NCBI GenBank assembly: GCA_019800895.1
Contig: JAHVKF010000004.1
Span: forward strand, 1 to 64,000
Direction: 5' to 3'
DNA: 64,000 nucleotides
From: Halomonas denitrificans
Lineage (GTDB): Bacteria; Pseudomonadota; Gammaproteobacteria; Xanthomonadales; Wenzhouxiangellaceae
In this document: positions 1 through 64,000 of the stretch, in pieces
Layout of the letters: each line of letters begins with the position of its first letter
Numbering within the stretch: the first letter of the stretch is position 1
Notes under the pieces: model-generated
Database searches by the model: none
The model's input: the letters and a program-made list of their open reading frames with translations, nothing else
What the model was told of the DNA's origin: nothing
Program-made: the position numbers and the translations under genes

Positions 1-41
1 TGATGATCGCCGGCGGCCTGCAGGTTCGTCGGATGATCTGA
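1..41 (+). CDS. Possible 3' end of a gene entering from the left
   Basis: An open frame from position 3 runs to a TGA at 39-41 and would end a protein in MIAGGLQVRRMI. Twelve codons cannot identify a family. The main support is the strong rho-independent terminator about 54 bp downstream in the same orientation. It could equally be non-coding. Confidence 0.3.
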   Translation, partial: MIAGGLQVRRMI

Positions 42-94
42 CCGGTCAGCGGTCGCTGGCGACCGCGATCGATCGATTGATCGACTGCATCGAA

Positions 95-125
95 ACGGGC
101 GTCCCCAGGGGGCGCCCGTATTTTT
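95..125 (+). terminator. Rho-independent terminator
   Basis: An 11-bp stem (arms 95-105 and 109-119, with one G-T pair) closes a three-base loop and is followed directly by ATTTTT. It would terminate a transcript arriving from the left. It lies at the stop codon of the opposing hydrolase gene, so it separates two convergent units. Confidence 0.8.
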
Positions 126-1014
126 ATGGGCGTTCGCCCGGGTCGGTCGGATCGTCCGGTGCCGGGGCGGTTCCGTGGATGCGCGGCGCGAGGATCGCGG
201 CGGTGGCCGACGGACTTCGCATCCAGCCGAAGTGGTCGGCGCTTCGGCCCTGCGTTGAATCGGTGACGACATTACACGTTGCCGGCGCCGCGGTCAGCTT
301 GCCGAGCAGCCACTCCATCGACGCCCTGGGCACGAAGCGGTCGTGCTCCATGGCAACGACGTGGACCGGGAGCGCCAGCCGCGCCAGGGCAGGATCCTCG
401 TCGCGCGTAGGTCGTCCCCAGGCGTAGCGTCCGGTTCGACCGGTGCGGGCCCAGTCGAGCATGAGCTGCCGGGCCTCGGTTCCGGCGAACCCCAGCCGCT
501 TGCCCGGGTAGTAGCCGAGAACGCGGACGAGCGCCGGCAGGAGCGTCAGCATGGCGAGCAGGCCGATGCCGGCCGGAGCGGGGTAGCAGCGCCAGTAGGG
601 GGCGCCCCCGGCGACGAGTGCGAGCCCCTCGATGCGGCGGGGCGCGAGTGCCGCGGCGAGACAGGCCAGCTGCGAGCCTAGACTGTGGCCGCCGAGCCAC
701 AGGCCGCGGTGTCCCGCACCCTCGTGCGCCGCCGCGATCGCAGCGGGCAGGTCGAGATCGAGCAGTTCGTCGTAGCCCCAGTCGACGCCTCTACGAGCTC
801 GAAGCGAGGACGACCCGTTTCCGCGCCACTCGTGGAGCAGAACCCGCACGCCCCGTTCACCGAGCATTCGACCGAACGGAATCAGGTTGCGGGCGCTGAT
901 GCCCATGCCGGGCAGGAACAGCAGGGTCGGGCCTTCGTTCGGGCCGATCTCGATCAGCTCGAAACGGTGCCCGTCGTCCGCCTCCACGGCGACGGTGCGT
1001 TCTTCGTGCGCCAT
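124..1014 (-). CDS. Alpha/beta hydrolase
   Basis: A 296-aa protein of the alpha/beta hydrolase fold. An N-terminal strand is followed by an oxyanion-type stretch (LPGMG, near residue 35). The nucleophile elbow GGHSLG lies near residue 110 and gives the catalytic serine. A late His-Phe pair (ADHFGW, near residue 263) is the candidate catalytic histidine. There is no signal peptide, so it is probably cytoplasmic. ATG at 1014 is 5 bp downstream of the pldA stop, so the two genes are probably cotranscribed. The substrate cannot be told from sequence; pairing with a phospholipase suggests, but does not prove, an acyl-ester or lysolipid substrate. Confidence 0.85.
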   Translation of the reverse strand: MAHEERTVAVEADDGHRFELIEIGPNEGPTLLFLPGMGISARNLIPFGRMLGERGVRVLLHEWRGNGSSSLRARRGVDWGYDELLDLDLPAAIAAAHEGAGHRGLWLGGHSLGSQLACLAAALAPRRIEGLALVAGGAPYWRCYPAPAGIGLLAMLTLLPALVRVLGYYPGKRLGFAGTEARQLMLDWARTGRTGRYAWGRPTRDEDPALARLALPVHVVAMEHDRFVPRASMEWLLGKLTAAPATCNVVTDSTQGRSADHFGWMRSPSATAAILAPRIHGTAPAPDDPTDPGERP

Positions 1015-1019
1015 CGTCC

Positions 1020-2147
1020 CTATTGCACCAGCGAGATGCCGATGCCGATCGTCGTCTGTCGATGGTTGTAATCGATCAGTGTTTCGCCGTAGCCGCTGAA
1101 GACCTGAAGGTAGGCCTTGAGGTCACCGTACAGCGGGTAGTGCCAGTCGAACTGGACGGCACCCCGACGTTCGCCGGGGGCCCAGCGGCCCATCAGGCCG
1201 AAGTCGTGCCGGCCGCGCGACCAGTCGAAGCGGATGTCGCCCCAGCCCAGGTAGTCGTCGATGTCCGGGTTGTCGTCGTCGCTGCCGCGGACCGTCCACC
1301 ACGGACGCACCAGCAGGCGGTAGCGGCCCCGCTCGAAGCCGAAGGTGGCGTAGACCCGGTTCCAGCTGCGCGAAAGGGGGTCGGCCCGGCCATTGGACTG
1401 GTGCATGAAACCGAGGTTGACCATCCGCCAGCGCCAGCCCAGCAGGTCGACGCCCGTGCGGATGCTGGCGAAGAGTTCGGGGGAATAGTTGGTCTCGCGA
1501 AAGGGCTCCGACTCGACCGAGTTGTACGCCTGCCAGTTCGATTGCTGCGTATAGGCCGCCCACAGATCGACGTTGTCGCCGACCAGGTTGTCGGCGAACT
1601 TGGTCTTCAGGCTGAACTGGAACTTGACCTCGGCCTCGTTGATGCTGCGGGGAGACGGGGCGACCGCGCCGGGGAGGTCGACGAAGGGCGCCCGGTTCGG
1701 GCGATTGCTCCAGCGCACCGGCAGGAGGTAGACGGGTCGATGCCGCCGGAGGTGCAGCAGGCCGCCGTCGGTCGCATCGTCGAGTTCCCATTCTCGCGTC
1801 ATGGCCGAGCGCGTCAACGGCGTCTCGTCGTCGTCCGCGCTCGGCAGGGATTCCAGCCCCTGCTCGCCGGCGGCGGCCAGTCGACGTTCCTCGTCCAGCT
1901 CGATACGGGCCCGCTCCTCGGCGGAACGGGACACCTCGGCGCCCGGAAGGGCGTCATAGCAGGCCAGCCGGCGGTCCGGATCGTCCAGGCGGCGACAGGC
2001 ATCGACCGCCTGCGGTAGCGCGAGCGGTTCGATGGCGTCGTCGGGCGGGCTCGCGTCCCGGGCTGCGACGGCCGCCGGCAGGGCCAGGGCCGCGCACGCG
2101 ATCACGCGTGAAATTCGTGCAAAACGGGATTTGCGGATGGATTGCAT
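1020..2147 (-). CDS. pldA: Outer membrane phospholipase A (PldA-like)
   Basis: The start at 2147 gives 375 aa beginning with a signal peptide that ends AVAA. A short Cys-containing segment follows (RRLDDPDRRLACYD, around residues 52-65), a motif seen near the N-terminus of many envelope proteins of this group. The C-terminal two thirds is a PldA beta-barrel: HQSNG (near residue 255) matches the catalytic His-x-Ser-Asn segment of outer-membrane phospholipase A1, and strongly amphipathic strands follow to the terminal residues. The family hydrolyses phospholipids misplaced in the outer leaflet. The longer open frame upstream (to 2981) runs antisense through the neighbouring gene and has no support. 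First gene of a likely two-gene operon with the hydrolase. Confidence 0.9.
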   Translation of the reverse strand: MQSIRKSRFARISRVIACAALALPAAVAARDASPPDDAIEPLALPQAVDACRRLDDPDRRLACYDALPGAEVSRSAEERARIELDEERRLAAAGEQGLESLPSADDDETPLTRSAMTREWELDDATDGGLLHLRRHRPVYLLPVRWSNRPNRAPFVDLPGAVAPSPRSINEAEVKFQFSLKTKFADNLVGDNVDLWAAYTQQSNWQAYNSVESEPFRETNYSPELFASIRTGVDLLGWRWRMVNLGFMHQSNGRADPLSRSWNRVYATFGFERGRYRLLVRPWWTVRGSDDDNPDIDDYLGWGDIRFDWSRGRHDFGLMGRWAPGERRGAVQFDWHYPLYGDLKAYLQVFSGYGETLIDYNHRQTTIGIGISLVQ

Positions 2148-2243
2148 GTTGGAGTATGCTCCGAAGAAGCGCCTAGCGCGTGGGACCAGAAGAGCCACAG
2201 ACAGGACGAGTTGAACAGCCAAATATAAAGCGAGGGAAGCCCC

Positions 2244-3104
2244 ATGATACGGAAGTCCATCTTTGCCGCGGCCGCGATTTCGCTGGCCGTCAGTGCAGTT
2301 GCTCAGGAGCCGAAGGATCCACCGTCGTCCGGCAACAGCGTAGAGCCCGGAACCCAGGGCGTCGTCGGTGACAACTTCGGATACACGTTTTCGGATTCGA
2401 GCGGTGCGACCTGCCAGTTCGATTTCGTCGATATCTCCGCATCCGGCGCGCCGACCTTCAGCGGGGACGACGTCGCTTCGGCCCCGATCCCGATCCCGAC
2501 CGATTTCGATTTCTACGGGACCCAGGTCACCGAACTCGTGATGGCGTCCAACGGCTACCTGTCGACCGACAACACCGATACCGGTCCCGACCTGTCGAAC
2601 GACTGTCCGCTCCCTGCGACGCCGAGCACCGGCGGCGGAGCCCGCATCTACCCGATGCACGACGACCTGATCTCGGACGGTTTCTACGAGTACTTCGCCA
2701 ACTGCCCCCGCCCGTCGGACCAGTTCCCGGTCAGCGGTCTGGGCTGCCACGTGTTCCAGTGGAACAACGTGACCCACTTCGGCGGCGGCGGTCCGTGGTC
2801 CTTCCAGGCCATCCTGTATGACGACAGCTACGAAATCGTCTTCCAGCACCTGGCCGGCAACCCGGAAGACGGTTCCGGTTCGACCACCGGCATCCAGAAC
2901 GCCGCGGCCGATGACGGATTGACCTACGCCTGCAATACCGCGGGCACCGTGGTCGCCGACACGGCTCAGTGCTTCGTGCACCCGGCGCCGTCGGCGCGAG
3001 GTGTGGGTGTGCCGGTACCGACCATGAGCCGCTACGGCTTCGTGGCCCTGGTGCTGGTGCTGATGGCCCTCGGTGGAATCATGCTGGTGCGCCGTACCGG
3101 CTGA
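2244..3104 (+). CDS. Secreted protein with IPTL-CTERM-like tail
   Basis: A 286-aa exported protein of unknown function. Residues 1-21 form a signal peptide ending AVAQ. The body is acidic, Gly/Ser/Asp-rich and has six or more cysteines. It contains a stretch like the nidogen/galactose-binding type beta-sandwich modules (DFDFYGTQVTELVMASNGYL, about residues 90-109), but the family is not certain. The C-terminus is VPVPTMSRYGF, a hydrophobic helix and RRTG. This is the tripartite pattern of IPTL-CTERM sorting signals (short motif, membrane span, basic end), thought to be handled by exosortase H-type enzymes. A good RBS (AGGGAAG) precedes ATG 2244. Divergent from pldA; ends at its own terminator. 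Confidence 0.8.
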   Translation: MIRKSIFAAAAISLAVSAVAQEPKDPPSSGNSVEPGTQGVVGDNFGYTFSDSSGATCQFDFVDISASGAPTFSGDDVASAPIPIPTDFDFYGTQVTELVMASNGYLSTDNTDTGPDLSNDCPLPATPSTGGGARIYPMHDDLISDGFYEYFANCPRPSDQFPVSGLGCHVFQWNNVTHFGGGGPWSFQAILYDDSYEIVFQHLAGNPEDGSGSTTGIQNAAADDGLTYACNTAGTVVADTAQCFVHPAPSARGVGVPVPTMSRYGFVALVLVLMALGGIMLVRRTG

Positions 3105-3130
3105 TCCCGCCTCACCCGTAGTTCATGTAG

Positions 3131-3160
3131 AGCCCCGGCGCCTCGCCGGGGCTTTTTCTT
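3131..3160 (+). terminator. Rho-independent terminator after the secreted protein
   Basis: Arms AGCCCCGGCG (3131-3140) and CGCCGGGGCT (3143-3152, overlapping into the T run) form a near-perfect hairpin followed by TTTTTCTT. It is 27 bp after the stop at 3104. Confidence 0.85.
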
Positions 3161-3203
3161 GTCCGGACCGGTCCGAATCCTGCAGCGGAACTGCGCATGA
3201 AAA

Positions 3204-3226
3204 AACCCCGGCGGACGGCCGGGGTT
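3204..3226 (-). terminator. Terminator downstream of tRNA-Val
   Basis: The hairpin AACCCCGG...CCGGGGTT is preceded on the + strand by a run of A (3200-3205), which reads as a T tract on the minus strand. It sits 13 bp beyond the tRNA 3' end, which is where a tRNA terminator is expected. Confidence 0.75.
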
Positions 3227-3238
3227 CTTTCGGGGTGA

Positions 3239-3313
3239 TGGTGGGCGATGCTGGGTTCGAACCAGCGACCCCTGCCGTGTGAAGGCAGTGCTCTCCCGCT
3301 GAGCTAATCGCCC
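3239..3313 (-). tRNA. tRNA-Val (anticodon CAC)
   Basis: Read on the minus strand, the acceptor stem GGGCGAT (3313-3307) pairs with ATCGCCC (3249-3243). Discriminator A and an encoded CCA (3241-3239) follow. The anticodon stem-loop is CTGCC-TTCACAC-GGCAG, giving anticodon CAC, which reads GUG valine. The T-loop GTTCGAA is canonical. A TACACT -10-like hexamer lies about 14 bp upstream (3332-3327). Confidence 0.95.
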
Positions 3314-3366
3314 GAAATGGCCGCATAGTGTACCGAAATTCCGCCGCGATGGGCAGTCCGTGCGCC

Positions 3367-6300
3367 TCAGCGTTTTCCGAACAGCACGCTGTAGAGCGCA
3401 GGAATCACCAGCAGCGTCAGCGCGGTCGACATCACAAGGCCGGAGATGATCGCCCAGGCCATCGGAGGCCACAGCGTCGATTCGGTCAGCACCAGAGGCA
3501 GCAGGCCGAGCACCGTCGTGGTCGTGGTCATCAGGATCGGCCGCGTCCGTCGTTCGATCGCCGCCCGGATGGCGTCCTGGGCACTGTGCCGGTTTTCGTG
3601 TCGTTCCCGCTCGGCCCGATCCAGCAGAACGATGGCATTGTTGACGACGATGCCGACCAGTGCCACGACGCCGAGCATCGCGGTGAAGCCGAACGGTTGG
3701 CCGGCCAGAAGCAGGCCGGGCACCACACCGACCGCCGCCAGCGGCACGGTGACCAGGACCAGCGCGGTCAGGCGGAACGAATTGAACTGCCACAGCAGGA
3801 ATGCGAGCAGCAGGACCGCGCCGATCGGAAGGGCGGAGAACAGCGCGGAGTTCGCGTCGCCGGCCTCGGCGGCCGCGCCGCCGATCGCCAGGCGGACTCC
3901 GTCCGGCAGCGTTTCGTCGCGCATCGCCCGCTCGAAGGCATCGAGCACGGTGTAGACCGTCACGTCGTCGGCGGTCTCGGCCAGCACCGAAGTCAAGCGC
4001 TGAAGGTCGCGGTGCTCGATGACCGCCGGCTGGAAGCCGATCGCGGGGCGAACGAACTGGGCCAGGGGGACGGTGCGACCATCCGGAGTGGCGACCTCCA
4101 GCCCGGCCAGCGCCTCGGCCGCGAAGGCCTCGCCTTCCGGTGCTCGCAGGCGCATGTCGATCGGGTCGGTACCGGCGCGCCAGACCGAAAAGGAACGGCC
4201 CAGCGATGCGTCGGCCAGCAATCGCGCGACCTTCGCCCGGGTCACGCCGAAACGCTGGGCCTCGGCGATGTCGATCTCGAAGTCCAGCGACGGGATCCCG
4301 GTGCCGAGCTTGTGGCGCACGTCCTCGGCGCCGGGCACGCTTCGGAGCACCCGCATCACCAGCAGGGCTGCTTCGTGCAGCGCGTCCGGATCGCGCCCGT
4401 ACAGCCGAAGCTCGACCGGCGCGTCGATCGGCGGGCCCTGGCCGAGTCGGTGGGCGATGACCTGGGCTTCGGGAATCGACCGGGGCGCGATGCGGCGGAT
4501 GTCGTGCATCAGGTCCGGGAGGTCGGCCGAGTCGCGAGAGATGACGACCAGGCGGGCGAGATGCGGCGATGCGGGAATGCCGATCAGGTTGTAGTAGAAC
4601 CGCGGTCCGCTGAAGCCGGCGAAGACATGGACGGCCTCGACGTCCTCGCGCTCGCGCAGCTGGCCGGCGAGGCCGCGCGCCTGCAGCGCCGAATAGGTGG
4701 TCCGCGTGCCCTCGGGGAACCGCAGGTCGACGATCAGTTGATTACGGTCGGTCGATGGAAAGAAGTCGCGCGGCAGGAACTGGGCCAGCGTTGCGGCGAC
4801 GCCGAGCAGCAGCGCAGCGGCGATCAGGACCCGCCCGGGCCGGCCGGTGGCGATTCCGCCGAGACGCCGGCCGATCCGCTCGAAGCGCGAGGCGCGCCGG
4901 TCGGTGCCCGGGTTCGCGTGCAACACGATCGCGCCGGACAGGGGGGTGACGGTCAGCGCGTAGACGAGGCTCACGGTCAGCACCAGCATGACCATGATCG
5001 GAATGCCGCGCGTGAAGTCGGCCGTGTCGCCGCGTGACAGGAGCAACGGCGTGAACGCCGCCAGCGTGGTGCCCGTGGCGGCGGTCAGCGGGCCGGCCAG
5101 TTCGCGCACGGCACGTGCTCCCGCGGCGGCGCGGCGCAGGCCGCGATCGAGATGGTACTGGAGGTTTTCGGCCATCACGATGGCGTTGTCGACCAGCATC
5201 CCGAGGGCGATCACCATGCCGGCGATCGCCATCTGGTGCAGCACGCCGCCGCCGATCGCGAACAGCGCGAGTGCACTGAACGTGACCAGCGGCAGGAGGC
5301 TGGCGACGAGCAGGCCCAGGCGCAGGCCCATGAACAGCAGAAGCACCACTGCGACGGTCACGACGCCGATGACCAGCGATCGTCCGAGTTCGGACAGGCG
5401 CTGTTCGACCCAGCGCGGTTGGTAGAACATCTCTTCGATGACCAGCGGCTCGTAGCGCGGCCGGATGCGTTCGATCAATGCGCGGACGTCGCGGCCGAAC
5501 TCGACCGCATTGACCCGGTTGTCGGGAATCACGATGCCGAGCCCGATCGCCGGCCGGCCGTCGATCCACATCCGCTCGGTCGCCGGCTCGCGCGGCACGA
5601 TCGACACCGAGGCGATGTCCGAAAGCGGCACCAGCGCCCCGTCGGCGAGTTCGATCGGCGTGGCGGCCAGCTCGTCGAGCGAATCGAAGTCGCTGGACGG
5701 GTTGACCAGCAGCGATCGTCCGTCCACGTCGAGGCTTCCTCCCGCGACCGTCCGGTTGCGCTCGGCCAGCTGGGCGATCAGGGCGTCCGGGCCCAGGCCG
5801 ACGGCGCTCGCCCGGGACGGGTCGAGCTGGATCAGCAGTTGCTCGCCGGGGTCGGCCAGCAGTTCGATCCGCGCGATGTCGCGCAGGCCGAACAGGTCGC
5901 GTCGAATCGATCGGGCCGCGTCCAGGCGAACCAGTGGATCGTCGCTGCCGGTGATCGCGAGCACGATCCCGTGGGCGTCCATGGATCGATCGTCGAGCTC
6001 GATCGTCCCGGCCTCGGGCGGAATTCTCTGCTGGGCCCGATCCAGGGCGACGCGCACCCGGTCCCAGGCGCTTCCGGTGTCGTAGACGTGCTGTCCCAGG
6101 CCCACGGTCAGCACGGCGACGCCGAGTCGCGCCGCACCGATGATCTCGTGGACCTCCTCGACCTGCGCCAGCTCCTCTTCCACCGGGTTCAGCACCAGCC
6201 GCTCCACCTCGGCCGGCTCGGCGCCCGGCCACTGCACGACGACCTGCGCATAGCGGTAGGGAAAGAAGGGATCTTCCTGGCGGTTCATGCCGAACCACGC

Positions 6301-6381
6301 GGCCGCGCCGATCAGCGAAAGCAGCAGCACCGTGGCCAGCACCAGCCGGCGGCGCTCCAGGGCCGCATTCAGCCAGCTCAC
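3367..6381 (-). CDS. RND-family efflux pump permease (AcrB-like)
   Basis: A 1004-aa inner-membrane transporter of the resistance-nodulation-division family, usual length. TM1 is near residues 12-30. Two large periplasmic halves are each followed by a block of TM helices (about 335-500 and 840-1000), with the expected internal duplication. The TM4 segment GMLVDNAIVMAEN carries Asp-Asn where AcrB has the Asp-Asp proton-relay pair, a variant common outside the AcrB core. GTG at 6381 overlaps the adaptor's TGA (GTGA), so translation is coupled. It would use the proton gradient to export drugs or lipids with the adjacent adaptor. No outer-membrane factor gene is present here, so a TolC-type protein must be encoded elsewhere. 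Confidence 0.93.
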   Translation of the reverse strand: MSWLNAALERRRLVLATVLLLSLIGAAAWFGMNRQEDPFFPYRYAQVVVQWPGAEPAEVERLVLNPVEEELAQVEEVHEIIGAARLGVAVLTVGLGQHVYDTGSAWDRVRVALDRAQQRIPPEAGTIELDDRSMDAHGIVLAITGSDDPLVRLDAARSIRRDLFGLRDIARIELLADPGEQLLIQLDPSRASAVGLGPDALIAQLAERNRTVAGGSLDVDGRSLLVNPSSDFDSLDELAATPIELADGALVPLSDIASVSIVPREPATERMWIDGRPAIGLGIVIPDNRVNAVEFGRDVRALIERIRPRYEPLVIEEMFYQPRWVEQRLSELGRSLVIGVVTVAVVLLLFMGLRLGLLVASLLPLVTFSALALFAIGGGVLHQMAIAGMVIALGMLVDNAIVMAENLQYHLDRGLRRAAAGARAVRELAGPLTAATGTTLAAFTPLLLSRGDTADFTRGIPIMVMLVLTVSLVYALTVTPLSGAIVLHANPGTDRRASRFERIGRRLGGIATGRPGRVLIAAALLLGVAATLAQFLPRDFFPSTDRNQLIVDLRFPEGTRTTYSALQARGLAGQLREREDVEAVHVFAGFSGPRFYYNLIGIPASPHLARLVVISRDSADLPDLMHDIRRIAPRSIPEAQVIAHRLGQGPPIDAPVELRLYGRDPDALHEAALLVMRVLRSVPGAEDVRHKLGTGIPSLDFEIDIAEAQRFGVTRAKVARLLADASLGRSFSVWRAGTDPIDMRLRAPEGEAFAAEALAGLEVATPDGRTVPLAQFVRPAIGFQPAVIEHRDLQRLTSVLAETADDVTVYTVLDAFERAMRDETLPDGVRLAIGGAAAEAGDANSALFSALPIGAVLLLAFLLWQFNSFRLTALVLVTVPLAAVGVVPGLLLAGQPFGFTAMLGVVALVGIVVNNAIVLLDRAERERHENRHSAQDAIRAAIERRTRPILMTTTTTVLGLLPLVLTESTLWPPMAWAIISGLVMSTALTLLVIPALYSVLFGKR

Positions 6382-7505
6382 GGCAGCACCCGGACCGGTT
6401 CCCCGTCGAGCAGCTGCGACTGACCGCTGACGATCACCCGATCACCGGGCGCGAGGTCGCCGAACACGGTCACGTGACGGCCCTGCAGTCGCCCCACCTG
6501 GACCGCGACCGACTCGGCGCGGCCGTCGCGAACCCGGAAGACGCGATGGATCGCGGTCCCGGGATTGACCACCGCCGAGAGCGGCACGGCCATGCCGGGG
6601 CGGGCAGCGAAGTCGAGCGAGATTTCGACGGGATCGCCGGGCGCGAAGCCGTCGGCGCCCACGAGCGTGAAAACGGCCGGCGCCGTGCGGCCGGGCGATG
6701 CGCGGCCGAGGGAGGCGAGCCGGGCATCGGTGGTCGCGCCGTCGGTGACGCGCCGAACCGCCCGACCGGGCAGTTCGGTGCGGAGGCCGGACGCGCGCTG
6801 CGCCGGCAGCCGGACCTCGATCTCGAGTGCGGTGGTGTCGACCAGGTCGACGATCGCCTGGCCGGCGGCGGCGAAGTCGCCTGGTTCGAGGTGCGTTTCG
6901 GCGATCCGACCGGCAAAGGGCGCGCGCAGGGCGGCTTCGTCGAGTTGTGCGATCGCTTCGTCGAGGCGTGCCCGGGCCTGGTCTCGCGCGGCGGCGGCGG
7001 CGTCGCGCTGGGCGCGCACCTGCTCGAGGTCGTCGGCGGCGACCAGCTCGCGTTCCACCAGTCGCGCCTGGCGCTCCGTGTCCCGTTCGAGCTGGGCCAG
7101 TCGCGTCTCGGCCTCGGCCAGCGCGCCGCGTGCGGCTGCGACCCCGGGCTGCAGGCGCGGATTGTCGAGCACCGCGAGCAACTGGCCGGCCTCGACCGCA
7201 TCGCCTCGCTCGACCCGGCGTTCGGCCAGGGTTCCCGCCTGCAGGAACGACAGCGTCGCGCGCCGGGTCGCCCGGGTCACACCGGGAAAGCGAATCGTCT
7301 CCACCGCCGGGACTTCGATCACCGGGGCCGCTTCGACGGGGCGGGGCGGCGGGCTCGCCGCGGCCTGCGGTTCCTCCGACTCGCTGCACCCGGCGGCCGC
7401 CAGCAGTGCGGTCAGGAGTGCGATGGACAGGACGGCGGACGCGATCGGCTTCGAATGGAACGAACTGGTCGGCCGGTCAGCAATCGGGGGAACGCGGGCG
7501 GTCAT
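6378..7505 (-). CDS. RND efflux periplasmic adaptor lipoprotein
   Basis: A 375-aa membrane-fusion protein. The N-terminus is hydrophobic (residues 20-38) and ends in a lipobox (AAAGC, Cys about 39), so it is probably lipid-anchored in the inner membrane and reaches into the periplasm. The biotinyl-lipoyl half motifs flank an alpha-helical hairpin rich in Ala, Glu, Arg and Gln (about residues 105-190); beta-barrel and membrane-proximal domains follow. It is the second gene of the tetR-adaptor-pump operon: ATG 7505 is 22 bp after the tetR stop, and its TGA overlaps the pump start. A TetR-type palindrome lies inside its first codons (7466-7479), which is unusual. Confidence 0.92.
   Translation of the reverse strand: MTARVPPIADRPTSSFHSKPIASAVLSIALLTALLAAAGCSESEEPQAAASPPPRPVEAAPVIEVPAVETIRFPGVTRATRRATLSFLQAGTLAERRVERGDAVEAGQLLAVLDNPRLQPGVAAARGALAEAETRLAQLERDTERQARLVERELVAADDLEQVRAQRDAAAAARDQARARLDEAIAQLDEAALRAPFAGRIAETHLEPGDFAAAGQAIVDLVDTTALEIEVRLPAQRASGLRTELPGRAVRRVTDGATTDARLASLGRASPGRTAPAVFTLVGADGFAPGDPVEISLDFAARPGMAVPLSAVVNPGTAIHRVFRVRDGRAESVAVQVGRLQGRHVTVFGDLAPGDRVIVSGQSQLLDGEPVRVLP
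7466..7479. promoter_or_regulatory. Second TetR-type palindrome, inside the adaptor 5' end
   Basis: TGGTCGGCCGGTCA is a purine/pyrimidine-symmetric palindrome around CGGCCG. It matches the palindrome upstream of tetR (8172-8185) at 13 of 14 positions; the shared flanks AC before and CA after strengthen the match. It lies 26-39 nt inside the adaptor coding region. It may control an internal promoter or act as a roadblock. Confidence 0.5.
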
Positions 7506-7527
7506 CGGCTTCGGTCCTCGAACGGGG

Positions 7528-8151
7528 TCAGTGGGTTGCGCTGCGCGGGCCGTCGGGCGACAGGCCGTCCATGTAGATCTTCAGGAAGTCGTCCAGGAAC
7601 TCGTCGTCGGAGCCCATCCCCGGCCACTGGCCGTGGTGGGTGCGCGCCTGGAACCACTGGGTGCAGACCAGGATGAAGAGCGTGACCACGTGAACGGGGT
7701 TGACGTCGTCGCGAAACACGCCGCCTTCCTGGGCCTGGCGGACGCGCTGGGCGCCGAGGCGGACCAGCTCGGCATCCATCTCGCCGCAGGTGGTGTCGCC
7801 TTCCATGTGGGTCCAGGCCAGCAGTCGGGCGACCTGCGGGTTGTCCTGCAGGAACCGGAAATACTTGACCACCCCGTCGCGCAGCAGGCGGCCGTCCGGT
7901 GCGCCGGCCTGCTCGAGTTCCTGCTTCTGTTCGGCCGCGTACTGGGCCAGCGCCTGCTCCTTGGTCGCCTCCCAAAGCGCGTCCTTGGAGCCGAAGTGAT
8001 GATGGATCAGGCTCTTGGTCACGCCGCTCTTCTCGGCGATCTGTCGCATCGACACGTCGGCGAAGCCGTTTTCGACGAACAGGTCGAGTGCGGCGGCCAG
8101 GATCTGGCGGCGGGTCAGGTCCGGATCACGGGTTGCGGTGGCGGTATTCAT
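7528..8151 (-). CDS. TetR-family transcriptional regulator
   Basis: A 207-aa regulator. The N-terminal TetR helix-turn-helix is clear: the segment from residue 14 (RRQILAAALDLFVENGF) leads to the recognition helix region SGVTKSLIHHHFGSKDALW (about residues 41-59). The C-terminal ligand-binding half is helical and divergent. ATG 8151 is chosen because the 28 extra residues in the longer frame cross the operator and are Pro/Arg-rich. It is the first gene of the operon with the adaptor and pump, so it is presumably an autorepressor released by a pump substrate. The palindrome at 8172-8185, 20 bp upstream of the start, is the probable operator. Confidence 0.92.
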   Translation of the reverse strand: MNTATATRDPDLTRRQILAAALDLFVENGFADVSMRQIAEKSGVTKSLIHHHFGSKDALWEATKEQALAQYAAEQKQELEQAGAPDGRLLRDGVVKYFRFLQDNPQVARLLAWTHMEGDTTCGEMDAELVRLGAQRVRQAQEGGVFRDDVNPVHVVTLFILVCTQWFQARTHHGQWPGMGSDDEFLDDFLKIYMDGLSPDGPRSATH

Positions 8152-8171
8152 GCGGCAAGTCTCGCATGAAC

Positions 8172-8185
8172 TGGCCGGCCGGTCA
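8172..8185. promoter_or_regulatory. Probable TetR operator upstream of the efflux operon
   Basis: TGGCCGGCCGGTCA is a palindrome with only two asymmetric positions. It lies in the 144-bp region between divergent tetR (8151) and the VKOR gene (8296), close to the tetR start where a promoter would be. A nearly identical copy occurs at 7466-7479. Confidence 0.6.
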
Positions 8186-8295
8186 ATTCCGACGTTGCAG
8201 GGCCGAGGCCGGAACCGCCACGCAGTGGGCGACACGCCGGGACCGCTTGAGTAGACTGGTCCGCCTGTCGAATTGTCGAACCACGAGACCCGCCC

Positions 8296-9162
8296 ATGAG
8301 CCGCAAGCGCAAGTCCGTCTCCCCACCGCCCGCCCGGAAAGCCGCCCCCGAACCCGATCGCCTCGTCGCGGTGCTGGCCGCCGTCGGGGTCCTGATCACC
8401 GGGTTCATGACCGTTTCGGGAATGATCACCGAGGCGCCGCCGTTCTGCGGCCCCGATTCGGGCTGCGACCTGGTCCAGAACAGCAGCTACGGCACGCTGC
8501 TGGGTCTGCCCGTTGCGTTGTGGGGGCTGGTCTGGTACCTGGCGATCCTGTGGTCGGCCACGCTGCTGCCGGCCCGGCTGAAGCGGTGGCGCCGGCTGGC
8601 CTGGCTGACCGCCGTGGGTACGGCCGTCAGCCTGTACTTCACCCTCACCGGACTGCTGGTGCTCGATGCCTGGTGCGCCTGGTGCCTGGCCTCCCAGCTG
8701 GTCATGCTGGCGCTGCTGATCGCGGTCTTCGCCCGGCGCCCGGAATCGGCGCCGGGCGAACCCTGGCCGCGCTTCGCCGGCGCGCTGCTGCTGGTCGGGG
8801 CGGTGATTTCAGGCGGCCTCTACGCCTGGCAGAACGGCTTGTTGCAGCCGCCGGAGGACCCGCGCCTGCGCGGCCTGGCCGAGCACCTCGAAGCCACCGG
8901 CGCAAAGTACTACGGCGCGTTCTGGTGCCCGAACTGCCAGGACCAGCGCGACCTGTTCGGTCGCTCGGCCGATCGCTTGCCCTACGTCGAATGTTCGCCC
9001 AGCGGCCGGCGCGGCCCGGTGGCCTCCGAGTGCGTGTTCAACGACATCTCCGGCTACCCGACCTGGATCATCGACGGCCAGCGCTACCCGCGCGTCCTGA
9101 GTCTCGACGAGCTGGCCCGCTACTCCGGCTACCGGGAGTGGCAGCGGGAGCGCGGCCAGTGA
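8296..9162 (+). CDS. Vitamin K epoxide reductase family protein with thioredoxin-like domain
   Basis: A 288-aa polytopic membrane protein. An N-terminal VKOR domain has four or five TM helices (residues about 25-180). It carries a loop cysteine pair (PPFCGPDSGCD) and the membrane active-site CxxC (WCAWC, about residues 120-124). The C-terminal thioredoxin-like domain has its own CxxC (FWCPNCQD, about residues 211-218) and the GYPTW cis-proline segment. VKOR-Trx fusions make disulphide bonds in exported proteins, replacing DsbB/DsbA and passing electrons to quinone. The last four bases (GTGA) contain the start of the next gene, so the two are translationally coupled. Confidence 0.92.
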   Translation: MSRKRKSVSPPPARKAAPEPDRLVAVLAAVGVLITGFMTVSGMITEAPPFCGPDSGCDLVQNSSYGTLLGLPVALWGLVWYLAILWSATLLPARLKRWRRLAWLTAVGTAVSLYFTLTGLLVLDAWCAWCLASQLVMLALLIAVFARRPESAPGEPWPRFAGALLLVGAVISGGLYAWQNGLLQPPEDPRLRGLAEHLEATGAKYYGAFWCPNCQDQRDLFGRSADRLPYVECSPSGRRGPVASECVFNDISGYPTWIIDGQRYPRVLSLDELARYSGYREWQRERGQ

Positions 9163-10943
9163 GCCCGCTCGGCCCGCTGCGGCTGGGGCTTTTCGCCCTG
9201 GTCCTCGGCACGTCCGTCGCCGCCGACGACGGCGCGACCCGGGCCTTCGAGCGCCTGGTCGGCGACTACGAGGCCTGGCGGCTGGAACAGAACCCGATCG
9301 AGGCCGGTCGACGCGGCGACCTGGAGGCCCTCGCCCGCTGGCCCGATCCGACCCCGGCGGCGGTCGACCGCCGCCGGACGCGAGCGCGCGGGTTTCTCGA
9401 GCGTCTCCGGGCCATCGACCCCGATGCCCTCGACCCCGCCGACCGCACCAGCCATACGGTGCTGGACTACCTGCTCGCGTCCGACGTCGAGGCCGCGGCC
9501 TTCGACCCCGAGCGCGTTCCCTTCGTCAACGACTCCGGGTTCTTCACCACGCCCCTCTACGTCGCGGCGTCGACCCGGCCGGCCACCCTCGAACAGGCTG
9601 AGGCCTGGCTCGCCCGGCTCGATGCGCTGCCGGCGTGGCTGGCCGCGCACGTCGACTGGATGCGCAAGGGGGTCGAGGACGGCTTCGTTCAACCCGCCCA
9701 GGTGGTCGAGGCCGTCCTGGTCCAGCTCGACACGATCATCGCTTCGGGGCCCGACGACAGCCCGCTGATCGCGCCGATGAACGCGCTGCCGCCCCACCTG
9801 GCCGCGGAACACGGAGAACGGCTGCGGACCGAGGCGCGCGCTCGTATCGAGGAAAAGGTGTTGCCGGCCTACGCCGCGGTGGCCGACTTCTTCCGCGACG
9901 AGTACCTGGCCGAGCCCCGCGAGAGCATCGGCATCTCCGACGTGCCCGGGGGCCGGGCCTGGTACCGCGCCCTGGTCCGCCGCCACACCACCCTGGACAC
10001 CACGCCGGAAGCGGTCCATGCCCAGGGCCTGGCCGAAGTGGAGCGCATCCGCGGCGAGATGGAGGCCATCGTCGACGAGGTCGGGTTCGAGGGCAGCTTC
10101 GCCGAGTTCCTGGCCTTCCTTCGGACCGACCCACGGTTCTACGCCGAGACGCCCGACGAGCTGCTGATGCGGGCGGCGTGGATCGCCAAGCGCGCCGACG
10201 ACCGGATGCCCGAGTTCTTCGGCCGTCTTCCGCGGCTGCCCTACGGCGTACGCCCGGTGCCGGAGCACCTTGCGCCGACCTATACAACGGGCCGCTACTG
10301 GCCGGGCGACCTCGAGAACGGCGTCGCCGGCGGGTACATGGTCAACACCTACGCGCTGGACCAGCGCCCCCTGTACGTCCTGCCGGCCCTGACGCTGCAC
10401 GAGGCGGTGCCCGGGCACCACCACCAGAACGCGCTGTCGCAGGAGCTCGAGGACGTGCCGGAATTCCGCCGCAACACCTACATCACGGCCTTCGGCGAAG
10501 GCTGGGGCCTGTACACCGAGTTCCTCGGCATCGACATGGGCATCTACACCACGCCCTACGAGCACTTCGGCCGGCTGACCTACGAGATGTGGCGGGCCTG
10601 CCGGCTGGTCGTCGATACGGGCATGCATTACTTCGGCTGGACCCGTGAACGGGCCGAGGCCTGCCTGCTCGAGAACTCCGCACTGGCCCCGCACAACGTC
10701 CGTACGGAAGTCACGCGCTACATCGCCTGGCCGGGCCAGGCGCTGGCCTACAAGACCGGCGAGATTCTGATCCGGGACCTGCGCGCTCGAGCCGAGGCCC
10801 GCCTGGGCGACCGCTTCGACCTTCGCGCGTTCCACGACCACCTGCTCGGGCAGGGCGCGATGCCGCTCGACGCACTGGAAGAACGGATGGAGCGCTGGAT
10901 CGAAGCCCGCGCGGGCGCGTCGACGGCCGAAGCGTCCGACTGA
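9159..10943 (+). CDS. DUF885 family protein (probable zinc peptidase), exported
   Basis: GTG at 9159 overlaps the VKOR stop and gives 594 aa, the normal DUF885 length. A GGGAG sequence 8 bp upstream serves as RBS. The first ~20 residues form a weak signal peptide ending VAAD. The family signature LHEAVPGHHHQ (His414-Glu415) supplies an HE...GHH metal-binding motif as in thermolysin-like enzymes. A downstream Glu-rich segment (AFGEGWGLYTE, about residue 446) provides the further ligand region typical of the family. The role is probably periplasmic peptide hydrolysis; substrates are unknown. Coupling to an oxidative-folding enzyme suggests an envelope location. Confidence 0.9.
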   Translation: MSPLGPLRLGLFALVLGTSVAADDGATRAFERLVGDYEAWRLEQNPIEAGRRGDLEALARWPDPTPAAVDRRRTRARGFLERLRAIDPDALDPADRTSHTVLDYLLASDVEAAAFDPERVPFVNDSGFFTTPLYVAASTRPATLEQAEAWLARLDALPAWLAAHVDWMRKGVEDGFVQPAQVVEAVLVQLDTIIASGPDDSPLIAPMNALPPHLAAEHGERLRTEARARIEEKVLPAYAAVADFFRDEYLAEPRESIGISDVPGGRAWYRALVRRHTTLDTTPEAVHAQGLAEVERIRGEMEAIVDEVGFEGSFAEFLAFLRTDPRFYAETPDELLMRAAWIAKRADDRMPEFFGRLPRLPYGVRPVPEHLAPTYTTGRYWPGDLENGVAGGYMVNTYALDQRPLYVLPALTLHEAVPGHHHQNALSQELEDVPEFRRNTYITAFGEGWGLYTEFLGIDMGIYTTPYEHFGRLTYEMWRACRLVVDTGMHYFGWTRERAEACLLENSALAPHNVRTEVTRYIAWPGQALAYKTGEILIRDLRARAEARLGDRFDLRAFHDHLLGQGAMPLDALEERMERWIEARAGASTAEASD

Positions 10944-10948
10944 CCGGC

Positions 10949-12262
10949 TCAGAGGCCGATCGCGAACAGCCCCAGGCAGAGCACCAGGCCGGCCAGCGGA
11001 ACCACCACGGTCAGTGCGCCCATGGCCGGATAGGCGGCCGCGTGGGTCTCGCCGCAGATGGCGCGGATCGTGGTCACCACGTAACCGTTGTGCGGCAGCG
11101 AATCCAGCGCACCGGAGGAAATCGCGACCACTCGGTGAAGCTGGTCCGGATCGACGCCCTGGTCGATGTAGTGCGGCCCGAGGATCGGCAGGGCGATCGC
11201 CTGGCCGCCCGAGGCCGAGCCGGTCATGGCGGCGATCGCCGAAACCGCGATCGCCGCGCTGACCAGGCCGTTGCCGGGCAGGTGGGTCACCCAGTCGACC
11301 GCCGTCTCGAAGGCCGGCGCCGCCTTGGCCACCGTACCGAAGCCGACCACCGCGGCCGTGTTGCCGATGGCGATCAGCGCGCCGGTGCCGCCTTCGGCCA
11401 GCGCCTCGCCGGGCGCGTGCAGGTGACGCAGGTTGATCGCGGCAGCGGCCAGGCAGCCGGCCAGCAGCGCGACGATCAGGGCCGAGGTGCCGAGCGCGTC
11501 GTGGGTCGTGAAGGAAATCCCCAGGACGACCAGCAGCGGTACCGCGGCCAGCGCCGGGTGGGGCAGGTCGCCGCGGCCCGATGCGGGGTCGAAGTCACGC
11601 GCCTCGAACGACTCGCCGCGCGCGACCGCGCGATCGAGCATCCATTTCAGCCAGACGTAGCCGGTCGCGGCCATGAAGATCGCGACCACCAGGCTGGCTT
11701 GCCACGCCGCCAGCGGGCTGGTGCCGAGGAACTCGACCGGAATCCAGTTCTGGATTTCCGGTGACCCGGCCGAAGTCATCGTGAACGTGACCGAGCCGAA
11801 GGCCATGGTGGCGGGAATGAAGCGGCGGGGCAGGTCGGCATCGCGGAACAGCGCCAGCGCCATCGGGTAGACCGAGAACGCGACGACGAACAGGCTGACC
11901 CCGCCGTAGGTCAGCACCGCGCAGGCCAGCACCACGGCCAGTGCAGCGCGGGCGCTGCCCAGCCGGGCGACGATCCAGTGGGCCACGCTCTCCGCGCCTC
12001 CCGACGACTCCATCAGCTTGCCGAACAGCGAGCCGAGCAAGAAGATGAAGAACCAGGCCGCGATGAAGCCGGTGAAGCCGCTCATGTACTGGCCGACCAG
12101 GTTGACGCCGTCCTCGGCGGCCAGCGGCGGCAGCAGCGCGATGCCGCTGGTCAGCGCGACCAGCAACGCACACAGCGGGGTGGCCACGAACAGGCTCATC
12201 CCGCGCATGGTCAGCACGATCAGCAGGGCGAGGCCGCCAAGCAGCCCGATCAGACTCAGCAT
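10949..12262 (-). CDS. GntP-family permease
   Basis: A 437-aa inner-membrane transporter with about 12 hydrophobic helices. It resembles the gluconate:H+ symporter (GntP) superfamily in its N-terminal GLLGGLALLIVLTMRG segment, the conserved GGVSLFVVAFSVYP region and the late GSASGGQAIALPILGPHY segment. ATG 12262 is preferred to the frame start at 12346: the extra 28 residues are not membrane-like, and the frame start overlaps one of the two regulatory near-palindromes. Substrate is probably a sugar acid or other small carboxylate. It is divergent from a TonB-dependent receptor, which suggests the two import the same nutrient. It ends 5 bp from the convergent DUF885 gene. Confidence 0.85.
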   Translation of the reverse strand: MLSLIGLLGGLALLIVLTMRGMSLFVATPLCALLVALTSGIALLPPLAAEDGVNLVGQYMSGFTGFIAAWFFIFLLGSLFGKLMESSGGAESVAHWIVARLGSARAALAVVLACAVLTYGGVSLFVVAFSVYPMALALFRDADLPRRFIPATMAFGSVTFTMTSAGSPEIQNWIPVEFLGTSPLAAWQASLVVAIFMAATGYVWLKWMLDRAVARGESFEARDFDPASGRGDLPHPALAAVPLLVVLGISFTTHDALGTSALIVALLAGCLAAAAINLRHLHAPGEALAEGGTGALIAIGNTAAVVGFGTVAKAAPAFETAVDWVTHLPGNGLVSAAIAVSAIAAMTGSASGGQAIALPILGPHYIDQGVDPDQLHRVVAISSGALDSLPHNGYVVTTIRAICGETHAAAYPAMGALTVVVPLAGLVLCLGLFAIGL

Positions 12263-12331
12263 GAGGCGTGTCCGTTGCGATTGCGTTCTTGACAGGACCT
12301 CATGGTGCGGCGACGGCGCAACGGCGAACAC

Positions 12332-12346
12332 TGTACCAAGGTCCAA
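12332..12346. promoter_or_regulatory. Operator-like near-palindrome, copy 1
   Basis: TGTACCAAGGTCCAA is a GTACC-WW-GGTCC near-palindrome in the 247-bp divergent region between the GntP-type permease and the TonB receptor. It recurs at 12387-12401 with the two central bases inverted (TT for AA). The copies are 55 bp apart, close to an integral number of helical turns. Confidence 0.5.
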
Positions 12347-12386
12347 CGGGGCCGCTCCGCGTCGGCGGACGGTGCCGACGGTCCCC

Positions 12387-12401
12387 TGTACCTTGGTCCA
12401 A
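12387..12401. promoter_or_regulatory. Operator-like near-palindrome, copy 2
   Basis: TGTACCTTGGTCCAA matches copy 1 (12332-12346) at 13 of 15 positions and differs only in the central dinucleotide. It is 109 bp upstream of the TonB receptor start. No regulator gene lies next to it in this window. Confidence 0.5.
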
Positions 12402-12509
12402 TTCTCATCGCGACCTCCGTTCGTAGACTGCGACGTATCGGTGCCGGACCGTGTTCGAAATACGGCCGTCGCTCGTCACCCAACAAGAACACCGAACCCG
12501 AGGTCGACA

Positions 12510-14936
12510 ATGAAAGCTTCCGTTTCCATGCAATTCGATGAAACGAACCGCGTCCGCGTCCTGGATCGCGCGATCCGCCTTGCGCTGGTCACCGGACTCA
12601 GCCTGGGCCTGGGCCTGGCCCACGCGCAGGACGATGGCGGTGACGAAGAGGGCGCGTCGACCGAGGAGGCTGCCGATCTCGGCGCGGTCGAGGTCACCGC
12701 TCGACGTCGCCAGGAAACCCTGCGCGACGTACCGATCTCGGTCACCGCGATCAGCGGCGAGGACCTCGAGGATCGCGGCGCCCAGGACATCACCTACCTC
12801 AATCAGGTGGTGCCGAACGCGACCATCGAGATCTCGCGCGGAACCAGCAACACCCTGTCGACCTTCATCCGCGGCGTCGGCCAGCAGGACCCGGTCGCCG
12901 GCTTCGAGGCCGGGGTCGGCATCTACCTCGACGACGTCTACCTGAACCGCCCGCAGGGCGTGGTGCTCGATATCTACGACGTGCAGCGGGTCGAGGTCCT
13001 GCGTGGACCGCAGGGAACGCTGTACGGCCGCAACACGATCGGCGGCGCGATCAAGTACGTGACCCGCCGCCTCGGGCGCCAGCCGGCCGGCAGCCTCGAG
13101 GCCTCGATCGGCAGCTTCTCGCAGACCGACCTGATCGCCTCCGGCGAAATGCCGATCGGCGATACCTTCGCCGTCGGCGCGTCGATCGCTTCCTTCGATC
13201 GCGACGGCTTCGGCGAGAACCTGACCACCGGCAAAGACAACTACGACAAGGACCTGCTGGCGATTCGCGCCAGCGCCGAGTGGACTCCGACGCACAACCT
13301 GTTCGTCCGCCTGGCCGGAGACTGGAGCGAAGACGACTCGAGCCCCGTCGGCGGGCATCGCCTGATTCCGGGCCTGTTCTCGGGCGCCCCCGTGCTCGAC
13401 GATGTCTACGATTCCCGCGGGGGGATCGCCGGCCGCCACGAGGCCGAGCAGAAGGGTGCGGCGCTGACCGTGGAGTACGACATCAACCCGAACTGGCTGT
13501 TCAAGAGCATCACGGCGTATCGCGAAGACGACAACTGGCAGCAGATCGACTTCGATGCCTTGCCGGCTGCCGACGTGGACGTTCCGGTCAACTATTCCAA
13601 CGAGCAGTTCAGCCAGGAGTTCCAGCTGCTGTTCACCGCCGACCGGGTCAGCGGCGTGGCCGGTTTCTACTACCTCGACGCCAACGCGTTCAACGCCTTC
13701 GACGTGCTGCTGGCCGAAACCGGCGACCTGATCGACCTGCCGGGCCTGAATGCGTTCACCCTGGGCGACGTCGATACCTCGTCGTGGTCGGTGTTCGCCG
13801 ACGTCAGCATCGACCTCGCCGATTACTTCGGCCTCGCCACCGGGCTGGAGTTGTCGCTGGGCGGACGCTACACGAGCGACGAGCGCGACTCGCGGGTGCT
13901 GCGGCAGACCTTCGTCGGCGGCAATTCGCCGCGCTTCGGCGGCATGGGTGTGCCGATCGCGACGACGTCCGACTTCCGCGGCGAAGAGGAGTTCACCGAG
14001 TTCACGCCGCGCGTCAGCCTGGCCTGGCAGCCGAACGAGTTCCACAACCTGTACGCGAGCTACAGCCAGGGCTTCAAGGGTGGCGGTTTCGATCCCCGCG
14101 GCCTGACCACCGCGGCGCCGGACTTCGACGGCGACGGCACCGTGTCCGAGGGCGAGGTGTTCGAGTTCATGAAGTTCGAGCCGGAAATCGTCGATACCTA
14201 CGAGGTCGGCATCAAGTCCAGCCTCTTCGACCGCCGCGTTTCGACCAGCCTGGCCGTGTTCCACAGCGACTACACGGATATCCAGGTGCCGGGCTCGATC
14301 GGCGTGGACACGGACGGGGACGGCCTGTCCGATACCTTCGCCGGGGTCACCACCAACGCCGGCGAGGCCACGGTCCAGGGCGTCGAGTTCGAGGGCTCCG
14401 CGCTGCTCGGCCGCAACCTCATGACCGACGGTGACTCGTTCACCGCACGGACCGCGATCGGCTACATCGACGCCGAGTACGACGAGTTCATCGCCCTGGT
14501 CACGGATCCGGCCAGCGGCGCGCAGGCGCTGCAGGACGTGTCCGATCAGCGCGAATTCCAGAACACGCCGGACTGGACCGCCCACCTCGGTCTGCAGTAC
14601 GACCGCCCCGTCAACTGGTTCAACGTCGCCGGCAGCTTCTCGATCCTGGGCGGCTGGTCCTACCGCGGCGAAACCAATCAGTTCGAAACGCCGTCGGAAT
14701 TCCTGGACCAGGACGCCTACTCGCTCTACGACCTGAGCCTGGTCTGGAAGCGCCTGGACGGCAAGTACGAAATCGGCCTCTACGGCCGCAACCTGGCCGA
14801 CGAGGAATACAAGACCTCCGGCTACCTGTTCGCGACGCCGGACGGCAGCGCATCGACCCTGGGCCTGGAAGGCATCGCCAACGCCTTCTACGGCCCGCCG
14901 CGCACGATCACGCTGACCGGCCGAGTGAACTTCTGA
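12510..14936 (+). CDS. TonB-dependent outer membrane receptor with EF-hand-like loops
   Basis: An 808-aa receptor. A signal peptide ends AHAQ (about residue 34). An acidic linker is followed by the TonB-box-like segment (GAVEVTARRR) and the plug domain, with the LRGPQGTLYGRNTIGG signature near residues 160-175. The 22-strand barrel runs to the terminal aromatic position (GRVNF). It would move a nutrient across the outer membrane using TonB energy. Two extracellular-loop candidates carry calcium-type motifs: DFDGDGTVSEGE (538-549), a full 12-residue EF-hand loop, and DTDGDGLSD (600-608). ATG 12510 has GAGG upstream. It is divergent from a GntP-type permease and terminates at 15001-15028. Confidence 0.93.
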   Translation: MKASVSMQFDETNRVRVLDRAIRLALVTGLSLGLGLAHAQDDGGDEEGASTEEAADLGAVEVTARRRQETLRDVPISVTAISGEDLEDRGAQDITYLNQVVPNATIEISRGTSNTLSTFIRGVGQQDPVAGFEAGVGIYLDDVYLNRPQGVVLDIYDVQRVEVLRGPQGTLYGRNTIGGAIKYVTRRLGRQPAGSLEASIGSFSQTDLIASGEMPIGDTFAVGASIASFDRDGFGENLTTGKDNYDKDLLAIRASAEWTPTHNLFVRLAGDWSEDDSSPVGGHRLIPGLFSGAPVLDDVYDSRGGIAGRHEAEQKGAALTVEYDINPNWLFKSITAYREDDNWQQIDFDALPAADVDVPVNYSNEQFSQEFQLLFTADRVSGVAGFYYLDANAFNAFDVLLAETGDLIDLPGLNAFTLGDVDTSSWSVFADVSIDLADYFGLATGLELSLGGRYTSDERDSRVLRQTFVGGNSPRFGGMGVPIATTSDFRGEEEFTEFTPRVSLAWQPNEFHNLYASYSQGFKGGGFDPRGLTTAAPDFDGDGTVSEGEVFEFMKFEPEIVDTYEVGIKSSLFDRRVSTSLAVFHSDYTDIQVPGSIGVDTDGDGLSDTFAGVTTNAGEATVQGVEFEGSALLGRNLMTDGDSFTARTAIGYIDAEYDEFIALVTDPASGAQALQDVSDQREFQNTPDWTAHLGLQYDRPVNWFNVAGSFSILGGWSYRGETNQFETPSEFLDQDAYSLYDLSLVWKRLDGKYEIGLYGRNLADEEYKTSGYLFATPDGSASTLGLEGIANAFYGPPRTITLTGRVNF

Positions 14937-15000
14937 CGCGCGGGTTTCTTCCCACGTCGTGCGTCGGGTGATGCAAGACTCCCATTGACGACACCCGTTC

Positions 15001-15028
15001 CGGGCCGGCCCTGCCGGCCCGTTTTCTT
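15001..15028 (+). terminator. Rho-independent terminator after the TonB receptor
   Basis: CGGGCCGGC and GCCGGCCCG form a nine-bp stem with a CCT loop, followed by TTTTCTTT, 65 bp after the receptor stop. Confidence 0.85.
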
Positions 15029-15078
15029 TGCCGGCCCCGGCGGGCGTCCGGGTCGGCGAAACACGCTAGGCTAGCCCC

Positions 15079-15150
15079 ATGAACGTCCCCCTCCGACGGC
15101 CCGAAGAACAGCCTCTGCCGGTGCTCGGCCGGATCCCGCGCGGGCCGTGA
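15079..15150 (+). CDS. Candidate 23-aa leader peptide upstream of the sensor kinase
   Basis: ATG 15079 opens a 23-codon frame starting MNVPLRRPEEQPLPVLG. Its TGA (15148-15150) overlaps the kinase GTG (15147-15149) in the GTGA pattern of coupled genes. The peptide has no recognised family and no good RBS. Pseudomonas cbrA, a related kinase, is also reported to have a small translationally coupled upstream ORF (cbrX), which makes this frame plausible. It could be chance. Confidence 0.35.
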   Translation: MNVPLRRPEEQPLPVLGRIPRGP

Positions 15151-18100
15151 GCGATCTGTCCGGCGGATTGCTGGCGCTGGCGGGCCTGACCTGGCTCGGC
15201 CTGCTGTTCGCGGTCGCCGTGTTCGGCGAGCGCCGCCCGGCCGGATCCCGCGCCTGGTGGCCGGTGGTCTACTCGCTGTCGCTGGCGGTCTACTGCACCG
15301 CGTGGACCTTCTACGGCGTCACTACGCAGACCGTGCGCTCCGGTTGGCCGATCCCGCCCACCTTCGTCGGCACCATCGTGCTGTTCGCGCTGGGCGGGCC
15401 GTTCCTGATCCGCCTGGTGCGCCTGAGCAAGCGCCACAACACCACGAGCATCGCCGATTTCATCGCCAGTCGCTTCGGCAAGTCCTCGGCCCTGGCCGCC
15501 GTGGTTACCGCGGTCGCGGTGCTCGGGATGGTGCCGTACATCGCGCTCCAGCTGAAGGCGGTGGCGATGAGCTTCGGGACCGTTGCCGGCCTGGCCGAGA
15601 ACGAGGCGGGTCGTGCGGCCTGGCAGGACCTGGCGTTCTACGTCGCCGTCGTCATGGCGTTGTTCGCCGTGCTGTTCGGAACGCGTCGCGCCGTGGCGAC
15701 CGGCCACAACCGGGGGCTGGTGCTCGCGATGGGCTTCGAGAGCCTGTTCAAGCTCACGGCGATGCTGGCCCTGGGCCTGTTCGTGGTGTTCGGCCTGTTC
15801 CAGGGCCCGCTGGACCTCGCGGCCCGCACGCCGGAGCTGCCGTTCCGCGAGCCGGCGTCCTTCGCCACGCTGACCCTGCTCGGCGCGCTCGCGATGTTCA
15901 CGCTGCCGCACCAGTTCCATATCGGCGTGGTGGAGTGCCGCGACGAGCGCCACGTGCGCACCGCCCGCTGGCTGTTCCCCGTGTTCCTGCTGCTGATCGC
16001 TCTCCCCGTGCTGCCGCTCGCGCGCGCAGGCGTGGCCCTGCTCGGCGACGCCGGGGTGGCCCCGGACCTCTACGTGCTGATGCTGCCGCTGGCCCACGAG
16101 CAGTCCGCGCTCGCGCTGTTCGCGTTCCTGGGTGGTCTCAGCGCTGCGACCGGGATGGTCATCCTGGCCAGCCTCACCCTGTCGATCATGCTCGGCAACC
16201 ACTGGATCACCCCGCTGCTCCTCAAGCGTCCCGGCGCATCGGGCCGCGACCTGTTGATCCCCGTGCGGATCCAGCGCCGGGTCGGCATCGTTGCCGTGCT
16301 GATGCTGGCCTACGTCTACAGCCGCCTCAGCGGGTCGGCCGAGGCGCTGGCCGACATCGGCGCGTTGTCCTTCTCGGGGCTGGCCCAGCTCGCCCCGGCG
16401 GTGGTGCTTGCGGTCTATCGTCCCGGCCTGCCGGCGCGCTCGATCCTGGCCGGCCTGCTCGGCGGCGTGGCGGTCTGGGCCTACGTGCTGCTCTGGCCGC
16501 TGACCGGTCCGCCCGACCCGGGCGCTGGATGGCCGGCCTGGCTGGCCCCGTCGGGCCTGTTCGGGCTGGCGGGTCTCGACGCCCTGCCGCGCGCGGTCCT
16601 GGCCAGCCTGCTCGTGAACCTGGCGATCGTTGCGGCGACGGCCCGGCGATGGTCGCCGGTTGGCCCATCCAACGACGATGTGCCGTTGCCGGACTCGGTG
16701 CTCGACGGTCTGGCCGAACGCTTCCTGTCGCCGGAGCGCCGGCGCCTGCTTCAGGTGCTCGGCGCCGGGTCGTTGGAGCGTGAGCGCGCCGTCGAGCACG
16801 AACTGGCCGCCGTGGTCGGCGCGGCGTCGGCGCGGCTGCTGCTCGACGCTGCGCGGCGCCGCACGCCGGCCCCGCTGGATACGGTGGCCGAACTGGTCGG
16901 CCAGGCCGCGGAACAGGCGCAGTTCAGCCAGGCCGTGCTGTCCGGCGCGTTGGAGAACATGAGCCAGGGCATCTGCGTGGTCGACGCCGACCTTCGTCTG
17001 GTGGCCTGGAACCGTCCCTATCTCGACCTGTTCGACTACCCGCCGGAGCTGATCCGGGTCGGCCGGCCGGTGGCCGAGTTGCTGCGCCACAACGCGCGCC
17101 GAGGCCTGGTCGAAACCGAGGACCTCGATGCGGCCATCGAGCGCCGTCTTGCCCACAAGCGGGCCGGCACGGCCCATCGGATCGAGCGATCCTGGCCCGA
17201 CGGCCGCATCATCGAGATCCGCGGCAATCCGATGCCGGGCGGCGGCTTCGTCGCCACCTTTGCCGACGTGACGGCGTTTCGACGGGCGGAAAGCGAATTG
17301 AAACGGATCAACGAGACGCTGGAGCAACGGGTCGCGGCTCGCACCACCGAGCTTCGCGAGGCGATGGTCCAGGCCGAGAAGGCGAACGCGGCCAAGAGCC
17401 GCTTTCTTGCCGCCGTCAGCCACGATCTCGTCCAACCGCTGAACGCGGCCCAGCTGATGACCCACTCGCTGTCGGCCCGGCTCGACGCCGAGGCACCGCG
17501 CCGGGTCCTCAAGCAGATCAGCGGCGCCCTCGGTGCGACCGAGGACCTGCTCGCGGCGCTGCTCGACATCTCCCGCCTGGATGCCGGCGGACTGGAACCC
17601 CGGCGGTCCCGGTTCGCGCTCGACGACCTGTTCGAGCAGCTGGCCGGCGAGTTCCGGGTGCTGGCCGAAGCGCGGGGCCTGGTTCTGAGGTGGCGGCGCT
17701 CCGGCCGCTTCGTCGAGAGCGACCCGCAGCTGCTTCGGCGCATCCTGCAGAACTTCCTGTCCAACGCGGTCCGGTATACCCATCGAGGGGGCGTTCTCCT
17801 GGCCGCTCGCCGTCGCGGCGATTCGGTGCTGGCCGGCGTCTGGGACACGGGTCCGGGGATCCCCGAATCGGCGCGGGTCGAGGTGTTCGAGGAGTTCCGC
17901 CGGCTGGACCCGGACGACGCAGCACCCGGCCTCGGTCTGGGCCTGGCCATTTCCGATCGCATGGCGCGCCTGCTCGATCACCGCCTGGTGCTGGAAAGCC
18001 GGGAAGGGCGGGGCACGCTGTTCGGCGTCGTGCTGCCGGCAGCGGCAGCGGAGACCGCAGGCGAGGCCGATGCATCCGGCCCGGCCGCCATGGACCCGGC

Positions 18101-18485
18101 GCCGTCGCGCGTGCTGCTGGTCGACAACGAGCCGGCCATGCGGGCCTCGCTGGAGGCCCTGTTCACCGACTGGGGGCTGGACACGGTCGCCCGCGGCAGC
18201 CACGACGAGGCCCTGGCCGCCGCTCGCGACTCCGGCCCCTTCGATCTTCTGGTGCTCGACTACCATCTCGATCGAGGGCGAACCGGCATGGATGTGCTGC
18301 AGGCGCTGCGCGACCGGGGCATTTCGGCACCCGCGGTGCTGGTCAGTGCCGACCATGCAGCGGCGGTGCGCCGCGCCGCGCGAGCGGCCGGCTGCGCGCT
18401 GCTCCACAAGCCGATCCGGCCGCTGGCGCTCAAGAGCCTGCTCCACCATCTGCGGGCCGGCGGCAGCCGCAACGGCCCGTCCTGA
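15147..18485 (+). CDS. Hybrid sensor histidine kinase with Na+/solute symporter domain (CbrA-like)
   Basis: A 1112-aa membrane kinase. Residues 1-500 form an SSS-family transporter domain with about 13 TM helices, including the segment RHNTTSIADFIASRFG. A PAS domain (about 590-690) follows, with the signature SGALENMSQGICVVDADLRL near its start. A coiled linker leads to the HisKA dimerisation helix with the phospho-acceptor in AVSHDLVQPL (His759). The ATPase domain carries an N-box (LQNFLSNAVRYT) and G-boxes (DTGPGIP, GLGLGLAI). The C-terminal receiver domain has Asp1038 in VLDYHLD. By analogy with CbrA/NahK-type kinases it senses or transports a nutrient and relays phosphate to a partner not in this window. 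The GTG start is coupled to a short upstream ORF. Confidence 0.92.
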   Translation: MSDLSGGLLALAGLTWLGLLFAVAVFGERRPAGSRAWWPVVYSLSLAVYCTAWTFYGVTTQTVRSGWPIPPTFVGTIVLFALGGPFLIRLVRLSKRHNTTSIADFIASRFGKSSALAAVVTAVAVLGMVPYIALQLKAVAMSFGTVAGLAENEAGRAAWQDLAFYVAVVMALFAVLFGTRRAVATGHNRGLVLAMGFESLFKLTAMLALGLFVVFGLFQGPLDLAARTPELPFREPASFATLTLLGALAMFTLPHQFHIGVVECRDERHVRTARWLFPVFLLLIALPVLPLARAGVALLGDAGVAPDLYVLMLPLAHEQSALALFAFLGGLSAATGMVILASLTLSIMLGNHWITPLLLKRPGASGRDLLIPVRIQRRVGIVAVLMLAYVYSRLSGSAEALADIGALSFSGLAQLAPAVVLAVYRPGLPARSILAGLLGGVAVWAYVLLWPLTGPPDPGAGWPAWLAPSGLFGLAGLDALPRAVLASLLVNLAIVAATARRWSPVGPSNDDVPLPDSVLDGLAERFLSPERRRLLQVLGAGSLERERAVEHELAAVVGAASARLLLDAARRRTPAPLDTVAELVGQAAEQAQFSQAVLSGALENMSQGICVVDADLRLVAWNRPYLDLFDYPPELIRVGRPVAELLRHNARRGLVETEDLDAAIERRLAHKRAGTAHRIERSWPDGRIIEIRGNPMPGGGFVATFADVTAFRRAESELKRINETLEQRVAARTTELREAMVQAEKANAAKSRFLAAVSHDLVQPLNAAQLMTHSLSARLDAEAPRRVLKQISGALGATEDLLAALLDISRLDAGGLEPRRSRFALDDLFEQLAGEFRVLAEARGLVLRWRRSGRFVESDPQLLRRILQNFLSNAVRYTHRGGVLLAARRRGDSVLAGVWDTGPGIPESARVEVFEEFRRLDPDDAAPGLGLGLAISDRMARLLDHRLVLESREGRGTLFGVVLPAAAAETAGEADASGPAAMDPAPSRVLLVDNEPAMRASLEALFTDWGLDTVARGSHDEALAAARDSGPFDLLVLDYHLDRGRTGMDVLQALRDRGISAPAVLVSADHAAAVRRAARAAGCALLHKPIRPLALKSLLHHLRAGGSRNGPS

Positions 18486-18527
18486 GTCGGCTACCCTGTG
18501 GGGTCCGTCTCACCGAGTGTCCGAACC

Positions 18528-19661
18528 ATGGCCAGACTGAACGTTTCCAGCTGCTTCGATAGCGGCAACATCGAGGTGGTCGCCGCCGACGAGCCGGGCG
18601 AACTCCGGCTGCGCATCCGCCGCGACGTCGGCGACCGCCATGCCCAGTGGTTCCATTTCCAGCTGTGCAACGCGCGGGACCGGGCGTGCCGGATGACGAT
18701 CGAGAACGCCGGCGAGATGTCCTATCCCTCGGGCTTCGAGGGCTACCGGGCGGTCGCGTCGATCGACGGCGAGACCTGGTTCCGCGTGCCGACCACCTTC
18801 GACGGTACACAGCTGGTCATCGAACACACGCCCGAAGCCGACCAGGTGTCCTACGCCTACTTCGCCCCGTACAGCTTCGAACGCCACCAGTGGCTGATCG
18901 CCACGGCCAGCGACTCGCCGAACGTACGCAGCGAGGTGCTCTGTGCGACACCCGACGGCCGGCCGCTGACCCTGCTGACGGTCGGTGAGCCCGGGGACGA
19001 CAAGATCCCGGTCTGGATCACCGCGCGCCAGCACCCGGGCGAAACCATGGCCGAGTGGTGGGTCGAGGGCTTCCTCGAGCGCCTGCTCGACCCCGAGGAC
19101 GGGGCGTCCCGGGCGTTGCTCGATCGAGCGGTGATCTACGTCGTGCCGAACATGAACCCGGACGGCAGCGTCCGCGGTCACCTGCGCGTCAATGCCCGCG
19201 GAGTGAACCTGAACCGCGCCTGGCGCGATCCGGACGAGGACGAGTCACCCGAGGTGTTCCACGTGCGCGCGAAGATGCACGAGACCGGCGTGGCTTTTGC
19301 GCTCGACGTCCACGGCGACGAAGGCCTGCCGTACAACTTCATCGCCGGCGGCGAGGGCGTGCCGCGCTGGGACGAATCCATGCAGTCCGACCTCGACGCG
19401 TTCAAGTCGCTGCTGGCGGACCTGTCGCCGGACTTCCAGGTCGAGCACGGCTACGACGTCGATCCGCCCGGCAGCGCCGACCTGCGCAAGTGCACCGACT
19501 ATGTCGCCGAGACCTTCGGCTGTCTGGCCATGACCCTGGAGATGCCGTTCAAGGACGCGGCCAACCATCCGATGCCCGAGATCGGCTGGTCGCCGGCCCG
19601 CTCGGCCAAGCTCGGGGCGATCTTCGTCGACGCGATCCGGATGACCCTCGCGAAAGGGTGA
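18528..19661 (+). CDS. M14-family carboxypeptidase (cytosolic CCP-like)
   Basis: A 377-aa protein. The N-terminal ~120 residues form the beta-sandwich domain that precedes the catalytic domain in cytosolic-type M14 peptidases (FHFQLCNARDRACRMTIENA region). The peptidase domain has the zinc ligands His169 and Glu172 in RQHPGETMAEW and His262 in LDVHGDE. The substrate-binding segment NPDGSVRGHLR-VNARGVNLNR (about 210-235) is typical. There is no signal peptide, so it is probably cytoplasmic. Bacterial members remove C-terminal residues from peptides; the natural substrate is unknown. It starts 43 bp after the kinase and may share its transcript. Confidence 0.9.
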   Translation: MARLNVSSCFDSGNIEVVAADEPGELRLRIRRDVGDRHAQWFHFQLCNARDRACRMTIENAGEMSYPSGFEGYRAVASIDGETWFRVPTTFDGTQLVIEHTPEADQVSYAYFAPYSFERHQWLIATASDSPNVRSEVLCATPDGRPLTLLTVGEPGDDKIPVWITARQHPGETMAEWWVEGFLERLLDPEDGASRALLDRAVIYVVPNMNPDGSVRGHLRVNARGVNLNRAWRDPDEDESPEVFHVRAKMHETGVAFALDVHGDEGLPYNFIAGGEGVPRWDESMQSDLDAFKSLLADLSPDFQVEHGYDVDPPGSADLRKCTDYVAETFGCLAMTLEMPFKDAANHPMPEIGWSPARSAKLGAIFVDAIRMTLAKG

Positions 19662-19731
19662 GCCGGCGGCCGGCGGGTCGCCGGAAACACTTCAACCGCT
19701 GTCGGGCGCGCATGAGCTGAAAAGTGCTTTG

Positions 19732-20075
19732 ACCGCAGATGAACGCGGATTGAAGTGCGGAAGAGCGCCGGTGCCATGGGGCCTGGGCGTGCTGGGTTCG
19801 GGTCACCGTGGCCCGACATGCGCATTGCGCGAGAACAATGATCGAAGGCTTCAGCCCGATCCGAGCGCGTTTATTCCGCGCTCACCGATGGTCGAATCCG
19901 CTTGTCATGATCGCCACCGGAGCTCTCTGGTGCCACCAATGCAGGGAAGCGAGGCGGTGAAAGCGTTCCGAACGAGCGGCTTTGCCTGGCTGACGGACCT
20001 GCGCCCGCAGCGCCCCGGACTGCACATCGCTTCCGCAGTTGTTCTTATCCGAGTTCATCCGCGTTCATCTGCGGT
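19732..20075. repeat. Inverted-repeat-bounded non-coding element (about 344 bp)
   Basis: The 505-bp gap between the carboxypeptidase and tatC holds no gene. It contains a perfect 19-bp inverted repeat: ACCGCAGATGAACGCGGAT (19732-19750) and its reverse complement (20057-20075), bounding about 306 bp. The repeat sequence is of a kind often seen scattered in bacterial intergenic regions. Just outside the right end, CGCGTTCTCCGCGGTGA (20101-20117) is another such phrase. This could be a MITE-like non-autonomous element; no terminal target duplication was identified. Confidence 0.55.
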
Positions 20076-20166
20076 TGTTCTTGTTTTTTGGGGCGTCCTC
20101 CCGCGTTCTCCGCGGTGAGGGGGGCACTTGATCGATACCGGCGGTTCTCTTACGCCATCCTGCCCG

Positions 20167-20952
20167 TCAGTCGCCCGGGGGCTTCGTCGCCTCGCGATCG
20201 CGGACGACCATCTTCGAGAACACGATGCCGAGTTCGTACAGGGCCCAGACCGGGATCGCCAACAGCGTCTGGGAGATCACGTCCGGCGGGGTGATCAGCA
20301 TGGCGACGAAGAACACGCCGACGACGACGTAGCCGCGGGCCTTCGCCAGGCCCTCGGGCGTGACCACGCCGATCGCGACGAGCACGACGGTGATCACCGG
20401 CACCTCGAAGGCGAAACCGAAGGCCAGGAACAGCACCATGACGAAATCCAGGTAGCGCGTGATATCGGTCATCACCGCCACGCCGTCCGGGGCGATCTTG
20501 GTGATGAACGCGAAGATCAGCGGAAGGACCAGGAAGTACGCGAACAGGCAGCCCAGGTAGAACAGCGCGGTGGCCGCGAACAGCAGCGGCCGCGCCAGCC
20601 GCTTCTCGTGCTGGTAAAGGCCGGGGGCAACGAACGCCCAGAGCTGGTAGATGACGTAGGGCATGGCCACAAGGAGGGCCAGGACCATGACCAGCTTGAA
20701 CGGCGCGAAGATCGGCGAGGCGACGTCGATCGCGATCATGCTCGAACCTTCGGGCAGGCGCGATACCAGCGGCTCGGACACGATCGAGTACAGGGTGCGG
20801 GCGAAGGGCACCATGGCCAGCATGCACAGCACGACCGCGAGGACCGCGCGGATCAGGCGCGTGCGGAGCTCGAGCAGGTGATCGATCAGGCTGAGTTCCT
20901 GATCGACGCCCGCATCGATCTCCGATTCAGTCGGACCGGTCGGCGTCGTCAT
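20167..20952 (-). CDS. tatC: Twin-arginine translocase subunit TatC
   Basis: A 261-aa integral membrane protein with six TM helices. The conserved N-terminal segment SLIDHLLELRTRLIRA and the SPIFAPFK and PYVIYQLWAFVAPGLY regions are diagnostic. TatC binds the twin-arginine signal peptide and, with TatB, forms the receptor for folded cargo. ATG 20952 lies 26 bp inside the end of tatB in another frame; the upstream in-frame extension is Arg-rich and antisense-like and is rejected. Last gene of tatABC. Confidence 0.95.
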   Translation of the reverse strand: MTTPTGPTESEIDAGVDQELSLIDHLLELRTRLIRAVLAVVLCMLAMVPFARTLYSIVSEPLVSRLPEGSSMIAIDVASPIFAPFKLVMVLALLVAMPYVIYQLWAFVAPGLYQHEKRLARPLLFAATALFYLGCLFAYFLVLPLIFAFITKIAPDGVAVMTDITRYLDFVMVLFLAFGFAFEVPVITVVLVAIGVVTPEGLAKARGYVVVGVFFVAMLITPPDVISQTLLAIPVWALYELGIVFSKMVVRDREATKPPGD

Positions 20953-21235
20953 CGGCCTTCGGTTCCTTGTCGCGCGAATCGCTGTCGGCGCTGCCGTCCT
21001 GCTTGGCAGCCGACTTCCTTTCGGCCTCCTGGCGCGACGTGGCCTCCATGATCCGGCGATTGTGGTCGGCATCCAGCTCGGCCTGGAGCTCGGACTGCAA
21101 TCCTTGCCATGCGCGTCGCGCCTGGCGCGTCAGCTGACCGGCCTTGCGCGCGATACCGGGGAGCTTCTCCGGACCGAGCACGATCAGTGCGACGACCGCA
21201 AGCAGCAGCAATTCGGTGAACCCGACGCCGCCCAT
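20927..21235 (-). CDS. tatB: Twin-arginine translocase subunit TatB
   Basis: A 102-aa protein with the TatA/B architecture. A short N-terminal TM helix (GFTELLLLAVVALIVLGPEKLP, residues 4-25) contains the Glu of TatB (residue 7), followed by an amphipathic helix and a charged, disordered tail ending DDDADRSD. The VLGPEKLP hinge is the TatB signature. It works with TatC in cargo recognition. It starts 3 bp after tatA. Confidence 0.94.
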   Translation of the reverse strand: MGGVGFTELLLLAVVALIVLGPEKLPGIARKAGQLTRQARRAWQGLQSELQAELDADHNRRIMEATSRQEAERKSAAKQDGSADSDSRDKEPKADDDADRSD

Positions 21236-21238
21236 GGA

Positions 21239-21442
21239 TCAGTGCTTGGTCGAGCCGGAAGCGTCGTCTTCTTCTGAGGTGGACTTCGAGTCGGAGTCGT
21301 CGTCGCTGTCGCGGAGACCCTTGCGGAAATCCTTCATCGCTCCGCCCAGGTCGCCGCCGATGTTGCGCAGTTTCTTGGTGCCGAAGATCAACAGGACGAT
21401 CAGCAGGACGATCAGCAACTGCCAGGGGCTGATATTGGCCAT
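21239..21442 (-). CDS. tatA: Twin-arginine translocase subunit TatA
   Basis: A 67-aa pore subunit. The N-terminal TM helix is residues 7-20, then the [20 protein letters not shown] hinge and amphipathic helix (20-39), and an acidic, Ser-rich tail. This is the usual TatA size. It leads the tatABC operon; the gap to the upstream secreted-protein gene is 39 bp. Confidence 0.95.
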
Positions 21443-21481
21443 GTCGGAAGGCTCCGGGCCGGAAGAAAGTGGACGACTAGT

Positions 21482-22420
21482 CTACCGCCGAGGCGCGAGC
21501 AGCGTCCAGCCGAGCGCCAGCAGCAGCAGGCCGAGCACCAGCAGGCCGGAGCGGCCGAGCGCGGGGACCGGAACGATGGCCGCGCCGCCGCGGTTGCAGC
21601 CGCCCGGGGGGGCGACCGCGAGCGATTCGAAGCCGACCACGTCGGCGTCGGCGATCTTGGTGGCGGTGCCGGTGGCCGTGTCGATGCGCAGCACTTCGGA
21701 GAACAGGTTCGGGTCGCCGCCGTCGCGACGGTCGGTCAGGGCCCACAGCTGGCCGTCGGCGTCGAAGGACAGCCCGGCGTTGGCATACGGTGCGACCGCG
21801 TTGCCGAGGGGGCCGATCTCGGTGGCGGTGCCGTCGTCGAGGTCGATGGCGTAGAGGTTCGGGCTGTCGCTCGCTCCCGACGAATCCAGCCCCTGCCCGA
21901 TGCCGTAGACGGTGTCGCCCCAGGCCGCGATGTCGGTGATCGGTGCGCCGAGGCTTCCCGCGGGACCGATCGGCGTCAGCAGTCCGGTGTCCGGATCGGC
22001 TTCGTAGAGGGTTTCGCGCTGATCGGAACTGACCAGCAGGCGTCCTTCGCAGGTGAAGGTCATGCCGAGATCCAGGACCTCGCTCAGCGCGATGCCGAAA
22101 TTCGTCCGCTGGTTGCCGACCGCGATGCCGAGACCGGTCGCGGTGCTGACCGTGACCAGGGAGTTGCTCTCGTCGTCGGCGCCGAACAGGGTGCCGTCGT
22201 CGGCCAGGGCCAGGCCTTCCATGTCGAGGAACGAGGTCCAGCCGACGTAGCTGCTTTCCCCGGTCGCCAGGTCGACCTGCCAGAGGGCGTGCACGTCCTC
22301 GTTGTTCGGCAGGTTGCCGCGGGAGTTCACGGCCCAGGCCAGCGGCTCCGCATACGCGACGCCGGCCGGACCCAGCAGGGCCAGCAGTGCGACGACGACG
22401 ATGCGACGGGCGCGGGTCAC
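21482..22420 (-). CDS. Secreted beta-propeller-like protein with IPTL-CTERM-like tail
   Basis: A 312-aa exported protein. The signal peptide ends VAYA (about residue 24). The body shows repeated blades of the form DxATGxxxxxG with LALADDGTLFGAD-type strands, like NHL/YncE-type propellers. Two cysteines are present (CEG and GGC). The C-terminus is VPVPALGRSGLL, a hydrophobic helix and APRR, matching the IPTL-CTERM sorting pattern and closely resembling the tail of the protein at 2244-3104. The start is GTG 22420. It sits upstream of tatA in the same orientation; whether it shares a transcript with tatABC is unclear. Confidence 0.78.
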   Translation of the reverse strand: MTRARRIVVVALLALLGPAGVAYAEPLAWAVNSRGNLPNNEDVHALWQVDLATGESSYVGWTSFLDMEGLALADDGTLFGADDESNSLVTVSTATGLGIAVGNQRTNFGIALSEVLDLGMTFTCEGRLLVSSDQRETLYEADPDTGLLTPIGPAGSLGAPITDIAAWGDTVYGIGQGLDSSGASDSPNLYAIDLDDGTATEIGPLGNAVAPYANAGLSFDADGQLWALTDRRDGGDPNLFSEVLRIDTATGTATKIADADVVGFESLAVAPPGGCNRGGAAIVPVPALGRSGLLVLGLLLLALGWTLLAPRR

Positions 22421-22626
22421 GGGACGCTCTTTCCTCTCCTCGAAATCAGGACAGCTTCACGCTCGCGAGAATAGCAGATTCGACGTACGGATCACAGCGA
22501 GCGCAGCAATGCCGTCGACCGACGTCGCAGGGTGTCGGCGGCCCGACTCCCGACCCGATGACCGGCTCGACCACCGGCGCGCGGTACACTCGGCGACTTC
22601 CGTTACGTCTCTGCAAGGAATACCCG

Positions 22627-23760
22627 ATGCCGAAGCATCGAATCCGCAGTCGCGCCGAGGTCCGCCAGGTCGACGCGCACCGGGCGCCTGCCCGCGCCGG
22701 GGTGCTGCTCGCCAACCTGGGCACGCCCGACCGGCCCGACGCCCGTGCGCTGCGCCGCTACCTCCGGGAGTTTCTCTGGGACGACCGCGTGGTCGAAGTG
22801 CCTCGCCCGATCTGGTGGCTGATTCTGAACCTGGTCATCGTGCCCTTCCGCGCCCCTCGGTCGGCCGAGGCCTACCGCCGCGTCTGGACGGAGCGCGGCT
22901 CGCCGTTGCTTTATCACACGCGCGACCTGGCCGAAGCGATGCAGCGCGAGTTCGAGCGCAATCACCCGGACGTCCGGGTCTATCCGGCCATGCGCTACGG
23001 CCAGCCCGGCATCGAAGAGGCCCTGGCCCGCATGCGCGACGACAACGTGCAGCGGGTGATCGTGCTGCCGCTTTATCCGCAGTACTCGGCGACCACGACG
23101 GCGAGCGTGTTCGACGGCCTGGCCGCAGCGCTGAGGTCGGTCCGCTGGCTGCCGGAGCTCCGCTTCGTGACCCATTACCACTACGACGAGGCGTGGGTCG
23201 AGGCGGTCGCCGACCGGATTCGTGCCCACCAGGAGGAGCACGGCGAACCGGAGCAGCTGGTGTTCTCGTTCCACGGCATTCCCAAGAACTACCTGCTCGA
23301 TGGCGACCCGTACTACTGCCAGTGCCAGTCCTCCGCGCGCCGCATCGCCGCTCGCCTGAAGCTCGATTCGGACCGCTGGCGCGTGACCTTCCAGTCGCGC
23401 CTCGGCCGGGCCGAGTGGCTGAAGCCCTACACCGACCAGACGCTCCAGGCGATGGCCCGCGAGGGCGTCAAACGCGTCCAGGTCGTCTGCCCGGGCTTCG
23501 CCGTCGACTGCCTCGAGACCATCGACGAGATCGGGGTCGAGAACAGGGAAGAATTCGAGGAGGCCGGCGGCGAGCGCCTGGAGTACATCCCCGCACTCAA
23601 TGCGGAGCCGGACCATGCGCGCGTGCTCGCCGAACTGTGCTGGCGGCACGGCCAGGGCTGGCCGGAATTCGGCGGCACCACCGGCGTCGACGAAGAGCTG
23701 CTGGCCGAGCGGGTCGAACGCGCCGACCGGGCCGCGGTCCGGTTGGAGCTGGACGACTGA
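22627..23760 (+). CDS. hemH: Ferrochelatase
   Basis: A 377-aa enzyme that inserts Fe2+ into protoporphyrin IX, the last step of haem synthesis. Recognisable segments are GVLLANLGTPDRPD (about 25-38), LPLYPQYSATT (about 150-160) and the catalytic His in VFSFHGIP (about 217-224). Glu is supplied by CPGFAVDCLETIDEIG (about 292-307). ATG 22627 has an AAGGAA RBS about 5 bp upstream. The longer frame reaching back to 22387 enters the neighbouring divergent gene and is rejected. recQ starts 11 bp downstream, so the two are probably cotranscribed. Confidence 0.95.
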   Translation: MPKHRIRSRAEVRQVDAHRAPARAGVLLANLGTPDRPDARALRRYLREFLWDDRVVEVPRPIWWLILNLVIVPFRAPRSAEAYRRVWTERGSPLLYHTRDLAEAMQREFERNHPDVRVYPAMRYGQPGIEEALARMRDDNVQRVIVLPLYPQYSATTTASVFDGLAAALRSVRWLPELRFVTHYHYDEAWVEAVADRIRAHQEEHGEPEQLVFSFHGIPKNYLLDGDPYYCQCQSSARRIAARLKLDSDRWRVTFQSRLGRAEWLKPYTDQTLQAMAREGVKRVQVVCPGFAVDCLETIDEIGVENREEFEEAGGERLEYIPALNAEPDHARVLAELCWRHGQGWPEFGGTTGVDEELLAERVERADRAAVRLELDD

Positions 23761-23771
23761 TCGGGACCACC

Positions 23772-25622
<1,851 letters not shown>

Positions 25623-25717
25623 GTGCCCGTTGAGCACCCGCTGAACCGCGACGCTCGGCGGGCGTGCCGGGCGTCACCGTGTTGCGGTCAGGCGCTGGGT
25701 CGCTTGCGAGTGGCCGT

Positions 25718-26053
25718 TCAGCCGCCCATCAACTCCACGATCGGCCAGAAGAAGAACCCGAGCACCACGACCGCGACGATCACCGCCGCGAGCAATCGCA
25801 TGGGGTCGATCGGCCGTCGAGCGTTCCCGGCGTCCGCGCGGGCCCGCGCGGTGTACTCGTCCTGGAACCGGTCGAAGGCGTCCCTGGCCCTCGGGTACTC
25901 CTCGTTGTCGCGGATCCAGATGCTGCCCGCGCTCAGGCCGAACGCGGTCGGCGGGAGCTCGTACCAGTCCACGCCGAGCTGGTCGAGCATCGTCCGCACG
26001 CCGTCGGCTTCCTCGGCGGGAACGTGGCGCAGGTTCATCAGTCGTCGTGCCAT
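25718..26053 (-). CDS. Small membrane protein (DUF6164-like)
   Basis: A 111-aa protein. The N-terminal ~70 residues resemble the small alpha/beta signal-transducing-type domain of the DUF2007/DUF6164 kind (MNLRHVPAEEADGVRTMLDQ; WYELPPTAFGL). A C-terminal TM helix (LLAAVIVAVVVLGFFFWPIV, about 88-107) anchors it in the inner membrane. Function is unknown. A TACAAT -10-like hexamer on the minus strand (26065-26060) lies so near ATG 26053 that the transcript may be almost leaderless. Divergent from the borosin-type operon. The family name is from memory. Confidence 0.75.
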   Translation of the reverse strand: MARRLMNLRHVPAEEADGVRTMLDQLGVDWYELPPTAFGLSAGSIWIRDNEEYPRARDAFDRFQDEYTARARADAGNARRPIDPMRLLAAVIVAVVVLGFFFWPIVELMGG

Positions 26054-26130
26054 GGTTGCATTGTAGCGATCTTCCTCCCTCGTCCCGTTCGGCGCGGGGC
26101 CGCCGCAGGCAGCCGGAACGGAACCCCGCT

Positions 26131-26136
26131 ACAATT
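26131..26136 (+). promoter_or_regulatory. Candidate -10 element for the borosin-type operon
   Basis: TACAAT lies 83 bp upstream of the precursor start. No convincing -35 was found. The implied 5' UTR contains a short hairpin (GTCGTCGC...GCGACGGC, about 26145-26163) and a clear RBS (AAGGGAG) before ATG 26219. Confidence 0.4.
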
Positions 26137-26218
26137 CCCCGCAGTCGTCGCGATGCGACGGCAAGGCGGTCCCGAGGGGGGCCGAGCGATCCAACCGGAA
26201 CCCAAGGGAGCTCGAGAC

Positions 26219-26431
26219 ATGGACAACCTCACCAAACTGCTGGTCGACCTCGGCCGCGATGCCGAACTCGAAGCGCGCTACCGAAGCGATCCCGACGATG
26301 TGCTCGCCGAGTACGAGGTGTCCGACGAGGCGGCCGAGGCGATGAAGAACGGCGACCTGGATGCGTTGCGCAAGCTCAGCGGGCTGGACGAGCTGCGCCT
26401 GACCAACTCCACGGTCAAGGCCTACCGCTAG
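26219..26431 (+). CDS. Putative split-borosin (LigA-like) RiPP precursor peptide
   Basis: A 70-aa peptide. Residues 1-55 form an acidic, all-helical leader of the LigA-like/NHLP-type fold (LTKLLVDLGRDAELEARY at the start, PDDVLAEYEVSDEAAEAM in the middle) that ends in KLSG. The 15 residues after it (LDELRLTNSTVKAYR) are the candidate core. The layout matches SonA, the free-standing precursor of the Shewanella split borosin, in size, helical leader, LSG-like junction and short beta-branched C-terminal core. The RBS AAGGGAG is well placed. The same operon encodes a tetrapyrrole-methylase-fold enzyme, the expected N-methyltransferase partner. Family assignment is by recognition of pattern and context, not by alignment; core methylation is inference. 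Confidence 0.72.
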   Translation: MDNLTKLLVDLGRDAELEARYRSDPDDVLAEYEVSDEAAEAMKNGDLDALRKLSGLDELRLTNSTVKAYR

Positions 26432-26448
26432 TCCCCTTCGGCTCGCCC

Positions 26449-28206
26449 GTGCCGCCCCTGCTTACGTTCGTTCTGCTGGTCGCCCTGCTGGCCGGTGGGA
26501 CGCTGCCGGCGTCTGCGGATGCCGGACTCTCGACGCGGATCGATGCGATCGAGCAACTGCACCTCCAACGGCCATGGCAGGAATCGCAGAGCGCGATCGA
26601 CGCCCTGCGAGCCGACGGCCTGGACGGGGCCACGCCCGACCAGCGGGCGCGGCTCGACCTGATGGAAGGACGCAATCTCGTGCTCGCGGGCCGCTTCGAC
26701 GATGCCATGGATCGCCTCGATCGCGTGCTGTCGCGGCCCGTCGGCATCGACCTCAGGCTGCGGGCACTCGAGCTGGCGGCCAATGCGGCAGGCATCGACC
26801 AGCAGTACGCGCTGGCCTTCAATTACCTCTACGAGGCCCTGAAGCTGTTGCCGGACGCGCGTGACCCCGGCGCACAGGCCGGCCTGCTGGTGCTGGCCGC
26901 CCGATTCCACTCGCTGGCCGGGGAGCAGGGGCTGGCCATGGACTACATTTCCGAAGCGCTCGCGGCCGCCGAGGACAGCGGCGATGACCGGACCCGGTGC
27001 TTCGCCGAGCAGGACCTGGTCTTCCAGCAGCTCCGCGTCGGCCTGGCCGACGCCGCCTCCGAAAGCGCGGATGCGATGTGGCAGAGCTGCCAGGAAAGCG
27101 GCGACCCGGTCCTGCAGGGAACCGGAATGATGGCGATGGGCGCGGCGCTGCTCGAGGCCGGTCGCTTCGACGAGGCCGTCGGCTGGCTGGAGCGGGCCAT
27201 CGCGCAGCACCGCGCCGGCGAGTTCGCCGTGGGGGTGGCCGAGTCGAGGTACTATCTTGGCCGCGCGCTGCTGGCGGCCGGCGATGCGGAAGGCGGAACC
27301 CGGCGCCTGCTCGATTCGGTGAGCTACTTCGAATCGCGCGAGGACTGGCAGAGCCTGATCGAGCTGCACGCGACGCTGGCCGACTCCTTCGAGCGTCGCG
27401 ACATGCCGGGGCGGGCGCTCGACCACCTGCGCGCGCAGTTCGAGGCCGATCGGCGCTTCAACGACATCCAGCGCAGCCTTCGCATCGCCTACCAGCAGGC
27501 CGAATTCGAGAACCAGCGGCAGCAGCAGGAACTGGCCATGCTGCGGCAGCGCAACGAGCTGTTCGAGCTCGAACGCCAGGCACAGACCTCACGCCAGAAG
27601 GCGAGGACCGTCGCCATCGTGATGGCGGCGGTGATCGGGGTCCTGCTGATCGGCCTGCTGATCCGTTTCCGCGCGGACCGGCGGCGCTTCCGGCGCCTGT
27701 CCGAGCGCGACGGCCTGACCGGTCTGCTCAACCACAGCCGGTTTCATCGAGCGGCCAGCAGGGCGCTGGAGCACAGCCGCGAGAACGGACGCCCGTGCAC
27801 CCTGATCGCCGCCGACGTCGACCTGTTCAAGCAGGTCAACGACCGCTTCGGTCACCAGGCCGGTGACGCGGTGTTGTCCTATCTCGGCCAGCTGCTGAGC
27901 GACGTGTTCCCGCCGCCCGGCATCGTCGGACGCGTCGGCGGCGAGGAGTTCGCCGTGTTCCTTCCCGACCAGAATCGCCTGCAGGCACGGCAGCGGGTCG
28001 AGGACCTGCGCCGGCGGCTGCGGCCGGTGACCGTGGGCGATTCGTCGATCGCCGTGACCCTGAGCTTCGGCCTGGCCGAGGCGCGGCGCGAGCGCCGGCT
28101 GGAACGGTTGCGGTCGCGCGCCGACGACGCGCTGTATCGGGCCAAGCGCTCCGGGCGCGATGAGCTGATCGATGCCGCCGAACTCGCCGACGGCGACGAG
28201 CCGTGA
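26449..28206 (+). CDS. Membrane diguanylate cyclase with periplasmic TPR-like sensor
   Basis: GTG 26449, 17 bp after the precursor stop, gives 585 aa. A signal peptide or signal anchor (residues 1-24, ending SADA) precedes about 350 residues of helical TPR-like repeats in the periplasm. A coiled coil rich in Gln and Arg leads to a TM helix (VAIVMAAVIGVLLIGLLIRF, about 386-405). The cytoplasmic GGDEF domain (about 418-575) has RDGLTGLLNHSRF, the metal-binding DVDLFKQVND and an intact catalytic GGEEF in GRVGGEEFAVF. It should make c-di-GMP in response to an envelope signal. No RxxD inhibitory site is evident immediately upstream of GGEEF. Its TGA overlaps the methyltransferase GTG, which ties it firmly to the RiPP-like locus. 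Confidence 0.88.
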   Translation: MPPLLTFVLLVALLAGGTLPASADAGLSTRIDAIEQLHLQRPWQESQSAIDALRADGLDGATPDQRARLDLMEGRNLVLAGRFDDAMDRLDRVLSRPVGIDLRLRALELAANAAGIDQQYALAFNYLYEALKLLPDARDPGAQAGLLVLAARFHSLAGEQGLAMDYISEALAAAEDSGDDRTRCFAEQDLVFQQLRVGLADAASESADAMWQSCQESGDPVLQGTGMMAMGAALLEAGRFDEAVGWLERAIAQHRAGEFAVGVAESRYYLGRALLAAGDAEGGTRRLLDSVSYFESREDWQSLIELHATLADSFERRDMPGRALDHLRAQFEADRRFNDIQRSLRIAYQQAEFENQRQQQELAMLRQRNELFELERQAQTSRQKARTVAIVMAAVIGVLLIGLLIRFRADRRRFRRLSERDGLTGLLNHSRFHRAASRALEHSRENGRPCTLIAADVDLFKQVNDRFGHQAGDAVLSYLGQLLSDVFPPPGIVGRVGGEEFAVFLPDQNRLQARQRVEDLRRRLRPVTVGDSSIAVTLSFGLAEARRERRLERLRSRADDALYRAKRSGRDELIDAAELADGDEP

Positions 28207-29024
28207 CCGGTGACGCACGAGTGGCCGCGGCAAGCGGTGAACTCGTGGTGGTCGGCTGCGGCATCCAGCTCGGCCGCCACATCTCGCGCCGGGCCGAGTC
28301 CGAAATCCGCGTCGCGGACCGGGTGTTCGCGCTGGCCGACGCGTTCGCGATGGACTGGCTGACGTCGATCCGGCCGGATTGCATCGGCCTGGGCCGCCAC
28401 TACCGCGAGGGGTCCAGGAATAACGATCGGCGCGATGCCTATCGGGCGATGGAGCGCGAGCTGGTCGACGCGGTGCGCGATGGGGCCCGGGTCTGCGCGG
28501 TGTTCTACGGCCACCCGGGCGTATTCGCCGACGTGCCCCACGGTGCGATCCGGGCGGTTCGGGCCCTGGGTCTGCCAGCCCGGATGGAGCCGGGCGTCTC
28601 GGCTGAAGCCTGCCTGTATGCGGATCTCGGCCTCGACCCGGGCCGCTCGGGGGTGCAGTCGTGGGAGGCGACCCAGTTCCTGGTCCGGGACTGCCGGCCG
28701 GACCCGTCGAGCCTGTTGATCCTGTGGCAGGCCGCGCTCGTCGGCGACCTTTCGCTGACGCGGTTCCACGCCGAGCCGGCCGCACTGGCCCTGCTGGTCG
28801 AGAAGCTGACCCGGTGGTATGAACCGGACACCGAAGCCGTTCTCTACGAGGCCGCGCAGTTACCGATCGAGGGCTTCCGGGCCGAGCGCATGCCTCTGTC
28901 CGGCCTGCCCCGAGCCCGCTTCAAGGAATACACGACGCTGGTGGTGCCACCGGCGCAGGACGCGCCGGCCGATCGCGACTGGCTGGCGCGGCTCGGTGCC
29001 GCTCCGGACGCGTTGGACGGGTAG
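28203..29024 (+). CDS. SAM-dependent methyltransferase of tetrapyrrole-methylase fold; probable borosin alpha-N-methyltransferase
   Basis: A 273-aa protein. The N-terminal VVVGCGIQLGRHIS is the SAM-binding strand-loop. Tyr67, Arg76/77 and Tyr80 in HYREGSRNNDRRDAYRAM resemble the Tyr/Arg set that borosin enzymes use for backbone amide N-methylation. YGHPGVF (102-108) matches the conserved segment of OphMA/SonM-type enzymes. EPGVSAEACLYADLGLDPG (from about 137) is also typical. It is not CobA/CysG-like: no such neighbours or fused domains are present. GTG 28203 overlaps the GGDEF stop. The likely job is iterative N-methylation of the peptide at 26219-26431. An alternative reading is a generic tetrapyrrole methylase with an unrelated substrate. 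Confidence 0.78.
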   Translation: MTGDARVAAASGELVVVGCGIQLGRHISRRAESEIRVADRVFALADAFAMDWLTSIRPDCIGLGRHYREGSRNNDRRDAYRAMERELVDAVRDGARVCAVFYGHPGVFADVPHGAIRAVRALGLPARMEPGVSAEACLYADLGLDPGRSGVQSWEATQFLVRDCRPDPSSLLILWQAALVGDLSLTRFHAEPAALALLVEKLTRWYEPDTEAVLYEAAQLPIEGFRAERMPLSGLPRARFKEYTTLVVPPAQDAPADRDWLARLGAAPDALDG

Positions 29025-29167
29025 GGTGCGGGCGCTCCGGGTGGGGGCGCGATCGAAGGGGTCGGTCCGGGTCGACCGGCTGCCGGAGGCCGGAACGGTC
29101 GTCCGTTCCGACGCTCGGGTCCGACCCCGGAGTCCGGGGGCTCCGGGGCGGAAGCAGGACCTGCGAA

Positions 29168-29605
29168 TCAGCAGTCGCCGGTGCGCTTGCCGGAAATCTC
29201 GACCGACATGGTCATCGACCCCATGGCCGAGTCCATCTGGCCGTCGACCGTGCCCGACATCGTGTCGCCGTCGAAGGACATGTCGGCGTTCATGGTCATC
29301 GCACTGCCGTCCGGGCTCGGACAGGTCATGGTGAAGCTCATGCCGTCGGCGCTGATTTCCTTGTCGGCGACTTCGCATTCCTCGTTGTCGGCCAGGAACG
29401 CTTCGCCGTCGCGGATGTCTTCCGGCGTGATGCAGTTCGACTCGGTCTGGGTCTGCGGCGGCATGGAGCCTTCCGGCATGTTCGGGATATTCAGCGAGAC
29501 CGTGCTGGTGGTTTCCCACATGCCGGGCTCGATGTTGGGCTCCTGGGCCACTGCGGAAAGGGAAAGGCTGGCCACGGCCACTGCGGTCAGGCTCTGCTTG
29601 AACAT
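29168..29605 (-). CDS. Secreted DUF3617-type protein
   Basis: A 145-aa exported protein. The signal peptide (1-21) ends AVAQ. The mature part begins with the PGMWETTSTVSL strand typical of DUF3617 and has four cysteines (two near CITPEDIR and CEVADKE, one in TCPSPDG, one terminal). Met-rich beta strands alternate (SFTMTC, AMTMNADMSFDGD). The RBS AAGGAG before ATG 29605 is strong. Function is unknown; the family is periplasmic. Confidence 0.82.
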   Translation of the reverse strand: MFKQSLTAVAVASLSLSAVAQEPNIEPGMWETTSTVSLNIPNMPEGSMPPQTQTESNCITPEDIRDGEAFLADNEECEVADKEISADGMSFTMTCPSPDGSAMTMNADMSFDGDTMSGTVDGQMDSAMGSMTMSVEISGKRTGDC

Positions 29606-29753
29606 AGAGAATTCTCCTTGAAGATCGGACCGCGGCGGCCGATCAGGCCGGGCCGCGGGTGAAGGCACGCCGCGCGAACGAGCGCCGCAGTGCAGTCCCC
29701 AGAATACGCGAATCCGCGCCTCGGCGTGCCGGTCCGGCCCATTGTCCAACCGA

Positions 29754-30002
29754 TCAGCCGCCCTCGTCCTCGATCCGTTCGCGCTGGCGAGCGGCGGCGT
29801 CGGCGAGGTCGTCCTCGACCCCGCGCGCCCGCTCGATCGCCTGCCGATGCGGCTCGAGCAGGCCGGCGTCGGGCCGCGTGTCCGGGTCGGTCTCGGCGTC
29901 CGGGTGGTGAGCGTCGTCGGTGCAGCCGACGGCGAGAACCACGAGCAGGACCAGCAGCAGCAAGAGCGGAAGGGGCGAAGTCGGTGTCGGCGTGTGGCGC
30001 AT
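29754..30002 (-). CDS. Small lipoprotein of unknown function
   Basis: An 82-aa product. Residues 9-26 are Leu/Val-rich and run into a lipobox (LAVGC). The mature part is short, highly acidic and helical (DDAHHPDAETDPD; ERARGVEDDLADAAARQRER). No family recognised. It is divergent from the phospholipase-D-like gene, with 98 bp between them. Confidence 0.6.
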   Translation of the reverse strand: MRHTPTPTSPLPLLLLLVLLVVLAVGCTDDAHHPDAETDPDTRPDAGLLEPHRQAIERARGVEDDLADAAARQRERIEDEGG

Positions 30003-30100
30003 GGCGGACCCTCGGAGACGGTGGATGGACCCCCTCACTCTACGCCGATCGCCGAGCGCCGGCCAGTGCAGGGTCCCCCGCGCGCGGCTAGACTTCGCCC

Positions 30101-31582
30101 ATGACCGCCGAGGACAAGACCGCCGTTCGAAGGCTGGCATGGCGCCGCCTCGTCGGCGTGCTGGTCCTCGCCGCCGTGGTCCTCTGGCTCGCCATGGCCC
30201 TGTTCCACCGCTACAAGCCCCTGCCGGACGGTCTGTCCGTGGCGATGCCCGAGCGCCCCGCGGTCGACGTGCGGTTCCTGGCCGACTTGACCTGGGTCGA
30301 TCCGAGCGGCGAGCGGCAGGTCGACCAGCGGATCTTCGACCGGGTGCTGGAGCTGGTCGAGGGCGCCGAGCGGCTCGTGGTCATCGACATGTTCCTGTTC
30401 AACGACTTCGCCGGACAGGTCGACGGCGACGACATGCGCCGCCTCTCCGAAGAGCTCGAGCAGGCCTTGCGGGCGCGCCGCGCGGCCGTGCCCGGCCTGC
30501 GCGCGATCCTGATCACCGACCCGATCAACACGCTGTACGGCGGACTGCGCTCCGACCGCCTCGACCGCCTGCGGGCCGCCGGCGTCGAGGTCGTGATCAC
30601 CGACCTCGGCCGCCTGCGCGCATCGAACCCGGCCTGGTCCGGGGCGTGGCGTCTGTGCTGCCGCTGGGCCGGAAACTCGCCCGACGGCGGCTGGCTGCCC
30701 AATCCCGTCGGCCCGGGCGAGGTGACGCTGCGAACCGGGCTGGCGCTGTTGAACTTCAAGGCCAACCACCGCAAGACCCTGGTTGCCGACAGCCCCTCGG
30801 GTTGGGTCGGGCTGGTGACCTCGGGCAACCCGCACGATGCGTCGAGCGCGCACGGCAACGTCGCGCTGGAGTTCCGTGGCCCCGCCGCACTGGACCTGCT
30901 GGCCACCGAGCTTCCGGTCGCCGAGTTCTCCGGCGCCGCGCTCGGCACGCTGCCGGCGCCGCCGGCCCCGTCGCCGATGCGCGTGGATCGGTCCGCCGGG
31001 ACGCTCCAGGTGCTGACCGAAAGCGCGATCCGGGACGCCGCGATCGCCGCCCTCGATCGGGTCGGCACCGGCGACCGGGTCGACCTGGCGATGTTCTACC
31101 TGGCCCATCGCGGCATCGTCCGGGCCATCGAGCGCGCCGTCGAACGCGGCGCGCGCGTGCGCGCGCTGCTCGACCCGAACATCGCCGCGTTCGGCAACGA
31201 GAAGTCCGGCATCCCCAACCGGCCCGTGGCGCGCGAGCTGGTCGACGCGGGCATCGAGGTCCGCTGGTGCCACACGACCGGCGAGCAGTGCCACAGCAAG
31301 TTCCTCCAGACCCGGACCCGGGCCGGGACGAGCGAGTTGATCGCCGGCTCGGCGAATTTCACCCGGCGCAATCTCGACGACCTGAACCTGGAAACCAGCG
31401 TGCGTGTCGCGGGGCCGGCCGGCTTGCCGGTGCTGCAGGAGGCCGCGGACTGGTTCGAGATGCGCTGGACGAATCCGGCCGGGCGATCGTTCTCGCTGCC
31501 CTACGAGGCGTACGCCGAAGACAGCGCGCTGCGCTACGCGCGCTACCGGCTGATGGAATTCAGCGGACTGTCGACCTTCTGA
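30101..31582 (+). CDS. Phospholipase D-like / cardiolipin synthase-like membrane protein
   Basis: A 493-aa protein with an N-terminal TM helix (about 15-34). The first PLD motif is NHRKTLVAD (His-x-Lys-x4-Asp, about residue 223), followed by GLVTSGNPHD. The second is CHSKFLQTR (about residue 393), where the Asp is absent, followed by GSANFTRRNL. Such HKD enzymes transfer or hydrolyse phosphatidyl groups through a His intermediate. The overall pattern is like bacterial cardiolipin synthase homologues, but the length, N-terminal extension and weak second motif argue for a divergent subfamily. It is convergent with the acyl-CoA dehydrogenase gene, 7 bp apart. Confidence 0.85.
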   Translation: MTAEDKTAVRRLAWRRLVGVLVLAAVVLWLAMALFHRYKPLPDGLSVAMPERPAVDVRFLADLTWVDPSGERQVDQRIFDRVLELVEGAERLVVIDMFLFNDFAGQVDGDDMRRLSEELEQALRARRAAVPGLRAILITDPINTLYGGLRSDRLDRLRAAGVEVVITDLGRLRASNPAWSGAWRLCCRWAGNSPDGGWLPNPVGPGEVTLRTGLALLNFKANHRKTLVADSPSGWVGLVTSGNPHDASSAHGNVALEFRGPAALDLLATELPVAEFSGAALGTLPAPPAPSPMRVDRSAGTLQVLTESAIRDAAIAALDRVGTGDRVDLAMFYLAHRGIVRAIERAVERGARVRALLDPNIAAFGNEKSGIPNRPVARELVDAGIEVRWCHTTGEQCHSKFLQTRTRAGTSELIAGSANFTRRNLDDLNLETSVRVAGPAGLPVLQEAADWFEMRWTNPAGRSFSLPYEAYAEDSALRYARYRLMEFSGLSTF

Positions 31583-31589
31583 GTCCGGC

Positions 31590-33269
31590 TCAGCGGCCGC
31601 GCAGCGGCTCGAGGCGGAACCGGAGGTCCTGGTAGTGGCGCGCGACCGCCAGCGGACGGTCGTCGTCTCGGGCCAGCCAGTGGTCGGCCAGGCCGAGCAG
31701 TTCGACCAGCCCGGTCAGGCGATAGAGGTTGAGGGCCAGGCGCCGGGCCTGGGGCTCGAGCGCCTCGGGCCCGGGTTCCAGCCATCCGGGCACGGCGGAC
31801 AGCGCGTCGCGCGCCCGGTCGACCCGGCCGGCCAGGGCCGGCTGACGACAGCCGTCGAGGCGCTGCTGCAGGCGGTCCAGCCAGGGGTCGATGCCGACCG
31901 CGGCGATCGCTCGCAGCGCATCGAGCGAAAGGACGTTGGTCGTGCCCTCCCAGATCGACAGCACCTGGACGTCGCGCAGCAGCTGCGGGATGCCCGTGTC
32001 CTCGATGTAGCCGGCACCGCCGATCGCTTCCAGCGCCTCCGACACCACGGCGACCGCATCGCGGGCCGTGCCGAGCTTGATCAACGGCGTGAGCAGGCGC
32101 AGGGCGGCGCGATCGGAGCTTTCGCTCGTCCCGCCTTGATGCTCCACCACGCCGAGCAGGTCGATCGTCGAGAGCAAGGCGCAACTGGCCGCCGCCCGGT
32201 CGGCTTCGAGGTCGGCCAGCGTTTCCCGGTGCAGCGGCAGCTCGGCCAGGGGCTTGCCGAAGGCCTCGCGCTTGCCCGCGTAGTCGTCGGCCAGGGCCAG
32301 CGCGCGCTGCATCAGCGCGCAGGCGGTGACGGCGTTCCAGGTCCGCGTGATGTTGAGCATCGGCGCGATCGAGGCGACGCCGCGTTCCAGCCCGGCGACC
32401 GGCTGGGCCGGCACGCCGTCGAGCCACAGCTCGGCGGTCGGCAGCTTGCGCGTGCCGAGCTTGTCCTTCAGGCGGAGGATCTCGATGTTCCGCAACCGGC
32501 CCTCGTCGTCGCGCGGCTCGAGATAGAACAGCGCCAGGCCGCGCGAGCCATCTTCGGCGCGCTCCCCGTCACCCTGCGGACGGGCGAGGGTCAGGGCGAT
32601 CTCGGAGGTCGCCGCCGACGTGAACCACTTGCGCCCGGTCAATCGCCAGGTGCCGTCCTCGTCCTGGCGCGCGACGGTTTCGGTCCGCCCCACGTCGGAG
32701 CCGCCGACCGTCTCGGTCATCCACTGGCCCGAGGTCCAGAAGGTCCCGGGGTCGGTCGAGAGGAGGTGCGGCAGGGCGCGCGATGCCAGTTCTTCGTTGC
32801 CCGCATCGGCGAGTACGCGCGCCGCCCCGTCGGTCATCGCCAGCGGGCAGCCGTAGAAGTCCGTCGACGGGATGTACATCCATGCTCGGGCGAACTGCAG
32901 CAGCCGGGCGTGCTCGCCGAGCGAATCGTCGTAGCCGGTGGCGACCAGGCCGTACTCGGCGGCCCAGCGATGGGCGCGCTGCCAGAGCGGGGTCAGCTCG
33001 ATCGAGTCGATCCGCTCGCCCCACGCGCTCCACTGGGTCAGGCGCGGCTCGTTCAAGCGGTCGGCCAGCTGCAGGTCGTACCACTCCGCGCCCGAGCGCC
33101 GGCCCAGTTCGGCGAGCACCGGCCGGTGCGCCTCGAGCAGGTCCTCGGGAACCGCGCGCTCCAGCCAGGCGCGCAGCACCCAGTTGCCGTGATGGGCCCA
33201 GCCGTCGCCGGGGCGCGGCGGTTGCTGGGTGGTCGAAAGGTCTTCGGACGATGAACGGCGTCGAGTCAT
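31590..33269 (-). CDS. Acyl-CoA dehydrogenase family protein (AidB-like)
   Basis: A 559-aa flavoprotein of the AidB-type branch. Its N-terminal extension (about residues 1-150) precedes the acyl-CoA dehydrogenase core and is typical of AidB. The core contains GQWMTETVGGSDVGRTET (FAD binding), GRKWFTSAAT, KDKLGTRKLPTAEL and YAGKREAFGKPLAELPLH. IWEGTTNVLSLD near residue 420 is the family's C-terminal signature. Known AidB binds DNA and responds to alkylation; whether this one does is inference. ATG 33269 is preferred; the frame extends 20 residues further without support. Confidence 0.88.
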   Translation of the reverse strand: MTRRRSSSEDLSTTQQPPRPGDGWAHHGNWVLRAWLERAVPEDLLEAHRPVLAELGRRSGAEWYDLQLADRLNEPRLTQWSAWGERIDSIELTPLWQRAHRWAAEYGLVATGYDDSLGEHARLLQFARAWMYIPSTDFYGCPLAMTDGAARVLADAGNEELASRALPHLLSTDPGTFWTSGQWMTETVGGSDVGRTETVARQDEDGTWRLTGRKWFTSAATSEIALTLARPQGDGERAEDGSRGLALFYLEPRDDEGRLRNIEILRLKDKLGTRKLPTAELWLDGVPAQPVAGLERGVASIAPMLNITRTWNAVTACALMQRALALADDYAGKREAFGKPLAELPLHRETLADLEADRAAASCALLSTIDLLGVVEHQGGTSESSDRAALRLLTPLIKLGTARDAVAVVSEALEAIGGAGYIEDTGIPQLLRDVQVLSIWEGTTNVLSLDALRAIAAVGIDPWLDRLQQRLDGCRQPALAGRVDRARDALSAVPGWLEPGPEALEPQARRLALNLYRLTGLVELLGLADHWLARDDDRPLAVARHYQDLRFRLEPLRGR

Positions 33270-33383
33270 GCGGGCTGCGGGTGCGGACGAGTCCGGCGTC
33301 AGTCTACCGGTTGTCGAGAAACGGACCACGACTTCGCTCGGCCGCGGTCCTGCGGCCCCGGCGGCTGGCGCCCTGCGCCGGGG

Positions 33384-33740
33384 CTAGCGATCGGCGGCGT
33401 CGCCGGTCGTGCGCGGCCGGCGCCGGCCGAACGCCGGCAGGGCCAGGAAGTAGACGACGATCAGCGCGATCTGCAGCAGTGCCAGGGGGCGCGCGACCGG
33501 GTCGACCCACGCCTCCGAGACCGCGACGCTGAAGTGCAGCAGAAGAATCATGCCGCCGACCACGAGGGCGGCGGGCGACAGGCGGAGAATCCAGGGCAGC
33601 GGGAACAGCAGCGGCACGGTGGCGAGCAGCAGCGCGGGCCAGTAGCCGAGCACGTCGGACGGCGACCACCAGCCGAACCAGGCCAGCTGCACGCCGATCA
33701 GGGCGAGCCAGCTCCAGCGTGCCCAGTGCGTCGGGATCAC
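33384..33740 (-). CDS. DUF2069 membrane protein
   Basis: A 118-aa protein with four TM helices, the normal DUF2069 layout. WLALIGVQLAWFGWW and the LPLLFPLPWILRL-like segment (TVPLLFPLPWILRLSPA) are recognisable. GTG 33740 overlaps the wrbA TGA (GTGA), so it is translated by coupling. arsC-wrbA-DUF2069 is a recurring gene order in gammaproteobacteria. Function unknown. Confidence 0.85.
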   Translation of the reverse strand: MIPTHWARWSWLALIGVQLAWFGWWSPSDVLGYWPALLLATVPLLFPLPWILRLSPAALVVGGMILLLHFSVAVSEAWVDPVARPLALLQIALIVVYFLALPAFGRRRPRTTGDAADR

Positions 33741-34324
33741 AGCTTCACCGCCAGGCCGGCGACCCGCTTGCCGAGCACGCGCGCCAGCTTCGTCTCGTCG
33801 TCGGTCAGCGGTCGGTCGCTGTCGGGACCCGACCAGTGGCTCGCCCCGTACGGCGTGCCCCCGGAGCTCGTCGAGGTCAGCGCCGGTTCCGTGTACGGCA
33901 GCCCGACCAGGACCATGCCGTGGTGCAGCAGCGGGATCATCATCGACAGCAGGGTCGATTCCTGGCCGCCGTGCAGGCTGGAGGTCGACGTGAACACGCC
34001 GGCGGGCTTGCCGGCCAGCGTGCCCGAGAACCACTCGCTGGCGGTGCCGTCGAGGAAGTGCTTGACCGCGGAGGCCATGTTGCCGAAGCGGGTCGGGCTG
34101 CCGAGAATCAGGCCGCCGCACTCGGCGAGATCGCGATTCTCGACCAGCGCCGGCCCATCGTCGGGCCACTCGGCCGGCTTCGGATCCAGCGCGGACGTGA
34201 TCGGCGGCACGCCGCGTAGGCGGGCGGCCGCCCCATCGACCGATTCGACGCCGCGCGCGATCTCGCGCGCCAGCGCCAGCGTGTTGCCGTGCACCGAGTG
34301 GACCAGGACCAGCACGTCGGTCAT
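33737..34324 (-). CDS. wrbA: NAD(P)H:quinone oxidoreductase, WrbA type
   Basis: A 195-aa flavodoxin-fold protein. VLVLVHSVHGNTLALAREIA binds FMN phosphate at the N-terminus. GLILGSPTRFGNMASAVKHFLDGT and GGTPYGASHW are WrbA signatures, as is the FTSTSSLHGGQESTL loop. It performs two-electron quinone reduction that limits redox cycling. ATG 34324 overlaps the arsC stop by four bases. Confidence 0.93.
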   Translation of the reverse strand: MTDVLVLVHSVHGNTLALAREIARGVESVDGAAARLRGVPPITSALDPKPAEWPDDGPALVENRDLAECGGLILGSPTRFGNMASAVKHFLDGTASEWFSGTLAGKPAGVFTSTSSLHGGQESTLLSMMIPLLHHGMVLVGLPYTEPALTSTSSGGTPYGASHWSGPDSDRPLTDDETKLARVLGKRVAGLAVKL

Positions 34325-34683
34325 CGGAGAATCTCCAGCACCCGCTCCGGCGGGCGTCCGATGCGGGCCCGGGTCGTCGCACCGTCGTCGACCACCACCA
34401 GCGGCCGCTGGAGCAGGATCGGATGCTCGGCGATCGCGGCGAACAGGTCGGCGTCGCTCGCCGTGGCGATGTCGAGCCCGGTCTCCTGCCACTCCGCCTG
34501 CCCCGTGCGGACCATTTCGCTTGCCGGCGCGTCGAGCGCGGCGTGGAGCTTCTCCAGCGTGGCCGCGTTCGGCGGGGTCTTCAGGTACTCGACCACCTTC
34601 GGCTCGACCCCGCGCTGTTCGAGCAGCTCGAGCGTGGTCCGGCTCTTGGAGCAACGGGGGTTGTGGTACACAGTGACTTGCAT
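34321..34683 (-). CDS. arsC: Arsenate reductase, glutaredoxin-dependent ArsC family
   Basis: A 120-aa thioredoxin-fold protein. The N-terminal HNPRCSKSR supplies the catalytic Cys (residue 11). YLKTPPNAATLEKLH and IGRPPERVLEIL, with the conserved Arg before PPE, match ArsC. Members of this family without an ars operon, as here, are often general thiol-redox proteins, so an arsenic role is not certain. First gene of a coupled three-gene operon with wrbA and DUF2069; divergent from yihY, 22 bp away. Confidence 0.9.
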   Translation of the reverse strand: MQVTVYHNPRCSKSRTTLELLEQRGVEPKVVEYLKTPPNAATLEKLHAALDAPASEMVRTGQAEWQETGLDIATASDADLFAAIAEHPILLQRPLVVVDDGATTRARIGRPPERVLEILR

Positions 34684-34705
34684 GTGACCTCCTGTTCGAT
34701 GAGAC

Positions 34706-36058
34706 ATGGCTGAATCGAAGCCCGATGACCGACATTCTGACGCATCCGAGGCCCGGTCGGCGTCAAGCCTGCCCCTGCCCGGTCCGCTCGGCGTGCTCCG
34801 CGACCCGCGCTGGCTGAAGGCCTTCGGACGCCACCTGGTCCGGCACTTCACCGAGGATCGGTGTTTCGAGGCCGCCGGTGCGCTGAGCTACGCCACGCTC
34901 CTGGCGATGGTGCCCCTGACCGCGGTGGTGATCGGCATCATCTCCGCCTTCCCGGTCTTCGACTCCGGGGTCGAGCGCCTGCAGGACTTCATCTTCAACA
35001 ACTTCGTTCCGGCCGCCGGCGACATCGTCCAGCAGTACGTCGACCAGTTCGTCGAGCGGTCCGGCGAGCTGACCGGCGCGGGTACGCTGTTCCTGGTCGT
35101 CACCGCGCTGCTGCTGATGGCGACGATCGAGAAGAGCCTGAACCGGATCTGGCGCGTCGACCGTCCGCGCCGGATCAGCAGCCGGCTGCTGGTCTACTGG
35201 TCCGTGCTGACCCTGGGGCCGGTGCTGATGGGCGTGTCGGTCGGCCTGACCTCGGTGATCGCCGCGCTGCCGCGGCTGGCGCCGGAGTTCGCCCGTGGCC
35301 TGATCCAGACCCTGATGCTGGGCCTGACGCCGTTCCTGATCGCGCTGGCGGCGTTCACCCTGCTGTTCTCGGTGGTGCCGAATCGCCGCGTGCGGGTCCA
35401 TCACGCGCTGGCCGGCGCGACGTTCTCGGCGGTGGCCTTCGAAGCCTCCAAGCACGGCTTCGTGTTCTACGTCTCGACCTTTCCGACCTACGAGCGGCTC
35501 TACGGCGCGCTGGCCACCATTCCGATCTTCCTGGTCTGGATCTACGTCACCTGGGTGGTCATCCTGCTCGGCGCCAGCGTGACCGCGGCGCTGACCACCT
35601 TCAACTACCAGCGCGCCGACTGGCGCTGGAACCCGAGGCACCACCTGCTGCTGGCGATCCGCCTGATCCATCACCTGGCGCTGGCCCAGCGCCGCGGCGC
35701 CGGCCTCGGTTCGGCCGACTTCCTGGCGCGCGAGGACGCGATGACCGACGGAGAACTGCAGCTCCTGCTCGGCCAGCTCGACGGCGCCGGCGTGGTCCAG
35801 CGCGACGAGGACGGCGACTGGTTCCTGACCATCGACCCGGCCGAGTACACGCTGGCCGAACTCTACGCACACGTTCCCTTCGTGCTGCCGCTGGCAGAAT
35901 CGGACTCGCTTCCGCCGCCGAGCGACGGCGATCGTCGATTGCGCGAGGCGCTCGACGAGATCGGCGAGTCGGTCCGCCCGCTGATGGATCGCCCCCTGAA
36001 GTCGCTGGTGATCGGATCGTCCGGGGCCGGCAAGCGCCGCGCCGGAAGCGACGAATGA
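34706..36058 (+). CDS. YihY/BrkB family inner membrane protein
   Basis: A 450-aa protein. Six TM helices lie within residues about 55-295, with the family segments FTEDRCFEAAGALSYATLLAMVPL and RVHHALAGATFSAVAFEASK and the loop YERLYGALATIPIFLVWIY. A C-terminal cytoplasmic region (about 305-410) has winged-helix-like character (EDAMTDGELQLLLGQLDGAG). Once misnamed ribonuclease BN, its actual role is unsettled; envelope homeostasis is suspected. A thioredoxin-like gene follows after 31 bp. Confidence 0.88.
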   Translation: MAESKPDDRHSDASEARSASSLPLPGPLGVLRDPRWLKAFGRHLVRHFTEDRCFEAAGALSYATLLAMVPLTAVVIGIISAFPVFDSGVERLQDFIFNNFVPAAGDIVQQYVDQFVERSGELTGAGTLFLVVTALLLMATIEKSLNRIWRVDRPRRISSRLLVYWSVLTLGPVLMGVSVGLTSVIAALPRLAPEFARGLIQTLMLGLTPFLIALAAFTLLFSVVPNRRVRVHHALAGATFSAVAFEASKHGFVFYVSTFPTYERLYGALATIPIFLVWIYVTWVVILLGASVTAALTTFNYQRADWRWNPRHHLLLAIRLIHHLALAQRRGAGLGSADFLAREDAMTDGELQLLLGQLDGAGVVQRDEDGDWFLTIDPAEYTLAELYAHVPFVLPLAESDSLPPPSDGDRRLREALDEIGESVRPLMDRPLKSLVIGSSGAGKRRAGSDE

Positions 36059-36089
36059 CCGCTGTCGAACCCTCTCACGGAGCCCGACC

Positions 36090-36638
36090 ATGACCACGTT
36101 TCCCGCCGCGCTGCTGGGCCTTTCGCTGGCCCTTGCCGCGTCCATCCCTTCGGCGTTCGCCTCGGACCGCGCTCCGACCGGCGATCCGACCGGCAATCCG
36201 ACCGCGGATGCCGCCGGCCAGTCCGAGACGTCGCTGCCCGAATTCTCGCTGCCCGACCTCGACGGCCGCACCCGCGACCTGAGCGAATGGCGCGGCCAGT
36301 GGGTGGTCGTGAACTACTGGGCGACCTGGTGCGCACCCTGCCGGAAGGAGATTCCGGACCTGTCCGACCTGCACGACAGCCGCGACGACATCACGGTGCT
36401 CGGCCTGGCCTTCGAGGACACGGACGTCGAGACCTTCCGCGAGTTCCTGCAGGACTATCCGGCCTCCTATCCGATCCTGCGGGTCGATGTCTACGCGCCG
36501 CCGCCGTCGCTCGGCACGCCCCGTGCGCTGCCGACGACCCACCTGATCGCCCCGGACGGGCGCCTGGCCGAGACCTGGATCGGGCCGATCACCGGCGAGA
36601 CCGTGCGCAACCGGGTCGACGCCGAACCCTCGACATGA
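36090..36638 (+). CDS. TlpA-like periplasmic thioredoxin-family protein
   Basis: A 182-aa exported thiol-disulphide protein. The signal peptide ends AFAS (about residue 25). A Pro/Thr-rich spacer with DPTGNPTAD follows, then a TlpA/ResA-like domain with the active site YWATWCAPCRKE (about residues 73-84) and the cis-Pro region ALPTTHLI. It probably reduces specific envelope proteins, for example in cytochrome c maturation; the partner is not identified. Its TGA overlaps the acylphosphatase ATG. Confidence 0.88.
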   Translation: MTTFPAALLGLSLALAASIPSAFASDRAPTGDPTGNPTADAAGQSETSLPEFSLPDLDGRTRDLSEWRGQWVVVNYWATWCAPCRKEIPDLSDLHDSRDDITVLGLAFEDTDVETFREFLQDYPASYPILRVDVYAPPPSLGTPRALPTTHLIAPDGRLAETWIGPITGETVRNRVDAEPST

Positions 36639-36901
36639 GCTGCGTGAAATTCCGCATCGAGGGTCGCGTGCAGGGGGTGTTCTTCCGCGCATCGACCCAG
36701 CGCGAAGCGCAGCGCCTGGGCCTGACCGGCCACGCGATCAACCTTGCCGACGGCAGCGTGGAGGTGCTCGCCTGCGGCAACGACGAGGCGCTCGATGCGC
36801 TCGAGCGCTGGCTGCACGACGGATCCCCCCAGGCCCGGGTCGAGTGCGTCGAGCGCGAACCGTCCGACGCGACGCCCCCGGAGCACTTCACGACCGGCTG
36901 A
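36635..36901 (+). CDS. Acylphosphatase
   Basis: An 88-aa protein, standard size. KFRIEGRVQGVFFRASTQREA carries the catalytic Arg (in GRVQGVFFR), with Asn in HAINLADGSVEV completing the active site. It hydrolyses acyl phosphates in the cytosol. It is coupled to the upstream thioredoxin-like gene by an ATGA overlap. Confidence 0.92.
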   Translation: MSCVKFRIEGRVQGVFFRASTQREAQRLGLTGHAINLADGSVEVLACGNDEALDALERWLHDGSPQARVECVEREPSDATPPEHFTTG

Positions 36902-37046
36902 GCCTCCGGATCGACTTCCCGGCTTGACTGGCCGCTTCGTCACTCCGAATCGAATCCCCGGTTCGAGCCCCCGGTTCGAGCCCCCGAGCCGCTCCCTGGC
37001 GGCCGTCCCGCGAGACCGGCGCCGACCCCGCTCCCGACGAGCAAAG

Positions 37047-37079
37047 AAAACGCCGACGGGGAAGGCCCCGCCGGCGTTT
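37047..37079. terminator. Bidirectional terminator
   Basis: An A-tract followed by CGCCGACGGGG and its near-complement CCCCGCCGGCG, then TTT, forms a hairpin of about 13 bp with one mismatch. It lies between the convergent acylphosphatase and DUF4785-like genes and could serve both. Confidence 0.7.
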
Positions 37080-37138
37080 CCGGCCCCGTGTCGATGGCCT
37101 CGACCGCCGCCCCGGAGCCGGGACGGCGGCCGTAGCGA

Positions 37139-38443
37139 TCAGCGCGTGATGCGCAGCGCGTCCTGCTGTCGCTGCAGGCGGAACATCCGGCCCTGGTCGA
37201 GCAGCTCCAGGCCGCGCACCTCGAACGGTGCATCCAGCCCGCTCGCGGCCAGGATCGCGCGATCGACCTTGAGCTGCAGTCGACCCGAACCCGCCGCCAG
37301 CGGCGCGGCGACCTGGGCCTGGGCGATCGGTGCGAGCGAGCCGTCCGCCCGCGTGCCGAACACCAGGCCGTTGAGCTGGTAGCGGCCGGCCACCGCCGTC
37401 TCGACGCCGATGTCCAGCGTCAGGCCGGCGTTCAGCTCGGCCTTCACCGAACCGTCGAGCCGCGCCAGCGGCGGTGCGACCGAGAACGGGATCTTCAGGT
37501 CGCGCCGCACCACCAGCCCGTCGGGGGTGGTGGTCTCGAGGTAGGCGTGGGCTTCGAACAGGCCGCTCCGGCCGGTGACGTCGAGGTCCTTCGGCAGGTC
37601 ACCGACCAGGGTCCCGGAGGCCGGGTCCAGGCGGACATCGAACTGCCGCCGCGCGGTCGGGTCCGTGACCACGGCCTGGACCGAGCCGACCGGCAGCTGC
37701 GACTTGCCGTCGCCGATGCCGAAGCCCATCGAGACCGTGTCGCCGGTGAAGAAGTCGCGCGCCGGCAGCGTCAGCTGGCCGGACCACGGGCTTCTCGGCT
37801 CGAACACGTGGACCACCATGCGCTCGCCGGGCGGCAGCGCGCCGACGCCGAGCTTCAGCGAACCGGCAGGCACCGAATCGGCCAGCTGGAACGCCAGCGA
37901 GGCTTCGGGCACGTCCATGCCGGCGGCTTTCAGCGCCGCGCCGTCGGCCAGGTGGGCCAGGGCGCCGGCATCCAGCGTGCGTTCGTCCCCGGCCGGGGGA
38001 GCGATCGCCAGGGACAGGTGATCCGGTGCGATGCGGACCTTCGCTTGCGCATCTAGCGGCGAGATGCGGATCACCGCACCGGGCGCGGTCAGCGGCAGGG
38101 AAATGCCCTTGGCCAGGTCGCCGCCGGTGGCGTCGACCCAGTACTGCCGGCTGTCGACGCGCGGCAGGTCGAAGGTCGCCGCGGGGGCTTCGTTCAAGGG
38201 CCACGCGAACTGCACGGGCAGCGATTCGGTGTGCTCGCTGGCCGGTACCGCGGCGGGGTCGGCGACCAGCTTGGCGGCACCGAAGTCGCCGGGCTGGCGG
38301 GCCAGCCAGCTTGCGGAGAGCGGCTCGGCAAAGCCGATGTCGGCGGCGCTGAGGCCGGGCTCGATATCCTGGGCCGCGACCGGTGCGAACGCGATCGGCC
38401 CGGCCGCCACCAGGGCGGCAAGAGTGATGGTTGTGATCTTCAT
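37139..38443 (-). CDS. Secreted DUF4785-like protein
   Basis: A 434-aa exported protein. The signal peptide ends PVAAQ (about residue 25). The mature protein is beta-rich, with a region like bacterial immunoglobulin/von Willebrand-type sandwich modules (LTLPARDFFTGDTVSMGFGI; GLFEAHAYLETTTPDGLVVRRD) and no cysteine or catalytic motif. I recall this as the DUF4785 family, of unknown function. It starts 10 bp after the lipase-like gene, so the two secreted proteins probably act together, perhaps as enzyme and accessory factor. Confidence 0.75.
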   Translation of the reverse strand: MKITTITLAALVAAGPIAFAPVAAQDIEPGLSAADIGFAEPLSASWLARQPGDFGAAKLVADPAAVPASEHTESLPVQFAWPLNEAPAATFDLPRVDSRQYWVDATGGDLAKGISLPLTAPGAVIRISPLDAQAKVRIAPDHLSLAIAPPAGDERTLDAGALAHLADGAALKAAGMDVPEASLAFQLADSVPAGSLKLGVGALPPGERMVVHVFEPRSPWSGQLTLPARDFFTGDTVSMGFGIGDGKSQLPVGSVQAVVTDPTARRQFDVRLDPASGTLVGDLPKDLDVTGRSGLFEAHAYLETTTPDGLVVRRDLKIPFSVAPPLARLDGSVKAELNAGLTLDIGVETAVAGRYQLNGLVFGTRADGSLAPIAQAQVAAPLAAGSGRLQLKVDRAILAASGLDAPFEVRGLELLDQGRMFRLQRQQDALRITR

Positions 38444-38453
38444 GGGGCCTCCG

Positions 38454-39317
38454 TTACAGGTCGTTGCGCAGGATCACGTCCAGGCCGTGGCAGTCGCGCC
38501 GGCTCTGGGCGTGGGACAGTCGGTCGCCGGACACCTGGTAGTCGTAGAACCACAGGCTGCCCGCGCCGTTCTGGCTGCTGCAGTCGAGGAAGCCGTCGGA
38601 ACAGCTGTCGAGCCAGTTCTGGGTGATCTCCAGGCCGACCTGGTTGAAGTAGCCCCCGCAGTAGGCGGCGCCGTCCCAGATGGCCGAGCGCACGTCGGTG
38701 CCGACCACGTTCCAGAATCCCTTCGGCAGGCTCGGGCGCCCGGACGTGCCGAGCAGCCAGCTGGAGTTGTAGTAGGCCATCCAGCTCGGCTGCTGCATGC
38801 GCACCGCGTCGTTCTGGTAGCCGAGCAGCCAGCCCAGCGCCGACTCGAACACGTTGCCCTGCATCACCGCCTCGGCCAGCGGCGTGCCGGTCGACGACGG
38901 CGCCAGCGCATTCACCCAGCGCGTCTTGTTGATGATGTTCGGGTAGCGGCTGTCCCAGGTCGGGTTCGACAGGATCCAGCGCATCACGTTGCCGCCGTTG
39001 GAGTGGGTCAGCACGACCAGGTCGGTGATGCCGCGGGCGTTGATGAAGCTGGTCAACTGCCCGGCCAGGCAACCTGCCGCCTGGCTGTTCCACATGTACT
39101 GCTCGAAGTCGCAGTTGATGACCGTGTAGTTGGCGCTGTTCGACAGGCCCTGGCGGACCGAGTTGACCATGTCCGTGGTCCAGTAGTCGTTCAGCGCGTC
39201 GGTCTGCTTGCCGGTGCCGTGGACGAACGCGACGCCGGTCGCGGACCACGCGGTGCTGCCGAACAGCACGAGCGCGGCCGCCAAGACAACGCCGGGAAGG
39301 GCGATCCTGAATGTCAT
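38454..39317 (-). CDS. Secreted alpha/beta hydrolase (lipase/esterase-like)
   Basis: A 287-aa exported hydrolase. The signal peptide ends AWSA (about residue 26). VAFVHGTGKQTD provides the early oxyanion strand. LTHSNGGNVMRW (about residues 99-110) is a nucleophile elbow of T-H-S-N-G form, a variant of GxSxG that leaves Ser as the nucleophile. Eight cysteines (for example CDFEQY, GCLAGQ, YCGGYF, CSDGFLDC) suggest several disulphides. The nature of the ester substrate is not clear. RBS AGAGGT is well placed before ATG 39317. Followed in the operon by the DUF4785-like gene. Confidence 0.8.
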   Translation of the reverse strand: MTFRIALPGVVLAAALVLFGSTAWSATGVAFVHGTGKQTDALNDYWTTDMVNSVRQGLSNSANYTVINCDFEQYMWNSQAAGCLAGQLTSFINARGITDLVVLTHSNGGNVMRWILSNPTWDSRYPNIINKTRWVNALAPSSTGTPLAEAVMQGNVFESALGWLLGYQNDAVRMQQPSWMAYYNSSWLLGTSGRPSLPKGFWNVVGTDVRSAIWDGAAYCGGYFNQVGLEITQNWLDSCSDGFLDCSSQNGAGSLWFYDYQVSGDRLSHAQSRRDCHGLDVILRNDL

Positions 39318-39576
39318 GGTGTCTACCTCTTTTGGTTGTAGCTGCCGGGCGGGCTCGATGTCGCGTCGAACGCGGCGAGTGAAGCCGCATGCGGACGGAA
39401 TCGGCGGTCCGGCGTCCCTGAAAAAGGACGGGCTCCCATGGACCGGATGTGCCGGTCGCCCCGTCCCCGCCGCCACGATGTGACGGCCGCCACAGTATAG
39501 GGAGCGCGCCGCGGGGATTCAAATGGCGAGGTGGAAGGGGGCAGGGGCAAGGGGAGAGGGACTAGGGGAGAGGGAT

Positions 39577-39746
39577 GGCTTTCTGAACGGAGACACCCAG
39601 GCTTTCTGAACGGAGACACCCATATCCTTCAAGGCTTTCTGAACGGAGACACCCATATCCTTCACCAAACCAAGACGCCCATGGCCTTGCTCCTTGGCTT
39701 TTCATGGCCCTTATGGCCTTTTCGCTTTTTGAACAGAGGCACCCAT
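39577..39746 (+). repeat. Tandem 23-33 bp repeats next to the REP-type transposase
   Basis: The 595-bp gap between the lipase-like gene and the transposase has no gene. GGCTTTCTGAACGGAGACACCCA occurs exactly at 39577-39599, 39600-39622 and 39633-39655. The last two also share TATCCTTCA, making a 33-bp unit. A decayed fourth copy (GCTTTTTGAACAGAGGCACCCA) begins at 39724. The reverse-complement motif TGGGTGTCTC occurs at the other side of the transposase (41034-41043). Between 39656 and 39720 are short 'atggcctt' phrases. Confidence 0.75.
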
Positions 39747-39912
39747 GGGCTTTTCCATCGCCAAGGTGATCGGCCAGGAACCGATCGGCGTGAGCGGGGC
39801 GTGGAATCGGCCAGGACTACGGATCTGAAGGCAGCCACCCAAGTCTCTTCGGCCGCTCTCGTGCGGCCCGAGCGCTGGATCGAATAACGACCGGCGTCGG
39901 CCAGGCCTGTGT

Positions 39913-40932
39913 CTAGCCGAACAACTGCGTTGCGAGGGCGTGTCCGTTCAGGAACTTGCGTCCGAACTCCTGGGCCAATTCGCGGAGCGCTTGAACCGGG
40001 CCCAGCACACTGGGCGATCGCAGGGATTGCGGCTTGGTAAGGAACTCCAGCACACCTTCGGGCCGAGCCTTGAGCCGTTGCAGGATCGGCGGCAGCCGAT
40101 CATCGATCACGCCCTTCTTGCCGTGGGCAATCGCGCGCCCGGTGTAGTCGACCAGCTCCACGTAACTGGCGAAGGTGACGGGCAGGACGCCGTCTTCCCG
40201 CAGGCCGGACTTGGGGGCGAAGCGGGCCAGTTTGCCGATCGCCGCCTGCAGGTCCTCCGGCAGCGCCTCCTTTTGCTCCGGTGCATTCTCCAGACGGGAT
40301 TCGATCACCCGCTGCTGTAGGGAGGTGTAGTCGGATTCCTCCGGCGTTTCGGCCATCCCGGCCCGGATCGGGTTCAGGTCCACATAGGCCATCAGGGATA
40401 CCAGTGCGGCCTCGTCGAGCAGTGCCTGCGACTTGAACCGCCCTTCCCAGAACCGCCCCGTGACATTGTCCTCGGCGTTCGCCATCCGGGCGATCGGCTC
40501 GTTCAGGCAGCGCATGAACCAGGACAGATCGAACAGCCGCTCGCGGTAGGTCCGGACCAGCTCCAGCGCCGCTGCAACCTGCGCTTCCGACTGGCGGCGC
40601 CCGGCCAGCCAGTTCTTCACCACCGGCCGGCCGCTGAACAAGCGCAGCCAGCGCTCCGCGACCTCGCGGTCGTCCCACGCCAGCGCCACGTCCTGGCGCA
40701 GCGTCAATACGAGGTGCACGTGGTTGCTCATCACCGCGTAAGCGCAGATATCGACGGCGAAGATCTCGGCGAGTTCGAAGATCCGCGCCCGGATCCAATC
40801 GCGCCGGTGCGAGAAGTCCCGCCCGGTCAGCCGGTCCTTCCCACAGAGGAACTGGCGTCGGACGCATCGACTGACCACGTGGTAGTGCGGGGTGGCTTCA
40901 AGAGAAACGAGACGGCAGCGCGGCTGAGGCAT
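39913..40932 (-). CDS. REP-associated tyrosine (Y1/HUH) transposase
   Basis: A 339-aa protein from ATG 40932; the upstream TTG is less likely. The N-terminal Y1-type transposase domain shows ATPHYHVVSRCVRRQFLCG, the metal-binding HUH motif in NHVHLVL (about residue 73) and the later NEPIARMANAEDNVTGRFWEGRFKSQ with the conserved Tyr-bearing helix AYVDLNPIRAGM (about residue 187). The C-terminal region is longer than in IS200. Such proteins mobilise short palindromic REP elements. Flanking repeats and the hairpin at 41013-41030 support recent activity. Base composition is close to the host's. Confidence 0.88.
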   Translation of the reverse strand: MPQPRCRLVSLEATPHYHVVSRCVRRQFLCGKDRLTGRDFSHRRDWIRARIFELAEIFAVDICAYAVMSNHVHLVLTLRQDVALAWDDREVAERWLRLFSGRPVVKNWLAGRRQSEAQVAAALELVRTYRERLFDLSWFMRCLNEPIARMANAEDNVTGRFWEGRFKSQALLDEAALVSLMAYVDLNPIRAGMAETPEESDYTSLQQRVIESRLENAPEQKEALPEDLQAAIGKLARFAPKSGLREDGVLPVTFASYVELVDYTGRAIAHGKKGVIDDRLPPILQRLKARPEGVLEFLTKPQSLRSPSVLGPVQALRELAQEFGRKFLNGHALATQLFG

Positions 40933-41012
40933 CGCAGAACCCTGGGACAAGACGTGGCACCAGCCTATGCCGCGAACTCTGCTGACCGCATCGGTAAATC
41001 GCCTCGATCTGG

Positions 41013-41053
41013 CGTAGGCTATTTCCTACGTGGTGGGTGTCTCAGTTGTTCAG
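41013..41053 (+). repeat. Hairpin and inverted flank of the transposase unit
   Basis: CGTAGG and CCTACG (41013-41030) form a six-bp hairpin with a six-base loop, with a GTAG-type tetranucleotide as in REP ends. TGGGTGTCTCAGTTGTTCAG (41034-41053) is an imperfect reverse complement of the CTGAACGGAGACACCCA repeats on the far side of the gene. This is the likely right boundary of the insertion. Confidence 0.55.
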
Positions 41054-41601
41054 ATACATCCGTGTCGGCGCTACGAGATGAAATTGGTGCTGATTTGGTA
41101 ACGATGACGACAGGGAGCGGAGCGGGGTTTGCTGGATATGCGGATATACCGCGAGCCATTCAGTTGGGGGATTCCTCCTTTGCAGCGTTCTCTGTGAATA
41201 TCTACAGCAACCAGATCGGACAAAATATTGACGCGCATGAGTTCGGGCACAACTTCGGCGGTGAGCACAACCCGGAAGAGTCACCGGTTAATCCTGGAGA
41301 TCCTCCTGGTGAGGTGTCCTATCCGTACGCATTTGGGCATTACAGCAATGCCGATACGGGCGGGGCATTTACGACCTTAATGACTGTCAATTGGCCGTTA
41401 TGGTGCGGCGGTGGTTCACCGCCGTGCACCCAACCCCTTCTTTTCTCAAACGCTGATATTGTGTGTGCTCAGTGCAATGGATTTCCAGCCGGAATCCCTA
41501 ATGTCCGCGAAAATGCAAAAGCATTCGTCCTGACAGCTCCGGTCATTGCTAATTATCGAGATCGGCCAGAGATTATTTTCGCGTCGAGCTTTGAGCAATG
41601 A
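41041..41601 (+). pseudogene. 5'-truncated reprolysin-like zinc metallopeptidase
   Basis: The open frame carries the C-terminal part of a secreted M12-type metallopeptidase. ALRDEIGADLVTM leads to the zinc site HEFGHNFGGEHN (HExxHxxGxxH, with Asn where Asp is common). Cys-rich loops (CGGGSPPC; CAQCNG) and the end IFASSFEQ follow. The signal peptide and propeptide are missing, and the frame begins exactly at the transposase-side repeat (about 41041). In-frame ATG 41102 could start a short product but would not be exported. GC content is visibly lower than in the neighbours. The next gene's ATG overlaps its TGA. Confidence 0.75.
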
Positions 41602-42188
41602 AGATTCGCACTTCTGCTGCACTAATCCTGCTGATCAGCCTGCCAATCGTCGCTCAATCGGGCGGCGATACAGATATTGCGCTCGATATACTGATCAATG
41701 GCAACAGCGACGGCATTCAAATCCGCCCGGGCGAGGAAATACGCGTTAGCTTTCTTTCTGTGAACGAGGGGCCGGCTGACGTCGATCTCTTGGTCATTGG
41801 CGCCACCGGCCTGATCCGTAATTTTTCATTTCCGTTCGATGCTGATTGCCCCGGCTTCGTTGTTGGGCAAGGCAGAGGCGTTGATCCTTCTGACTACATT
41901 ATTGTCTGGCAAATATCGCCGCTTCTCGTTAACCAGACGCTGGACTGTCAATTCTCACTGCGGGCATTGAGTGTCGTGGATGCGAGCGAGACCATTGAGA
42001 TTCGATACTTGTCCAGCTTCACGGATCCGGATCCCAGCGATGATGAAGCGAGCTTCGAAATCACCTTCCTGCCTGCACTTCCGGAGGCATTGCCAGTTCC
42101 CGCGCTCTCTCTCCTCGCTCAGACTTTCCTGGTATTGGGGTTCTTGATCTTGGTAGCCGTTGGTATTCCCAAGCGTTACTTCGTCTGA
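41598..42188 (+). CDS. Small secreted protein with sorting-type C-terminus
   Basis: A 196-aa exported protein. The signal peptide ends IVAQS (about residue 20). One beta-sandwich-like domain follows (EIRVSFLSVNEGPADVDLLV), resembling CARDB/DUF11-type modules of surface proteins, with two cysteines. The C-terminus has LPVPALSLLAQTF, a hydrophobic helix and KRYFV. This is the same plan as the IPTL-CTERM-like tails at 2244-3104 and 21482-22420, although the basic end is weaker. ATG overlaps the metallopeptidase stop (ATGA), so the pair was an operon before truncation. It shares the AT-richer composition. Confidence 0.75.
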   Translation: MKIRTSAALILLISLPIVAQSGGDTDIALDILINGNSDGIQIRPGEEIRVSFLSVNEGPADVDLLVIGATGLIRNFSFPFDADCPGFVVGQGRGVDPSDYIIVWQISPLLVNQTLDCQFSLRALSVVDASETIEIRYLSSFTDPDPSDDEASFEITFLPALPEALPVPALSLLAQTFLVLGFLILVAVGIPKRYFV

Positions 42189-42331
42189 CTGTGCCCGTAT
42201 CGTTCGGCCACGCCCAATGTGGGAGACCGAACGTGCCGCGCCGACTACTGACCCCGACGATCGCCCCCGCGACCACCCGACCCAGAAATCAATGAGTCAC
42301 TGCCCCCAAAATCCCATAGGATTCAGGGAGA

Positions 42332-42386
42332 TGGTGGGCCCTGCAGGACTTGAACCTGCGACCTACCGATTATGAGTCGGCTGCTC
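42332..42386 (-). pseudogene. tRNA 3' fragment (CAT anticodon, Ile2 or Met type)
   Basis: On the minus strand, GAGCAG is followed by a complete anticodon stem-loop (GCCGA-CTCATAA-TCGGT), a variable region, T-arm GCAGG-TTCAAGT-CCTGC, acceptor 3' strand AGGGCCC and ACCA. The expected 5' part (acceptor GGGCCCT and D-stem GCTC) is absent: the sequence diverges immediately beyond GAGCAG. A full tRNA cannot form. Fragments like this often mark integration or deletion endpoints. Confidence 0.75.
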
Positions 42387-42428
42387 CGACTCGACCGAAC
42401 GCCAGCCGAAATCTCCTGTCTGCCCCTC

Positions 42429-43016
42429 TCAGAACAACTCCTGCTGCCGCACCGGCCGAAAGCTTCGCCGGTGGATCGGCGTGGGGCCCAGGCGGTCCAG
42501 GGCGGCCAGGTGCGCGGCGGTGGGGTAGCCCTTGTGGCGGTCGAAGCCGTAGTCGGGCCAGCGCGCGTGGTAGTCGATCATCAAGCGATCGCGGTGGACC
42601 TTGGCCAGGATGCTGGCCGCGCCAATCGCCTTGCACAGGCCGTCGCCGCCGACCAGCGCTTCGCAGGACATGCCGCCGAGGTCGGGCAGGCGGTTGCCGT
42701 CGATCCGGACGTGGTCCGGGGCCGGGTCGAGGGCGCGGACGGCCTGCGCCATCGCGGTCATCGTCGCCTGCAGGATGTTGAGCCGGTCGATGTCGGCCGG
42801 GCCGACCTCGACGATCGCGAAGGCGGCGGCGCGCTCGCGGATGCACTCGAACAGCTCGTCGCGGCGGCGCGCCGTCAGCTTCTTGGAGTCGTCGAGGCCG
42901 TCGATCGGGCGGTCGGGGTGGAGCACGACCGCGGCGGCGACCACCGGGCCGGCCAGCGGGCCCCGGCCGGCTTCGTCGACGCCGGCGATTCTCCGGATGA
43001 CGGTCGCGGCCTTCAA
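42429..43016 (-). CDS. rnhB: Ribonuclease HII
   Basis: A 195-aa enzyme that removes RNA from RNA-DNA hybrids and single ribonucleotides. Catalytic acids are in [15 protein letters not shown] (Asp-Glu), LDDSKKL and [14 protein letters not shown]. It starts with TTG at 43016, overlapping the lpxB TGA (TTGA). A GGAG sequence about 8 bp upstream supports this start, and no nearby in-frame ATG exists. It ends the envelope cluster; dnaE, usually next, is replaced by the tRNA fragment and foreign-looking DNA. Confidence 0.94.
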
Positions 43017-44167
43017 GGCGAGGCTCCGAAGCGTTCGACCAGGGCCTCGGCCGCCCGATCGGCCGCCCCGCGTGCCAGCGTGGCGTGCAGTTCGTCGGCG
43101 GCGGCCCGGAAGGCATCGCGCCGGGGCGCGTCGTCCAGCCAGTCGAGCGCATCGCGCGCCAGCCGTTCCGGCGTGGCCTCGGACTGGATGCGTTCGGGCA
43201 CCAGTTCGCGCCCGGCCAGGATGTTCGGCAGGCCGACGTGCGCGCTGCGGACCAGCCGCAGGGCGCGGGCCGTGGCGTAGGTCGCTGCCGGCAGGCGGTA
43301 GTAGACGACCATCGGCGTGCGGGTCAGCAGGGCCTCGAGGGTGACCGTGCCCGACGCGGCCAGCGCGACGTCGGCGGCGGTCAGACCGGTGCGCGTGCGA
43401 TCGGTGACGATCTGCAGCTGATCGGTGGTCTCGGCGGCGGCATCTGCGCCGGCAGCACTGCAGAAGGCCTCGCGCTGGTCGTCCCGGGCGAGCAGCACGA
43501 CGAGCTCGACGTCGGGCCGGTCGCGCCGGATGCGCCTCGCGGTCTCGGCGAGCAGGGCCGCGTGGCGGCGGATCTCGCCGCCGCGGCTGCCGGGCAGCAG
43601 GGCGACGATCGGGCGGTCGGCGGGCAGGTCCAGGTCACGCCGGGCGGCCGCGCGGTCCGGAGACTGCGGCAGGGCATCGGCCAGCGGGTGGCCGACGAAG
43701 CGGCAGTCCAGGCCGGTGCCCGAAAAGCAGTCCGGCTCGAACGGAAACAATGCAAGCAGCAGGTCCAGCGAGCGCGCGATCTTGTTGACCCGGTAGCCGC
43801 GCCAGGCCCAGACCGATGGGGCGACCAGGTGGGCGGTCGGGATGCCGTCGCGCTTCAGACCGCGGGCCAGGCCCAGGTTGAAATCGGGTGCGTCGATGCC
43901 GACGAAGGCGCGCGGGCATCGGTCGCGGATGGTGGTTCTCAGACCGCGCCGGAGACGCACGAGGCGGGGCAGGTGGCCGATCACTTCGAACAGGCCCATC
44001 ACGTCCAGCGCGTCGATGGTCTCGATGGATTCGACTCCGGCGGCGCGCATCGCCGGCCCGGTGATGCCGGCCAGGTCCGGCTCGCCCAGTCGCTGCCGCA
44101 GTGCCTCGGCGACCGCCGCGCCCAGCGCATCGCCCGACGTTTCGCCGGCCGACAGGACGAAGGACAT
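43013..44167 (-). CDS. lpxB: Lipid-A-disaccharide synthase
   Basis: A 384-aa GT-B fold enzyme. It joins lipid X and UDP-diacylglucosamine into the lipid A disaccharide at the inner membrane. [45 protein letters not shown] and [14 protein letters not shown] are family signatures. It overlaps lpxA by one base (TGATG) and rnhB by four. Confidence 0.95.
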
Positions 44168-44970
44168 CAGCGCAGCAGGCCCCGCGTGCCGGCCTCGATG
44201 CTCTCGATGAACCGCCGAAGGGCCGGTTGCTCGTCGGCCCGGTCGCGGAGCTCGGCCAGCGCTTCGTCGAGCGGACGGCCGAGGCGGTAGACCAGGCGGT
44301 AGGCCTCGCGGATGGCGCGGATCGCGTCGGCGTCGAAGCCACGACGCTTCAGGCCCTCGCTGTTGATCCCGCGCGGACGCGGTGGGCGACCGGAGACCAT
44401 CACGAAGGACGGCACGTCCTGGTTGACGCCGCCGTACATGCCCAGGAAGGCGTGATCGCCGATGGTGACGAACTGGTGGGCGCCGGAGAAGCCGGCGAAG
44501 ATGACGAAGTCGCCAACGGTGACGTGGCCGGCCAGCGTCGCGCCGTTGGCGAACACGCAGTCCGAACCGACCCGGCAGTCGTGGGCGATGTGGCTGTAGG
44601 CCATCATCCAGTTGCGGTTGCCGACGCGGGTGACGCCGCCGCCGTCGGCGGTGCCGCGATTTATCGTCACGTACTCGCGGATCGTGTTGTCGCGCCCGAT
44701 GTGCAGCTCCGTCGCCTCGCCCTCGAACTTCTTGTCCTGCGGCTCTTCGCCGATCGATGCGAATTGGAAGATGCGGGTGCCCGCACCGACCCGCGTGCGG
44801 CCCGTGACGACCGCGTGCGGCCCGACCCGGCAGCCCGCCTCGAGCTCGACCTCGCCGCCGACGATGGCGTAGGGGCCGATCTCGACGTCTTCGGCGAGCC
44901 GCGCGCCTTCGTCGACGATCGCGGTCGGGTGGATGCGGGCCCCGTGGTCGCTCGTCGGTCGTCCGTTCAT
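44167..44970 (-). CDS. lpxA: UDP-N-acetylglucosamine acyltransferase
   Basis: A 267-aa enzyme, slightly longer than E. coli LpxA (262). A left-handed beta-helix of hexapeptide repeats occupies about residues 8-190 (IHPTAIVDEGARL, AVVTGRTRVGAGTRIFQFASIG). The catalytic His lies in AGFSGAHQFVTIGDH. The C-terminal helical domain follows. It adds the first hydroxyacyl chain to UDP-GlcNAc. ATG 44970 overlaps the fabZ stop (ATGA) and is preferred over the longer frame. Confidence 0.95.
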   Translation of the reverse strand: MNGRPTSDHGARIHPTAIVDEGARLAEDVEIGPYAIVGGEVELEAGCRVGPHAVVTGRTRVGAGTRIFQFASIGEEPQDKKFEGEATELHIGRDNTIREYVTINRGTADGGGVTRVGNRNWMMAYSHIAHDCRVGSDCVFANGATLAGHVTVGDFVIFAGFSGAHQFVTIGDHAFLGMYGGVNQDVPSFVMVSGRPPRPRGINSEGLKRRGFDADAIRAIREAYRLVYRLGRPLDEALAELRDRADEQPALRRFIESIEAGTRGLLR

Positions 44971-45443
44971 CGATCGTCCGGTCGCGCCGCGCAGAGCATC
45001 TCGCAACTCGCCACGCGCTTGCCGTCGACGTGGGTCTCGGCCTCGTACAGGCCCATGCCGCGCATCAGTCGCTTCTGGGTGACGTGAAAGTGCAGCTGGT
45101 CGCCGGGGACCACGGTCTTGCTGAAGCGGGCCTTGTCGATCTTGACCAGGTAGAACAGCTGGTCCTTCGCGCCCTGTTCCTGGCGGGCCAGGTGGGCCAG
45201 GCAGCCTGCGGCCTGCGCCATGGCCTCGAGGATCAGCACGCCGGGCATCACCGGATGACCCGGGAAGTGGCCCTGGAAGAACGGCTCGTTCATGGTCACG
45301 TTCTTCATCGCGTGGATCCTGGGCGGCTGACCGGATTTCTCGTCGGCCGACCAGTCCAGCACGCGATCGACGAGCAGGAACGGGTAGCGATGGGGCAGCA
45401 GGGAAAGAATGCGTTCGATGTCGGCGGTTCGGGGTTCGGTCAT
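44967..45443 (-). CDS. fabZ: 3-hydroxyacyl-ACP dehydratase FabZ
   Basis: A 158-aa hot-dog fold dehydratase of fatty acid synthesis. LPHRYPFLLVDRV is the N-terminal signature. HFPGHPVMPGVLILEAMAQAAG carries the catalytic His and Glu. Its position between lpxD and lpxA links membrane fatty acid and lipid A synthesis through their shared hydroxyacyl-ACP pool. The gap to lpxD is 68 bp. Confidence 0.96.
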   Translation of the reverse strand: MTEPRTADIERILSLLPHRYPFLLVDRVLDWSADEKSGQPPRIHAMKNVTMNEPFFQGHFPGHPVMPGVLILEAMAQAAGCLAHLARQEQGAKDQLFYLVKIDKARFSKTVVPGDQLHFHVTQKRLMRGMGLYEAETHVDGKRVASCEMLCAARPDDR

Positions 45444-45511
45444 GCCGTAACGTCCATGTCGGTCGAAGAAGGGGTCGGAAGTCGGGTCGACAGCGGTTCG
45501 GGTTTCGTCGC

Positions 45512-46564
45512 TCAGCGCGGCGCGCGGCGGCGCGAGCGGAACAGGCGCTCGAGCTGGCCGAGTCGGACCAGCGTGCGCTGCCAGGCGCGAAGCGGCCGGG
45601 CCGGAATGCCGGAGCCGTACTGGCCCGGTTCGCTGATCGAATCCAGCACCGTGCTCATCGCGGTGATCACGACATGATCGCAGATTTCGAGGTGGCCGCC
45701 GATGCCGCTGGCGCCGGCGATCATGCAGTAGCGGCCGATCCGGGTCGAGCCGGCGATGCCCACGCAGCCGGCGATCGCCGTGTGGTCGCCGATCACCACG
45801 TTGTGGGCGACCTGGACCTGGTTGTCGAGCCGCACGTCGTCGCCGAGCACCGTGTCGTCGATCGCGCCGCGGTCGATCGTGGTGTTGGCGCCGATCTCGC
45901 AGTCGGCGCCGATCCGCACCGTGCCGAGCTGGGGCACCTTGCGCCAGTGTCCCTGGTCCATGGCCAGGCCGAAGCCGTCGGCGCCGATCACCGCGCCCGG
46001 ATGGACGATCGTTCGTTCGCCGAGCTGCACCCCCGGGCCCAGCGTGACATTGGCGGTCAGGCGGACGTCCCGCTCGAGTCGGGCGTCCCGGCCGACCACG
46101 CAGCCCGGCCCGACCCGGACGCCGGCCCCGATGCGCGCCCCGGCTTCGACCACGGCCATCGGCCCGATCTCGGCGCCGGGATCGACGCGTGCTTCGGGAT
46201 CGACGTGGGCACGGTCGTGGATACCCGGATCGAGGTCCGGTTCGCGTGCGAAGCGCTCCAGCGCCATGCACCAGGCCAGGTAGGGGTCGTCGACGACCAG
46301 CGCCGCGCAGGGACAGTCATCCAGCGCGGACTCGGCCAGGAGGACGGCGGTGGCGCGCGTCTCCTTCAGCTGGGGGCGGTAGGCCGGGTTGGACAGGAAG
46401 GCGAGGGCGCCGGGGCCGGCGGTCGCCAGGGTTGCCGGACGGTCGACCCGCTCGTCGGGGTCGCCGACCAGGCGGGCGCCGAGCGCTTCGGCCAGTTCGC
46501 CGACGGAGATCGCATCGGACCCGGCGACCGGATCGCCCCCGGAGCCGGCAGCCATCGAACTCAC
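45512..46564 (-). CDS. lpxD: UDP-3-O-acylglucosamine N-acyltransferase
   Basis: A 350-aa trimeric acyltransferase. The N-terminal uridine-binding domain (about 15-105, ending in DDPYLAWCMALERF) is followed by a left-handed beta-helix (about 110-300) with GADGFGLAMDQGHWRKVPQ and the catalytic HNVVIGDHTAIAG region. A C-terminal helical arm completes it. GTG 46564 overlaps the skp stop (GTGA); ATG 46555 is a near alternative. It adds the second hydroxyacyl chain in lipid A synthesis. Confidence 0.95.
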   Translation of the reverse strand: MSSMAAGSGGDPVAGSDAISVGELAEALGARLVGDPDERVDRPATLATAGPGALAFLSNPAYRPQLKETRATAVLLAESALDDCPCAALVVDDPYLAWCMALERFAREPDLDPGIHDRAHVDPEARVDPGAEIGPMAVVEAGARIGAGVRVGPGCVVGRDARLERDVRLTANVTLGPGVQLGERTIVHPGAVIGADGFGLAMDQGHWRKVPQLGTVRIGADCEIGANTTIDRGAIDDTVLGDDVRLDNQVQVAHNVVIGDHTAIAGCVGIAGSTRIGRYCMIAGASGIGGHLEICDHVVITAMSTVLDSISEPGQYGSGIPARPLRAWQRTLVRLGQLERLFRSRRRAPR

Positions 46565-47097
46565 TGCGGCGCGCGCCGGCTCCGCAACTCGAAGTCGACT
46601 TCCAGGAATTCCAGCACCTGGTCGGTGATGTCGATCTTGGGCGAGGCGAAGGCGACCGGGCTGGACAGCACCAGGTCGTAGCCTTCGCGCTCGGCCACGG
46701 TCTGCACGGCCAGCTCGATCTCCTCGCCCAGCGACTTGATCTCGGCGTTGCGGCGGAAGTTGAGTTCCTCGGCCAGGTCCTCGCGCCGCCGGTCGATCGA
46801 GCGGCGCAGGTTGCGGATTTCGCGTTCCCGGGCCAGGATCTGCTCATTGCTCAGGCCGATCGAATCGGCCAGGTCCTGCTCCATCCGGACCAGGCGCTCT
46901 TCGTCGGCCAGCAGGGCTTCGTTGCGGGGGCGGAATTCGATGTCGAGCTCGGCGCGGCCGGCCAGCACCTGCGGTGCGTTGTCGAGCAGGCGCTTCATGT
47001 CCACGTAGCCGATGCGCAGGTCGGCCTGCCCCCAGGCGGAGCCGGCCATCATCAACGCGATCATCAGCGCAATCGGCAATGTCAGGACGCGAACCAT
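46561..47097 (-). CDS. skp: OmpH/Skp family periplasmic chaperone
   Basis: A 178-aa exported chaperone. The signal peptide ends AWGQA (about residue 24). A short beta part (LRIGYVDMKRLLDNAPQ) is followed by a long charged coiled-coil (about 55-125) and a final beta strand. It carries unfolded outer-membrane proteins to BamA. It is separated from bamA by 191 bp containing a GC-rich hairpin and a probable own promoter. Confidence 0.93.
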   Translation of the reverse strand: MVRVLTLPIALMIALMMAGSAWGQADLRIGYVDMKRLLDNAPQVLAGRAELDIEFRPRNEALLADEERLVRMEQDLADSIGLSNEQILAREREIRNLRRSIDRRREDLAEELNFRRNAEIKSLGEEIELAVQTVAEREGYDLVLSSPVAFASPKIDITDQVLEFLEVDFELRSRRAPQ

Positions 47098-47129
47098 TCT
47101 TGCGTTTTCTCCGAACGCTCAGGTACCCG

Positions 47130-47135
47130 AGTATA
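47130..47135 (-). promoter_or_regulatory. Candidate -10 of a skp promoter
   Basis: On the minus strand TATACT lies 33 bp upstream of the skp start. Further upstream GGAAATTTC somewhat resembles the sigma-E -35 (GGAACTT), which would fit envelope-stress control of skp, but the -10 does not match sigma-E. The sigma factor is undecided. Confidence 0.4.
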
Positions 47136-47255
47136 GGCGTTCGCGCGCGAAATTTCCTCCCCCGCCGCGCGAACGCGACTCCCCGCCGCGGCCCCCCGGG
47201 TGCCCGGGACGGGGCGCGAGGGGTGCCGCGTTGCGCGACGTTGCAGGGGGCGCCC

Positions 47256-47276
47256 GGGGCCGCCGGCCCCGGGACG
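47256..47276. terminator. GC-rich hairpin between bamA and skp
   Basis: CCCGGGGCCG and CGGCCCCGGG form a perfect ten-bp stem about the central C, 12 bp downstream of the bamA stop on the minus strand. No T tract follows, so it may be an attenuating or RNA-stabilising hairpin rather than a full terminator. Confidence 0.45.
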
Positions 47277-47288
47277 AAAGGTCAATCG

Positions 47289-49721
47289 CTAGAACTGGGC
47301 GCCGAAGGAGAACTGGATCTGCTGCACGTCGTCGCCCGGGCGGTCCTTCAGCGGCGTCGAGAGGTTGATGATGATCGGGCCGACCGGGGCTTCCCAGGTC
47401 AGCGAGAGGCCGGTGGAGGCGCGGAGCAGGTTCTCGTCGAAGGTGTCGTAGCGCTGGAACACGTTGCCGACGTCGACGAACCAGGCCAGGCGCGTGCCGC
47501 TGAGCTCGGCGAACGGGATCGGGAAGGCGATCTCCACGCCGCCGGTGACCTTGAAGTCGCCGCCCACGGAGCGGCAGAACTGGTCCTTCGGGCCGAGCGT
47601 GTTGTCGTCGAAGCCGCGCACGTCGGACACGCCGCCGGCGAAGAAGTGCTCCCAGAACGGCAGGCCGCCGTCGGAGGTCACGATCTCGTCGAGCTGGCAG
47701 TTGCCGGCCAGGCGCTCGGGCTCGACGTCCTCGAAGGTCAGTTCCTTGTCGTCGTAGACGTCGCCGTAGGACACGTCGGCGCGCACGGCAAACGCCAGGT
47801 TCTCGCCCAGCGGCCAGTACTTGCGGCCCCGGTAGGCCAGCTTGTAGTACTCGCGCGTGCTGCCAGGCACGGCCAGGTCCAGCGACAGGCGGTTCAGCGA
47901 GCCGCGGGTCGGGGTCAGGAAGTGGTTGCGCGTATCGCGGCCCCAGCTGCCGTTGAACAGCACGGTCTCGACGTCGCGCTCGTCGCCGGACAGGAAGCCG
48001 TCGCCGTCGCGGTCCAGGGTGATGGCCAGCGGCCGGGTCGCGGCGAGCTCGAAGTTGACCGGGCTGTCCGGGTCGTCCGGGTCGATCGGCACGGCGACGA
48101 AGTTGCCGATGTTGATGTCCAGCGCCTGGTAGCTGGCGCCGAGGCGGACGTAGTCGACCTCGGTGACCGGGAAGCCGAAGTTCACGCCGGCGGCCGCCTG
48201 GCTGGTCGAGAAGGCCGAGATGTTCGCCCGGCCCTGGTTGAATTCGGAGTAGCTGACGAAGAAGCCGCGCGACACGCCGTCGTCGGTCCAGTAGGGGTTG
48301 GTGTAGGACAGGTTGACCTGGCGGTTGATCCGGCTGCGGCTGACCGCGAAGCCGACCGTGCGGCCCGAGCCGAGGAAGTTCTCCTGCTGGACCGAGATCG
48401 ACGCGATCAGGCCCTGGAGCTGGGAGAAGCCGAGGCCGACCTGGAAGCTGCCGGTCGATCGCTCCTCGACGCTGACGATGATGTCGACCTGGTCGTCGGT
48501 GCCCTCGACCGCCGGCGTCTCGATGTTGACCTCCTCGAAATAGCCGATGCGACGCAGGCGCTGGCGCGAACGGTCGACCGCGGCCTGCGAGAACCAGGCG
48601 CCCTCGAACTGGCGCATCTCGCGGCGCAGCACTTCGTCCTTGCTGACCGTGTTGCCGCGGAACTCGACCCGGCGCACGTAGACCCGCTTGCCCGGGTCGA
48701 CGAAGAAGGTCAGGTCGACGGTCTTTTCCTCGCGGTCGATCCGGGGTACCGGGTTGACGTTGGCGAAGGCATAGCCGAAGTTCGCCAGCAGTCCGGTGAT
48801 GTTGTCGACGGTCTGCTCGACCTTCTCGCGCGAGAAGGTCTCGCCGCCTTCGATCGCGACGAAGGGCTCGAGGACCTCGGAATCGACGACGAGGTCACCG
48901 GTCAGGTTGACGTCGGTGACCGAATAGACCTCGCCTTCGCGGACGTTGGCGGTGATGTAGATGTTCTGCCGGTCGGGGCTGACCGAGACCTGGGTCGACT
49001 CGATCGCGAAGTCGACGTAGCCGCGGTCGAGGTAGAACGCGCGCAGGCGCTCCAGGTCGCCCGAGAGCTTCTCGCGCGTGTAGTTCGGCCGGCCCTGCCA
49101 GAAGTAAAGCCCCCAGAAATCGTTTTCCGTGCCGGACTCGAAGTCCTTGCGCAGTTCGTCTTCGTCGAAGGTCTCGTTGCCGACGATGTTGATGTGGCGG
49201 ATCTTGGCGACCTTGCCCTCGACGATCACGATGCCGATGTCGACGCGGTTGCGGTCGAGCTGCGACAGGCGGACGTCGATGTCGACGTTGTAGTGGCCCT
49301 GGCCGTAGTACTGGCGGATGAGCTCCTGTTCCACCTGGTCCAGGGCCAGCCGGTCGAACACCTCGCCCTCGGCGATCCCGATGTCCTGGAGGGCCGGCAT
49401 CAGCCCCTCCGAGGGAATCTTCTTGTTGCCGGTGATCGTCACCGAGGAGATCGCCGGGCGCTCGACCACCTCGATGATCAGGATGTCGCCCTCGCGAGCG
49501 AGCTCGACGTCCTGGAAGAAGCCGCTGCGGTAGAGGTCGCGGATGCTCGAGCGGGCCAGGGTCGGGGTCAGGCGGTCGCCGACCTCGATCGGCAGGAAGC
49601 TGAACACCGTGCCCTCGGAGATGCGCTGCAGGCCGTCGACGCGGATCTCCTCGACGACGAAGTTCTGGGCGTGCAGGGGCGCGCTCGCGAGCAGCACCAG
49701 GAGAAGAAGGAGTTTTCTCAT
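47289..49721 (-). CDS. bamA: Outer membrane protein assembly factor BamA (with an EF-hand-like loop)
   Basis: An 810-aa protein. The signal peptide ends LHAQ (about 18). Five POTRA domains cover about residues 20-420 (VEEIRVDGLQRISEGTVF at the start of POTRA1). The 16-strand barrel ends in FGAQF. The VRGF motif of the L6 loop is present in VSDVRGFDDNTLGPKDQF. It inserts beta-barrel proteins into the outer membrane. Unusually, an inserted loop has DRDGDGFLSGDE (570-581), a canonical calcium EF-hand loop. ATG 49721 gives a clean signal peptide; the frame extends 11 residues further. It lies 47 bp after rseP. Confidence 0.95.
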   Translation of the reverse strand: MRKLLLLLVLLASAPLHAQNFVVEEIRVDGLQRISEGTVFSFLPIEVGDRLTPTLARSSIRDLYRSGFFQDVELAREGDILIIEVVERPAISSVTITGNKKIPSEGLMPALQDIGIAEGEVFDRLALDQVEQELIRQYYGQGHYNVDIDVRLSQLDRNRVDIGIVIVEGKVAKIRHINIVGNETFDEDELRKDFESGTENDFWGLYFWQGRPNYTREKLSGDLERLRAFYLDRGYVDFAIESTQVSVSPDRQNIYITANVREGEVYSVTDVNLTGDLVVDSEVLEPFVAIEGGETFSREKVEQTVDNITGLLANFGYAFANVNPVPRIDREEKTVDLTFFVDPGKRVYVRRVEFRGNTVSKDEVLRREMRQFEGAWFSQAAVDRSRQRLRRIGYFEEVNIETPAVEGTDDQVDIIVSVEERSTGSFQVGLGFSQLQGLIASISVQQENFLGSGRTVGFAVSRSRINRQVNLSYTNPYWTDDGVSRGFFVSYSEFNQGRANISAFSTSQAAAGVNFGFPVTEVDYVRLGASYQALDINIGNFVAVPIDPDDPDSPVNFELAATRPLAITLDRDGDGFLSGDERDVETVLFNGSWGRDTRNHFLTPTRGSLNRLSLDLAVPGSTREYYKLAYRGRKYWPLGENLAFAVRADVSYGDVYDDKELTFEDVEPERLAGNCQLDEIVTSDGGLPFWEHFFAGGVSDVRGFDDNTLGPKDQFCRSVGGDFKVTGGVEIAFPIPFAELSGTRLAWFVDVGNVFQRYDTFDENLLRASTGLSLTWEAPVGPIIINLSTPLKDRPGDDVQQIQFSFGAQF

Positions 49722-49768
49722 GAAAAAGCGGTGTCCGGGTGGGTTCGGCGCCATGACGCGCGCCGAGT

Positions 49769-51130
49769 TTACTGAAAGACTCGTACTATATCGTTAAATA
49801 TCGCCAGGCTCATCAGTGCGGCAACCGCGACCAGACCGATCGTCTGGCCGATGACCTGGCCGCGCTCCGACACGGGGCTGCCCTTGATCGCCTCGATCAG
49901 GAAATACAGCAGGTGGCCGCCGTCGAGCACGGGAATCGGCAGCAGGTTGATGATCGCCAGCGACAGGCTGATCAGGCCGAGGAAGAACAGGAACCGCGAA
50001 ACGCCGAGGCGGGCCGAGTCCTGGGCCATCTGGGCGATGGTGATCGGCCCCGAGAGGTTGGCCAGCGACGCCTGGCCGGTGACCATGCGGCCGAGAATGC
50101 CCAGCGTGCCGCTGGTCAGGCGCCAGGTCTCGGCGAAGGCCTGACCCAGCCCCTCGACCGGCCCGAAGCGCAGGATCGTGAAGGTCCGCTCCATGCGACG
50201 ACGGAGTTCCGCATCGGCGTCCGGCGCGGTGATGCCGACCACCGGGCGGCCGTCGACGAGTTCCGGCACGATCGAGACCGTGCGCAGGTTCCCGTTGCGC
50301 TCGATGGTGAGGTCGATGGCGCCTCCGCCTTCGGTCGCCTCGGGGATCGCCCGGGCCATCCGCTGCCAGCCGTCGACCGGCTCGCCGTCGACGGCCACGA
50401 CGCGGTCGCCGGCTTGCAGGCCGGCGCGTTCGGCGGGCGAGTCGGACGAGACCGTCCCGATCACCGGCGGCAGGTCCGGCCGCCACGGCGCCAGGCCGAT
50501 CGCCTCCAGCGTCCGGTCCTCGCGGAATTCGGGGCCGAGCCGGCCCAGGGGCAGCTCGACCGTGCGGCGCAGGCCGGCCACGTCCTCGACCTCGACCTCG
50601 ACGGCTTCGCGATCCAGCGCCGGCGGAATCAGCGCGAGCAGGGCGTGGGTCCAGGTCTCGACCCGCTCGTCGCCGACCCGGACGATGCGGTCCTCGTTCT
50701 CCAGCCCCGCTTCCGCGGCCAACCCCTCCGGCGGGCCGATCACCGGCCGCGAGTCGGCGATGCCGATCATGAACATCAGCCAGAAGGCGGCGACCGCGAA
50801 GATCAGGTTGAAGATCGGGCCGGCGGCGACGATCGCCGAGCGCTGGGCCAGCGACTTCCGGTTGAACGCGTCGTCCGCCTCGTCCGGCGCGACGGGCATC
50901 TCGCGCTCGTCGAGCATCTTGACGTAGCCGCCGAGCGGGATCGCCGCGACCACGAACTCCGTGCCCGCGGCGTTGCGTCGGCGCAGCAGCGGGCGGCCGA
51001 AGCCGATCGAGAAGCGCAGGACGCGCACCCCGCAGCGGCGCGCGACCCAGTAGTGGCCGTACTCGTGGAAGGTCACCAGCAGGCCCAGGGCGAGCGCCAG
51101 CCAGCCGACGGAGGCGAGCACGTCAAGCAT
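49769..51130 (-). CDS. rseP: RIP zinc metalloprotease RseP
   Basis: A 453-aa intramembrane site-2 protease. The zinc site is LVTFHEYGHYWVARR in TM1 (about residues 18-32). The third ligand is the Asp in LPIPVLDGGHLLY (about residue 398). Two PDZ domains (about 115-300) lie in the periplasmic loop. It cleaves anti-sigma-E RseA after envelope stress. It follows cdsA by 36 bp with no dxr between them. Confidence 0.94.
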   Translation of the reverse strand: MLDVLASVGWLALALGLLVTFHEYGHYWVARRCGVRVLRFSIGFGRPLLRRRNAAGTEFVVAAIPLGGYVKMLDEREMPVAPDEADDAFNRKSLAQRSAIVAAGPIFNLIFAVAAFWLMFMIGIADSRPVIGPPEGLAAEAGLENEDRIVRVGDERVETWTHALLALIPPALDREAVEVEVEDVAGLRRTVELPLGRLGPEFREDRTLEAIGLAPWRPDLPPVIGTVSSDSPAERAGLQAGDRVVAVDGEPVDGWQRMARAIPEATEGGGAIDLTIERNGNLRTVSIVPELVDGRPVVGITAPDADAELRRRMERTFTILRFGPVEGLGQAFAETWRLTSGTLGILGRMVTGQASLANLSGPITIAQMAQDSARLGVSRFLFFLGLISLSLAIINLLPIPVLDGGHLLYFLIEAIKGSPVSERGQVIGQTIGLVAVAALMSLAIFNDIVRVFQ

Positions 51131-51166
51131 GGCGGCGGGCCCCTTCGGCGTTCGTTCCGGTCCGCG

Positions 51167-51988
51167 TCATGCCGCGACCGCCCGGGTGAACCAGATCAGC
51201 AGGGCGAACGCGGGCGCGGCCGCGCCGACGCTGTCGATGCGGTCGAGGATGCCGCCGTGGCCCGGCAGCAGGTTCGACGTGTCCTTGATCCCGCGGTGGC
51301 GCTTCATCAGGCTGAGCGTGAGGTCGCCGCCGATCGACAGCAGCGCCAGCAACGCGCCCGCGCCGAGGCCGGTCAGGGGGCCGTAGGGCACGTCGGGCAG
51401 CTGGCTGGTCGCCGCGCCGGCGAGCGCGCCGGCAACGATGCCGCCGACGGCGCCGGAGCGGGTCTTGCCCGGGCTGATCCGGGGTGCCAGCTTGGTGCCG
51501 CCGATCGCGTGGCCGGTGAAATAGGCGCCGATGTCGGCGCCGGCGATCACCAGGATCAGCGCGAACACCAGCCACGGGCTGCCGGCGTGCAGCCAGGCCA
51601 GGGAAATGAAGGTCGCGCCCAGGATAAGGGCCAGGTCGAACAGCTTGCGCCACTGCAGTTCCGTGCCCTTCGGTCGGCCGCGGTCGGGCCAGGCCAGCGC
51701 GATGCAGTGGCCGAGCCAGATGCCGGTGGCGATGGCGAACAGGAACACGGCGGCACCCGGGCGGTGGATGAGTAGCAGCAGCCCGGCACCGAGGGCCAGC
51801 AGGAAGGCGATCCAGCCGGTCCGGGCGACGGCGCCGTGCAGGCCGGCCAGGCCGGCGCCCTCCAGTCCACCGACGACCAGCACCAGCAGGGCCAGCGCGA
51901 CGGTCAGGGGCACCGGATCGAGGGCGAAGATCGCGGTCAGCAGCACCGCGGCCATCACCAGCGCGGTCAGGACGCGGGACCTAAGCAT
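51167..51988 (-). CDS. cdsA: Phosphatidate cytidylyltransferase
   Basis: A 273-aa polytopic membrane enzyme that makes CDP-diacylglycerol. The family signature near the C-terminus is complete: SIGGDLTLSLMKRHRGIKD followed by LLPGHGGILDRIDS. About eight TM helices precede it. ATG 51988 overlaps the uppS stop by eight bases. Confidence 0.95.
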   Translation of the reverse strand: MLRSRVLTALVMAAVLLTAIFALDPVPLTVALALLVLVVGGLEGAGLAGLHGAVARTGWIAFLLALGAGLLLLIHRPGAAVFLFAIATGIWLGHCIALAWPDRGRPKGTELQWRKLFDLALILGATFISLAWLHAGSPWLVFALILVIAGADIGAYFTGHAIGGTKLAPRISPGKTRSGAVGGIVAGALAGAATSQLPDVPYGPLTGLGAGALLALLSIGGDLTLSLMKRHRGIKDTSNLLPGHGGILDRIDSVGAAAPAFALLIWFTRAVAA

Positions 51989-52712
51989 GCTTCAGGGTCG
52001 GCTCGCCCAGCCCTCCGAAGCGCCGCTCGCGGAGCGCGAAGGCATCGAGCGCGCGGTCCAGGTCGGTCTCGTCGAAGTCCGGCCACAGCGTGTCGCAGAA
52101 ATAGAGTTCCGTGTAGGCGAGGTTCCACGGCAGGAAGTTCGACAGGCGCTGCTCGCCGCCGGTGCGGATGAACAGGTCCGGTTCCGGCATGTCGCGCAGC
52201 GCGAGGTGCTGCGCCACGACCGTCTCGTCGATCGCATCGGGATCGAGCTCGCCGCGGCGGACCTTCCCGGCCATCGCGCGCATCGCGTCGGTGATGTCGG
52301 CCCGGCCGCCGTAGTTGGCCGCCACGTTGAGGATCAGGCGGTCGTTTTCGCGGGTCAGCGCCTCGGCGCGTTCCATGCCGCGCTGGAGCAGCCTGGAGAA
52401 GGCCTCGCGGCGGCCGATGAAGTTCAAGCGAACCCCGTGCTCGTGAAGGCGATCGAGTTCGCGGTCCAGGGCGTGGCGGAACAGCGACATCAGGCGCCGC
52501 ACTTCGTGACGCGGCCGGGTCCAGTTCTCGCTGGAGAAGGCGTAGACGGTCAGGATCGGGATGCCGCGCTCGGCCACGGCTCGCACGATCTTGCGCGCCG
52601 CTTCCGTGCCGGCCTGGTGGCCGTAGGTCCGGGCCTTGCCGCGCCGGGCGGCCCAGCGGCCGTTGCCGTCCATGATGATGGCCAGGTGGCGCGGTCGATC
52701 CGCCGACACCAT
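51981..52712 (-). CDS. uppS: Undecaprenyl diphosphate synthase
   Basis: A 243-aa cis-prenyltransferase that makes the lipid carrier for cell wall synthesis. IIMDGNGRWAARRGKARTYGHQAG holds the catalytic Asp and the phosphate-binding residues. FSSENWTRP and DLFIRTGGEQRLSNFLPWNLAYTEL complete the signatures. It starts 3 bp after frr. Confidence 0.96.
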   Translation of the reverse strand: MVSADRPRHLAIIMDGNGRWAARRGKARTYGHQAGTEAARKIVRAVAERGIPILTVYAFSSENWTRPRHEVRRLMSLFRHALDRELDRLHEHGVRLNFIGRREAFSRLLQRGMERAEALTRENDRLILNVAANYGGRADITDAMRAMAGKVRRGELDPDAIDETVVAQHLALRDMPEPDLFIRTGGEQRLSNFLPWNLAYTELYFCDTLWPDFDETDLDRALDAFALRERRFGGLGEPTLKHA

Positions 52713-52715
52713 GGG

Positions 52716-53273
52716 TCAGATCTCCATCAGCTCTTTTTCCTTGACCGCGACCATTTCGTCGACGCGCGCGACGTGCTGGTCCGTGAGCTGCTGGATGTCG
52801 GCTTCACCGCGGCGCAGGTCGTCCTCGGTGATGTCCTTGCTCTTCAGCATTTCCTTCATGTGCTGGTTCGCGTCGCGGCGGATGTTTCGGATCGCGACCT
52901 TGGCCTGTTCGCCCTCGGCGTGCACGATCTTGGTCAGGTCGGCGCGACGCTCTTCGGTCAGGGCGGGCAGGGGCACGCGGATCACGGTGCCGGCGGTGGC
53001 CGGATTCAGGCCGAGATCGGAGGTCATGATGGCCTTCTCGATCTTCTGCACCATCGACTTGTCGAAGGGGGTCACGGCCAGCGTCCGCGAGTCCTCGACG
53101 GTCACGTTGGCGGCCTGGCCGATCGGCACTTCCGATCCGTAGTATTCGACATGGACGTGTTCGAGCAGGCTGGGGTGGGCGCGTCCGGTCCGGATCTTGG
53201 CCAGTTCGGACTTCAGCGCATCCAGGCTCTTGTCCATGCGCGACGAGGCATCCTTCTTGATGTCAGCAAGCAT
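52716..53273 (-). CDS. frr: Ribosome recycling factor
   Basis: A 185-aa two-domain protein of normal length. [36 protein letters not shown] and [32 protein letters not shown] are diagnostic. It splits post-termination ribosomes together with EF-G. It is 151 bp downstream of pyrH, a gap with no gene. Confidence 0.97.
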
Positions 53274-53424
53274 GATCGGTTCACTCGGGCAGTGGAAACA
53301 GGGGGCTCCGCGAACTCGTGCACGGGGCGATTCGACTCGCGATTGTAGCAGTCAAATCGGGCGGAATTCGGGCAGGCGGCGGGCGGGGGTCGGGCGCCGG
53401 CGCGTCGGTTCGGCGGGTCGCGGT

Positions 53425-54141
53425 CTATTCGACCAGCGTGCCGACGTCCTCGCCGTCCAGCAGGCGGGCCAGGGCGCCGCTGGTATTCAGGTTGATCACC
53501 CGGATCGGCATCGACTGGTCGCGGCACAGCACCATGGCGTTGGTGTCCATGACGTTGAGCTTGTGTTCGATGACTTCGTCGTAGCCGACCTTGTCGTAGC
53601 GCTTCGCGTCCGGATCGGTCATCGGGTCCGCCGAATAGACGCCGTCGACCTTCGTCGCCTTGATCATCAGGTCGGCACCGATCTCGATCGCGCGCAGGCT
53701 GGCGGCCGTGTCGGTGGTGAAGAAGGGGTTGCCGGTGCCGGCGGCGAAGATCACCACGCGGCCCTTCTCGAGGTGGCGGACGGCGCGGCGACGGATGTAG
53801 TCCTCGCAGACCTCGCGGACCGAGATTGCCGACATCACGCGGGTGGTGACGCCGGCACGCTCGAGCGCGTCCTGCAACGCCAGGCTGTTCATGACCGTGG
53901 CCAGCATACCCATGTGGTCGCCGGTGATCCGGTCCATGCCGGCCGAGGCCAGGCCGGCGCCGCGGAAGATGTTGCCGCCGCCGATGACGATGCCCACCTG
54001 GACACCGGCTCGGGCGACTTCGGCCACCTCGCGGGCGATCCGCGAGCTGACCTTGGGGTCGATTCCGTAGTCCTGCTCGCCCAGCAGCGCTTCGCCGCTG
54101 AGCTTGAGCAGGATCCGGCCGAAGCGCGTGGAATCGACCAT
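53425..54141 (-). CDS. pyrH: UMP kinase
   Basis: A 238-aa amino-acid-kinase-fold enzyme that phosphorylates [23 protein letters not shown] is at the N-terminus. [12 protein letters not shown] and [16 protein letters not shown] are in the middle, and [15 protein letters not shown] binds the nucleotide. It starts 7 bp after tsf. Confidence 0.97.
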
Positions 54142-54148
54142 GGCCGGA

Positions 54149-55024
54149 TCAGTTCCCGCGCGCCTGCTGCATCACCTCGGCGGCGAAGTCCGACTCTTCC
54201 TTCTCGATGCCTTCGCCGACCTCGAGACGGACCATGCCGACGACCTTGGCACCGGCGCTCTTGAGCAGCTTGCCGACCGTCTGGTCGCTGTCCTTGACGA
54301 AGGGCTGGCCGACCAGGGTGATCTCGGCCAGGTGCTTGCGCAGGCGCCCGGTGATCATCTTCTCGATGATGTCGGCGGGCTTGCCGGACTCTTCGGCCTG
54401 GGCCTTCAGGATGTTCTTCTCGCGCTCGAGCACTTCGGCCGGCACGTCGTCTTCGTCGACGTAGGGCGGGTTCAGCGCCGCGACGTGCATGGCGATGTCG
54501 CGGGCCAGTTCCTCGTCGCCGCCCTGCAGGCCGACCAGCACGCCGATCCGGCCGCCGTGGATGTAGCGCCCGATCACGCCGCCGTCGACGCCCATCTGCG
54601 CGGTGCGGCGCAGCTGGATGTTCTCGCCGAGCTTGGCGACCAGCTGCTGCCGGCGCGCCTCGACCGTCTCGCCGTCGGCGAATTCGGCTTCGCCGAGTGC
54701 CTTGACGTCTTCCGTTCCCGTTTCCAGGGCGATCTCGGCGACGCGGTTGGCGAAGCCGAGGAAGTTGTCGTCCTTGGCCACGAAGTCCGTTTCGCAGTTG
54801 ATCTCGACCAGGACCGCCTTGCCGTCGGCGCCGGCGTCGATGACCGCGCCTTCGGCGGCCACCCGGCCGGCCTTCTTGTCGGCCTTGGCCAGGCCGCTCT
54901 TGCGCAGGTGCTCGATCGCGGCGTCGAGGTCGCCGTCGGTTTCAACGAGTGCCTTCTTGCACTCCATCATGCCGGCGCCGGTGCGCTCGCGCAGTTCCTT
55001 GACCAGGGATGCAGTAATGCTCAT
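54149..55024 (-). CDS. tsf: Elongation factor Ts
   Basis: A 291-aa nucleotide exchange factor for EF-Tu. The UBA-like N-terminus has [20 protein letters not shown], and [14 protein letters not shown] is the core signature. ATG overlaps the rpsB stop by four bases, which keeps the classic rpsB-tsf coupling. Confidence 0.97.
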
Positions 55025-55992
55025 GACTCGTCCTTGCTTTCCGTTTCGTTGCCGGCAGCGTCGTCGGCTGCCTTCTCTTCGACCGTCGCGGTGGCTTCCG
55101 GCGCGTCGTCGGACTTGGCCGCAGCCTTCTTGGCCGCCTTTTTCGCGGTCTTCTTGGCCACCTTCTTGGCGGTCTTCTTGGTGGTCTTCTTCGCGACCTT
55201 CTTGGCGGTCTTCTTCTTCGCGACCTTCTTGGCCGGTTCGGCCGACTCGACCGGGTTGCCCTCGGCGTCGAGCTCGACGAACTCGTCCTTGTCGCCGGCG
55301 ACCTGCGGGACCGAAGCCTTGCCTTCGAGCACGGCGTCGGCGGCCAGCTGGGCGTACAGGCGGACCGAGCGGATCGCGTCGTCGTTGCCCGGGATCACGT
55401 AGTCGACGAGTTCCGGGTTGTGGTTCGTGTCGACCACGGCGACGACCGGGATGCCCAGCTTGCGGGCTTCGGCGATCGCGATGTCCTCGTGGCCGATGTC
55501 GATGACGAACATCGCATCGGGCAGGGCGTCCATGTTCTTGATGCCGCCGAGGCTCTGCTCGAGGCGGTCGCGCTCACGGGTCAGTTCGAGCACTTCCTTC
55601 TTGACCAGCTTGTCGAAGCTGCCGTCGGTCTCCATCGCCTCGAGTTCCTTCAGGCGGTTGATCGACTGGCGGATCGTGCGGAAGTTGGTCAGCATGCCGC
55701 CGAGCCAGCGGTGCGACACGTAGGGCATGCCGCAGCGCGCGGCTTCTTCGGCGATGGCCTGGCCCGCGGCGCGCTTGGTGCCGACGAACATGATCGTGCC
55801 GCGCTTGCTGGCCATGCGGCTCAGGAAGTCCAGCGACTCCTTGAGCATCGGCAGCGTGCGTTCCAGGTTGATGATGTGGATCTTGCCCCGCGCGCCGAAG
55901 ATATAGGGTTCCATCTTCGGGTTCCAGTAGCGGGTCTGATGTCCGAAATGAACGCCAGCTTCGAGCATCTGGCGCATGGTGACGTTGGGCAT
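55021..55992 (-). CDS. rpsB: 30S ribosomal protein S2 with lysine-rich C-terminal tail
   Basis: A 323-aa S2; the usual length is about 240. The conserved core runs from [22 protein letters not shown] to about residue 235 ([24 protein letters not shown]). An extra ~85 residues follow, with many [10 protein letters not shown] repeats (about 255-292), then an acidic end. The tail resembles histone H1-like/AlgP sequences and could bind RNA or DNA. The ATG at 55992 starts the conserved N-terminus; the longer frame is leader sequence. A strong promoter lies about 230 bp upstream. Confidence 0.96.
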
Positions 55993-56213
55993 GTCGTTTT
56001 CCTCGTTGTCCGGGCCGTCCCGCACGCTCAGGTGCGTAGGATCGATCCCGTTCGGTTTAGGCCTCCGCAGTTCCCCATCCGACGACCGTCGGGCCCGTGT
56101 GACCGGAGCCGGGACGGCAACCCCGCCGGATGTGACGGAATGCGTGTGTAGTTGTTCGGGGGCGTGCCCCGAGTCTTCGTTCACCGCCGGGCGCCAGGGC
56201 CCGGCAGCAAATC
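55993..56213 (-). promoter_or_regulatory. rpsB 5' leader (candidate S2 autoregulatory leader)
   Basis: The promoter at 56220-56249 implies an untranslated leader of about 220 nt before rpsB. It has no gene. It contains a hairpin formed by GCCGGGCCC...GGCGCCCGGC (about 56190-56211) and GGGGCACGCCCC (about 56160-56171). Gammaproteobacterial rpsB leaders bind S2 to regulate rpsB-tsf. The match to that RNA family was not tested. Confidence 0.45.
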
Positions 56214-56219
56214 CGGTCG

Positions 56220-56249
56220 ATTATAGCGCGGAAGCCGCGGTGCGGGCAA
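56220..56249 (-). promoter_or_regulatory. Probable rpsB promoter
   Basis: On the minus strand TATAAT (56225-56220) is a perfect -10. TTGCCC (56249-56244) is a fair -35, with an 18-bp spacer. It points toward rpsB. Together with the leader and the transketolase promoter region it accounts for the 428-bp non-coding gap at 55993-56420. Confidence 0.7.
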
Positions 56250-56310
56250 GATCGGCAGCCATCGGTGGGGAGGGCGGCCCGGCCGCGGCCGCTGGCCGGG
56301 CACGGTGGAT

Positions 56311-56316
56311 TAGAAT
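56311..56316 (+). promoter_or_regulatory. Candidate -10 of the transketolase promoter
   Basis: TAGAAT about 105 bp upstream of the transketolase ATG, in a TGGATTAGAAT context. No good -35 is present. Confidence 0.35.
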
Positions 56317-56420
56317 GCGCCTCGCGGGCGTTCGGGCCCGCGCATGCGTTTCGCCACGCGTCACACCGCGCGTTGTACCGCGTGATTGATGGATTCTCTC
56401 TCACCACCGCAGGAAGATCG

Positions 56421-58442
56421 ATGGCCTCCGACCCGACCCAGCACCGCCCGCCGCGCCGCCACCTCGCCAACGCCATCCGCGCCCTGTCCATGGACGCGGT
56501 CCAGCGCGCCAACTCGGGCCACCCCGGCATGCCGATGGGCATGGCCGACATCGCCGAGGTCCTCTATAACAATGTGTTGAGGCACAACCCGGGCAATCCC
56601 GGCTGGTGGGACCGGGACCGCTTCGTGGTGTCCAACGGGCACGGATCGATGCTGCTGTATTCGACCCTGCACCTGTCGGGCTACGACCTCTCGATCGACG
56701 ACCTCAAGAACTTCCGCCAGCTCCACTCGCCGACCGCCGGCCACCCCGAGCACGGCGAGGCGCCCGGCGTCGAGACCACCACGGGTCCGCTGGGGCAGGG
56801 CCTGGCCAACGCGGTCGGCATGGCCCTGGCAGAAAAGCTCCTTGCCGCGCGCTTCAACCGCGACGGCATGGACCTGGTCGACCACCACACCTGGGTGTTC
56901 ACCGGCGACGGCTGCCTGATGGAGGGCGTGTCGCACGAAGTCTGCTCCCTGGCCGGCACCTGGAAGCTCGGCAAGCTGGTCGTGTTCTACGACGACAACG
57001 GCATCTCGATCGACGGCGAGACCGACGGCTGGTTCACCGACGACACGCCGGCCCGCTTCCGCGCCTACGGCTGGCAGGTCATCGAGGCGGTCGATGGTCA
57101 CGACGCCGATGCGATTGGCCGGGCGATCGACGAGGCGCGCGGCGACGACCAGCGCCCGACCCTGATCTGCTGCAAGACCACGATCGGCTTCGGCTCGCCG
57201 AACAAGCAGGGCACCGCGGCGACGCACGGCGCGCCGCTCGGCGACGAGGAGATCGCCGCGGCGCGCGAGGCGCTGGACTGGCCCCACGCGCCCTTCGAGA
57301 TTCCCGACGACGTGCGCGCGGCCTGGGACGCGCGCGAGCGCGGCCGGGCCCTGGAAGACGAGTGGAACCGGCTGTGGGAACGCTACCGGCAGGCGCACCC
57401 CGACGCCGCCGCGGAATTCGAGCGGCGCATGCGCGGGGAGCTGCCCGAGGACTTCGACGCCGAGGCCGAGCGCATCGTCGAGGCGATGCAGGCCGACGAC
57501 GGCAAGGTGGCCACGCGCAAGGCCTCCGGCAAGGCGCTGGATGCCTTCGGCCCGCTGCTGCCCGAGCTGCTCGGCGGCTCGGCCGACCTGACCGGCTCGA
57601 ACAACACGGACTGGTCGGGCAGCGTCGATATCCTCGACCGCCCGGGCGACGGCAACTACATCTACTACGGCGTGCGCGAGTTCGGCATGACCGCGATCGC
57701 CAGCGGCCTGCACCTGCACGGCGGCTTCATTCCCTACACCGGCACCTTCCTGGTGTTCTCCGACTACGCGCGCAACGCGGTGCGCATGTCGGCGCTGATC
57801 CCGACCGGGGCGATCCACGTCTACACGCACGACTCGATCGGCCTCGGCGAGGACGGCCCGACCCACCAGCCGGTGGAGCATGTGGCCAGCCTGCGGATGA
57901 TTCCCGGGCTCGAGGTCTGGCGTCCGTGCGACAAGGCCGAGACCGCCGTGGCCTGGCGCGAGGCGCTGCTTCGCCGCGACCGGCCGACCGCACTGGTGCT
58001 GACCCGGCAGGGGCTGGAGCACCAGCCGCGCACGGCGGAGCAGCTGGCCGCCGTCGCAACGGGCGGCTACGTATTGCGCGATACGGACGCCACGCCCGAC
58101 GTCGTGCTGATCGCGACCGGTTCGGAAGTCGGCATCTCCGTCGAGGCCGCGGCCGCCCTGGCCGCCGACGGCATCGCCGCCCGCGTGGTCTCGATGCCGC
58201 TGCCCGAGCGCTTCCTGGCCCAGGCCGCGGATGTGCGCGACCGGGTGCTGCCGGCCGACGTGCCGCGGATCGCGGTGGAAGCGGGGGTCAGCGCCTACTG
58301 GCGCGGCGTGGTCGGCGATCGCGGCCGGGTCGTCGGCATCGACACCTTCGGCGCCTCGGCGCCGGCCGGGGACCTGTTTCGCCACTTCGACCTCACCGCG
58401 GACCGCATCGTGCGCGAAGTCCGCGACCTGCTCGGTCGCTGA
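56421..58442 (+). CDS. tkt: Transketolase
   Basis: A 673-aa thiamine-diphosphate enzyme of the pentose phosphate pathway, normal length. [18 protein letters not shown] is near the N-terminus. [19 protein letters not shown] binds ThDP-Mg. The catalytic Glu is in [15 protein letters not shown] (about residue 415). [18 protein letters not shown]-like and [18 protein letters not shown] segments follow. An AGGAAG RBS precedes ATG 56421. Divergent from rpsB. Confidence 0.96.
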
Positions 58443-58754
58443 TCGCCGATCGCGTGGCACCGAGTGCCGCGCGCCGGGCAGCCCGGTGCGCTCACCGAGA
58501 TCGGCGGGGTGCGTGAAGGGTCCGGAAAAACAATATTTCGATCAGCGAGTTGTAGCTCAATCGCAGGGTTTTTCGATGCCCGAACGCGGCCTTAACGAAA
58601 CCTTTTCATTCCCGAACAACGGTGCTAGTATCGAATCTGGACCTACCCGGCCGTCCCGACTCGCGAGTCGAGGGGCGGCTTCGGTGCAGTCCGTCGACAT
58701 GCCGTCGATACTAGTATCGAAAGCGATAAATCAAGACAAAATGGAGAGTCTTAA
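58443..58754 (+). promoter_or_regulatory. Palindrome-rich leader region of the second TonB receptor
   Basis: This 312-bp gap has no gene. A hairpin GCGCCGGGC...GCCCGGTGCGC lies near 58470. The 11-mer CTAGTATCGAA occurs at 58625-58635 and again at 58711-58721. The second copy is part of a perfect 16-bp palindrome TCGATACTAGTATCGA (58705-58720). Between them is a long hairpin (58650-58679) built on CGACTCGCGAGTCG. TAGTAT at 58627-58632 is a possible -10. The RBS GGAGAG lies 7 bp before the ATG. Confidence 0.5.
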
Positions 58755-61406
58755 ATGAAAGACATTCGTAATCCACTTGCTGCGGCAATCCACTACGCGC
58801 TGGGCGCGGGCGTGGTTGCCGGCCTGGCAGCAACGGCCGCCCCGGCCTTTGCCCAGGACGACGAAGCAGCAGACCTCGATCGTGTCGAGGTGACGGGTTC
58901 GCGCATCAAGCGCACCGACATCGAAGGCGCGCTCCCGGTCACGGTCATCGACCGCGAGCAGATCGAGTTCTCCGGCAAGACCTCGGTCGCCGACCTGCTT
59001 CGCGATACCCCGTTCAACAGCGCCGGATCGTTCCGTCCGCAGTCCGGTTCGTCCGCCCAGTCCTTCGCCGGCGTTTCGCTGCGCGCCCTGGGCTCGGGTC
59101 GTACGCTGGTGCTGATCGACGGCAAGCGTGCTCCGGTCGCTCCGAACGTCGGTTCGGCGCAGGACCTGAACGCCATTCCGCTGGCGGCTGTCGAGCGCAT
59201 CGAAATCCTGTCCGACGGTGCTTCGGCCGTGTACGGTTCCGACGCCATCGGCGGTGTGGTCAACATCATCACCCGCAAGGACTTCACCGGCGTCGAGCTG
59301 ACGGTCGGCACCTCCGATCCGAAGCGTGCAGGCGGCGATCGTGACGAAGCGTCCGCGATCTTCGGCCTGTCGGGCGACCGCGGCCAGATCATGGTCGGCG
59401 TGTCCTACGACGAGCGTGAAATCATCTTCGCAGCCGACCGTCCGTGGTCGCGCGGTGGTGCGTCGATCTTCTCGAACAACTTCCTGACCTCCGGCTTCAG
59501 CTTCCTGACCGGCCAGGGCCCGAACGGCGGCCCGGGCAACGTGGCAGGCTGCACCGGCCCGGGCTTCAGCCTGACCAGCTCCGGTCTCTGCGCCTACGAC
59601 TTCACGCTGGTCTCGGCCGACGAAGCCGCCACCCGCAACGAGTCGCTGTTCACGCGTTCGCGCTTCGACATCAACGCCGACTGGTCGCTGTTCATGAACG
59701 CCCAGGTCAACCGCGTGAAGTCGTTCGGCCGCTACGCGCCGGTTCCGTCCTCGCCGTGGCTGGTCGGTGGCTTCGGTGCCATCGTGCTCGAGCCGGGCAC
59801 CCCGAACCACCCGGCGACCCCGCCGAGTGCCGGCGGTCAGAACCCGCTGTGGGAAACCTACCAGGGCGTCGCGGACGACATCCTGCTGCTGACCCACCGC
59901 TTCGCAGCCAACGGCCCGCGTGACACCTCGACCGACGCTCAGCTGTACGACGTCGACCTGGGTGTGCAGGGTCGCATCGGCAACTTCGACGTCGAGTTCG
60001 GCGCACGCCGTGTCGAGTCGCAGTACACCGAAGTCGGCCGCAACTACATCGTGTCCGCGCTGGCGCAGCCGCAGATCACCAGCGGCGCGTACAACATCTA
60101 CGATCCGTTCAACGTGCCGCAGGACGTCCTGCAGTCGTTCACCGCAACGATCGGTCGTGACGCGAACTACCTGTCCAAGGACTTCTACGCCAACGCCAGC
60201 ACCGACCTGTTCGACCTGCCGGCAGGCCCGGTCGGTCTCGCCTTCGGTGCCGAGTACCGCGAAGAGGACTACAAGGACATCTACGACGACCTGCAGGCCA
60301 ACGGCAACATCACCGGTTCGGCGGGCAACTCCGCGTCCGGCGGCCGCGACATCACCGCGTTCTTCGGTGAGGTCCTGGTCCCGGTCCTGGACAACCTGGA
60401 AATCTCGGGCGCCCTGCGTTACGACGATTACTCCGACTTCGGGGATGCCACCTCGCCGAAGCTGGCCATCCGCTACCAGCCGCTGGACCAGCTGACGCTG
60501 CGTGCGTCCTGGGGTGAGGGCTTCCGCGCTCCGACCCTGGACATCCTGTCGGCCCGTCCGTCGTTCTCCGCTGACGGCGTCATCGATCCGCCGACCGCCG
60601 CTGCCTTCGGCGTGCCGCCGACCCAGGCGGTCCAGATCACCGGTTTCGTGATCGCCAACCCGAACCTGGATGCCGAGAAGTCCGAGCAGTTCAACGTCGG
60701 TGCGGCCTTCGAGCCGTTCGACTGGCTGTCGGGTTCCGTGGACTGGTGGAAGATCGAGATCGAAGACCGCGTCGCGGCCATCGGTGCTCAGCAGATCATC
60801 AACTGCCTGAACGGCACCTCGCAGAACTGCCCGCCGGGACTGTCCAACCTGCCGGCCGGCGCTTCGCCGCCGGACCCGAGCCTGGGCCTGGGTGTCGCTC
60901 GTAACCCGGACACCGGTCAGATCCTGTACCTGCAGCGCGGTTTCGCGTCGCTGGGTACGATCGACACGGAAGGTTTCGACGTGAACCTGCGTGGTAACTG
61001 GAACTTCGGTGACATGGGCAGCCTGCGCGTCGACGCCCAGGGTACCTACGTCGGTGTCTACGAGACCGATGCAGGCGCCAACGTCGCCGGCGACAACGGC
61101 CTGCCGCGCTGGCGTGCCACGTTGAACTCCGAGTACCGGATCGGCGACTTCGCGTTCGCCTGGGTCATGAACTACATCGATGACCAGAACGACTCGCTGG
61201 ACAACACCGGCCCGCTGCCGTCGTGGATCACCCACGACCTGCAGGCCAACTGGTACACGCCGTGGAACGGCCAGGTCACCGTTGGTGTCGATAACATCGC
61301 CAACAAGGATCCGGTCCTCGACAACGGCGAAGGTCGCGGCTTCAACTTCAGCCTGTACGACGGCTACGGCCGCATCCCGTACGTCCGCTACAAGCAGAAC
61401 TTCTAA
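58755..61406 (+). CDS. TonB-dependent outer membrane receptor, highly expressed type
   Basis: An 883-aa receptor. The signal peptide ends AFAQ (about residue 34). LDRVEVTGSRIKRTDIEGALPV is the start typical of large TonB receptors of this group. The plug has LVLIDGKRAPVAPN and ILSDGASAVYGSDAIGGVVNIITR, and the barrel ends in YKQNF. Codon choice is noticeably rich in CGT, GGT and GTC compared with its neighbours, as in highly expressed genes. The substrate is unknown; related receptors import peptides, sugars or chelated metals. A palindrome-rich 5' region precedes it and a strong terminator follows. Confidence 0.93.
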   Translation: MKDIRNPLAAAIHYALGAGVVAGLAATAAPAFAQDDEAADLDRVEVTGSRIKRTDIEGALPVTVIDREQIEFSGKTSVADLLRDTPFNSAGSFRPQSGSSAQSFAGVSLRALGSGRTLVLIDGKRAPVAPNVGSAQDLNAIPLAAVERIEILSDGASAVYGSDAIGGVVNIITRKDFTGVELTVGTSDPKRAGGDRDEASAIFGLSGDRGQIMVGVSYDEREIIFAADRPWSRGGASIFSNNFLTSGFSFLTGQGPNGGPGNVAGCTGPGFSLTSSGLCAYDFTLVSADEAATRNESLFTRSRFDINADWSLFMNAQVNRVKSFGRYAPVPSSPWLVGGFGAIVLEPGTPNHPATPPSAGGQNPLWETYQGVADDILLLTHRFAANGPRDTSTDAQLYDVDLGVQGRIGNFDVEFGARRVESQYTEVGRNYIVSALAQPQITSGAYNIYDPFNVPQDVLQSFTATIGRDANYLSKDFYANASTDLFDLPAGPVGLAFGAEYREEDYKDIYDDLQANGNITGSAGNSASGGRDITAFFGEVLVPVLDNLEISGALRYDDYSDFGDATSPKLAIRYQPLDQLTLRASWGEGFRAPTLDILSARPSFSADGVIDPPTAAAFGVPPTQAVQITGFVIANPNLDAEKSEQFNVGAAFEPFDWLSGSVDWWKIEIEDRVAAIGAQQIINCLNGTSQNCPPGLSNLPAGASPPDPSLGLGVARNPDTGQILYLQRGFASLGTIDTEGFDVNLRGNWNFGDMGSLRVDAQGTYVGVYETDAGANVAGDNGLPRWRATLNSEYRIGDFAFAWVMNYIDDQNDSLDNTGPLPSWITHDLQANWYTPWNGQVTVGVDNIANKDPVLDNGEGRGFNFSLYDGYGRIPYVRYKQNF

Positions 61407-61455
61407 GTTCGCTTGTCGGCCGAACCTTCGGGTTCTGGCTTGAAGAAGCACCACG

Positions 61456-61488
61456 AAACGGCCCGGCCTTCCGGGCCGTTTCCTTTTT
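61456..61488 (+). terminator. Rho-independent terminator after the TonB receptor
   Basis: AAACGGCCCGG (61456-61466) and CCGGGCCGTTT (61471-61481) pair perfectly across a four-base loop, followed by CCTTTTT. Confidence 0.9.
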
Positions 61489-61510
61489 GGAGTCTCCGCT
61501 GAAGTGGGTC

Positions 61511-61755
61511 TGTGTGAGTGAGCTTGCGAGCGAACCCGCACTCCCTCCGCGTCCTGGACTTGCCGAAGCATTCCTGCATCGACCTACCGCCTGTGGGAGT
61601 GAGCTTGCGAGCGAACCCCGCACCGACCTCCCCGCACTCCGGACCCCCACCGCGTTCCGCGCTTGCCGAAGCGTTCTTCCATCGGAGCATCCGCTGCCGC
61701 AGGAGGCCGGCCCTGCCGCCTGTGGGAGTGAGCTCGCGAGCGAACCCGATCACTC
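61511..61755 (+). repeat. Three REP-like repeats
   Basis: GTGGGAGTGAGCTTGCGAGCGAA-type units begin at about 61511 (slightly altered), 61591 and 61730, each followed by CCC. Between units, GCACTCC and CTTGCCGAAGC recur, so the larger unit also repeats. The core closely resembles the REP sequences of Pseudomonas and relatives. With the terminator at 61456-61488 they fill the 407-bp gap before the methyltransferase gene. Confidence 0.75.
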
Positions 61756-61813
61756 GGGGCAGACGCGGCCTGCGGACTGCTATCATCCCGCCACGCAAGA
61801 CGTTCGAGATTCC

Positions 61814-62800
61814 ATGGTCGCCCCGTCCGATCCCGCCGACTCCCCATCGCTGCAGCAACGCGCCTGGTCCAGGTACTGGGCCAGCGGCGCCCTCACGTCG
61901 CTGCCCGAAGACTTCCAGGCCAACTACGACGGCGAGATCCGCGAGTTCTGGCGCGCGCGCTGCGCTCCGCTGGCCGACGGTGCAGCGGTGCTCGACGTGT
62001 GCACCGGCAACGGGGCCGTCGCCCTGCTGCTGGCCGAAGCGCTTTCCGACCTCGGCGTCGGGGCCCGGATCGTCGCGCTCGACCGGGCCGAGATTCGGCC
62101 AGAACTGATTCGCCAGCGCTTTCCCGCGCTGGCTCGCCACGTCGACTCGATCCGTTTCGTCGGCGGTCGGCCCTTCGAGGAGGCCGCGTTCGAAGACGCC
62201 AGCCAGGACCTGGTCACCAGCCAGTACGGCATCGAGTACTGCAAGCCGGATGCGGCGGCCGGCCAGTGCGCGCGCGTGCTGAAACCGGGCGGGCGGCTGG
62301 CCCTGCTGACGCACGCGACCGACAGCGCGATGCGGGCGACGATGGAGCAGGAGCTCGAACAGTACGAAGTGCTGGCCGACTGCGGCCTGTTCCAGCGCGC
62401 GCGGGACTGGCGAGCCGGCGCGCTGGATGGCGACCGCTTCGTCCGGGCCCTTGGGGAGATCGATGCCGCCGTTCGCCGGACTTCAGGGGCCGCGGCCTCG
62501 CCTTTGTTCGCTTACGTCCTGGGCCTGACCGGCCAGGTCGGCCGCTGGACGACGAGCCAGCTGCAGGCGCAGCGCAAGGCGGTCATCGATGCGGTCGAGC
62601 AGCTGGAGGACGGCCGCTCCCGCCTTGACCAGATGCTCGGCGTTCACCGCCTGCTCGCGTCGCCCGAGCAGTTCGCAGGGCACTTCGAACAGGCCGGCCT
62701 GGTGCTGGACGAGCACGGCCCGCTGACCTATCGCGGAACCCACGCCGTGGGTCATCGCTTCCTGTTCTCGAAACCGGGGAACGACGTCTCCCGGGGTTGA
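61814..62800 (+). CDS. Class I SAM-dependent methyltransferase
   Basis: A 328-aa protein. A Rossmann methyltransferase domain spans about residues 45-190, with motif I VLDVCTGNGAVALLLAEA, a motif II acidic residue in IVALDRAEI, and ARVLKPGGRLALLTHA as the motif III/post region. The C-terminal ~120 residues are helical and include RSRLDQMLGVHRLLASPEQF. The final part resembles the ubiquinone-type methyltransferase end. The substrate cannot be assigned. The longer frame to 61487 runs through the REP repeats and is rejected. Confidence 0.85.
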   Translation: MVAPSDPADSPSLQQRAWSRYWASGALTSLPEDFQANYDGEIREFWRARCAPLADGAAVLDVCTGNGAVALLLAEALSDLGVGARIVALDRAEIRPELIRQRFPALARHVDSIRFVGGRPFEEAAFEDASQDLVTSQYGIEYCKPDAAAGQCARVLKPGGRLALLTHATDSAMRATMEQELEQYEVLADCGLFQRARDWRAGALDGDRFVRALGEIDAAVRRTSGAAASPLFAYVLGLTGQVGRWTTSQLQAQRKAVIDAVEQLEDGRSRLDQMLGVHRLLASPEQFAGHFEQAGLVLDEHGPLTYRGTHAVGHRFLFSKPGNDVSRG

Positions 62801-62856
62801 TCGACCTCCGACAGGCGCCGGGGTCGGATCGAAGGGTTGCTTGAAAGGGATTCGAG

Positions 62857-62919
62857 CGCAAGCGCCCTCCAACGGGCGCTGGCCTCGATTGGAGGGTTGC
62901 CTGTTGGAGGGCGCTTGCG
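62857..62919. repeat. REP/BIME-like inverted repeat
   Basis: CGCAAGCGCCCTCCAAC (62857-62873) is the exact reverse complement of GTTGGAGGGCGCTTGCG (62903-62919), 29 bp apart. The right arm continues as GGCGAACGAC, like the GCGAGCGAA ends of the REP repeats at 61511-61755. It lies between convergent genes and may also aid termination. Confidence 0.7.
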
Positions 62920-62973
62920 GGCGAACGACGGGCCGTCCGGCTCCGGATGGGCTTGGACCTCAGGCCTTCGTCG

Positions 62974-63681
62974 TCACGGCCGCGGAACCTGCGCCGGCTG
63001 CGCGCCGGCCAGCTTGAAGCGTGCGTTGAAGGCGACCGTGATGCGCTGCGTGTCGCCGTCGTAGGGCATCACCTCGTGCAGCAGCCACGAGGGGAACAGC
63101 ACCAGCTGCCCCGGCACCAGCCGGTCCTTCCGCATCGCGTAGCTGTAGGGCATCTTCAGGTTGGCCACCGCCATGTCCGTGTAGGTGGTCGCCATCGACA
63201 GGGGGTTGATGAAGGTCAGCTTGCCGCTGTCGGTCTCCGGGTCGTCACCGTCGTGCTGTACGCAGTACACGCCCGACCACGAATGCAGCGGGTGGTTGTG
63301 GGCGCCGAAGTAGCCGCCCTTGCGTGCCGTGTGGAACCACGACTCGGTGGCGATGTGCAGGCGCTGCAGCATTGCCGTGTCGTAGCCGTTGAGCTCGCCG
63401 ATGGCCCGGTACAGGCTCCGCAGGCAGAACTCGCGCAGCTTCTGCACGCAGGCCTGGGGCCAGTCGAAGAGCGTGAAGTTGCTCTCGTAGAGTTCCTTGT
63501 TCCGGGCCACGAAGGGCTCGGGGTTGGCGTAGGTGTCGCCCTGGGCCTCGATCGACGCGAACAGGGTCCTGAGCTCCCGGTTCAGGGGCTCCGGGTCGGG
63601 CAGGTGGCAGATCACCAGCGGCACGGCGAAGGTCGGCACGACCTGGAATTCGGGACGTGCGGAAGAGGGCGAATCGGACAT
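62974..63681 (-). CDS. 2OG-Fe(II) oxygenase-like protein
   Basis: A 235-aa protein from ATG 63681. AHNHPLHSWSGVYCVQ carries the first iron-ligand region. LVLFPSWLLHEVMPYDGDTQRITVAFNARF carries the distal His and the 2-oxoglutarate-binding Arg. This is the pattern of the TIGR02466-type putative hydroxylase family (named from memory). The substrate is unknown. ATG 63771 would add 30 Pro/Ala/Ser-rich residues but would overlap the divergent gene's start codon and leave no promoter space, so it is disfavoured. Confidence 0.82.
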   Translation of the reverse strand: MSDSPSSARPEFQVVPTFAVPLVICHLPDPEPLNRELRTLFASIEAQGDTYANPEPFVARNKELYESNFTLFDWPQACVQKLREFCLRSLYRAIGELNGYDTAMLQRLHIATESWFHTARKGGYFGAHNHPLHSWSGVYCVQHDGDDPETDSGKLTFINPLSMATTYTDMAVANLKMPYSYAMRKDRLVPGQLVLFPSWLLHEVMPYDGDTQRITVAFNARFKLAGAQPAQVPRP

Positions 63682-63769
63682 CGGCAGGTTCCGGGCTGCA
63701 GCGTCCGGGACCGCTGGAACGCCGTTTCGCGATCCGCTATCCTCGACGCTGGCGTTGGGATTGAATTTC

Positions 63770-64000
63770 ATGCGGATTATACGCGTCTGCCTGGCAGCGG
63801 CCGCGCTCGTTCCGTGTGCCGCGGCGGCCGACACGACCCCGGACGAGGCGATCGCCCGTCCGGCCGTGTCGTTCCTGAATGCGGCCGACGGTCTACCGAG
63901 CGAAGCGGTCGAGACGATCGTCCAGGATCGCCTCGGCTACCTGTGGATCGGGACCCGCGGCGGCCTGGTGCGCCACGACGGCCACCGGCTGACCGTGCTC
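63770..64000 (+). CDS. Propeller-domain sensor protein, N-terminal part (cut by window end)
   Basis: The 77 codons visible encode a signal peptide (ending CAAAAD, about 21). Then comes the first blade of a two-component-regulator propeller: NAADGLPSEAVETIVQDRLGYLWIGTRGGLVRHDG matches the GLP...D..G..WIGT..GL.R.DG repeat. Full-length relatives are membrane sensors with an 14-blade periplasmic double propeller, a Y_Y_Y domain and a cytoplasmic kinase or GGDEF output. The output domain lies outside the window. Confidence 0.85.
   Translation, partial: MRIIRVCLAAAALVPCAAAADTTPDEAIARPAVSFLNAADGLPSEAVETIVQDRLGYLWIGTRGGLVRHDGHRLTVL

Follow-up and report, generated by a model that had tools for sequence, protein, structure and literature searches.

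In the split borosin system of Shewanella oneidensis, the peptide precursor SonA docks on SonM via its leader domain and receives alpha-N-methyl groups in its C-terminal core from this enzyme. In Rap-Phr systems the receptor gene lies beside the peptide gene, and RRNPP receptors are typically cytosolic, with an HTH or a Rap-type effector part. SiaC and SiaD of Pseudomonas are encoded together; they are regulated by phosphorylation, not backbone methylation, and are not known to have a TPR sensor. The Vibrio pair RcbA-RcbB is described in PMC12282931 as a TPR-GGDEF cyclase under a neighbor-encoded partner, where the TPR part holds activity down and RcbA de-represses RcbB. A pairing of borosins with GGDEF has already been named in print and is not wholly new: in a 2024 paper (PMC11395268), the legend to Figure 1 lists a GGDEF domain among the borosin type architectures, while the main text of the SonM-SonA paper (PMC8429565) does not mention GGDEF. 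Our literature searches found no paper that joins borosin with diguanylate or GGDEF with tetrapyrrole methylase, which we do not take as absence from print, and returned nothing for shewanellamide, for SO_1480, or for RiPP combined with c-di-GMP.

The window analyzed here, a stretch of 64,000 nucleotides from Halomonas denitrificans (contig JAHVKF010000004.1), contains three genes on one strand that encode, in order, a borosin precursor, a membrane TPR-GGDEF protein, and a methyltransferase (Table 1). As read from the sequence, the precursor runs from an ATG at 26219 to a stop codon at 26429-26431, 17 bp separate this stop from the GTG of the cyclase at 26449, and the cyclase TGA (28204-28206) overlaps the methyltransferase GTG (28203-28205) as GTGA; the stop codon of the methyltransferase ends at 29024. 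The initial annotation had described three tightly packed genes with this spacing and overlap, and the coordinates agree. Only opposite-strand genes flank the trio, which stands by itself. Scans of the locus gave no sigma-70-like promoter site and one terminator-like match, which is the chance level. We classify the locus as a type IV-like split borosin operon.

Table 1. Features of the split borosin operon and its two neighbors (window positions)
Feature	Size or residues	Positions	Strand	Basis or remark
DUF6164 gene		25718-26053	-	divergent neighbor
Borosin precursor gene	70 aa	26219-26431	+	phmmer to SonA; AlphaFold/Foldseek
Borosin-binding domain (leader)	1-55	26219-26383	+	aligned to SonA leader
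Candidate core, LDELRLTNSTVKAYR	56-70	26384-26428	+	end disordered in model
Membrane TPR-GGDEF protein	585 aa	26449-28206	+	GTG start; Pfam and AlphaFold
Signal peptide-like N-terminus	1-24	26449-26520	+	hydrophobic, ends ASADA; read from sequence
TPR superhelix	22-347	26512-27489	+	predicted periplasmic
Transmembrane helix	387-407	27607-27669	+	positive charges toward GGDEF; read from sequence
GGDEF domain	420-571	27706-28161	+	GGEEF at 497-501
Split borosin alpha-N-methyltransferase	273 aa	28203-29024	+	SonM match; PF00590
DUF3617 gene		29168-29749	-	convergent neighbor

The methyltransferase matches SonM with an E value of 1.8e-74 and OphMA-type chains with E values of 3e-36 to 1e-30. All four assayed active-site residues of SonM (Y58, R67, Y71, and Y93) are kept here as Y67, R76, Y80, and Y102, and the enzyme is likewise discrete, as in SonM-SonA (PMC8429565). 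Its sequence thus places it in the SonM/OphMA family of alpha-N-methyltransferases, as expected of a type IV split borosin and as the initial annotation had proposed, asking for this comparison. That annotation had also named the outcome that would count against it, an enzyme within the cobalamin or sirohaem methylases with no borosin affinity. Such a methylase beside an unrelated small protein would suit the Pfam label of the enzyme, TP_methylase. However, the best NCBIfam cobalamin match, precorrin-3B C17-methyltransferase, scores 16.5 bits against a curated equivalog cutoff of 391, which, when taken with the SonM match and a precursor that models as a SonA leader, makes this explanation extremely improbable.

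The precursor aligns to SonA chains over residues 2-56 (phmmer E 3.9e-6), and its AlphaFold model (mean pLDDT 77) places five helices within residues 3-54 (3-13, 15-23, 25-31, 36-44, and 47-54), followed by a disordered tail in which residues 63-70 have a pLDDT below 50. When this model is searched with Foldseek, ranks 1-25 are all SonM-SonA entries (probability 0.99-1.00, best E 0.013). The sequence comparison called for in the initial annotation likewise gives a SonA-type peptide. The 15-residue candidate core after KLSG and the helical character of the peptide, both claimed there, are also seen in the sequence and the model. The Pfam LigA model, of an aromatic dioxygenase subunit, reaches 19.3 bits, below its gathering cutoff of 25.3, and the structural ranking puts SonA first. 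As modeled, the separately encoded precursor combines a five-helix borosin-binding leader with a C-terminal core, the plan of a type IV system and of the ∼70-residue SonA; the sequence of the core differs from that of SonA. Alignment of the window precursor with 61 of 74 selected homologues shows L4, L11, L17, D46, and G55 to be invariant or nearly so across the 62. Compared with its nearest relative, the core is identical at 12 of 15 positions and the leader at 32 of 55. Across the 63 precursors of the clade, which do not include the two of locus L110, sequence variability is higher in the core than in the leader (mean 1.87 vs 1.49 bits). The core has conserved anchor positions, and a core pattern, drawn up after viewing the alignment, is matched by 57 of the 63.

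The intervening protein fits the membrane GGDEF protein with a TPR-like sensor of the initial annotation: Pfam finds the GGDEF domain (2.9e-35) and weak TPR matches, and the AlphaFold model (mean pLDDT 94.8) has a TPR superhelix and a continuous helix over residues 320-419. We aligned the window protein with 57 of 85 selected homologues and two orphan paralogues, leaving out loci with a degenerate GGDEF. In these 60 sequences C184 and C214 of the TPR domain are invariant, as are D456, D458, K461, N464, D465, D473, K566, and R570 of the GGDEF domain, among which we presume metal- or GTP-binding roles. No inhibitory RxxD site is read in the GGDEF domain. The GG(D/E)EF motif and these putative binding residues are those expected from sequence of an active diguanylate cyclase. 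Alignment of the TPR domain with VIA-align returned the TPR domains of APPBP2, Rap, and LGN (Z 23-27). Peptide-bound Rap structures (PDB 8rsu, 4gyo) match with Z 23-25 over about 307-320 residues at an rmsd of 4.7-5.4; Rap is not singled out, with APPBP2 at Z 27.2 and LGN at 24, and because TPR superhelices resemble one another the match indicates no ligand. The model is therefore weakly suggestive of a Rap-kind superhelix of the RRNPP receptors, a common TPR architecture. Unlike Rap-Phr, the TPR domain of the window is predicted to be periplasmic, the output is GGDEF, and we expect an N-methylated peptide. The cytosolic HTH or Rap-type effector plan of RRNPP receptors is not seen either: the protein has a signal peptide-like start, a transmembrane helix, and a GGDEF output, and the Pfam scan found no HTH family.

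Among 120 distinct methyltransferase sequences (duplicates between collections removed; the genome-contig scan took in 80 of 162 relatives), 97 have a same-strand TPR-GGDEF frame adjoining or fused within 4.5 kb, and 4 more have a 7TMR-DISM GGDEF gene instead (Pfam check in three). Twenty Shewanella/Ferrimonas loci and 20 loci of the order were hand-picked from longer lists; a TPR-GGDEF partner is present in 20/20 of the latter, with one weak precursor match (L207, E 0.02). The precursor lies directly upstream of a TPR-GGDEF frame in 95 of the 97, wherever the methyltransferase sits, and the other two are cut by a contig start. A search of the 3.21 Mb window genome with the GGDEF protein gave 28 matches, from which we calculate that a gene taken at random should have about 0.04 GGDEF genes on its own strand within 4.5 kb. 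The linkage is therefore not chance, although methyltransferase relatives share ancestry and were found via the methyltransferase, so that they are non-independent draws. Gene arrangement has shifted several times over the tree (14 label changes vs a shuffled mean of 66), and the linkage mostly stays. This survey, which the initial annotation had asked for, bears out its coupling of cyclase and methyltransferase and contradicts the case it had named against itself, a peptide with no homologues next to such enzymes. It knew of no description of such an arrangement, a view that our data do not support in that form: the link to a GGDEF protein is not confined to this locus, given the 97 of 120 relatives and a Shewanella locus (L183) whose SonM is 99% identical to the published one and whose precursor adjoins a TPR-GGDEF gene, and it is not wholly undescribed, given the 2024 legend. 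The gene order in L183 is methyltransferase-precursor-cyclase, in contrast to precursor-cyclase-methyltransferase in the window. The six other loci with a SonM identity of 98-99% (1.5-kb flanks) have the precursor and the TPR part, with the GGDEF part beyond the flank.

TPR-GGDEF is missing from the remaining 23 of 120. These comprise eight cyanobacterial loci with no GGDEF gene in reach, five paralogues with 1.5-kb flanks only, four loci cut by contig ends (L057, L069, L090, and L110), the four with 7TMR-DISM GGDEF, L061, which has a kinase, and L094, where neither TPR-GGDEF nor a kinase lies on the strand of the methyltransferase. In a distant class-level sample (9 of 17 listed matches, hand-picked with the weakest left out), 6 of 9 loci lack a TPR or GGDEF partner. 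Orphan TPR-GGDEF genes without a precursor upstream also occur, as the first of a tandem pair in L034, L076, L087, L114, L121, and L125 and twice in the window genome. Taken together, conserved synteny, fusion, and cassette duplication (below) make the coupling of peptide and methyltransferase to the cyclase well supported.

These observations suggested to us a minimal split borosin signaling operon in which the methylated peptide is the signal for the adjacent TPR-receptor cyclase, a reading that we put forward tentatively as quite possible. Most likely the peptide controls the cyclase; we infer both this direction and the binding of the peptide. The methyltransferase would methylate residues near the precursor C-terminus (TNSTVKAYR), and the methylated core would be released and then exported, or would leak out. 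The cognate cyclase would read it through its TPR domain, predicted to be periplasmic, and alter c-di-GMP output, such that the peptide would be an autocrine or intercellular signal with its receptor encoded adjacent and the methyltransferase as maturase. Peptide and c-di-GMP may thus belong to one circuit, the TPR domain perceiving something linked to the peptide. In L209, L213, and L214 a single methyltransferase is accompanied by repeated precursor-cyclase cassettes, which is what one would expect if these were ligand-receptor pairs. Where the output is instead a histidine kinase-receiver (L061 and L225, perhaps L227 with its more distant TPR match), the TPR sensor is kept. The resemblance to peptide-binding TPR domains including Rap-pheromone receptors, the mostly intact GGDEF motif, and the conserved core anchors also support a receptor. 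The greater variability of the core, the orphan TPR-GGDEF genes, the degenerate GGDEF loci, and the unlinked class-level and cyanobacterial loci speak against it. It also counts against it that core-TPR covariation does not rise above shared ancestry; the rank correlations of the core with TPR, GGDEF, and methyltransferase are 0.60, 0.50, and 0.54 in 94 cassettes and 0.73, 0.73, and 0.78 in the 61 cassettes of the window clade without L111 and L112. Furthermore, a comparison of 34 precursor-linked with 6 orphan TPR domains found no TPR residues that separate them.

No general exporter or peptidase, a further point against a released signal, was found in the 14 largest neighbor clusters (longest open frames; GC-rich DNA can hide genes). 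Six loci, two of which are contigs from a single genome, have an S9 peptidase nearby; a GNAT acetyltransferase is found close to ten loci and a flavin amine oxidase close to six of the paralogue clade. The lack of a general exporter or peptidase there would suit an intracellular methyl switch, in which the precursor is never released as a natural product but serves as a small regulatory protein; its methylated tail, held by a methyltransferase that adjoins the cyclase or is fused to it, would toggle the cyclase from the cytoplasmic side. Comparably, the small protein SiaC activates SiaD, and a Foldseek search with the cyclase ranks SiaD-SiaC (PDB 7e6g) first, the match covering the GGDEF part. 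RcbA-RcbB offers a second precedent (PMC12282931); as described there, that pair is unlike the window in being predicted cytoplasmic, with a TPR protein as partner and no methyltransferase or RiPP precursor. In 42 of the 120 distinct cases the methyltransferase is fused to the cyclase at its cytoplasmic end, so that methyltransferase and GGDEF domain form a single protein, and in L061 a response-regulator receiver domain carries a fused precursor-like leader. The fused forms are one clade nested in the separate-gene state, and the GGDEF type of PMC11395268 is probably this fused form, from which the window differs in that its cyclase is a separate, overlapping gene. However, an intracellular switch has no need of a conserved sensor that is predicted to be periplasmic and is kept across output changes, and we consider it unlikely.

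Information could also flow the other way, with the TPR domain sensing an unrelated cue at the envelope and its output, c-di-GMP or a kinase phosphorelay, gating synthesis of the borosin, which would be an ordinary bioactive or matrix-associated peptide. The sensors do vary (TPR-GGDEF, TPR-kinase, and 7TMR-DISM-GGDEF), as expected of recruited regulators, and three cyanobacterial loci that we examined closely have TPR proteins and a Ser/Thr kinase instead (the kinase by domain search in two). Duplication of precursor and cyclase beside a shared methyltransferase, and fusion, would be unusual for a mere regulator, and the 14 largest neighbor clusters include no further biosynthetic gene of general occurrence; this reverse flow appears rather unlikely to us. 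Alternatively, the cyclase may mainly serve to anchor its two partners, methyltransferase and precursor, at the cell pole or the inner membrane, its c-di-GMP synthesis being incidental. Some linked GGDEF domains have lost their motif in L185, L194, L197, L199, and L201 though the locus persists. Against this, the motif is intact in 42/42 fused and 67/73 separate TPR-GGDEF frames (duplicates counted), and a scaffold alone is improbable.

The founding split borosin paper left function open; at that time a final product had not been assigned to any type IV pathway. Recurrence of the trio in many related bacteria suggests that the peptides belong to a signaling circuit, and a sensor-output partner that many genera conserve, as does a close relative of the published Shewanella model, points to signaling. 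More broadly, and more doubtfully than for the operon of the window, a large group of bacterial split borosins may be backbone N-methylated pheromones, not antibiotics, read by Rap-like periplasmic TPR receptors; their outputs would be exchangeable (c-di-GMP or histidine phosphorelay), peptide-receptor cassettes would share a maturase, and receptor and maturase could be fused. A signaling function would also point to a class of ligands for TPR-GGDEF sensors and connect RiPP chemistry to the control of biofilm and motility by c-di-GMP. A signaling role of bacterial split borosins becomes testable in easily handled Shewanella.

The precursor, GGDEF and methyltransferase genes form an isolated, operon-like set, flanked on one side by a DUF6164 gene that diverges from it and on the other by a DUF3617 gene that converges on it, and direct reading of the sequence returns the same positions for all three genes as the initial annotation.

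Genes of the borosin-cyclase locus in the window
Feature	Length (aa)	Position	Strand	Remark
Precursor peptide	70	26219-26431	+	Sequence
GGDEF protein	585	26449 (GTG start) to 28206	+	Sequence
Methyltransferase	273	28203 (GTG start)	+	GTG overlaps GGDEF stop as GTGA

By sequence and fold, this locus is a split-borosin operon, and the proposed pairing of a SonA-like precursor with a SonM-like enzyme holds. When the methyltransferase was compared with solved structures by phmmer, the top match was SonM, the enzyme of the type IV split borosin of Shewanella oneidensis (E 1.8e-74, residues 12-271), and the fungal OphMA-type enzymes ranked after it (3e-36 to 1e-30). Residue mapping places Y67, R76, Y80, and Y102 at the positions of SonM Y58, R67, Y71, and Y93, with 4/4 of these residues, mutated and assayed by Miller et al. 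(PMC8429565), present. The position of SonM Y58 is Asn in all eight cyanobacterial enzymes of our methyltransferase tree. A cobalamin methylase identity was rejected, the model scores lying far under the cut-offs. Residues 2-56 of the precursor match SonA in a sequence search (E 3.9e-6), and an AlphaFold model built from an alignment of 62 precursors (mean pLDDT 77) has five helices within residues 3-54 and a disordered end. SonM-SonA entries fill Foldseek ranks 1-25 for this model, and LigA follows all of them at rank 26; leader-only SonA chains reach a target TM-score of up to 0.91 with an rmsd of about 1, and chains including the tail give an rmsd of 7-8. With so small a domain, no Foldseek E-value reaches 0.001 or lower; the ranking is uniform nonetheless.

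The middle protein runs from a signal peptide-like start through a TPR superhelix and a transmembrane helix to a GGEEF domain that keeps its catalytic residues and, as read from the sequence, lacks an RxxD inhibitory site. Because of this start, the helix, and the positive charges flanking the helix on its GGDEF side, the TPR part is predicted to be periplasmic and the GGDEF part cytoplasmic. In the AlphaFold model, which is of high confidence (mean pLDDT 94.8), residues 22-347 resemble TPR domains by VIA-align, including APPBP2 (Z 27.2), pheromone-bound Rap receptors (Z 23-25), and LGN (Z 24). Since TPR superhelices resemble one another, the modeled Rap-like fold is a lead pointing towards a peptide ligand and no proof of one. 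Two TPR-domain cysteines, C184 and C214, do not vary across the 60 aligned sequences, whether these are linked or orphan, which suggests a disulfide.

The survey of relatives covered named genomes (80 of 162 relatives kept) and samples in which the methyltransferase was matched in 20 of 43 genomes of the host family, 74/96 from Shewanella and Ferrimonas, 207/398 from the order, and 15/369 from the class, several of the last just at threshold. The synteny recurs: a TPR-GGDEF gene adjoins or is fused to 97 of the 120 distinct methyltransferases with flanks, and precursor and TPR-GGDEF adjoin the methyltransferase in 20/20 further loci picked from the order list. In another four of the 120, a different GGDEF gene, of 7TMR-DISM type, precedes the precursor, and in the loci read a flavin amine oxidase separates the two. 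Shewanella loci run in the order methyltransferase, precursor, cyclase; one of them, whose SonM is 99% identical to the published protein, contains all three genes. With 1.5-kb flanks, which end before the GGDEF part, 30/30 Shewanella-family loci show the precursor and the TPR part. Among nine class-level loci, L226 has a precursor and TPR-GGDEF, L225 a TPR-kinase gene and a TPR-GGDEF gene, and L227 a TPR-kinase; six have neither partner, and an MFS transporter lies downstream in two of these six. The cyclase link therefore characterizes a large section of the borosin family but does not extend to all of it.

Within the 120-row methyltransferase tree, where the window's enzyme groups with one from a Wenzhouxiangella (74% identity), gene order shifts and linkage is mostly retained. 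All 42 fused cyclase-methyltransferase proteins fall, together with two truncated rows, into a single 44-member clade (support 99/93) that is surrounded by separate-gene loci; the overlapping GTGA of the window is the kind of layout that could give rise to such a fusion. Independently of methyltransferase position, the precursor lies directly upstream of a TPR-GGDEF frame in 95 of 97 linked loci; the remaining two are truncated where the contig begins. Of the TPR-GGDEF frames, 42/42 fused and 67/73 separate ones (duplicates counted) keep the GGDEF motif intact, and it is altered in the other six.

The output domain is exchanged elsewhere. L225 and another relative's locus, L061, carry the same N-terminal TPR domain (phmmer 5e-28 and 1e-25, respectively, against the window TPR part), with histidine kinase and receiver domains after it; L227 has a like architecture, its TPR part being detected by profile only (8e-26). 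Around the precursor, three cyanobacterial loci (L091, L100, L106) have TPR proteins, with a weak match or none to the TPR profile, together with a Ser/Thr kinase. The element common to these loci is a sensor with a signaling output. The cyanobacterial order is methyltransferase, then TPR proteins, then a precursor whose tail is of the DPxPDPLPDPDP type, and lastly the Ser/Thr kinase with an AAA domain, found in L091 and L100. A fusion of a precursor-like leader with a response-regulator receiver domain occurs on one contig only (L061:1916-2467), beside the TPR-histidine kinase and borosin methyltransferase.

The window's genome also encodes a second SonM-type methyltransferase, 43% identical, with its own precursor (L006:9018-9221 and 8184-9014, on another contig); upstream of this pair come a flavin amine oxidase frame and, before it, a 7TMR-DISM GGDEF gene, and L130-L132 show a similar arrangement. 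In a second subfamily, whose precursors have long, acidic tails, the methyltransferase is accompanied by a GNAT acetyltransferase gene (ten loci, among them L191:5472-5990). Two lineages have genes for S9 prolyl-oligopeptidases close to the borosin locus (six loci, among them L127:4984-7119 and L081:1714-3888); a peptidase of this kind, OphP, is reported from the pathway to omphalotin, a borosin made by fungi (PMC12235650).

Split borosins are already published (PMC8429565), and the initial suggestion that no description of the cyclase link was known does not hold as worded. A 2024 figure of borosin types lists a GGDEF-containing domain, a term search finding GGDEF in the figure legend only (PMC11395268), so some combination of GGDEF and borosin proteins had been seen before; a text search of a review that speaks of types IV-X gave no match for "cyclase" (PMC11285071). 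In the literature searched, which does not include the type-defining papers, no account of the separate-gene operon, Shewanella partner, cassette duplications, or kinase swaps was found, and the wider pattern is not put forward here as new to print.

We consider it the likeliest reading that the peptide would act as input of the neighboring TPR receptor-cyclase, because the precursor-cyclase cassette is duplicated (L209, L213, and L214 carry additional pairs beside one methyltransferase), the TPR domain is retained while outputs change, the core holds conserved anchors, and TPR folds are known to hold peptides. Against this, no general exporter or peptidase was found among the 14 largest neighbor gene clusters, the core is more variable than the leader, covariation tests fail to separate binding from shared ancestry, and orphan cyclases exist: two paralogues in the window's genome, and certain cyclases of tandem sets, lack an upstream precursor. 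Chief among the alternatives is an intracellular switch, with RcbA-RcbB (PMC12282931) and SiaC-SiaD as models: a membrane-tethered methyltransferase would hold the precursor, which would act directly on the cyclase; in a third reading the flow is reversed and the sensor would gate borosin production. The initial idea of a single circuit that may join the peptide with c-di-GMP thus has strong support as to coupling, its mechanism, with the peptide as receptor input, being a proposal, and the window locus belongs to a wide group linked with receptor-like signaling proteins.
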